NCBI GenBank assembly: GCA_023423995.1 | Contig: JAFAEL010000251.1 | Location: 1 to 28,788 of the forward strand | Direction of reading: 5' to 3' | Length of the DNA stretch: 28,788 nucleotides | Source of the DNA: Pseudomonadota bacterium | GTDB lineage: Bacteria; Pseudomonadota; Alphaproteobacteria; Rhizobiales; Beijerinckiaceae | Made by a program: the position numbers and the translations under genes | Shown: positions 1-28,788 of the stretch, piece after piece | Numbering within the stretch: position 1 is the first letter of the stretch | Layout of the letters: every line of letters begins with the position of its first letter | Notes under the pieces: generated by a model | What the model was told of the DNA's origin: nothing | The model's input: only the letters and a program-made list of their open reading frames with translations | The model's database searches: none

Positions 1-2254
1 AGGGATCGAGGCGGCTCTGCAGGCCCACCCGCATGAGTTCGCGCGTGAGGTCGAACTGCTCGAGGACATGCCGCACGACCGCGACCACCCGGGCTCGCGC
101 TTCGGCCTGATCCTCCGCGATTCGCCCGAACAGGAGATTGTCGAGCACGCTCGTCGCGGAGCAGACCCGGTCCGGATGCAGGAACTCGATTGAAGGCTGC
201 AGGCTCTTGGGGATCTCACGCTGGAATGCCTGGCGCAGCCGAAGCAGATGGTCCTCCAGTTCCGGGCCGAGAAGGCCCAGTCGCTGCCGGCTCTCGGTGT
301 ATCGCATCGCCAGCCCGATCAGCCGGGCGGCGTCACGCGCAGACGCCGTGCTGCGCTGGGAGCCCGTTTGGCGCTCGAGGATGGCCTCGAAGTCCTCGCG
401 CTCGGCAGGAGAGAGGAGCGAGAACCGGCCCACGATGGCGCTTCCGCTCGGGAGCCCCCAGAACATCTCCAGGTCGCTCCTGACGATGGCCGCACCGACT
501 TCCGCCAAGGGTTTCGTCAGGCCCTCCCGATCGAGCAGGCTGCGCATGAAGGGGTGGCTTGCGAGATTCTCCTCGCGGAACGTGTCTCCGAGCGAGACCC
601 CGAACAGGATGTTCTCGCCGATCGTCGCGTGGGGATTGTAACGGGCGGGGTCGAAGGGCTGGACGAGATGAGCGATCCCGGACCTCTCCAGTTCCTGGCG
701 GATCCCAGCCCGCGCCGACACGATAGCCGCCGCGAGACCCGGCTCGCGTCGCGCGTCGATCATTCCGGCAAGCCCGCGGCGATAAACGAAGCCCCGCAGG
801 CCCGCCACCTCCACCGCCCAGAGAAGGCGATCCTCGATGTCCGCCGCCTCCGGGTCGTGACAGCCGTAGAGGATGTTGGCACGCAGGCTGTTTGGCAGGA
901 GGAGGGGTTCGCCTCCCGAAAACGCCAGCCGCCGAGCGCGATCGGACGGCTCCGCATCTTCGATGCTGACGCCGGAGAACGTGACCTGCCCGGCCCGCGG
1001 GCTGATCTGGCCGCCGAGCAGGCTCGCGAAGGTTCGCGCGCCGGAATCCGGATCGCCAATGAGCGCCACACGCGACGGCAGAGACAGGCTGAGGTCGAGG
1101 CCCATGAGCCTGCCGCCACGAAGCGTCCCCTCGACAGTGACGTCTTCCGCCGAGATCACGCCCGAGGCAGGAAGAGGAGCAGGGGCTTGCCGAACGCGGC
1201 GCCGCGCATTGAACGAGCCCAGTTGGCGGGCGATCTCGGCAAAGAGCTTCAGAAGCTGGTCGCGCTCCCCTTGCCATTGCAGGAGGCCCTGGAGGGCCAC
1301 GATGGCGAAGGCCGCCGCAGCCGCCGCGGAGAGGACTTTGCCCGGTGAAAGTGCACCAGCCGCTCCGAGCCACGCGCCGAGACCAAGAACGCCGGCGATG
1401 GTGGCTACCCCCAATGCAACCGTCACGCCGAGGAGCAGGATCGCATGCCGGCGAGCCCTGTCGCCGAGTGCCCGCATGGGCTCCATCTCGGTTGCGATCC
1501 GCCGCTGCTCCGTAGTGGCGGTGCCGTGTGCCGCAAGCGCCGAGAGGTTCTCGGCGAGTGTCGAGAGGGCACGGCGGAGCGCAGCATCGGATGATCTGTC
1601 GGCCGCGTTGACCTGCCGGATCCAGGAGCTCCAGGCGCGGCTCGCCCAGCCGAACACTGCAATGCCCGTCACGGCGGTTGCGGCGAGCCGCCAATCGAGG
1701 AGTGCAAGATAGGAGAGTGCCGCGAACAGCAGGGCGCCACACAGCGAGGGCACGCCGATAGCGCGGCCAAGGACGGATTGCTGTTCGGCCAGTGCGCTTC
1801 CGGCGAGGGCAGCCGCATTCCGAACGGTATCCGCGGCCCCTGGTGGCGCTGTCGCAATGCCGTCCAGGAGCCGAAGCTCGAGCCCGCGGAGCGCGCGGCG
1901 ACCCACTTCGGCGCGGATCAGGCTGGAGCCTGCGAGAAAGGCGCCGACGGCGAGCGCTGCGACCAGCAGCACGCCCGCCAGCGCCTGGATGAGCGGCCCT
2001 CTCTCCAGGAGGAGGCCGCCAAACAGCACCACCGGCGCCTCGGCGAGGCGGGACGGGAGCGAGATCGCGAGCCGCATGAAATGCATCGCCGGCCGGCTTT
2101 CGAAGCCCCGGCCGAGCGCAGCATCGTCGATGGCGACGCGCAGCAGCTCGAGCACGATCCACAGACTCGGGATTGCGACGACGGCGATGGCCAGAAGTGA
2201 AATATTGAGACCCGGCGCGGACCGCCAGACGAAACGAACCGGATCGCGCTCCAT
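1..2254 (-). CDS. Partial ABC-exporter-like protein with degenerate nucleotide-binding region
   Basis: The reading frame is open from the ATG at 2254 to the left edge: 751 codons, C-terminus missing. An in-frame TAA lies just upstream, so this is the only ATG start; its ribosome site is weak. Residues about 15-325 form an exporter-like membrane domain with hydrophobic segments near 17-37, 74-108, 165-205, 272-300 and 305-325. From about 365 the sequence resembles an ABC ATPase (SAEDVTVEG, then SLSLPSRVALIG), but the Walker A position reads GDPDSGARTF and lacks the Lys of GxxGxGKS/T. The exporter motif that normally occurs once after the Q-loop (IxENILFG) appears three times in variant form: SLRANILYG near 456, ATIGENILFG near 543, and SVLDNLLFG near 715. 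No LSGGQ signature is visible in the part present. It may be a membrane protein with a non-hydrolysing or unusual ABC module; substrate unknown. Confidence 0.8.
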   Translation of the reverse strand, partial: MERDPVRFVWRSAPGLNISLLAIAVVAIPSLWIVLELLRVAIDDAALGRGFESRPAMHFMRLAISLPSRLAEAPVVLFGGLLLERGPLIQALAGVLLVAALAVGAFLAGSSLIRAEVGRRALRGLELRLLDGIATAPPGAADTVRNAAALAGSALAEQQSVLGRAIGVPSLCGALLFAALSYLALLDWRLAATAVTGIAVFGWASRAWSSWIRQVNAADRSSDAALRRALSTLAENLSALAAHGTATTEQRRIATEMEPMRALGDRARRHAILLLGVTVALGVATIAGVLGLGAWLGAAGALSPGKVLSAAAAAAFAIVALQGLLQWQGERDQLLKLFAEIARQLGSFNARRRVRQAPAPLPASGVISAEDVTVEGTLRGGRLMGLDLSLSLPSRVALIGDPDSGARTFASLLGGQISPRAGQVTFSGVSIEDAEPSDRARRLAFSGGEPLLLPNSLRANILYGCHDPEAADIEDRLLWAVEVAGLRGFVYRRGLAGMIDARREPGLAAAIVSARAGIRQELERSGIAHLVQPFDPARYNPHATIGENILFGVSLGDTFREENLASHPFMRSLLDREGLTKPLAEVGAAIVRSDLEMFWGLPSGSAIVGRFSLLSPAEREDFEAILERQTGSQRSTASARDAARLIGLAMRYTESRQRLGLLGPELEDHLLRLRQAFQREIPKSLQPSIEFLHPDRVCSATSVLDNLLFGRIAEDQAEARARVVAVVRHVLEQFDLTRELMRVGLQSRLDP

Positions 2255-2275
2255 ACCGCGCCCTGACCTCGACTT

Positions 2276-2293
2276 CCTGTCAGGTTAGACAGG
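2276..2293. promoter_or_regulatory. Short inverted repeat upstream of the ABC-like gene
   Basis: CCTGTC and GACAGG arms flank a 6-bp centre, 22 bp upstream of the ABC-like start codon. The position would suit an operator, but the arms are only 6 bp and no regulator is linked. Confidence 0.25.
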
Positions 2294-2376
2294 GTGCGCT
2301 CCCACGGCAACGGGCGAACCGCCCGAAAACTCGTCTCCGGGCGTGACACTCGCGCCGACCGGATACAGGATGCCAT

Positions 2377-2391
2377 AAACGAATCGTGAAC
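2377..2391. promoter_or_regulatory. Degenerate LexA-type box before mmcB
   Basis: AAAC-N7-GAAC matches the alphaproteobacterial LexA site GAAC-N7-GAAC (GTTC-N7-GTTC on the other strand) with one mismatch. It ends 15 bases before the mmcB ATG. A further GAAC at 2398 sits at spacing N6 from the second half-site. mmcB belongs to the LexA regulon in Caulobacter, which makes the site plausible but unproven here. Confidence 0.4.
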
Positions 2392-2406
2392 AGACCAGAA
2401 CGCGCC

Positions 2407-2898
2407 ATGGCCGTTGCGCTACATAGCCATACCCTCACAGTTCCGAGCGACGGGCGGCAATCATCCGCCGCACTCGCCATCTGCACCGGTGCGCGGCGGC
2501 TTCTGTCGGGGATGGGATATGCCTCGGTCACGGAACTCACGCTGGCCTCCGGCCGCCGAGCCGATATCGTCGGGATCGGCCAGGATGGCTGCGTCTGGAT
2601 CCTGGAAGTGAAATCCTCGCTCGCGGATTTTCGCGCCGACGCGAAGTGGCCGGATTACCGGGAATTCTGCGACCGGCTTTTCTTCGCGGTCAGCGATCGC
2701 TTCCCGACCGAGGTGCTCCCGGAGGGAGCGGGACTGATCGTGGCGGACGGGTACGGAGCCGCTCTGATCAGAGAGGCGCCCGAGCACCGGATGGCAGCCG
2801 CCCGGCGGAAGGCGGTTCTGCTCCGCTTTGCGCACGCAGCCGCGAACCGCCACCACGGGCTCGTAGATCCAGCCGGCGCGACCGGCTGGATGGACTGA
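2407..2898 (+). CDS. mmcB: MmcB family DNA repair protein
   Basis: A cytoplasmic protein of 163 aa from the ATG at 2407; a GTG seven codons earlier is possible, and neither has a strong ribosome site. It matches the MmcB family (PF06319), small restriction-endonuclease-fold proteins of alphaproteobacteria named after mitomycin C sensitivity in Caulobacter. The PD-(D/E)xK-like core is visible: RRADIVGI, then WILEVKSS with the E-x-K pair, then DFRADAKWPDYREFCDRLFFAV. The length is normal for the family. It is transcribed away from the ABC-like gene and is convergent with actR, only 11 bases apart. A one-mismatch LexA box lies upstream. The family assignment is firm; the exact DNA substrate is not known. 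Confidence 0.9.
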   Translation: MAVALHSHTLTVPSDGRQSSAALAICTGARRLLSGMGYASVTELTLASGRRADIVGIGQDGCVWILEVKSSLADFRADAKWPDYREFCDRLFFAVSDRFPTEVLPEGAGLIVADGYGAALIREAPEHRMAAARRKAVLLRFAHAAANRHHGLVDPAGATGWMD

Positions 2899-2909
2899 GC
2901 TGCCGGCTT

Positions 2910-3488
2910 TCAGCGCGGGGCGCGCTTAGCCAGGATCCTCTGGAGCGTCCGGCGATGCATGTTGAGCCGACGGGCGGTCTCGGAAACATTCCGTCCGCAC
3001 AGCTCGTACACGCGCTGGATGTGCTCCCAGCGGACACGATCGGCCGACATCGGGTTCTCGGGCGGGCTGGCGCGCTCGCCCGGCTCGGCCTTCAGGGCGG
3101 CATGGATCTCATCCGCGTCCGCAGGCTTGGCGAGATAGTCGAAGGCGCCGAGCTTCACGGCCGTCACGGCGGTCGCGATATTTCCATAACCCGTCAGGAT
3201 GACCCCGCGCGCGTCGGGGCGGCGCTCCTTCAGGCGCGCGATCACGTCGAGACCGTTCCCGTCGGCCAGGCGCATGTCGATGACCGCGTAGGCAGGAGCC
3301 TTCTCCTCGATCAGGGCGACGCCCTCCGCGACGCTTTCCGCGACTCGCACCTCAAAGCCGCGAGCCTCCATGGCGCGGGCCAGCCGGGTCGAAAACGCGC
3401 GATCGTCATCGACGAGAAGAAGGGAGTTTTCTGTGAGAGCCGACATAGGAGCGTTGCTCTCGTTCATGGCGATCTGTGGGTGAGCCAC
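2910..3488 (-). CDS. actR: ActR/RegA/PrrA family redox response regulator
   Basis: DNA-binding response regulator of the global redox pair RegB-RegA (ActS-ActR, PrrB-PrrA), which controls respiration, carbon and nitrogen fixation and acid tolerance genes in alphaproteobacteria. The receiver domain (about 22-135) has the acidic pocket LLLVDDD, phospho-acceptor D71 in VIDMRL, T99 in ILTGYG and K121 in AKPAD. A short linker leads to the very conserved C-terminal Fis-type helix-turn-helix (NVSETARRLNMHRRTLQRILAKR). GTG at 3488 was chosen because GAGGA lies 7 bases upstream; ATG codons at 3467 and 3446 also fit the family's variable N-terminus. The gene follows actS on the same strand with a 33-base gap, so the two are probably co-transcribed. 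It is 192 aa, slightly longer than the usual 180-185. Confidence 0.95.
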   Translation of the reverse strand: MAHPQIAMNESNAPMSALTENSLLLVDDDRAFSTRLARAMEARGFEVRVAESVAEGVALIEEKAPAYAVIDMRLADGNGLDVIARLKERRPDARGVILTGYGNIATAVTAVKLGAFDYLAKPADADEIHAALKAEPGERASPPENPMSADRVRWEHIQRVYELCGRNVSETARRLNMHRRTLQRILAKRAPR

Positions 3489-3521
3489 GTTACGATCCTC
3501 GATCGGGGCTTTTGGTTCCCT

Positions 3522-4913
3522 CTATATAGAAACGATCTCGACTTCTTTTAGGGGGGCAGCCGTCGATCCCGTTGTTGTGATTGCTGATTTCTCTTCGAAG
3601 CTCGTCCGGAGCCAGACAATGCGAGCGATGGCGCCTCGATCCGGGGGCGCAGCATTGGACAGCGTCAGCTGCCCTCCCGAGCGTTCGATCAGCGTCTTCG
3701 CGATGAAGAGCCCAAGGCCCAAGCCGGAGCCGCTTTCGGGATCCTGCGAACGCTCGCGGCCGCGAGTTGTGACATAAGGCTCGCCCAGCCTCAGCAGGAT
3801 CTCCGGCGGGAAACCCGGCCCGTCGTCCCGGATCTCGACGGCCACCTCGTGCGGGGTCCAATGCGCCCGGATCTCGATACGGCTCTCCGCGAAGTCGGCG
3901 GCATTGTCGACGAGATTGCCCAGGCCATAGAGAAGCCCCGGCGAGCGCCGGCTGACGGGCTCGGGGCCTTCACCCGAACACACGACCTCGATGTCGACTC
4001 CGAGCGACCGTTCGGGGCTGACGACCTCCTCGATCAGATGGCGGAGCGTCATGCTTTCGAGGAACCCTCCCTCTTCGTCGCCGAGGGAAGTCAGCTTGGA
4101 CAGGATCGACCGGCAGCGCTCGACCTGCTCACGGAGGAGGCTCGTGTCCTCCTTGAGGGCACTACCCTCGGGAGCCTGGAGATCGAGTTCCTTGGAGACG
4201 AGCGCGATGGTGGCTAGCGGCGTCCCGAGTTCGTGAGCGGCAGCGGCGGCCAGCCCGTCGAGCTGTGACAGGTGCTGCTCGCGGGCGAGGACAAGTTCGG
4301 TGGCGGCGAGGGCAGCCGAGAGCTGGCGCGCCTCTTCGGCGATCCGATAGGCAAAAGCGCCGGTAAACGCGATGGCGAGGAGGATCGCGCTCCAGACGCC
4401 GACCACATACAGACGGGGTAGCTCAAAGCCGTCGGCGGGGTTCCAGGGCAACTTGTAGTGATAGAAGAGGAGCAGGGTCGCGCAGGCCGCCGCCAGGAGG
4501 CCGAGTCCGACTGTGCGGGCGGGCGGGAGCGCGGCCGCGGAGATGAGAACCGGCGCGAGGAACAGGATTGCGAAGGGGTTCTGAAGACCGCCGGTGAGGT
4601 AGAGCAGCGCCGCCAATTGCAAAATGTCGAAGGCGAGGAGGAACGTCGCGAGGTCCTCGCCCAGCCGATGGCTGGCCGGCCATTTCAGGCCCAGCCAGAG
4701 GTTCACGAGAGCCGCCAGGGCAATCACGGCCAGGCAGAGCGCAAAGGGCAGTTTGTACCCCAGCTCGAAATGGACGAAGGCGACCGCCGCCGACTGGCCC
4801 GCGACCGCGAGCCAGCGCAGCCGCACAAGCGTGTCGAGCTTAAGCCGGCGAGCATCCCGGCCGATGGCGCCTGTCGCAGGATGCTCCGGCGGGTTTGTGA
4901 TCAGGCTCGGCAC
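3522..4913 (-). CDS. actS: ActS/RegB/PrrB family redox sensor histidine kinase
   Basis: Membrane histidine kinase partner of ActR. The N-terminal half contains about six hydrophobic segments with the family ubiquinone-site motif GGLQNPF (near 110). The dimerisation/phosphoacceptor helix carries H229 in AAAAHELGTPLA, numbered from the TTG at 4919 (subtract 2 for the GTG start). The conserved redox-active Cys (C265 in Rhodobacter RegB) is present in VERCRSIL, about 40 residues later. The catalytic domain has NLVDNAADFA (N box), DDGPGFP (G1) and GSGLGLGLFIA (G2). A strong GAGGA sequence lies 8 bases before the GTG at 4913, whereas it nearly touches the TTG at 4919, so GTG was preferred (463 aa). 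A Ser/Thr-rich tail of about 25 residues follows the kinase core. It is divergent from phaZ and upstream of actR. Confidence 0.94.
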   Translation of the reverse strand: MPSLITNPPEHPATGAIGRDARRLKLDTLVRLRWLAVAGQSAAVAFVHFELGYKLPFALCLAVIALAALVNLWLGLKWPASHRLGEDLATFLLAFDILQLAALLYLTGGLQNPFAILFLAPVLISAAALPPARTVGLGLLAAACATLLLFYHYKLPWNPADGFELPRLYVVGVWSAILLAIAFTGAFAYRIAEEARQLSAALAATELVLAREQHLSQLDGLAAAAAHELGTPLATIALVSKELDLQAPEGSALKEDTSLLREQVERCRSILSKLTSLGDEEGGFLESMTLRHLIEEVVSPERSLGVDIEVVCSGEGPEPVSRRSPGLLYGLGNLVDNAADFAESRIEIRAHWTPHEVAVEIRDDGPGFPPEILLRLGEPYVTTRGRERSQDPESGSGLGLGLFIAKTLIERSGGQLTLSNAAPPDRGAIARIVWLRTSFEEKSAITTTGSTAAPLKEVEIVSI

Positions 4914-5145
4914 AACCAAATTCCTCGCCGTTCAGCGAGAGCTAGAACCAAAGAGTGAGGCTGCAGGACAACATGGGCACTGAAACCCGCGCCCACCAGC
5001 CTGCGCCGCTAGCGTTATGCCCAATGATCGTGGTGAGTTCACCTTGAAGAAAGGGAGCGCCGCGTAGGATCTAAGGAACCGCAATTGTGACTTTGGGTTG
5101 ACGCTCGGCCCGCTTCAGGCAGCCGGCCCGGGTTCAGGAGTGTCG
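4914..5145. other. Divergent intergenic region between actS and phaZ
   Basis: This 232-bp region must carry the promoters of both actS (leftward) and phaZ (rightward). A TTGACG hexamer at 5097 has no convincing -10 partner at 16-18 bp. No palindrome or terminator stands out. Confidence 0.4.
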
Positions 5146-6438
5146 ATGGACCTCGCCTATTACTGGTTCGATGCCGCCCATGCCATCCTGGCTCCAGCCA
5201 GGGCTGCCTCCGACCTCGCGCGTCTCGCCCTGAACAATCCCGCCAATCCGCTGACCTATACGCCCGTTGGCCGCACGGTCGCGGCGGCCTGCGAGATGTT
5301 CGAGCGCACGACGCGCCGCTACGCAAAGCCGGATTTCGGGCTGGGTTCGACCCTCGTGGGCGGCGAACGTGTGCCTGTCTCTGAGGAGGTGATCTGGTCG
5401 CGGCCATTCTGCCGCGTGATCGCGTTCCGGCGCGGCCCGACGGCAAAACGGGTCCGCCAGCCGAAGCTCCTGATCATCGCCCCGATGTCCGGCCACTACG
5501 CTACGCTGCTCCGCGGCACGGTCGAGGCATTCCTGCCGACGCACGAGGTCATGATCACCGATTGGACCGACGCCAGCATGGTGCCTGTCGCGGAGGGCGG
5601 CTTCGACCTCGACGAGTACATCGACTACGTGATGGATATGTGCCGGGACCTGGGTCCGGACCTCCATCTGATGGCCGTCTGCCAGCCATCCGTGCCGGCG
5701 ATCGCCGCGGTCGCCCGCCTGGAGGCAGAGGACGAGCCGGCGATACCGCGCTCCCTCACCGTCATGGGTGGGCCAATCGACACCCGCCGCTCTCCCACGG
5801 CCGTGAACCAGCTTGCCGAGAAGCGGGGCGTCGAGTGGTTCCGGCGCCACTGCATCCACACGGTCCCGTTCGGCTATCCGGGTTTCGGCCGGCAGGTCTA
5901 TCCGGGGTTTCTCCAGCTCTCGGGGTTCATGGCCATGAACCTCGATCGCCACATCACGGCGCATCGGGATATGTTCAACCATCTCGTGCACGGAGACGGG
6001 GACGCCGCGGAGAAGCACCGCGACTTCTATGATGAGTACCTCGCCGTGATGGACCTCACGGCGGAGTTCTACCTCCAGACCGTCGCAAAGGTGTTCGTGG
6101 ACCACGAGCTTCCGAAGGGTGAACTGCTCCACCGCGGCGATCCGGTCGACCTCCTTGCGATCCGCCGCTGCGCCATCATGGCCGTCGAGGGCGAGAAGGA
6201 CGACATTTCCGGCGTCGGCCAGACCCAGGCAGCGCTTGAGCTCACTCCCAACCTGTCAGCCGACAGGAAAGTGTACTACCTCCAGAAAGGTGTGGGGCAT
6301 TACGGCGTCTTCAACGGATCCCGGTTCCGGTCCGAGATCGCCCCGCGGATTTGCGATTTCATCGCGACGCATGAGCGGCGCCCGGCCGTCGTGAAGGCGC
6401 CCCGCGCGCGCCGGGCCGCTCTCGTTCCTGTGGCTTAA
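5146..6438 (+). CDS. phaZ: Intracellular polyhydroxybutyrate depolymerase
   Basis: Alpha/beta-hydrolase that mobilises intracellular PHB granules by releasing 3-hydroxybutyrate units. It matches the PhaZ1 type (TIGR01849), which uses a catalytic cysteine in place of the usual serine: AVCQPSVPA with C179. The other catalytic residues are visible as Asp in VEGEKDD (352/353) and His in KGVGHYGVFNG (H385). Conserved family sequence includes MSGHYATLLRGT (oxyanion side), MITDWTDA and the N-terminal MDLAYYWFDA. ATG at 5146 was chosen because CAGGAG lies 5 bases upstream and the family starts with this motif; the in-frame upstream TTG adds 16 atypical residues. At 430 aa it has the usual length. The C-terminal 25 residues are basic and variable. 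No other pha genes are in the window. Confidence 0.93.
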   Translation: MDLAYYWFDAAHAILAPARAASDLARLALNNPANPLTYTPVGRTVAAACEMFERTTRRYAKPDFGLGSTLVGGERVPVSEEVIWSRPFCRVIAFRRGPTAKRVRQPKLLIIAPMSGHYATLLRGTVEAFLPTHEVMITDWTDASMVPVAEGGFDLDEYIDYVMDMCRDLGPDLHLMAVCQPSVPAIAAVARLEAEDEPAIPRSLTVMGGPIDTRRSPTAVNQLAEKRGVEWFRRHCIHTVPFGYPGFGRQVYPGFLQLSGFMAMNLDRHITAHRDMFNHLVHGDGDAAEKHRDFYDEYLAVMDLTAEFYLQTVAKVFVDHELPKGELLHRGDPVDLLAIRRCAIMAVEGEKDDISGVGQTQAALELTPNLSADRKVYYLQKGVGHYGVFNGSRFRSEIAPRICDFIATHERRPAVVKAPRARRAALVPVA

Positions 6439-6496
6439 CGAGGGCTGCGCGTCCCGGCGGAGCTGACAAATCGCTGCCGAGCAGGCAGGCAGGGGC

Positions 6497-7240
6497 ATGC
6501 CGCTTCTGTTCCGCCGCACCCGGACGGCCGAGCCTTCCGCAATCGACGTGGACCATGCAGGCCAGCGCTTCGAAGTGGCGCTGCGTCGCCGGCCAGGCCT
6601 TCGCCGGCTCACGTTGCGCGTGTCGAGTGCCACGGGCCAGGTCGTGCTGACGGTTCCCGAGCATGTCACCTTTGCGTCGGCCCGTTCCTTCGCGGAGGCG
6701 CATGGCGGCTGGATCGCGGCACGGATCGCCCGCGTGCCCGAACGGGTCGGGTTCGTACCCGGATCCGAGGTGCCCGTCCGGGGCATCCCCCATCGCATCG
6801 AGCATAGGCCGGGCATGCGCGCGCTCGTGAAGGCCGAGGTCGACGCGGAGCTCGGGCCTGTCCTCCTCGTCTCCGGCTTCAGCGACGCGATACCGGGCCG
6901 CGTCAGGCGCTACCTGACCAGCGAGGCTGGCAAGGACCTGCGCGAGGCGGTCGCAAAGCACACCGGCGCGCTCGGCATCCCGGCGCGGCGGATCGCGATC
7001 CGGGACACGAAGAGCCGATGGGGCTCGTGCTCCTCGACCGGCACCCTGAGCTTCTCCTGGCGGCTCATCATGGCGCCTTCGTTCGTGCTCGACTATCTCG
7101 CTGCGCACGAGGTGGCGCACCTGAAGGAGCTGAACCACTCGAACCGGTTCTGGACGCTGCTCAAGACCCTCTGCCCGCAAACGGACGAGGCCGAGCGTTG
7201 GTTGAAGCGGCATGGGGCGGAGTTGCACCGCTACGGCTAG
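6497..7240 (+). CDS. YgjP/SprT-like M48-type zinc metallopeptidase (DUF45)
   Basis: Cytoplasmic protein of 247 aa in the YgjP-like metallopeptidase family (PF01863), which belongs to the same gluzincin-like clan as SprT/Spartan and WSS1. The zinc site is intact: HEVAH (204-208) with third ligand H214 in ELNHSNRFW, and the family signature RWGSCSS at 174-180. No signal peptide or membrane segment is seen. E. coli YgjP has been reported to have nucleotide pyrophosphatase activity, so a proteolytic role should not be taken for granted. The start at 6497 follows a purine-rich GGCAGGGG. Its TAG stop directly abuts the convergent stop of the UdgX gene with no spacer. Placement beside a DNA repair operon is suggestive only. 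Confidence 0.88.
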   Translation: MPLLFRRTRTAEPSAIDVDHAGQRFEVALRRRPGLRRLTLRVSSATGQVVLTVPEHVTFASARSFAEAHGGWIAARIARVPERVGFVPGSEVPVRGIPHRIEHRPGMRALVKAEVDAELGPVLLVSGFSDAIPGRVRRYLTSEAGKDLREAVAKHTGALGIPARRIAIRDTKSRWGSCSSTGTLSFSWRLIMAPSFVLDYLAAHEVAHLKELNHSNRFWTLLKTLCPQTDEAERWLKRHGAELHRYG

Positions 7241-8683
7241 CTACTCCGCCGCCAAACGGGGCCGCTCCGCCTTCCCGAGTTCCCGGATCCGGCGCATGTC
7301 GTCCACGAAGCTCGCATAGGCGCTCCGCTTCGCATCCTCGTCCGGCAGTCGCAGCAGGTACGATGGGTGCACGGTGATGTAGCCCTGGAAATCCTCGAGC
7401 AGCTTCGCCGGGCCCCGGGCGCGCGTGATCGGAACCTGCTTGCCGGTCAGCGCGAGCACCGCCGTCCCGCCGAGCGCCACCACGAGCTTCGGCTCGATCA
7501 GCTCCAGCTCGCGCATCAGCCACCAGCGATAATGACTGACCTCGCCGGCCGTGGGTTTCGCATGGATACGGCGCTTGCCGCGCTGCTCGAACTTGAAATG
7601 CTTCACGGCATTCGTGAGGTAGACGTCCTTGCGCTCGATGCCCGCCTCGCCCAGCGCGCGGTCGAGCAGCCGCCCGGCCGGACCGACGAAGGGCCGGCCC
7701 TGGATGTCCTCTTCGTCTCCGGGCTGCTCGCCGACAAAGACGATGCCGGCATGCTCCGGTCCCTCGCCGACGACCGCCTGGGTCGCGCCCGGCACGAGCG
7801 GGCCGGACGCCTTGATAATGGCATTGAGCTCCGCGAGGTTGGCAGGCGCCTGATCCATCATGGCGGCGAGCGCACCTTCCGGCATGCGTTTGGTCGGCAC
7901 CGTCGGCTCCTCCTCCAGCATCCGCTCAACGCGCGAGGAGGCGGATCGGATGAGGCTCGGGATCGCCTGGGCCTCCGGCATGTTGCGCCAGTACTTCTTC
8001 GCCATGTGCTGCTGCATCAGCTTCGGATTGGCGCGGGCCGGGTTGAAGGTGGATTCGTAGTAGCCGGTCCAGCCCGCCTCGAACTTATCGTCTGCCGGCA
8101 CATCGGCCCGGGTGCCCGGCGGTCCGAAGCGGAGCTTGTGCCCGTCCCAAACGGCCGTCCCGATCGGCGTGACGATGCTCCAACGCATCGCCCGGAAGCG
8201 CTCGGCGAAGAACGGCGTCGCCGCCTCGAGGATGAAGTGGTCGGGCTCGAACCAGGCGGCGTAGTGCTCGGGCTCGCCGGGAGCCGTATCGAGCTGCCGG
8301 AACCGGACATAGGCGTGCATCTTATGGATGTCGCGCCGGACCGATTTCCGCATCAGCTCGAGGCGATGCACGACCGGGTCGCTCCCGATCTCCAGCAATC
8401 CGCGCTGGCCATGGGCAACGCGCCAGATCACATCGTACAGAAGGGCGTAGCGCTCCGGATCGCTGTGCGGCACGACCTCCTCGACCAGCTCGGCGACTGC
8501 GCGCGGCAGGCGAAGTGGCGGTGCATCCGGTCCAGGCTCCGCGACCGGCTCGGCCCCAAACAGGTCTGGCTCGGCCGTGCTCCAGGCGACCGCGCCCGGT
8601 GCGACGTCCCCGGCGACCAGCGACCGGGCGGCCCGGCGAAACCCGTCGAGATCGGCGCCGGGCCTGAGGGCAACCTCGCGCAT
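7241..8683 (-). CDS. udgX: DUF4130-UdgX fusion, uracil-DNA binding/glycosylase
   Basis: Two-domain protein of 480 aa. Residues 1 to about 240 match the 'probable DNA metabolism protein' family (DUF4130/TIGR03915). Residues about 275-470 match UdgX (TIGR03914), a family-4-like uracil-DNA glycosylase. UdgX enzymes excise uracil and then stay covalently attached to the abasic site through the His of a KRRIH loop. The key motifs are here: GEQPGDEEDIQGRPFVGPAG (318-337), NAVKHFKF, GKRRIHAKPT with H374, and the C-terminal HPSYLLR (439-445). Family-4 enzymes normally have four cluster cysteines; no cysteine occurs in this protein at all, so no iron-sulfur cluster can be bound in the usual way. The start ATG overlaps the stop of the radical SAM gene (ATGA), so translation is coupled. 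The LexA box at 9903 would control both genes. Confidence 0.93.
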   Translation of the reverse strand: MREVALRPGADLDGFRRAARSLVAGDVAPGAVAWSTAEPDLFGAEPVAEPGPDAPPLRLPRAVAELVEEVVPHSDPERYALLYDVIWRVAHGQRGLLEIGSDPVVHRLELMRKSVRRDIHKMHAYVRFRQLDTAPGEPEHYAAWFEPDHFILEAATPFFAERFRAMRWSIVTPIGTAVWDGHKLRFGPPGTRADVPADDKFEAGWTGYYESTFNPARANPKLMQQHMAKKYWRNMPEAQAIPSLIRSASSRVERMLEEEPTVPTKRMPEGALAAMMDQAPANLAELNAIIKASGPLVPGATQAVVGEGPEHAGIVFVGEQPGDEEDIQGRPFVGPAGRLLDRALGEAGIERKDVYLTNAVKHFKFEQRGKRRIHAKPTAGEVSHYRWWLMRELELIEPKLVVALGGTAVLALTGKQVPITRARGPAKLLEDFQGYITVHPSYLLRLPDEDAKRSAYASFVDDMRRIRELGKAERPRLAAE

Positions 8684-9897
8684 CAGAACAAGGCCAGCTG
8701 CTCGGCCGCGGGCTGAACGAGCCGGGCGCGGAGGTCGGCTTGGTCCGTCGTGCCGGCAGGATGGTGGTCGGCCGCGATCAGGAAGGGCAGGCTCCGCTTC
8801 AGGGCGCCCGAGAGCCGCTTCAGATCATCCAGCCGAAGGGTCGTGTGCCGGCGTGCCTTGACGATCTTGTCCACCGCGCGCGCCCCGAGGCCCGGCACTC
8901 GCAGCAGCATCTCGCGATCCGCCTTGTTCACGTCGACCGGAAAGCGCTCCCTATTCTTCAGCGCCCAGGCGAGCTTCGGGTCGACCTCGAGGTCGAGCAT
9001 GCCCCCTTCGGTCGCGGAGGCGATCTCCTCGACCTCGAACTCGTAGTGCCGCAGGAGCCAGTCGGCTTGGTACAGCCGGTTCTCGCGCTGCAGAGGAGGT
9101 GCCTTGGCCGGCAGCTTCGACGTCGTGTCCGGGATGGGGCTGAAGGCCGAGAAATAGACTCGGCGCAACGCGTAGTGATCGTAAAGGTTTGCGGTCGTGC
9201 GCAGCACGTCCGCGTCGCTGGCTGCATCGGCCCCGACAATGAGCTGGGTCGATTGCCCGGCCGGCGAGAAGGAACGCTTTTCGGCCTTCGCTTCGTCGAT
9301 GCGCTCGCGCATCTGGCCCATTGCGGCCTTGATGGTCCCGGCCTGCTTCTCGGGCGCGAAGCTCTTCAGGCCCTCGTCGGTCGGCAGCTCGAGATTGACC
9401 GAGAGCCTGTCCGCCCAAAGGCCGGCCTGCTCGATCAGCCAGGGGCTCGCCTCGGGAATCGTCTTGAGATGAATGTAGCCCCGATAGCCGTGCTGCTGCC
9501 GCAACGTCTTCGCGACCAGCACCAGCTGCTCCATCGTGTAGTCCGGCGAGCGGATGATGCCGGAGGAGAGGAACAGTCCCTCGATGTAGTTGCGCTTGTA
9601 GAAGGCGATCGTGATGTCCACGACCTCCTGCACGGAAAAGCGCGCCCGCTCCACGTTCGAGGAACGGCGGTTGATGCAATAGGCGCAGTCGAACAGGCAG
9701 TAGTTCGTCAGCAGGATCTTCAGCAGAGACACGCAGCGCCCGTCGGGCGTGTAGGAGTGGCAGATCCCGATCTTGTTGGTGGACCCGATTCCATCTCGCC
9801 CGGCCGAGCGCTTCGGCGCGCCCGAGGAGGCGCAGGAAGCGTCGTATTTCGCCGCATCGGCCAGGATGCGAAGTTTCCTCGTGAGCCGCTCGTCCAT
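8683..9897 (-). CDS. Putative DNA modification/repair radical SAM protein with helix-hairpin-helix
   Basis: Member of the TIGR03916 family, predicted radical SAM enzymes linked to DNA repair or modification. The cluster motif is CLFDCAYC, i.e. C-x3-C-x2-C at C67, C71 and C74. The usual N-terminal KLRILADAAKYDASCASSG precedes it. A helix-hairpin-helix DNA-binding motif (LLRVPGLGARAVDKI) lies near residues 330-345. The reaction is unknown. I place the start at ATG 9897 (MDERLTRKL) rather than ATG 9936, because family members begin here and because the longer start would put the LexA box inside the coding region, where it encodes a tandem LSERT-LSERT. The TGA stop overlaps the udgX start, giving a two-gene operon. 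This gene and the UdgX/DUF4130 genes co-occur in many proteobacteria and actinobacteria. Confidence 0.92.
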   Translation of the reverse strand: MDERLTRKLRILADAAKYDASCASSGAPKRSAGRDGIGSTNKIGICHSYTPDGRCVSLLKILLTNYCLFDCAYCINRRSSNVERARFSVQEVVDITIAFYKRNYIEGLFLSSGIIRSPDYTMEQLVLVAKTLRQQHGYRGYIHLKTIPEASPWLIEQAGLWADRLSVNLELPTDEGLKSFAPEKQAGTIKAAMGQMRERIDEAKAEKRSFSPAGQSTQLIVGADAASDADVLRTTANLYDHYALRRVYFSAFSPIPDTTSKLPAKAPPLQRENRLYQADWLLRHYEFEVEEIASATEGGMLDLEVDPKLAWALKNRERFPVDVNKADREMLLRVPGLGARAVDKIVKARRHTTLRLDDLKRLSGALKRSLPFLIAADHHPAGTTDQADLRARLVQPAAEQLALF

Positions 9898-9902
9898 CGT
9901 AC

Positions 9903-9917
9903 GTTCGCTTAATGTTC
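9903..9917 (-). promoter_or_regulatory. Consensus LexA (SOS) box of the radical SAM-udgX operon
   Basis: The plus strand reads GTTC-GCTTAAT-GTTC, an exact match to the alphaproteobacterial LexA operator GTTC-N7-GTTC. It ends five bases before the radical SAM start at 9897. A plausible promoter overlaps it on the minus strand: TTGCTC (9949-9944), a 16-bp spacer and TTAAGT (9927-9922). Transcription would then begin inside the box. The leader would be short, about 18 bases. The motif is seen directly; LexA binding is inferred. Confidence 0.75.
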
Positions 9918-10017
9918 TCTCACTTAAGCGGGCCATCCAGGGGGAGCAAGCGTAGCGGGAGCCGTGATCAAGCGCTTGTGATGGAGGGGCGCCGGTGCTG
10001 GCCGACGCCCCTAGGGC

Positions 10018-10959
10018 TCAGGTCGCGAGCGGCTTCAGCCCCCGCTCGATCTCCGCCCGCCGTCCTTCCAGGAAGGGCGGCAGGGCAAGCTTCTCGCCGA
10101 GCTTGTCCATCGGCTCGTCGGCCGCGAAGCCCGGCCCGTCCGTCGCGATCTCGAACAAGATGCCGTTCGGCTCGCGGAAATAGAGCGAGCGGAAGTAGAA
10201 GCGGTCGACGGGCCCGCTGGAAGGTACCCGCTTCTGGCGGAGTTGGTCGGCCCAGGCCTCGTAATCCGCGTCAGGAATGCGGAAGGCCACGTGGTGAACG
10301 CCGCCCGCGCCCTGGCTCGCGGCCGGCGCGTTCGGGTCGATCACGACGTGCAGCTCGGCCGCCGGCCCGCCCTCGCCCATCTCATAGGCGATGACCGTCC
10401 TGTCCCCGATCCGGTACTCGCGGACCGGCCGCATCCCCATGAGCTGCTGCAGGACGACATCCGTGCGGTTGATATCGGGCACGCTGATCGTGATCGGCCC
10501 AAGGCCGCGGATCTGGTCCTCGGCCGGCACCGGGCTCTTCGCCCAGACATGGCCTTCGCCGCGGCCACCATCGTCGACGAGGCTGAGGCGCTGGCCCTCG
10601 GGATCCTCGAAGTCGAGCGTGAGGCGGCCGTCTCGCTCTGCGATGCCGTCGTGGCTGATTCCCGCCTGTCCGAGCCGCTCGGTCCACCGCATCAGCGCGG
10701 TCGCGCCGGATACGCGAAGGGCCGTCCTGACGATGCTGTTCGTCCCGCGCCGCTCGCGCGGGGCCGGCCAGTCGAAGAAGGTCAGGTCCGATCCGGGAGT
10801 CGCGAGGCCGTCGGCGTAGAAGAGGTGATAGGCGGAGACGTCGTCCTGGTTCACGGTCTTCTTCACGAGCCGCATGCCCAAGGTGCCCGTGTAGAAGGCG
10901 TGGTTGCCGGGCGCGTCTGCCGTGATGGCGGTGAGATGGTGAATGCCGGTGAGCTGCAT
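10018..10959 (-). CDS. Ring-cleaving dioxygenase, two-domain VOC family
   Basis: Protein of 313 aa with two vicinal-oxygen-chelate (glyoxalase-type) repeats, as in the MhqO/CatE-like ring-cleaving dioxygenases implicated in quinone and hydroquinone detoxification. The N-terminal module begins [15 protein letters not shown] and contains [19 protein letters not shown]. The C-terminal module begins near 155, with candidate metal ligands H223 ([10 protein letters not shown]) and E270 ([11 protein letters not shown]), plus a His near residue 7-8. The ATG at 10959 starts exactly at the family's conserved N-terminus; the open frame continues 40 codons upstream with unlike sequence. CGGGGA upstream is an acceptable ribosome site. 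Neighbouring GST, RidA and PPOX genes suggest electrophile or quinone stress handling. The natural substrate cannot be read from the sequence. Confidence 0.9.
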
Positions 10960-11087
10960 GGGTTGGTCCCCGTGAGCCACGTCCTCCGGGACGAGCTCGA
11001 TGGAGGGGACATGGCCACCGGGCGTCCGCCGCCGCAAGGCACCGCCTGCAAGGGCCGTCGTGCACTCCTGCAAGGACACACGGCAGG

Positions 11088-11720
11088 CTAGATCCTCGGC
11101 ACCTCCATGCCCCGCTGAACGGCCGGACGTGCACCGACTTCGGCGAGCCAGCGGTCTGTTGCGGGGCTTGGCTCGAAATCTGGCCCGGCATGCTCGCGCA
11201 GCTTGGCGTGCAGAGCCTTGGTCCAGGTGTAGGTTGAGATATCCGCGATGCTGTACTCGCCGGCCAGGTACGGCTCTTCCGAGAGCCGCCTATCGAGCAC
11301 GCCGAAGAGCCTGATTGCTTCCTTCGTGAAACGATCGATCGCAGCGGGGACCTTCTCCTCGGCTCGAAGCGCGAAATAGCTCCACTGCCCGAGCATGGGG
11401 GCGAGCCCCGCGACGGACCAGACCAGCCATTCGAGCGTCCGGTCCCGGCGCGGCCCGCCCATGGGCAGGAGCTTGCCCGAGCCTTCAGCCAAGTGGATCA
11501 GGATGGCGGCCGTCTCGAACACGACCCGCGGCGGGCCTGCCCCGCGGGCATCCAGGATCGCCGGGATCTTGTTGTTGGGTGAGATCTTGAGGAATGCCGG
11601 TTCGAACTGTTCGCCCTTGCCGAGGTCGACCGGCTTCACCTCGTATTCGAGGCCGAGCTCCTCGAGCATGATCGACGCCTTGCGTCCATTCGGCGTCGTC
11701 CAGGTATAGAGGGTGATCAC
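11088..11720 (-). CDS. Glutathione S-transferase, YfcG-like (Nu class)
   Basis: Cytosolic GST of 210 aa. The thioredoxin-fold N-domain starts [21 protein letters not shown], with the TPNG motif that replaces the usual catalytic Ser/Tyr/Cys in YfcG. It then shows [25 protein letters not shown], nearly identical in pattern to E. coli YfcG, a GST with disulfide reductase activity. The helical C-domain has [15 protein letters not shown] and the SIADIS N-capping box. GTG at 11720 is preceded by GGAG seven bases upstream. The stop of the preceding small gene is one base before this GTG, so the gene is the third member of a tight operon. Alternative: another GST subclass, but the TPNG and NNKIPAI signatures favour Nu. 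Confidence 0.9.
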
Positions 11721-11721
11721 G

Positions 11722-11913
11722 TCACCGCTCCGCGTTGGCTGTCCGGCCCTTTTCTACACCGCCCTGAACAGAAGTCTCAGTCTCGCCGGACGCGTCCGGC
11801 TTCGTGCGGGCCTTGGGCATGAGAGGCGGCGCGTCTGTTCTCTTTCCAGCATCCCGCATCGTACCCTGGCCCTGCCCGGGCTGGTTGTTCGCGGTGTTGC
11901 TGGTCACGCCCAT
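11722..11913 (-). CDS. Small disordered hypothetical protein (63 aa)
   Basis: This small frame begins at ATG 11913, with GAGGAG about 9 bases upstream placed right after the stop of the preceding small gene. It ends with TGA one base before the GTG of the GST gene. Composition is Thr/Gly/Gln/Lys/Asp-rich with no hydrophobic segment (for example TSNTANNQPGQGQG), so it is predicted to be disordered. No family is recognised. The head-to-tail spacing with both neighbours is the main reason to believe it; a longer overlapping frame that starts at 12183 looks like a shadow. Confidence 0.5.
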   Translation of the reverse strand: MGVTSNTANNQPGQGQGTMRDAGKRTDAPPLMPKARTKPDASGETETSVQGGVEKGRTANAER

Positions 11914-11926
11914 GGCAGCGCACTCC

Positions 11927-12190
11927 TCAGCCAGTGCCGGGATCGACGTCTCCGCCTTGCGGCGAGCCGCTCGGAAGCGCGCCCGAGCCGGGGGTCGATT
12001 CATCACGCCGGTTTTCGGGGCTCGGGCTGGAAGAACCGGGATCCCGCCTTTCCGAATGAGAGCCGCTCCCGCCCGTATCCGGAACGGAGCGGGAGCCCGC
12101 GGCGGGTTTTGCGGAGGCGGACTTCGCCGAGGGACGTGCCGCACCGGCCGCGGCTGCGTCCTCGTGATTGCCGTAGCCGGCATTCGCCAT
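11927..12190 (-). CDS. Small low-complexity hypothetical protein (87 aa)
   Basis: The ATG at 12190 has a strong AGGGAGA ribosome site at good spacing. The product starts MANAGYGNHEDAAAAG and is rich in Ser, Gly, Pro, Ala and Asp throughout, with no hydrophobic core, so it is probably intrinsically disordered. Its stop is followed 13 bases later by the start of the next small gene, and about 60 bases separate its start from the RidA stop, so ridA, the two small genes and the GST could be one transcript. No family or function is recognised. Confidence 0.5.
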   Translation of the reverse strand: MANAGYGNHEDAAAAGAARPSAKSASAKPAAGSRSVPDTGGSGSHSERRDPGSSSPSPENRRDESTPGSGALPSGSPQGGDVDPGTG

Positions 12191-12250
12191 CTCGCTCTCC
12201 CTGAAACTGACGTGGGTCAACGCCAGGGAGGCGAGATCGTTGCGCTCGGA

Positions 12251-12601
12251 TCAGCGCGCGGCGATCACCGCGATCTCGACCTTGAACTGAGGCGCGGCGA
12301 GCTGTGCCTGGACGGTGGCGCGAGCCGGCGAGCAGCCTTCCGCGACCCAGCCGTCCCACACGGAATTCATCTCGGCGAAGGTCGCCATGTCGGTCAGCCA
12401 GATATTGGCCGAGAGGAGCTTCGTCTTGTCCGTGCCGGCCTTCGCCAGAAGCGCATCGATGATGCCGAGGATCTCGCGCGTCTGATCTGTGACGCTGCCG
12501 CCCGCAGCCTTATCCGCCACCTGGCCCGCAAGATACACGGTGTCACCGTGCACCACCGCCTTGCTCATGCGGGGCCCGCATTCGATCCGCTCGATGCTCA
12601 T
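12251..12601 (-). CDS. RidA family protein (YjgF/YER057c/UK114)
   Basis: Protein of 116 aa in the RidA family, trimeric enzymes; archetypal RidA hydrolyses reactive enamine/imine intermediates such as 2-aminoacrylate. The conserved active-site Arg is present as R94 in SPARATVQ, together with VYLAGQVADK and the substrate-side LLSANIWLTDM. The full family length is present. The start at 12601 has an excellent GAGGAAGGA ribosome site. Within the wide family, an archetypal RidA cannot be separated from the Rid1-7 paralogues by inspection, so a specific substrate is not assigned. It sits between a PPOX flavoprotein gene and the small-ORF/GST genes on the same strand. Confidence 0.92.
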   Translation of the reverse strand: MSIERIECGPRMSKAVVHGDTVYLAGQVADKAAGGSVTDQTREILGIIDALLAKAGTDKTKLLSANIWLTDMATFAEMNSVWDGWVAEGCSPARATVQAQLAAPQFKVEIAVIAAR

Positions 12602-12677
12602 TCAATCCTTCCTCGGCCGCGAAGGGCGGCGATGCCGTCCTAGCCGTTGCACGCGAAAGAGTCAGGAGGCCGCTCGG

Positions 12678-13298
12678 CTACCACATCGTTGCCTTCAGGC
12701 GGCTCGGATAGGCCTGATCAATCACCTCCGCATCCATGCGGCCTGCCGTGCAGGCCTTCAGGATGCGGCCGGGGCTCGGGAGCGAGTTGCGCTCGACATG
12801 CCGGGACGGGTCCCAGAGCTGGGACCGCATGATTGCTTTCGCGCACTGGAAGTAGACCCTGTCGATCTCCACCACGAGCACCGAACGAGGCGCCTGGCCC
12901 TCGACCACGAAACTCGCCAGCAGCTCAGGATCCACGGAGATCCTCGCCCGCCCGTTGACCCGGATCGTTTCCCCGCAGCCGGGAATGAGAAACAGGAGCC
13001 CGACCCGCGGATCGTGGAGAATGTTGCCCAGGGTATCGACCCGATTGTTCCCGCGCCGGTCGGGGATCATGAGCGTGCGGTCGTCGACGATGCGTACGAA
13101 GCCCGGCGCGTCACCACGCGGCGTGCAGTCGAGCCCGTCTGGACCTGCGCTCGCGATCGTCAGAAAGGGCGAGGCCTCGATGAACACCCGGTATTCGGGG
13201 ATCAGCCGGTCGAGTTCCTTGTAGACCGCATTCTCGCTTGGCTCGCCGTAGAGGCCGTGCAGTGTTTCGGGCGAGGTGATTTCGGTCGGTGCGGCCAT
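12678..13298 (-). CDS. Pyridoxamine 5'-phosphate oxidase-like FMN flavoprotein (MSMEG_1061 type)
   Basis: Protein of 206 aa with a split-barrel flavin-binding domain. Recognisable stretches are FIEASPFLTIASAGPDGLDCTPRGD, then LMIPDRRGNNRVDTLGNIL and RVGLLFLIPGCGETIRVNGRA, typical of the MSMEG_1061 family of FMN-dependent PPOX proteins. The C-terminal part contains VYFQCAKAIMRSQLW, where PNPOx-like proteins keep a conserved segment. ATG at 13298 was chosen over an upstream in-frame codon because the family starts near here; the ribosome site is weak. It is divergent from the glsB-like gene with a 119-bp shared region. The likely role is reduction of a small molecule with FMN or F420-like cofactors; substrate unknown. 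Confidence 0.88.
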   Translation of the reverse strand: MAAPTEITSPETLHGLYGEPSENAVYKELDRLIPEYRVFIEASPFLTIASAGPDGLDCTPRGDAPGFVRIVDDRTLMIPDRRGNNRVDTLGNILHDPRVGLLFLIPGCGETIRVNGRARISVDPELLASFVVEGQAPRSVLVVEIDRVYFQCAKAIMRSQLWDPSRHVERNSLPSPGRILKACTAGRMDAEVIDQAYPSRLKATMW

Positions 13299-13359
13299 CT
13301 TCGAAGCTTGGGCAAGAACCCCGCTGCGGTCAATTTTTTCCAAGCTTGACCGTCGGCGT

Positions 13360-13384
13360 GCAACTCCGCCGCATCCGGGGCGTT
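13360..13384 (+). promoter_or_regulatory. Candidate EcfG (general stress) promoter of the GlsB-like gene
   Basis: GCAAC (13360-13364), 16 bp, then CGTT (13381-13384). The EcfG consensus in Hyphomicrobiales is GGAAC-N16/17-CGTT, so there is one mismatch. The -10 lies 33 bases before the start codon. Confidence 0.4.
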
Positions 13385-13417
13385 GCACGGGCGTCTCAGC
13401 AGCCGGAGCGCGCCACG

Positions 13418-13687
13418 ATGGGTATCATTTGGACGATCATTCTGGGTTTCATCATCGGCGTCGTTGCCAAGTTCCTGATGCCAGGTCGCAACGAGCCTCA
13501 AGGCTTCATACTGACGACCATCCTCGGCATCGTCGGCATGTTCGTCGGAACTTGGCTTGGTCAGCTCGTCGGCTGGTACGGCCCGAATGACGGAGCCCGG
13601 TTCATTGGCGGCGTCGTCGGCGCGATCGTCGTGCTGTTCATCTACGGGCTGATCGCCGGGCGGTCCGCGTCCCGCCCGATGGTATGA
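13418..13687 (+). CDS. GlsB/YeaQ/YmgE family stress-response membrane protein
   Basis: Small inner-membrane protein of 89 aa (transglycosylase-associated protein family, PF04226). It has three hydrophobic segments, near 2-20, 32-50 and 63-82. The family motifs are visible: the N-terminal IIWTIILGFIIGVVAKFLMPG and the central GFILTTILGIVGMFVGTWLG. The start at 13418 follows GGAG at about 9 bases. Relatives are commonly induced in general stress or stationary phase, and an EcfG-like promoter precedes this gene. A strong intrinsic terminator follows 45 bases after the stop. Molecular function of the family is not established. Confidence 0.92.
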   Translation: MGIIWTIILGFIIGVVAKFLMPGRNEPQGFILTTILGIVGMFVGTWLGQLVGWYGPNDGARFIGGVVGAIVVLFIYGLIAGRSASRPMV

Positions 13688-13732
13688 CATCGGCGCTGTC
13701 GGTGTAGGGCCGACATAGCGCCCGAGAATGAA

Positions 13733-13761
13733 GCCGCCCGGCATCCCGGGCGGCTTTTTTT
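13733..13761 (+). terminator. Rho-independent terminator after the GlsB-like gene
   Basis: A perfect 9-bp GC-rich stem, GCCGCCCGG and CCGGGCGGC, with a CATC loop is followed by seven T. This is a textbook intrinsic terminator for rightward transcription. It ends at the stop codon of the convergent gene. Confidence 0.93.
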
Positions 13762-14002
13762 ATGCCTCGGGGTAATCGCCCGAGATCGCGGCCTTTGCCG
13801 GGCAGTGACCGGTCGCGCCGCGGATTGCGAGCGCCACGCCCGCAACGAGGGCGACAAGGCTCAGCAGCTTGTTCGGGCGCGGCTTCGCGGCGACGGCTGC
13901 GAGCGCCAATCCGCCGACCACCGACACGCTCCGCTCGGTGAAGGACAGGTTCTGCTCGCCCGAGAACAGGTGCTGGGCTTCCTCGATCACGGCATTCGGC
14001 AT
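13760..14002 (-). CDS. Small DUF2892-like (YgaP-type) membrane protein
   Basis: Protein of 80 aa starting at ATG 14002, with GAGGAG 9 bases upstream. The sequence NLSFTERSVSVVGGLALAAVAA, a second hydrophobic helix LLSLVALVAGVALAIRG, and the closing TGHCPAKAAI fit the DUF2892 family, two-helix membrane proteins related to the C-terminus of YgaP that end in a G-x-CP motif. It is convergent with the GlsB-like gene, whose terminator touches its stop codon. An EcfG-like promoter lies upstream. Function of the family is unknown; a stress role is suggested only by the promoter and the neighbour. Confidence 0.75.
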   Translation of the reverse strand: MPNAVIEEAQHLFSGEQNLSFTERSVSVVGGLALAAVAAKPRPNKLLSLVALVAGVALAIRGATGHCPAKAAISGDYPEA

Positions 14003-14048
14003 GGCTTTGAGCTCCTCGCGCCGCAGCATGCGGCGGTGATGGAGCGTG

Positions 14049-14073
14049 AACCGGCCAGACCGGGTCCCGTTCC
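14049..14073 (-). promoter_or_regulatory. Candidate EcfG promoter of the DUF2892-like gene
   Basis: On the minus strand: GGAAC (14073-14069), 16 bp, then GGTT (14052-14049). The -35 element is exact and the -10 has one mismatch from CGTT. It lies 46 bases before the start codon. Confidence 0.4.
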
Positions 14074-14189
14074 CGTACGGTTGCCGGGGCAGGGCGCTGC
14101 CGGAGTGCAGCACCGCCGAACCTCGCAGAGACCGGGTCGCCGTCGCCGTGCAATCAGGGCAAGATGCGCTCCGGGCAGAGGGAGCACGG

Positions 14190-14990
14190 GTGCGGATGAT
14201 CAGGGTCGGAATTGGCGGCTGGACCTTCGCTCCCTGGTGCGGGACCTTCTACCCCAAGGGCCTGCCGCATGCCCGTGAGCTGGAGCATGCGAGCCGGCAC
14301 GTCACCGCCATCGAGATCAACGGCACCTTCTACCGCACCCAATCGCCCGAGAGCTTTCGCAAGTGGGCGGCCGAGACGCCGGAGAACTTCGTCTTCTCGG
14401 TGAAGGGCCACCGCTTCGTCACTAACCGCAAGAAGCTCGCCGAGGCGGGCGACGCGGTGGAGACCTTCATCGGCTCCGGCGTGCTGGAACTCGGCGACAA
14501 GCTCGGCCCGCTGCTCTGGCAGTTGGCCCCGACCAAGAAGTTCGAGCCGGAGGATATCGACGCCTTCCTCCGGCTCCTGCCGAAGGAGCGCGGCGGCCGC
14601 CCGCTTCGGCATGCGCTCGAGGTCAGGCACGAGACATTCCTGACGCCCGACCTCGTCGAGATCCTGCGGCGGCACGGGGTGCCGGTCGTCTTTGCCGAGT
14701 CGGACGACTACCCGGCGATCGCCGACCCGGTCGGCGACTTCGTCTATGCGCGCCTCCAGCGCTGCCGGGAGGCGGAGCCGGACGGGTATTCCCCGGCCGA
14801 GCTCGATCTCTGGGCCGGGCGGGCCAAGGCCTGGGAGCGGGGCGAGGCGCCCGAGGGGCTGCCCTCGCTGTCGAATACGGCTCCGGAGACGACGAAGCGG
14901 GACGTCTTCGTGTTCTTCATCGCGGGCGACAAGGTCCGCGCCCCGATGGCCGCGCAGGCGCTGCTGAAGCGGCTCCAGCCGCCTGCTTGA
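14190..14990 (+). CDS. DUF72 domain protein
   Basis: TIM-barrel-like protein of 266 aa in the DUF72 (YecE-like) family. The N-terminus RVGIGGWTFAPWCGTFYP is the family hallmark. It is followed by AIEINGTFYRTQSPESFRKWAAETPENFVFSVKGHRFVTN and, later, RHALEVRHETF and a C-terminal DVFVFFIAGDKVRAPMAAQAL (quoted in parts). GTG at 14190 has GGAG five to six bases upstream; the ATG two codons later (14196) is an equally possible start. Biochemical function of DUF72 is not established. It is followed by the GYD-domain gene on the same strand after about 150 bp of GC-rich spacer containing short hairpins, so they may be separate transcripts. Confidence 0.9.
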   Translation: MRMIRVGIGGWTFAPWCGTFYPKGLPHARELEHASRHVTAIEINGTFYRTQSPESFRKWAAETPENFVFSVKGHRFVTNRKKLAEAGDAVETFIGSGVLELGDKLGPLLWQLAPTKKFEPEDIDAFLRLLPKERGGRPLRHALEVRHETFLTPDLVEILRRHGVPVVFAESDDYPAIADPVGDFVYARLQRCREAEPDGYSPAELDLWAGRAKAWERGEAPEGLPSLSNTAPETTKRDVFVFFIAGDKVRAPMAAQALLKRLQPPA

Positions 14991-15142
14991 CACCGCCGGC
15001 GCCCGGGCGGAGGCTCCGGCCCGCGCATCCCGGAATGCGGATGCGGCGACGGGCAGGCCGGCCTGTCGGCAGGCCGGGAGCGGGGCGGACCCGCATCGCC
15101 TCGCTCATCTCCACCCTGCCCGGAACCGGGAGGAGGAGAGCC

Positions 15143-15436
15143 ATGTCGACTTACATCGTGCTGGCGAACTGGACCGACCAGGGCCTTCGTTCCGTGAAGG
15201 ATTCCCCGAAGCGCCTCGATGCGGCCCGCAAGGCGGCGGAAGCGCTCGGCGGCGGCATCAAGGGATTCTACCTCACCATGGGCGATTACGACATGGTGCT
15301 CCTGGCGGAAGCGCCGGACGATGCCACCTTCGCGCGGTTCACGCTGGAGCTCGCCATGATGGGCAATATCCGCACCCGCACCCTGAAGGCGTTCCCGGAG
15401 GCGGCCTACCGGGAGATCATCGCGTCCTTCTCGTGA
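15143..15436 (+). CDS. GYD domain-containing protein
   Basis: Small protein of 97 aa (GYD family, PF08734), a ferredoxin-like alpha/beta fold. The name-giving motif is present in YLTMGDYDMVLLAEAPDD, and the N-terminus YIVLANWTDQGLRSVKDSPKRL is typical. The ATG at 15143 is preceded by a strong GGAGGAGAG. The family occurs widely in proteobacteria, often as a stand-alone gene, and its role is not known. The stop is followed by a copy of the palindromic intergenic repeat that separates it from the convergent ABC-F gene. Confidence 0.92.
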   Translation: MSTYIVLANWTDQGLRSVKDSPKRLDAARKAAEALGGGIKGFYLTMGDYDMVLLAEAPDDATFARFTLELAMMGNIRTRTLKAFPEAAYREIIASFS

Positions 15437-15454
15437 CCTCGAACCGGCCCGCCG

Positions 15455-15520
15455 CCCGCACCGGCGAAAGCCGGTGCCCCGCGTGGGATTGTGGATCCCG
15501 GCTTGCGCCGGGATGAGCGG
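15455..15520. repeat. Palindromic intergenic repeat, copy 1
   Basis: Two hairpins in tandem: CACCGGCGAAAGCCGGTG, then ATCCCGGCTTGCGCCGGGAT followed by GAGCGG. The same two-hairpin unit recurs at 17261, 17453 and 17871. It lies between convergent genes, where it might also slow transcription. Confidence 0.85.
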
Positions 15521-15529
15521 GCGAGCCTG

Positions 15530-17152
15530 TCAGTGTCGGAGGCCGGGCGCCTCCTGGCCGGTGCGGGCGACGTATTCGGTGTAGCCGCCGCCATAGAGGT
15601 GCGGGCCCTCGTCGGTCAGCTCCAGCACGCGGTTCGACAGCGCGGCGAGGAAGTGCCGGTCGTGGCTGACGAACAGCATGGTGCCCTCGAAATTCGCAAG
15701 CGCCGCGATCAGCATCTCCTTCGTGGCGATATCGAGGTGGTTGGTCGGCTCGTCGAGCACCAGGAAGTTCGGCGGGTCGTAGAGCATCTTGGCCATCACG
15801 AGCCGCGCCTTCTCCCCGCCCGAGAGCACGCGGCAGCGCTTCTCCACGTCGTCGCCCGAGAAGCCGAAGCAGCCGGCGAGCGCCCGCAATGACCCCTGGC
15901 CGGCCTGCGGGAACGAATCCTGCAGCGTCTCGAACACCGTGCGCTCGCCCTCGAGCAGGTCCATGGCGTGCTGCGCGAAATAGCCGAGTTTGACGCTCGC
16001 CCCGATCGACACCGATCCTTCGTCCGGCTCGGTCGTCCCTGTGACGAGCTTCAGGAGCGTCGACTTGCCGGCCCCGTTCACGCCCATCACGCACCAGCGC
16101 TCGCGCCGGCGGATGCCGAAATCGAGCCCCTCGTAGATGATCCGCGAGCCATAGGCCTTGTGCACGCCCTTCAGGCTCACGACGTCGTCGCCCGAGCGTG
16201 GCGCCGGGGGAAAATCGAACGCCACGGAGACGCGCCGCTTCGGCGGCTCGACGCGCTCGATCTTGTCGAGCTTCTTCACCCGGCTCTGCACCTGCGCGGC
16301 ATGGGAGGCGCGCGCCTTGAAGCGCTCGATGAAGGCGATCTCCTTGGCCAGCATCGCCTGCTGGCGCTCGAACTGCGCCTGTTTCTGCGCTTCCGCGAGC
16401 GCGCGCTGGCCCTCGTAGAATTCGTAATTGCCCGAATAGGTCGTGAGCTCGCCGCCCTCGATCTCGATGATCTTGGTCACGACGCGGTTCATGAAGGCGC
16501 GGTCGTGCGAGGTCATCAGCAGTGCGCCGTCGAAGCCCTTGAGGAAGCTTTCGAGCCAGATCAGGCTTTCGAGGTCCAGGTGGTTCGATGGCTCGTCGAG
16601 CAGCATCACGTCCGGCTTCATCAGCAGGATGCGGGCGAGGGCGACGCGCATCTTCCAGCCGCCCGAGAGCGCCCCGACATCGCCGTCCATCATCTCCTGG
16701 CTGAAGGAGAGTCCGTCCAGCACCTCGCGCGCCCGGCCCTCGAGCGCATAGCCGTCCAGCTCCTCGAACCGCGCCTGCACCTCGCCGTAGCGCTCGATGA
16801 TGGCGTCCATCTCGTCGGCCCGCTCGGGATCCGCCATGGCGGATTCGAGCTCGCGCAGCTCCGCCGCGACCGCGCTCACCGGCCCCGCGCCCTCCATCAC
16901 CTCCGCGACCGCGCTGCGGCCGGACATCTCGCCGACATCCTGGCTGAAATACCCGATCGTGATGCCGCGATCGCTCGAGACCTGCCCCTCGTCCGGGGGC
17001 TCCTCGCCCGTGATCATGCGGAACAGGGTGGTCTTGCCGGCGCCGTTCGGCCCCACGAGCCCGACCTTCTCGCCCCGCTGCAGCGCGGCCGAGGCCTCGA
17101 TGAAGACGATCTGCTTCCCGTTCTGCTTACCGATCCTGTCGAGACGTATCAT
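15530..17152 (-). CDS. ABC-F family ATP-binding protein (YbiT/EttA-like)
   Basis: Soluble protein of 540 aa with two ABC ATPase domains and no membrane segment. Members act on the ribosome as translation factors or, in some lineages, antibiotic-resistance proteins. Domain 1 has Walker A GPNGAGKTT (34-42), signature ALSGGWKMRVALARIL (161-176) and Walker B LLDEPSNHLD. The charged inter-domain linker spans about 243-305 (P-site tRNA interaction motif region). Domain 2 has GVNGAGKST (357-365), VLSGGEKARLVMAKML (442-457) and VLDEPTNHLD. Both domains look catalytically complete. Length and linker resemble YbiT more than Uup, which has a C-terminal coiled coil absent here. The start ATG 17152 begins at the conserved IRLDRIGK. 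It stands alone between two repeat regions. Confidence 0.93.
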   Translation of the reverse strand: MIRLDRIGKQNGKQIVFIEASAALQRGEKVGLVGPNGAGKTTLFRMITGEEPPDEGQVSSDRGITIGYFSQDVGEMSGRSAVAEVMEGAGPVSAVAAELRELESAMADPERADEMDAIIERYGEVQARFEELDGYALEGRAREVLDGLSFSQEMMDGDVGALSGGWKMRVALARILLMKPDVMLLDEPSNHLDLESLIWLESFLKGFDGALLMTSHDRAFMNRVVTKIIEIEGGELTTYSGNYEFYEGQRALAEAQKQAQFERQQAMLAKEIAFIERFKARASHAAQVQSRVKKLDKIERVEPPKRRVSVAFDFPPAPRSGDDVVSLKGVHKAYGSRIIYEGLDFGIRRRERWCVMGVNGAGKSTLLKLVTGTTEPDEGSVSIGASVKLGYFAQHAMDLLEGERTVFETLQDSFPQAGQGSLRALAGCFGFSGDDVEKRCRVLSGGEKARLVMAKMLYDPPNFLVLDEPTNHLDIATKEMLIAALANFEGTMLFVSHDRHFLAALSNRVLELTDEGPHLYGGGYTEYVARTGQEAPGLRH

Positions 17153-17260
17153 TCTTGCGGTGCTTCAGGTTCCGAGCTGTTGCGGGGTCACTAGGCGAGA
17201 TGCTGCAACTGCGAAAGGGGAGGGGATGCCGCGTATCCCTCCCCCCGCTCGACCTCCGCC

Positions 17261-17339
17261 CCGCTCACACCGGCGCAAGCCGGTGGCCGGGGGGGCTGAT
17301 GCGTCGGCTGGATCCCGGCTTCCGCCGGGATGAGCGGAG
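17261..17339. repeat. Palindromic intergenic repeat, copy 2
   Basis: CACCGGCGCAAGCCGGTG and GATCCCGGCTTCCGCCGGGATGAGCGG, about 25 bp apart, match copy 1 in order and orientation. Confidence 0.85.
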
Positions 17340-17354
17340 AGGCGGGCGCGTCTC

Positions 17355-17412
17355 CCCTCCCCCTCGTGGGGAGGGGCCGAGTCGAAGCGCAGCTTCGAAC
17401 CGGGGTGGGGGG
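17355..17412. repeat. CCCTCCCC-type intergenic repeat, copy 1
   Basis: CCTCCCC-CTCGT-GGGGAGG hairpin followed by a second small palindrome (GAAGCGCAGCTTC) and GGGGTGGGG. Related modules occur at 17956 and 18016. Confidence 0.7.
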
Positions 17413-17452
17413 CGTCCCGCCTTGAAGCGGGTGCCAAGCGGAGCTGGCCTTG

Positions 17453-17520
17453 CCCGCTCACACCGGCGAAAGCCGGTGCCCATGGGGGCTGGATCCCGGC
17501 TTGCGCCGGGATGAGCGGCT
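17453..17520. repeat. Palindromic intergenic repeat, copy 3
   Basis: CACCGGCGAAAGCCGGTG and ATCCCGGCTTGCGCCGGGAT are identical to the hairpins of copy 1; only the spacer differs. Confidence 0.85.
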
Positions 17521-17597
17521 GATGGGCACGCGCCGTCCGTCCCCGGTCCGAGGTCGGTCACCACGAGTGCGTTCAAAGAGCCTTCCCGAAATCCTGT

Positions 17598-17860
17598 GAG
17601 GGAGCGGGATGCCGGTTCACCGGCCTTCGTTTTGTAGAGCGCTATGTCGGGTGGGTGCTCAGGTCCCTCCCGGCATCCCGCGACGGTCTTTTCGGCCCCA
17701 TGGGCACACGCCCGGTCAGCCGCCCGGGCGCCGCGGTTTCCCGAACCGCGACCTCGGGACCCGCCCTCCCCTCCGACAACGGTGCCCGGTGTCGACCGCC
17801 GTTCCCTCGCCGGAGAGGAGTTCAGGACTAAAATCATAATAGGAAGATATTGTCAAGTGC
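17598..17860. other. Structured block with 12-bp inverted repeat and AT-rich promoter-like island
   Basis: GCGGGATGCCGG (17604-17615) is perfectly complementary to CCGGCATCCCGC (17670-17681), and a nested GCCGG-TTCA-CCGGC hairpin overlaps the left arm. To the right, at 17826-17856, a sharply AT-rich stretch carries TTGACA on the minus strand (17856-17851) followed by TATTATGATTTTA. No conserved core of tmRNA, RNase P, SRP RNA or a common riboswitch is visible. It may be a structured leftward RNA or a longer repeat of the genome. Confidence 0.35.
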
Positions 17861-17870
17861 GACCGCGCCG

Positions 17871-17940
17871 CCGCTCGCACCGGCGGAAGCCGGTGCCCAG
17901 CCGCCCGCCCTGGATCCCGGCTTTCGCCGGGATGAACGGG
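17871..17940. repeat. Palindromic intergenic repeat, copy 4
   Basis: GCACCGGCGGAAGCCGGTGC and ATCCCGGCTTTCGCCGGGAT, same order and orientation as the other copies, with small loop changes. Confidence 0.85.
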
Positions 17941-17955
17941 AGGCGCCGCCGCGCT

Positions 17956-18076
17956 CCCTCTCCCCAGCGGGGAGAGGGCTGGGGTGAGGGGAAGAGCGTT
18001 GTCCGGAGAGGGCGCCCCCCTCACCCGCCACCGGTCTCCGCCCGGTGGCGACCTCTCCCCGCCGGGGAGAGGTGAG
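17956..18076. repeat. CTCTCCCC/GGGGAGAG intergenic repeats, copies 2 and 3
   Basis: CCCTCTCCCC-AG-CGGGGAGAGGG with a GGGGTGAGGGG tail (17956-17996). About 20 bp later comes CCCCTCACCC, a CCACCGG...CCGGTGG hairpin and CCTCTCCCC-GCC-GGGGAGAGG with GTGAG (18016-18076). The CCCCTCACC and GGTGAGGGG ends are mutually complementary, so the pair can also fold together. Confidence 0.75.
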
Positions 18077-18277
18077 GCCGTCGCGCTCCGACTGCCAGCC
18101 CCGGTACCTCCAGCGCCTCCGGCCGGGAATGACAGTGGCGTAAGGGGCGCGGGCAGCGTGCTCCGAGACGCTCCCGGCACACGCTCCGGGGTCCCCCGGT
18201 ATGACGAATGTGGGAGTTGCGGCCCCTCCGGCCGGGAACAACAATGGATGCCGCCCAAGTCCGATCGGAGGACCCGC

Positions 18278-18931
18278 ATGCTGCCCGTCGATGTCCAGAA
18301 GCGCCTCTATGCCGCCGTCCTGTCCGACGTGCTCGACGGCATGGGGCTTCGAAACCAGGCCATGCGGCCCTTCGTGCGGCCGCTGGACGAGGCGCAGATC
18401 CTGTTCGGGCGGGCCAGGACCGGGCTCTACATGCCGGTCTATTCCGTGCGCGAGGGCGAAAACCCCTATGACGTCGAGATCGCGCTCGTGGACGACCTCA
18501 GGGAAGGCGACGTCGCGGTCTTCGCCTGCGGCGGGCCGACCGATCGCATCGCGCCCTGGGGCGAATTGCTGACCACCGCCGCCCGCGCCCGCGGCGCCGC
18601 CGGCTGCGTCACGGACGGCCTCGTGCGCGACATCCGGGCCATCCGCGCCACGGGCTTCCCGGTCTTCCACGGCGGCATCGGCCCGCTGGATTCAAAAGGC
18701 CGCGGCAAGATGATGGAGGCCGACGTGCCGGTCGAATGCGGCGGCGTCCTGGTCCACCCGGGCGACTGGGTCTTCGGCGACGCCGACGGCGTCGTGGTCA
18801 TCCCCGCCTCCGCCGCCTCCGAAGCTTTTTCAGTCGCCCTCGCCAAGATCGACAGCGAGACCACCACCCGCGACGAACTCGCCGCGGGCGCGAAGCTGGC
18901 GGATGTGTTTCGGCGGCATGGGGTTTTGTAG
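18278..18931 (+). CDS. RraA family protein (4-hydroxy-4-methyl-2-oxoglutarate aldolase-like)
   Basis: Protein of 217 aa in the RraA/HMG-aldolase superfamily. The metal and substrate-site motifs are visible: GELLTTAARARGAAG (95-109), DGLVRD (113-118) and the C-terminal VHPGDWVFGDADGVVVIP. Many members cleave 4-carboxy-4-hydroxy-2-oxoadipate or related keto acids; others regulate RNase E. The intact G-D-x20-R-D style active site points to the aldolase/decarboxylase type, but this is inference. ATG at 18278 has GGAGG at 6-7 bases upstream and is preferred over an in-frame ATG 30 bases earlier. The gene follows the repeat-rich spacer, and no catabolic operon surrounds it. Confidence 0.88.
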   Translation: MLPVDVQKRLYAAVLSDVLDGMGLRNQAMRPFVRPLDEAQILFGRARTGLYMPVYSVREGENPYDVEIALVDDLREGDVAVFACGGPTDRIAPWGELLTTAARARGAAGCVTDGLVRDIRAIRATGFPVFHGGIGPLDSKGRGKMMEADVPVECGGVLVHPGDWVFGDADGVVVIPASAASEAFSVALAKIDSETTTRDELAAGAKLADVFRRHGVL

Positions 18932-19125
18932 GGGGAGCCGAACGGCGATCGGCGAATGCCGAGCCAACCCCAAGCCCCGCTGATCCATGCGCAGGTACAT
19001 TGGGTCGGCGCTGCCCGAGATGGGTGGCGAGCAGTCCTTCCGGGGAGATAGCTCCTCCCTGTTTGAGGTGGCTGACACGACGCCGTAAATTCCTGTGGTC
19101 CATGCGATCAGCAGAAGCCAAATCA
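18932..19125. other. Spacer between the RraA-like and GST genes
   Basis: No supported gene. A minus-strand frame here reads WLLLIAWTTGIYGVVSAT, which is membrane-like, but it has no ribosome site and runs antisense into the RraA-like gene, so I do not call it. Confidence 0.4.
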
Positions 19126-19770
19126 ATGACCCTGACGATCTACGACTGGCACAATGGCCCCTATCCAGCACGCGTTCGCATCGCGTTGGCGGAGCTAGGC
19201 TTGCAGTCTCAGGCGCGCTTCATCTCGGTTGATCTGCGAAAGGGCGAGCACAAGACGGAGGAGTTCCGCGCGAAGAACTACTCCGGCACGCTGCCCGTGC
19301 TCGAACTCGGCGACGGCACGCTCATCGCCGAATGCACGGCTATAACCGAGTACCTCGACGCGCTCGACGGCAGGTCTTTGCTGACGGGGAAAACTCCCCG
19401 CGAGAAGGGCGTCATTCACATGATGAGCAAACGTGCCGAACTGGAGGTTCTCGACGCGATCAGCATCTATTTTCACCACGCCACACCCGGTCTCGGTCCC
19501 CACGTGGAAGTCTACCAAAACCACGAGTGGGGATTGTATCAGCGCGACAAGGCCCTGCGCGGAATGCGGTACTTCGATGCCGTCCTGCGAGGGCAGGCCT
19601 TCGTTGCCGGCGATTGCTTCTCGATGGCGGACATCACGCTCGTAGGGGGCATGATCTTCGCCGCGCTGCTCAAGGTTCCCGTGCCGGACGAATGCGAGGC
19701 TCTGATGGCCTGGCACGCCAGGATGCAGGAACGCCCGAGCGTACAGAACTGGCGAACGATGTCGGCGTGA
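19126..19770 (+). CDS. Glutathione S-transferase family protein
   Basis: GST of 214 aa. The thioredoxin-like N-domain starts TIYDWHNGPYPARVRIALAELGL and contains KNYSGTLPVLELGDGTLIAECTAITEYLD, with the cis-Pro at TLPVL and the gamma-site EC(T)AI where ES is usual. The helical C-domain includes GLYQRDKALRGMRYFDAVL and the N-capping box FSMADITL. ATG at 19126 begins at the conserved strand; an ATG eight codons earlier is possible, and neither has a strong ribosome site. The active-site segment around HNGPYPARV does not allow subclass assignment. It differs clearly from the YfcG-like GST at 11088. Confidence 0.88.
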   Translation: MTLTIYDWHNGPYPARVRIALAELGLQSQARFISVDLRKGEHKTEEFRAKNYSGTLPVLELGDGTLIAECTAITEYLDALDGRSLLTGKTPREKGVIHMMSKRAELEVLDAISIYFHHATPGLGPHVEVYQNHEWGLYQRDKALRGMRYFDAVLRGQAFVAGDCFSMADITLVGGMIFAALLKVPVPDECEALMAWHARMQERPSVQNWRTMSA

Positions 19771-19790
19771 ATGTGCGGGAAGGGTGGGAG

Positions 19791-19815
19791 AGCGGACCTG
19801 CCAAATCGGTCCGCT
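19791..19815. terminator. Hairpin between convergent GST and hypothetical genes
   Basis: AGCGGACC and GGTCCGCT form a perfect 8-bp stem with a 9-base loop, 20 bases after the GST stop and touching the stop of the opposite gene. There is no T-run, so termination on either strand is possible but unproven. Confidence 0.45.
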
Positions 19816-20069
19816 CAGCCCGTCGTGCGTGTTGCCTCGATCTGCTCAAGAAGCCACGCCAGACGACCTCGCTTGTCGCGCTCATAAGCTGGGTCTTTGA
19901 GCCGAATGTCCTGATCAGACACCCATTGATGAAGTTCCAGCCAAGCCTTCCTAGCTGTTCGCTCCGCAGCGCCGAACTCCTCCCACGTTATGTTAGGGAG
20001 AGCTTCGTCAGCTACCGTTCCTCCGGCAGCGATTTGCCTCAGAGCGTCGGTGAGCGGAATGGAGTTCAC
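19815..20069 (-). CDS. Hypothetical protein (84 aa)
   Basis: The start is GTG at 20069, preceded by a strong GGGGGGAGGA ribosome site. The product begins NSIPLTDALRQIAAGGTVADEALP and continues as a charged, Trp-containing helical sequence (WEEFGAAERTARKAWLELHQWVSDQD). No signal peptide or membrane segment is present. The amino-acid pattern looks like a real folded protein, but I recognise no family. It is convergent with the GST gene and bordered by the two copies of the AATGT repeat. Confidence 0.6.
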   Translation of the reverse strand: MNSIPLTDALRQIAAGGTVADEALPNITWEEFGAAERTARKAWLELHQWVSDQDIRLKDPAYERDKRGRLAWLLEQIEATRTTG

Positions 20070-20191
20070 CTATCTGTCCTCCCCCCGAGTGGATAACGCT
20101 GAGTGGAGGCCGACCTTTCACAAGACCATCCGCCGCGATTTCCCATTCTGACGCTGAGCCGAATGTCCGAGAAGGGTGGAAAGCGGACGTG

Positions 20192-20434
20192 CTATTCGCG
20201 TGTCGGCCGCCTCCCTTCTGGCTCCACGACCACCGCCCCGGAGTTGAGGCGGCGATGGTCCACCTGCGCTCCCTCCCGGGTGAGGTCACGCTTCAGAAGT
20301 CCGTCGAACAAGAATGGCCGCCCTTCGGTCACGCTCGTTCCGATCACGGGGCGAGACTTCTCGGACGAAGCATCTTGCGCACCGACCGGCGTCGCAGCCA
20401 GCGCGACTGCGCACCCGATTGCCAACCTCGACAT
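20192..20434 (-). CDS. Small exported hypothetical protein (80 aa)
   Basis: ATG at 20434 is preceded by GGAGG at 8 bases. The N-terminus MSRLAIGCAVALAATPVGA-QDASS is a clear signal peptide with a cleavage site after Ala-19. The mature part, about 60 residues, is polar and basic (GRPFLFDGLLKRDLTREGAQVDHRRLNSGAVVV), so a periplasmic or secreted product is expected. No family recognised. It lies 61 bases downstream of the 100-aa gene on the same strand. Confidence 0.6.
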   Translation of the reverse strand: MSRLAIGCAVALAATPVGAQDASSEKSRPVIGTSVTEGRPFLFDGLLKRDLTREGAQVDHRRLNSGAVVVEPEGRRPTRE

Positions 20435-20495
20435 GCTGACCGCCTCCATTCCCCAGCCCATAGTAATAGCTGTCAGGCAAGGCCGCAAAGGGTGG

Positions 20496-20798
20496 CTAGT
20501 TGACGTTCCGTCTAGACAGCGGGTCGTCGTAGACAATCACGGCACATGGACCAGTTTGCGCCCGTTCGGCTGCTTGACGAAGATCGTCGTCACTGATTTC
20601 CGAAGCGCGGCCGGTCACGTCCTTTGCTGCGCCAACACAGCAATTGGACCACCCTTCATCTGCAAGAAATTTCGTTACTGTCTCTCTGGCCTGACCGATG
20701 TCGTCAGCCTCGACAAAAGCCAACATCGCTCGACGATCGCCTTTGTGACGCCCGGACACGTTGTAGGCATCTGCCTCTACCTTTATCGCCAGCAGCAT
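20496..20798 (-). CDS. Hypothetical protein (100 aa)
   Basis: Begins MLLAIKVEADAYNVSGRHKG and continues with an amphipathic helix (ADDIGQARETVTKFLADEGW), SNCCVGAAKDVTGRASEISDDDLRQAAE and a final strand AVIVYDDP. The alternating alpha/beta pattern suggests a compact cytosolic domain. The start ATG 20798 has only a weak ribosome site. I recognise no characterised family. The nearby exported-protein gene may share its transcript. Confidence 0.55.
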   Translation of the reverse strand: MLLAIKVEADAYNVSGRHKGDRRAMLAFVEADDIGQARETVTKFLADEGWSNCCVGAAKDVTGRASEISDDDLRQAAERAQTGPCAVIVYDDPLSRRNVN

Positions 20799-21086
20799 CG
20801 CTTAGGCCATCCATTGCCGATTGATAGTGGCCCGAGCACGTTTCAGGTCCGCTCAGGGTCGATAACGGACGGGTAGCCCCGTCACTCAACACTCTTCCGC
20901 ACTTGCGCCTCAACCTCCGTCACGCTTGCGCGCATCGAAGAGCGGGAGAGAGCCGGCTTCCCGGCCGCCGAGCAACCGCCCTGGAACGCTCAGGCAGCCG
21001 GGCTGCTCGCGCGACGATCTCTTCGGATTTGGCCAGGCAGCGCTCCGCCCGGCAGCAACACGAAGTCGCGTCGCCTCAAAGCCTGC
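20799..21086. other. Spacer without recognised genes
   Basis: About 290 bp between the 100-aa gene and the YdeI-like gene. No frame has both a ribosome site and protein-like composition, and no hairpin with a T-run was seen. Confidence 0.4.
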
Positions 21087-21401
21087 CTAAGAGGCGTTCT
21101 TTTCTCGCCGGGCGATCAGGACGGCCTGCTGCCAGCGGCCCGGGGGCTTGTCGGTGCGGTGGATGCAGCCTGGCCAGCAGCAGGGCCGCTTCTTGCCTTC
21201 CAACAATTCGTCGCGGGTCCGGGCGATGCGGCGCTGGCGCGTCGCCGGCTGCTTCGCGTCGTCGACCCAGCAGATGAACTCGTTCCGGCCGAGCGGCGTC
21301 AGGCTTTCCCAGAGCGCGAAGAGCGTCGGGTCCGAAAGCAGGGCAGCCTGGAGGTCTTCACCTGCCTGATGGACGGTTCCATGCGGGAAAGCGTTCGCCA
21401 C
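21087..21401 (-). CDS. YdeI/OmpD-associated (OmdA) domain protein
   Basis: Protein of 104 aa matching the C-terminal OmdA domain (PF13376) of YdeI-type proteins: LWESLTPLGRNEFICWVDDAKQ followed by PATRQRRIARTRDELLEGKKRPCCWPGC. Full YdeI proteins are about 190 aa with an N-terminal DUF1801/DUF1905 domain; this is the short stand-alone form that also occurs in alphaproteobacteria. The GTG at 21401 has GGAGG 4 bases upstream, slightly close; no better start exists before the conserved part. The CCWPGC cluster is typical for the short form. YdeI is linked to peptide/polymyxin tolerance in enterobacteria, but no such role can be assumed here. Confidence 0.82.
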   Translation of the reverse strand: MANAFPHGTVHQAGEDLQAALLSDPTLFALWESLTPLGRNEFICWVDDAKQPATRQRRIARTRDELLEGKKRPCCWPGCIHRTDKPPGRWQQAVLIARREKNAS

Positions 21402-21539
21402 GAAGCCTCCAGGCAGTCGCCGTCACGGGACAGGACGGCGTCGCTGCGCCCTGGATACCGGAGTGTCCGGGTCGGGTCGAGAACGGGGCGGCCGGATGCG
21501 ACCTCACGCGGAGGCCACCCAGCCGCGCCCGGGCGCCGA

Positions 21540-22373
21540 TCAGCTCGCTCGGCCGAATGCGACCCGTGCGATCGCATGCTGGTCTGCCTGAACGTCTGCG
21601 AGGAAGCTGTCGTAGGCCTCCCATAATTGAGGCGTGATCTCGGCGGGGCGCTTTTTCCCCGGGCTCAGGCGAACGAGATCGGCCGCCTCCGCTTCCTCGA
21701 ACAGGTTGCGGATGTGCGTGCGGGAGACGCCGAGATCGGCGGACATGCGGCTGAAGGACAGATCGCGCTCCCGGCCTTCCAGCTGCGCATGGGCGAGCAG
21801 AAGAAACGCGAGATAGCCGGCATCCCTCGCCAGGAACATCATCATCGGTGCGCGGCGCATGAAGGCCATGGCCTGCGGCAGGCGCCTGAACGCCGTTCGC
21901 CGGATTGCAAGCTGCGTCTCGCGGCAGCCTCGGATCGTCCAGTCGTAGCCCTCGCCCGGGAACAGCTCGAGCAGGAACCGATGGTAGGCGGCCAGGTGAT
22001 CGTGGTCGTGCTGGAGGAGCCGCTCGGTCGGCGTGAAGACCCGGACCCTCCGGTCCATGGGCGAGGGCGCCACCTCGACGTACCGGGCCTGTCGGAAGCG
22101 CGCGATCATGTCGTCCATGCGACGCGGGCTGGCCAGGGACCGCTCCACGATCAGCTCGCGTAGATTGCGCGGAGTGGCCCAGGTGCTCCGGTCGTCACGC
22201 GAATAGCTCGCATGGAAGCCGACCACGAGCGCCCGCATGCTGATGACGGCCGCATCCGACATCATCCTCGTGACGAATCTGTCACCGGCGAACAAGTCGA
22301 CCAGTCCCGCAATATGGCAGTCGCGAGCGTGAGCGAAGTTCCGGTGCGTCAGGATCTCCTCGCGACTTGCCAT
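21540..22373 (-). CDS. Winged-helix transcriptional regulator (MarR-like, two HTH-type regions)
   Basis: Protein of 277 aa from ATG 22373 (AAGGGAA about 9 bases upstream; a GTG 14 codons earlier is less likely). A first winged-helix-like region lies about 65-130: NLRELIVERSLASPRRMDDMIARFRQARYVEV, then the wing SPMDRRVRVFTPTERLL. A second lies about 205-265: LSFSRMSADLGVSRTHIRNLFEEAEAADLVRLS. The middle carries a short hydrophobic stretch (MMMFLARDAGYLAFLLLAHAQ) that is probably a dimerisation helix, not a membrane anchor. The layout resembles double-wH MarR-like regulators common in Methylobacteriaceae and Bradyrhizobiaceae. The ligand and targets are unknown. Confidence 0.75.
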   Translation of the reverse strand: MASREEILTHRNFAHARDCHIAGLVDLFAGDRFVTRMMSDAAVISMRALVVGFHASYSRDDRSTWATPRNLRELIVERSLASPRRMDDMIARFRQARYVEVAPSPMDRRVRVFTPTERLLQHDHDHLAAYHRFLLELFPGEGYDWTIRGCRETQLAIRRTAFRRLPQAMAFMRRAPMMMFLARDAGYLAFLLLAHAQLEGRERDLSFSRMSADLGVSRTHIRNLFEEAEAADLVRLSPGKKRPAEITPQLWEAYDSFLADVQADQHAIARVAFGRAS

Positions 22374-22681
22374 GACGGCAGTTTCCCTTAAGCTGTACTT
22401 CCGAATTACACGCAATAATTTTCGGATTCAACGCAAAATGTTCCATCATCGATCGGGTCGGAGGCGTGTACGTAGATCAGAGTATCTCGTCCAACAGTAT
22501 CAATCCGATCGGCGGTGGCGGAATGACCTCCTTCGTGTCCTGGCAGAGCATAGAAGTGGGGGCGCTCATGTTTGCTTTTGCCGGCATAGTGATCGGTGTT
22601 CAGGAAACAGCGAGTAGGCGCCGAAAGCATGCAGATGTTTCGTCTTCTTCGTCCATCCATCCGACGCCGAGGGATCTGAAT
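22374..22681. other. AT-richer spacer upstream of the winged-helix regulator
   Basis: The first about 80 bp (22380-22455) are clearly AT-richer than the surroundings and probably hold the regulator's promoter. A plus-strand frame from ATG 22523 encodes MTSFVSWQSIEVGALMFAFAGIVIG, a possible single membrane helix, but it has no clear ribosome site and its downstream part is antisense to another frame, so it stays uncalled. Confidence 0.4.
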
Positions 22682-22990
22682 TTAGCCAGAGGGGCGGATG
22701 TATTTGTGATATTTGGGCAGGTCGTGACTTGGGTCGAGCGTTCCAGGCAACGCAGGCATCTTGTGGATCTCGAAGCGTTCCGCCTTGCCGATGTGGGTCT
22801 TTGTGAAGCCGATCGCGTGCGCGAATGCGCAAAGCCCTTCTGGCGGGGCTAGCCGGCCCATGACCGGCGAGGATTCAGCGCCGAGCGAAGGCCCGTCGAT
22901 CGCGTGCGCCACCGGGCTCTGGGTCGCGCTGGCGTGGGGCATCGCCTTCGGGACGCCCAACGGCCAGGCGCCCCATATCTGGGTTGTCAC
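22682..22990 (-). CDS. Possible small hypothetical protein (up to 102 aa)
   Basis: The C-terminal half reads like protein (FAHAIGFTKTHIGKAERFEIHK, then MPALPGTLDPSHDLPKYHKYIRP) and codon third positions are GC-rich. The N-terminal half is less convincing, the GTG at 22990 lacks a good ribosome site, and an opposite-strand frame from ATG 22860 (IACATGLWVALAWGIAFG) overlaps it. It could be a real small gene or the remnant of a longer one. No family recognised. Confidence 0.3.
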   Translation of the reverse strand: MTTQIWGAWPLGVPKAMPHASATQSPVAHAIDGPSLGAESSPVMGRLAPPEGLCAFAHAIGFTKTHIGKAERFEIHKMPALPGTLDPSHDLPKYHKYIRPSG

Positions 22991-23237
22991 CGCATCCGAG
23001 ATGCAGGCCTCCCATCCGGCTCTGGTCCGCGCTCATCGCCCGCCGGCGGTGAAGGGAGATTCTGCGCCGTCGCATGGCGTGGCAGGCTCTCCGGCGACCG
23101 GATCCCCCGGATAGCCGACGTCGGCTGATCGCACGTCCTCCGGTCCATCGCGGGCGGATGATCGACGCCCTCTCCTGGCACTCACCTCCGCGCCGCCCGG
23201 CAGGGCGTCCCTTCGCACCCGGCAGGGGTCATTCTCA

Positions 23238-23667
23238 TTGCTCAGATCCGCTCAGATCGGCTTGTTCCTGCTCGTCCAAGCGTCGGACGCCCCACTCGAG
23301 GCGTTGGCCGGCGATCTGGGTCGACGGGGGGGCGGAGGTGCTGCTGGTGAGCGACGGAAACGCCGCCATGCAGGCGATACGGCAGCTCAACGAGCAGATT
23401 TCCTGCGTCGTCGTCGACGCCGCTGCCCCGCGACTCATGTCCGGGGTGGCTATCCCGTTCTGGTACCGCTTCTACCGCCCGTTCGGGCCCGTCATCTACT
23501 TGGCGGACGACCCTGCTCAGGCGTTTGCCACCGTCCAATACAGCGTCGTCGTGAGCCGGCTTTGCAGCGCGGAGAAGCTGCTCCATCAGGTGGCGTCGAT
23601 CGAGGAAGATGTTCGATCCGCGCACGCGGCCGATGCCCGGGTGCTGGGTTGGAGCGCCCCGGTGTAG
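23238..23667 (+). pseudogene. Receiver-domain-like gene interrupted by a frameshift at a G7 run
   Basis: The first frame, from TTG 23238, reads LFLLVQASDAPLEALAGDLGRRG. The sequence then changes frame at seven G (23326-23332) and continues AEVLLVSDGNAAMQAIRQLN, ISCVVVDAAAPRLM, GPVIYLADDPAQAFATVQ to the stop at 23667. Removing one G joins both halves into a protein of about 142 aa. It has the order of a response-regulator receiver: acidic N-terminal strand (here QASD instead of DD), central VVVDAA with an Asp, and a final SRLCSAEKLLHQV. The Lys of a working receiver is not evident, so it is degenerate even when repaired. The shift may be a mutation, slippage or a base-calling error. No output domain follows. 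Confidence 0.6.
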
Positions 23668-23911
23668 CGCATGTGGCCACGGGGCCGTCGCGGCAGCACC
23701 CAACCGGCCCGCTCGCTCTCCTCACGCATCTCGCGCCCAGCCATCCCGGCTCGGCACGCCCCAAGTCGATCCCGCAACATCCGTCCGTTCAGGCAGCCGC
23801 CAGGACTGGGAGTACTCCATCCTTACAACTTGCAGGCGAAGTCATCGCAAGTCGTAGATAGAACCACCCGTCGAACGGAACGCGCGACTGCAGGCGAAGA
23901 GGGTCGAACCG
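23668..23911. other. Spacer before the first methyltransferase
   Basis: No gene supported. It must contain the promoter of the methyltransferase at 23912, but no clear -35/-10 pair was identified. Confidence 0.35.
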
Positions 23912-24799
23912 ATGCTGTCCACCCTCTCGAATGCGAGGCGTGCGGCCGTGGAGGCCCTCTGGGGCATGAAGCGGCTGCCCTGGAATTTCGACCGCTTCGA
24001 AAAGCTGGTCTTTCCCGCGACGCTCTCGCCCATCGACCAGTATGTCGCCCTCAACGTCGCCATGCGGAACGATGCTCTGTTCGAGATCAGCTACGCCTAT
24101 TGGCGGATCAAGCGGCTCAACAAGATGCTGGAGATCTACGGCGAGGATTATTTCGCGGGAAAGCGAATCCTGGAACTGGGCTCGGGCCTTGCCGATATCG
24201 GCGCCTTCTTCGCCGATCTCGGGGCGGAGGTGCTATGCGTCGAGGGCCGCAAGGAGACGGTCCGCCTGGCGCGCCTGAAGCATCGCAAGGTCCCGCGGCT
24301 CAGGATCGAGCAGCACGACCTGGAGCAGGATTTCTCCCATCTCGGCAGGTTCGACCTGATCATCCATTTCGGGCTGCTGTACCACATCCCGGATGTCGCC
24401 GGTCACCTGAAGCAATGCTTCGCCATGTCCGACGAGATCATCCTGGAGAGCGTCGTGTGCGACTCGACGGACCCCGACAAGATCGTGCTCGTGCAGGGGA
24501 ATGCCAGCGTCATCGAGGAATGCCTGCACGGGACCGGAAGCCGGCCGTCGCCGGCCTATGTGGAGCGGATCGCGGCGGAGAACGGCTTCTCGGTCGCCCG
24601 GCATTTCACGCCCGACCTGAACGTGGACAAGCTGTTCGTCTACGATTGGCAGCACCGGAACGACGGCAATCTCGGCGGCTGGAAGAACCGGCGCTTGTGG
24701 CGCTTCTCACGCGCGCCGGTCGATGAGGCGGCGGATCGGCCGGGCCATGCGGGCGCCCGCTCGAACGCCCCGGCCCGGCAGGTGGCCGAGGTGGCGTGA
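23912..24799 (+). CDS. Class I SAM-dependent methyltransferase
   Basis: Protein of 295 aa with a Rossmann methyltransferase core. Motif I is RILELGSGLADIGAFF (85-100), followed by the acidic end of strand 2, VLCVEGRKETV (107-117). The DLEQDFSHLGRFDLIIHFGLLYHI segment carries motif IV and a typical post-IV helix entry. The N-terminal 75 residues (WNFDRFEKLVFPATLSPIDQYVALN) are helical and may form a cap. The last 40 residues are low-complexity. ATG 23912 has GAGGG about 8 bases upstream. The substrate is unknown; the GLLYHI segment is seen in methyltransferases acting on small molecules or sugars. It is convergent with another methyltransferase, 33 bases away. Confidence 0.85.
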   Translation: MLSTLSNARRAAVEALWGMKRLPWNFDRFEKLVFPATLSPIDQYVALNVAMRNDALFEISYAYWRIKRLNKMLEIYGEDYFAGKRILELGSGLADIGAFFADLGAEVLCVEGRKETVRLARLKHRKVPRLRIEQHDLEQDFSHLGRFDLIIHFGLLYHIPDVAGHLKQCFAMSDEIILESVVCDSTDPDKIVLVQGNASVIEECLHGTGSRPSPAYVERIAAENGFSVARHFTPDLNVDKLFVYDWQHRNDGNLGGWKNRRLWRFSRAPVDEAADRPGHAGARSNAPARQVAEVA

Positions 24800-24832
24800 G
24801 ACGGCCGGGTTGCCGGGCACCGCCGGGCGACC

Positions 24833-25525
24833 TCACGCATACGCCACCCACCCCCGCCAGGTGAAGGCCGCGTAGAACGGCGTGACGTCGGAGAAGCCCG
24901 CCTCGCGCATGAGGGCCGCGTCGTGCTCGGGCTCGAGGATGTTCAGGTGCGCCGAGACGGCCGCGCGGGCGTTCTCGGCCTCGGCCGGATCGGCCCCGGA
25001 CGCGACGGCGAAATCCGCATAGCGCCGGAGCCAGGCGGCGCGCTCGCCCGCGCCCTGCGGGAAGCTGGAATGCGCCGCCACGAAGGGCGCGCCCGGCCGA
25101 AGGCGGCGGCGGATCTCGCGGAGCGTGCGCAGCCGCTCGTCGGGCGCGAGGAAATGCAGGGTGAGGAGGCAGGTGGCGGCATCGAAGGGCCCGTCGGGTG
25201 CGGCCTCGATATAGCCCTCGTGCAGCTTGGCCCGCCCGGCGTGCGGGCCGAGCGTGCGTGCGGCGAGGCGGAGCATCTCGGCCGAGGGGTCGACGCCGTC
25301 GAAGCACCAGCCGGGCTGCGCATCCGCGAAAGCCCTGAGCTCCAGGCCGCCGCCGGCGCCGAGGACCAGCACCCGCGCCTCGGCCGGAGCGCGCTCGGCC
25401 ATCAGCACCGCCGCCATGCGGTGGAGGTCGGCAAAGCCCGGCACGTACCGGGGCGGCCCCTCGGCATATTGCGCCACCGCCTCCGGGTCGGAGAAGCGGT
25501 CGAGGATCTCGGACATCTGGGGCAT
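24833..25525 (-). CDS. Class I SAM-dependent methyltransferase
   Basis: Protein of 230 aa. Motif I is VLVLGAGGGLELRAF (52-66), motif II region FDGVDPSAEML (75-85), and post-I/IV regions AATCLLTLHFLAPDERLRTLREI and RLRPGAPFVAAHSS follow in order. This is the small-molecule methyltransferase type (Methyltransf_12/25). The C-terminus LMREAGFSDVTPFYAAFTWRGWVAYA is typical. ATG 25525 and ATG 25516 are both possible starts; ribosome sites are weak. GTAAC-N8-GTAAC direct repeats (25555-25572) lie in the promoter area. It is unrelated in detail to the convergent methyltransferase at 23912. Confidence 0.87.
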   Translation of the reverse strand: MPQMSEILDRFSDPEAVAQYAEGPPRYVPGFADLHRMAAVLMAERAPAEARVLVLGAGGGLELRAFADAQPGWCFDGVDPSAEMLRLAARTLGPHAGRAKLHEGYIEAAPDGPFDAATCLLTLHFLAPDERLRTLREIRRRLRPGAPFVAAHSSFPQGAGERAAWLRRYADFAVASGADPAEAENARAAVSAHLNILEPEHDAALMREAGFSDVTPFYAAFTWRGWVAYA

Positions 25526-25628
25526 GGCAACTCGCGGTGCGGTCGGGAGAGGTGTAACGCTATATTGTAACGGGATGCTTTCCAACCTCGCCCGGGTGGC
25601 GGCCGCCGTCACGCCATCCCGGCGACGT

Positions 25629-26024
25629 CTAGGAAGGATGTGTTGCGAAGACTTCCTTGGCCGCCAGCAAGCCGTTCAATGCGGCTGGAAAGCCTGCATA
25701 GACCACTGTGTGCATAATCGTCTCGACGACTTCGGTACGGCTCAGCCCGACATTCAATCCGGCCTGAATGTGAACGCGCAGTTGCGGCCCTGCATTGCCC
25801 AAAGCGGTCAGAGCCGCAATTGCAGCGACCTCTCGGCTGCGGATGTCCAATCCGGGTCGGGAGTAGATGTCTCCGAACGAAAATTCGAGAATGTAGCGCG
25901 CGAAATCGGGTGCTATGTCGGCAAGCGAGTCAATGACGGCCTGCCCGGCATGACCATCGATCTCAGCAAGTGCGCGAAGACCTCGGTCGTAGCGGCTCTC
26001 GGTGTCCATCTGATCCGGCCTCAT
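25629..26024 (-). CDS. Carboxymuconolactone decarboxylase family protein
   Basis: Protein of 131 aa of the CMD/AhpD superfamily. Conserved sequence includes FARYILEFSFGDIYSRPGLD, then REVAAIAALTALG, LRVHIQAGLNVGLSRTEVVETIMH and YAGFPAALNGL. It resembles gamma-CMD (PcaC-like) and has no CxxC, so an AhpD-type peroxidase reaction is unlikely. Two starts are possible: ATG 26024 with GGGAG about 7 bases upstream, or ATG 26009 with GAGG. The start overlaps the end of the merR gene by about 60 bases, so the two are co-transcribed and CMD is the likely output of this MerR unit. Substrate not known; no beta-ketoadipate genes are nearby. Confidence 0.88.
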   Translation of the reverse strand: MRPDQMDTESRYDRGLRALAEIDGHAGQAVIDSLADIAPDFARYILEFSFGDIYSRPGLDIRSREVAAIAALTALGNAGPQLRVHIQAGLNVGLSRTEVVETIMHTVVYAGFPAALNGLLAAKEVFATHPS

Positions 26025-26388
26025 CCGTGTTCTCCCGCCTGAGTTGCTCGCCATAGCGAGCGATTTTGCTGTCGAGGACGGACAGGCACTTCTGAAGCTC
26101 GGCCACATGGCGGCGGAGGTGCTGGCGATGCCGAACCAGGATCGCTCGCCGTTCGGCGTCGCTCTCCGCACCCTTCGATCTCAGGCCCGCATACCGCACC
26201 ATGTCGCGGATCGGCATGCCCGTCGTCCGAAGGTGTCCGACGAACTCGATCCAGGGAAGGATCGTGTCGTCGTATTCCCGCTGCTTCGACGGCCCCCTGA
26301 AAACACGCGGCAACAGACCGATGCGCTCATAGTAGCGAAGCGTGTGCGTCGTCAGGCCGCTGAGTTTCGCGAGATCGCCGATCTTCAT
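25963..26388 (-). CDS. MerR family transcriptional regulator
   Basis: Protein of 141 aa. The N-terminal winged HTH is standard: MKIGDLAKLSGLTTHTLRYYERIGLL, followed by the wing with KQREYDD and helices ILPWIEFVGHLRTTGMPI. The coiled-coil dimerisation helix runs about 75-120 (RRAILVRHRQHLRRHVAELQKCLSVLDSKIARY). Only one cysteine is present, in that helix, so this is not a metal or iron-sulfur MerR of the classical type; it is closer to AdhR/NmlR-like regulators of aldehyde or electrophile stress. ATG 26388 has GAGG about 6 bases upstream. The gene overlaps the downstream CMD gene, and a MerR-type palindrome lies 40 bases upstream. Confidence 0.9.
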   Translation of the reverse strand: MKIGDLAKLSGLTTHTLRYYERIGLLPRVFRGPSKQREYDDTILPWIEFVGHLRTTGMPIRDMVRYAGLRSKGAESDAERRAILVRHRQHLRRHVAELQKCLSVLDSKIARYGEQLRRENTDEAGSDGHREPLRPRSSRTC

Positions 26389-26427
26389 CCGTGCCTCGTC
26401 CCATCCTGACGACAAGAGTGCTACAAG

Positions 26428-26448
26428 TTCGAGCGCGCTCTAAGTCAA
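26428..26448 (-). promoter_or_regulatory. MerR-type promoter/operator of the merR-CMD operon
   Basis: On the minus strand, TTGACT (26448-26443) is followed by a palindrome TTAGAGCGCGCTCGAA (one mismatch pair; perfect core GAGCGCGCTC at 26431-26440) sitting in the spacer before a weak -10. This is the layout of MerR-activated promoters and closely resembles the TTAGAGT..ACTCTAA operators of AdhR/NmlR-type regulators. Autoregulation is inferred. Confidence 0.6.
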
Positions 26449-26748
26449 GCCACGGAACTAGGGGCCTAAGGCTCCCGCTTGAAGCTGCTCGCCCTCGCTC
26501 AAGCATTCAAAAGCAGGTTGTCTGCCGACAAGCGGAACTTCCAAACATCACGGAAGGGTTGGCGACCGACTGTGGTCTGCCACCATCGTTCTGAAGTCGG
26601 AGCTTCTGCTGCCACCGTGCCGTGGCCCTGATCAGCCCGAGGCCTGCCCGGCCGCTACGGGCACCAACTCGTGCCGCTTCATCGCCGCCAGACGAAAACC
26701 AGCCGAAGCCGCGGGACCGTCAGGCTGCCGCAGTCACCCCGGGAGCTC
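26449..26748. other. Spacer between divergent merR and marR units
   Basis: About 300 bp with no supported gene. The short plus-strand frame ending at 26594 has no protein-like pattern. Nothing repeated was found. Confidence 0.4.
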
Positions 26749-26777
26749 TTGACGATTGTAAGGTACCTATCTAAATA
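26749..26777 (+). promoter_or_regulatory. Promoter of the marR-SDR operon
   Basis: TTGACG (26749-26754), 17-bp spacer, TAAATA (26772-26777). Both hexamers are near sigma-70 consensus, and the left operator arm occupies the spacer. It is 32 bases from -10 to the GTG start. Confidence 0.7.
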
Positions 26778-26795
26778 TTGTTAGGTAGCTTACAA
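26756..26795. promoter_or_regulatory. Long palindromic operator, probable MarR site
   Basis: TTGTAAGGTACCTA (26756-26769) and TAGGTAGCTTACAA (26782-26795) are inverted copies with 13 of 14 positions paired, separated by 12 bp. The left arm overlaps the -35/-10 spacer and the -10 lies between the arms, so binding would block RNA polymerase. The adjacent marR is the obvious candidate binder. Confidence 0.75.
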
Positions 26796-26809
26796 AGTGA
26801 GGGCTTCGG

Positions 26810-27268
26810 GTGAAGCGTTCTGGGACCGGGGCGGACCGTGACAGCGTGGGGGCCTGGGCGAAGCGATGCTATTTCGCCGGACGCGCCGTGATGGATGCCG
26901 CGTTGCGTCCGTACGACCTCGGCTCGACGCAATGGTACGTGCTGCACCGCTTGGCGACCGAGGGCCCGAGCAGGCAACGCGACCTTGTGCGGATCCTCGG
27001 GATCGAGCGCGCGTCGATGAGCGGGATCGTCGCCACTCTCCTGCGCAAGGGGTTCGTGGCCCAGGTGCCCGACGACAAAGATCAGCGGCAGAAATCTCTG
27101 AGACTGACCGAAGCGGGTGCGAGGCTCTGGCGTGAGCTGCCCGACCTCACCTTCATTCGAAAAATCGCTTTCGACGGAATCGAAGAATCCGACATCGCGG
27201 CGACTGTCAGGGTTCTGAGGAGCGCGACCGAGCGCCTGGAGGCATTCGCCGGCAAGGGAGTTGAATGA
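26810..27268 (+). CDS. MarR family transcriptional regulator
   Basis: Protein of 152 aa starting at GTG 26810 with GAGGG 6 bases upstream. The winged-helix core is complete: STQWYVLHRLATEGPSRQRDLVRIL, recognition helix region ERASMSGIVATLLRKGFV, and wing PDDKDQRQKSLRLTEAG. Dimerisation helices are at both ends. Such proteins are usually repressors released by phenolic or oxidant ligands. No conserved cysteine is present, so it is not an OhrR-type thiol sensor. The stop overlaps the SDR start (ATGA), so the pair is translationally coupled. The palindrome at 26756-26795 suggests autorepression and control of the SDR gene. Confidence 0.92.
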   Translation: MKRSGTGADRDSVGAWAKRCYFAGRAVMDAALRPYDLGSTQWYVLHRLATEGPSRQRDLVRILGIERASMSGIVATLLRKGFVAQVPDDKDQRQKSLRLTEAGARLWRELPDLTFIRKIAFDGIEESDIAATVRVLRSATERLEAFAGKGVE

Positions 27269-28089
27269 TGACCATTTTATTGACGGGCGCGACCGGACTT
27301 GTCGGGGCGCGACTCCTGCCACGTCTGATCGAGGCCGGAGAGGATTGCCGCGTTCTCGTTCGGAGCGTGGCAGAGGTTCCCGCCGGCGCCGCGGCCGTCC
27401 GCGGAGACCTGATGGACCCCTCGTGCCTCGCGGAGGCCGTTGCGGGAGTCTCCGCCATCATTCACCTCGCTGCCGTGTTCCGCACGCCCGACACAGACCT
27501 GATCTGGCGGGTCAATCTCGACGGCACCAGGAACCTGATCGCCGCGGCCGAGGCGCATGCGCCCGGCGCCCGCTTCATCATGGCGAGCACTAGCAATGTC
27601 TATGGCGTCGGGACCAAGCAAAGTCGCCCAGGACGCGAGGACGAAGTGACAGAACCCAAGCAGGCCTATCCGGCCAGCAAGCTTGCGGCAGAAAAATTCC
27701 TTCGCGAGAGCGGGCTCAACTGGGTCATCCAGCGGTTTTCATTCGTCTATGGCGACGAGGACGGTCACCTGGAATCGCTGCCCAGGCTCGCGACGCAATT
27801 CAAACTTCACCCCGCCGTCAGAATGAGCATGGTCCATCACCGCGACATCGCCGCCGCGATGAAGCTTGCTCTGTCCGGGGCGATGGATCGCCAGGTGGTC
27901 AATATCACGGACGAGGCTCCGACCTCTCTGTACGAGCTGGCCGAGCTCGTCGGCGAGCCCATGTCCCCTTCGGCGGAACCGCTGGAAAGCCCCTGGAACC
28001 TCCATGTGGACGGATCATTGGCGCGCCGTCTCGGTTTCAAGCCCAGCGTGAGAACCGTCTACCAGGCGGTCGAAGAACGATTGATGTGA
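27265..28089 (+). CDS. NAD(P)-dependent epimerase/dehydratase (extended SDR)
   Basis: Protein of 274 aa. The Rossmann glycine motif is LLTGATGLVG (5-14), followed by DLMDPSCL, IIHLAAVFRTPD and the catalytic set: Ser in MASTSNVYG (108-110) and Y135/K139 in YPASK. The C-terminal substrate domain is short (MVHHRDIAAAMKLAL, VVNITDEAPTSLYELAELVG). It is an atypical or extended SDR acting on a nucleotide sugar, flavonoid-like or carbonyl substrate; this cannot be narrowed. The ATG at 27265 overlaps the marR stop; the second ATG right after it may be used too. As the only gene co-transcribed with the MarR regulator, it is probably the regulated enzyme. Confidence 0.9.
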   Translation: MMTILLTGATGLVGARLLPRLIEAGEDCRVLVRSVAEVPAGAAAVRGDLMDPSCLAEAVAGVSAIIHLAAVFRTPDTDLIWRVNLDGTRNLIAAAEAHAPGARFIMASTSNVYGVGTKQSRPGREDEVTEPKQAYPASKLAAEKFLRESGLNWVIQRFSFVYGDEDGHLESLPRLATQFKLHPAVRMSMVHHRDIAAAMKLALSGAMDRQVVNITDEAPTSLYELAELVGEPMSPSAEPLESPWNLHVDGSLARRLGFKPSVRTVYQAVEERLM

Positions 28090-28118
28090 CCTGCCGAGCC
28101 TAGCCGATTGGGCGCTGA

Positions 28119-28559
28119 TCACCCGGCCGGCTGCCCGGGCGGGGCGGGCACGAGGCCGTATCGGTCCATGATCGCCCGCATCTTCGCAGCGTCGGGCGGA
28201 CCGGAGGCGGCGAGGGCGGCGATGTCGCGAAAATATTCGGGGCCGAGGATGCCCGGCGTCAGGATGCAGAGGGCGGAGGCCGTCTCGGTGCCGCGGTTCT
28301 CGAAGCCGTGCACGACGCCGCGCGGGATGAAGGCGGTGTCGCCCGGCCCGACCGTCACCGTCTCGCCGCCGATCGTGAAGGTGAGGGCGCCCGAGAGGCC
28401 GTAGACGCTCTCCTCCCAGTCGCGATGGTAATGCGGCACGGGCATGCGGGCATTTGCGGGGACCGTCATCTCGAACATGTCGAGCGCACCGCCGGTGTCG
28501 TGCTTGCTGCGCAGGAAGCGCAGGTGAAGCGCCCCGATGCGGATGTCCTCTGGGTTCAT
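28119..28559 (-). CDS. Cupin domain-containing protein
   Basis: Single-domain cupin of 146 aa. Motif 1 is complete: PHYHRDWEESVYGLSG with H43, H45 and E50 as metal ligands (G(X)5HXHX3-4EX6G pattern). Motif 2 is GDTAFIPRGVVHGFEN with H84. ATG 28559 has GAGGGG about 8 bases upstream. The last 45 residues (GPEYFRDIAALAASGPPDAAKMRAIMDRYGL) are helical and typical for small quercetinase-like or ectoine-synthase-like cupins of unknown substrate. It is convergent with the SDR gene, 29 bases away. Enzyme or binding role cannot be decided. Confidence 0.9.
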   Translation of the reverse strand: MNPEDIRIGALHLRFLRSKHDTGGALDMFEMTVPANARMPVPHYHRDWEESVYGLSGALTFTIGGETVTVGPGDTAFIPRGVVHGFENRGTETASALCILTPGILGPEYFRDIAALAASGPPDAAKMRAIMDRYGLVPAPPGQPAG

Positions 28560-28646
28560 CGAAGCGCCCCTCGTGGCAGGCCGGAGCAGGGCTCCGGCCG
28601 GGGATGATGCGGCGGCCCGGGAGGGCGGTTCAAGCGCTCTTACGCC

Positions 28647-28788
28647 TTACGCCGCCTGCTGCAGCCCCTCCGCCGCCATGGCGGATTGCACGGCGGGGCG
28701 CGCGGCGACGCGCTGGCGGAACTGCTGGAGGTGCGGCCAGCGGGCGAGGTCGATGCCCATCGGGTCCGCCCAGGTCAGGATCACGAAC
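28647..28788 (-). CDS. Glutathione S-transferase, C-terminal fragment (runs off right edge)
   Basis: The frame is open from the right edge to TAA at 28647: 46 residues. ILTWADPMGIDLARWPHLQQ and FRQRVAARPAVQSAMAAEGL match the end of beta-class-like GST C-terminal domains (W..L..F..R...RPAVQ.A). The N-terminus lies outside the window. A TTACGCC-TTACGCC tandem overlaps the stop region. It would be the third GST of the window. Confidence 0.8.
   Translation of the reverse strand, partial: FVILTWADPMGIDLARWPHLQQFRQRVAARPAVQSAMAAEGLQQAA

Follow-up and report, generated by a model that had tools for sequence, protein, structure and literature searches.

The question raised by this locus is whether an operon that encodes a radical SAM/HhH protein together with a DUF4130-UdgX fusion is controlled by LexA as part of the SOS response, and what kind of uracil-DNA chemistry would be switched on with it. 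COG4277 is presumably the HhH/radical SAM family of TIGR03916, to which the first gene of this operon belongs. SOS control of such operons is not new. The LexA networks described for Bacteroidetes include a COG1573-COG4277 operon, and the same study, in its passages on this system, classes it as a putative system for UDG-based base excision repair and states that its SOS regulation had been reported for Verrucomicrobia and Alphaproteobacteria (PMC8565304). That operon resembles the one in the window (the whole stretch of 28,788 nucleotides that was analyzed) in being a two-gene unit in which a UDG-family protein and a partner are placed under LexA, as outlined in the same passages (PMC8565304). 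Features that may set the window copy apart are its closeness to Enterovirga (94%), the fusion of its glycosylase domain to DUF4130, and UdgX covalent-trapping residues together with no cysteine. Parts of the system appear elsewhere in the literature. In one study a figure legend connects DUF4130 to UDGs and to radical SAM proteins resembling SplB, and the passages concerned describe neither an operator of the operon nor UdgX chemistry (PMC3765255). Four COG1573 genes of Caulobacter are mentioned with no SOS box shown on them in the relevant part of one report (PMC1839093), and the Gram-positive LexA core includes, in the section describing it, a radical SAM protein of unstated family and no uracil glycosylase (PMC7739468). 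Our literature search turned up no paper in which UdgX is connected with LexA and none in which it is connected with radical SAM; the words "SOS" and "operon" do not occur in the body text of two papers on UdgX (PMC10776899, PMC10359453).

Both genes of the operon lie on the minus strand. The radical SAM/HhH gene (8683..9897) starts with an ATG at 9897 and encodes 404 amino acids, and the fusion gene (7241..8683, 480 amino acids) follows with a one-base overlap (TGATG), the ATG of the fusion lying over the stop codon of the radical SAM gene. Upstream is a 120-base intergenic region (9898..10017, minus strand) with a putative promoter and operator inside it, and the upstream neighbor of this region is a co-directional glyoxalase-family gene (10018-11079, minus strand). 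The radical SAM protein scored 561.3 bits against TIGR03916 (curated cut-off, 343.5) and the fusion scored 296.5 bits against TIGR03914 (curated cut-off, 189.95), with its TIGR03915 match likewise above the cut-off. The CX3CX2C cluster motif was present in the radical SAM protein of the window and in 80/80 relatives. A sequence-only reading of this DNA had named the two genes as a radical SAM/HhH gene and a DUF4130-UdgX fusion, and with all three families matched above their cut-offs these identities are established at the level of sequence. When solved structures were searched by sequence at the limits used, the radical SAM protein gave no match and the fusion was matched in its UdgX half only.

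The predicted LexA operator, a direct repeat of the form GAAC-N7-GAAC (GAACATTAAGCGAAC), occupies 9903..9917 on the minus strand and is assigned on the basis of its exact match and its conservation in relatives. Read on the plus strand it is GTTCGCTTAATGTTC, an exact GTTC-N7-GTTC, just as the sequence-only reading had it, and the sole one in the window; on the minus strand the end of the box lies 5 bases from the ATG at 9897. Significance of the box from the window alone was ruled out, because 0.66 matches were expected by chance against 1 seen, and 50/100 shuffles contained at least one match. With a weight matrix made from 133 boxes of relatives, the window box was the top-scoring site of the window (20.1 bits; next site, 13.95 bits) and fell in the lower quarter of the family boxes, for which the 5% point was 15.8 bits and the 25% point 22.4 bits.

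It is the relatives that give the box its significance. A protein search of genome contigs yielded 322 relatives; the 80 best were retained as loci, and the nearest relative was Enterovirga aerilata (94% identity). GAAC-N7-GAAC or its complement was found within 250 bases upstream in 79/80 loci, always upstream of the anchor residue. The region scanned in each locus extended from 250 bases upstream to 60 bases inside the gene, that is, 310 bases (287 in one region), and outside these regions the loci contained 13 matches in 530 kb, which corresponds to 0.0076 per 310 bases. These 80 loci are not independent, many being from Azospirillum or Methylobacterium, and their titles span several alphaproteobacterial groups. 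The single locus without the direct repeat came from Luteibacter, a gammaproteobacterium. A search of 110 loci (L001-L080 and L111-L140) with the fusion protein showed a relative encoded in 108; some of these matches cover only part of the protein or run up against the end of the stretch. Two loci may have a disrupted operon. The fusion match of L072 begins at 6095, with about 1.9 kb separating it from the preceding radical SAM gene, and that of L065 covers no more than a short part of the fusion (3363-3551).

Six of the 13 matches outside the operon upstreams score like true boxes. In L067, a box at 5651-5665 lies about 24 bases behind the fusion gene and before a LigT/2'-5' RNA ligase-like ORF (5686-6351), and in L044, a box at 873-887 lies in the flank upstream of the operon, before a similar ORF (894-1568); L044 and L067 are Reyranella and Enhydrobacter records. 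Similar strong sites were also seen in L037, L047, L054 and L060. Boxes placed before LigT-like genes suggest an SOS-controlled 2H phosphoesterase.

Two start codons, at 9897 and at 9936, had been considered for the radical SAM gene, the former being preferred. Translation from 9936 opens MARLSERTLSERT, in which the LSERT-LSERT reading noted earlier was correct when translated by eye. Gapless mapping of the 13 codons upstream of the position equivalent to 9897 in 80 relatives revealed an in-frame stop in 39, no start codon in 24 more and a start codon in 17. The start at 9936 was rejected on this comparison, and 9897 is the better start because 39/80 relatives have a stop in this stretch and 24 more lack a start codon there.

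The putative promoter consists of a -35 element, TTGCTC (9944..9949, minus strand), and a weak -10 element, TTAAGT (9922..9927, minus strand), the latter assigned by eye and, by our reckoning, matching the -10 consensus at 3/6 positions. The sequence-only reading had described the box as overlapping this promoter. Both hexamers are where it placed them, but the box, as judged by eye, begins 4 bases downstream of TTAAGT, over the presumed transcription start, and overlaps neither. A strict sigma-70 consensus scan of 9850-10100 detected no promoter, and both hexamers failed it. Across relatives, TTG[AC] occurred 18-19 bases before the box in 60/132 distinct direct-repeat upstreams, with a mean per position of 2.6. 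The usual spacing between promoter hexamers is 17-18 bases, so a TTG[AC] at this position would leave the -10 element within the box, between its two half-sites. In four upstreams, assigned by eye to the window and L001-L003, the distance from TTG[AC] to the box was exactly 32 bases, an arrangement that would put the box just downstream of the -10 element and over the presumed start site; TTGCTC is supported as a promoter element because its position is conserved in L001-L003. Either arrangement would let bound LexA block polymerase.

For a second, less biased sample, TIGR03916 was sought in 398 genomes, an even draw over the nearest relative's phylum (Pseudomonadota by name). It was found above the cut-off in 84; 15 further genomes with weaker matches were left out. 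Upstream regions were compared for 83 of them, G001 being omitted as the genome of locus L001. The direct repeat was present in 54/83 regions, against a shuffle mean of 0.32 (largest, 2) and 1/83 for a reversed-pattern control. A scan of the upstream regions of related operons, which the sequence-only reading had proposed, was thus clearly positive in 79/80 loci and in 54/83 evenly drawn regions. Among the 29 regions without the direct repeat, 24 contained the palindrome CTGT-N8-ACAG within 200 bases, 19 exactly and 5 with one mismatch, and 5/83 regions contained neither operator. For the exact palindrome, shuffles gave a mean of 0.17 in 83 (largest, 2) and a control palindrome 0/83; for the one-mismatch palindrome, shuffles of the 29 regions gave a mean of 1.65 (largest, 5). 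One-mismatch palindromes were also seen in 2/54 direct-repeat operons and 2/29 direct-repeat lexA promoters, which show the chance rate of this looser pattern.

Several observations were made on individual records. Seven genomes of 6-8 Mb (L130-L133, L137, L138 and L141) carry the box GTTCATGATATGTTC about 100 bases before the first conserved residues instead of at the more usual 30-60 bases, so that the promoter arrangement differs in them. Single records from outside Proteobacteria, of Phocaeicola, Subdoligranulum, Acetoanaerobium and Gemmatirosa, and one of the gammaproteobacterium Acinetobacter contained none of five operators within 215 bases at the settings used, the exception being a one-mismatch GAAC-N4-GTTC site in Acetoanaerobium. 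The Acinetobacter record (L263) keeps the radical SAM gene without any operator sought, and the family of Acinetobacter is described as lacking LexA in a passage of PMC8565304. In agreement with the two operator types of the genomes, named plasmid records contained the palindrome in two Caballeronia and the direct repeat in Paracoccus, Allorhizobium, Novosphingobium and Phaeobacter. In a plasmid collection, 158 records carry the radical SAM gene, most often from Phaeobacter (58), followed by Paracoccus (15) and Azospirillum (11); 7 such records are predicted to be conjugative, and at least some are chromosome-sized. Relatives of the radical SAM protein were found in 10/50,697 phage records (H61-H70), all at less than 60% identity and mostly in unannotated human-faecal phage contigs.

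The operator before the operon was then compared with the operator before lexA in the same genome, a comparison that rests on the genomes of relatives, the nearest included. A lexA gene above the family cut-off (110.95) was found in 29/29 direct-repeat genomes tested (of 55 including G001) and in 27/29 others. The two genomes below the cut-off, G361 (99.6 bits) and G075, are both among the five boxless genomes, and the match in G361, being close to the cut-off, is perhaps still a LexA. Of 56 lexA promoters compared, each taken as 250 bases before the match, 53 belonged to genomes with a box at the operon, and in 53/53 (29 direct, 24 palindrome) the type of operator at the operon was the type at the genome's own lexA promoter. 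At lexA, the direct repeat was exact in all 29 direct-repeat genomes, against a mean of 0.14 in shuffles. The 24 palindrome genomes showed no direct repeat at lexA and had a palindrome there, exact in 17 and with one mismatch in 7, where shuffles gave a mean of 2.06 of 24 and at most 6. Three genomes with neither operator at the operon had neither at lexA; these three, L147, L148 and L152 (G303, G095 and G394), have TTAGTAGTAATACTACTAA before lexA. The operator before lexA in L218-L220 is, we assume, of the Xanthomonad type. No operator of this type turned up ahead of the operon in any of the five boxless genomes or in Luteibacter. With TTAGTAGTAATACTACTAA at lexA and nothing like it found before the operon, LexA control of the operon seems to have been lost in that lineage. 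In the nearest relative, GAACACAGCGGGAAC, an exact box, stands before lexA together with a second, one-mismatch site, and recA and uvrA have one-mismatch sites only. Of all the observations, this joint change of the operator at the operon and at lexA argues most strongly for LexA itself as the protein that reads the site.

The best solved relative of the fusion was UdgX of M. smegmatis (PDB 6ail; E 1.5e-46), which, in this and other structures, shares with it GEQPG, KRRIH and the counterparts of the trapping residues. The fusion carries motif A as GEQPG and the R-loop as KRRIH, including the trapping histidine, and its motif B reads HPSYLLR against HPS(S/A)(L/V)(L/V)R, with Tyr for Ser/Ala at the fourth residue and with His and Arg present. 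Residues E319, Q320, N358, H374, H439 and R445 were invariant in 47/47 aligned fusions (the window's and 46 of 75 extracted), the M. smegmatis counterparts of the trapping residues being E52, Q53, N91, H109, H178 and R184. According to the pertinent sections of PMC10359453, M. smegmatis UdgX is a 4Fe-4S protein whose histidine bonds covalently to the abasic site, and replacement of the R-loop histidine results in conventional UDG activity. Judged from its residues, the second protein of the operon is no plain UDG and carries the covalent-trapping residues of UdgX. None of the 480 residues of the window fusion is a cysteine; the UdgX domain was cysteine-free in 31/47 aligned fusions and had four cysteines in 4/47 only. 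The Fe-S cluster appears to have been lost in the cysteine-free fusions, and a variant free of the cluster seems to be present in the window's clade. M. smegmatis UdgX is a 4Fe-4S protein, whereas the window's protein lacks cysteine for such a cluster, is fused to DUF4130 and is encoded behind a radical SAM gene, and we therefore refer to it as a UdgX-type variant and not as plain UdgX.

Control of the window operon by LexA is by far the best explanation of these comparisons, with a probability of roughly 0.86-0.9, and the claim of SOS control made in the sequence-only reading is supported both by conservation of the box and by the 53/53 agreement between operator and lexA. In principle the pattern, short and degenerate as it is, could have been matched here by chance, as the single match seen in the window against 0.66 expected would allow, and the GTTC-N7-GTTC pattern occurs 114 times (55+59) in the genome of the nearest relative against 41 (23+18) for the reversed control, so that many matches there are probably chance. 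As a general account, however, chance is refuted by the presence of the box in the same stretch of 79/80 relatives against 0.0076 expected per region, by shuffles that never exceeded 2/83 against 54 seen, and by the agreement with lexA, and for the window box itself we regard it as extremely improbable. A functional site that is read by another regulator recognizing GAAC-N7-GAAC, or that is a promoter element only, is very unlikely. In many upstreams (60/132) the -10 element would be expected just where the spacer of the box lies, and part of the conservation of the box could accordingly be conservation of the promoter; yet the box is also kept in the window and the three relatives nearest to it, where it appears to lie outside both hexamers. 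Another regulator is difficult to reconcile with an operator type that changes along with the lexA promoter in 53/53 tested genomes, and the direct repeat is the alphaproteobacterial LexA motif given in a passage of PMC8565304.

A further alternative is compatible with LexA control and concerns the product: the fusion would be an ordinary uracil glycosylase for base excision repair, with no covalent trapping. The putative UDG-based repair role assigned to the system in the cited passages (PMC8565304) agrees with this, and a domain free of cysteines may differ in its chemistry. We nevertheless consider it rather doubtful, since the R-loop histidine, its Glu partner and the UdgX-specific Gln were invariant in 47/47, and since, in the part of PMC10359453 concerned, conventional UDG activity arises when that histidine is replaced in UdgX. 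Covalent trapping of uracil by the fusion of the window is, on present comparison, somewhat the better supported outcome; with no cysteine in the window's UdgX domain, the reaction is carried over by analogy from the Fe-S UdgX.

For the induction of the operon in the organism of the window, for the trapping reaction of its fusion, and for what the radical SAM protein and DUF4130 do, we infer the following course. In undamaged cells, LexA would sit on the box over the presumed start site of the operon and block transcription. Upon DNA damage, RecA would be loaded onto single strands, LexA would cleave itself, and the operon would be turned on. The resulting message, with its short leader, would be translated into the radical SAM protein and the fusion together, via the one-base overlap of stop and start. 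The UdgX half would most likely excise uracil and become trapped covalently via His374, as in M. smegmatis UdgX, and the radical SAM/HhH protein and DUF4130 would probably act on the same or a neighboring lesion.

The change of operator along with the host's lexA indicates when this UdgX-type protein is wanted, namely, during the SOS response. A natural UdgX-type protein without cysteine would be of practical use if the adduct is still formed. We put forward, tentatively and as a possibility short of an even chance, that in many Proteobacteria the SOS response includes a self-sacrificing UdgX-type trap that caps uracil sites covalently during error-prone synthesis brought on by damage, with DUF4130 as a platform and the radical SAM/HhH protein processing or releasing the lesion, and that the Fe-S cluster was shed in the clade of the window, perhaps so that the trap may work under oxidative damage.
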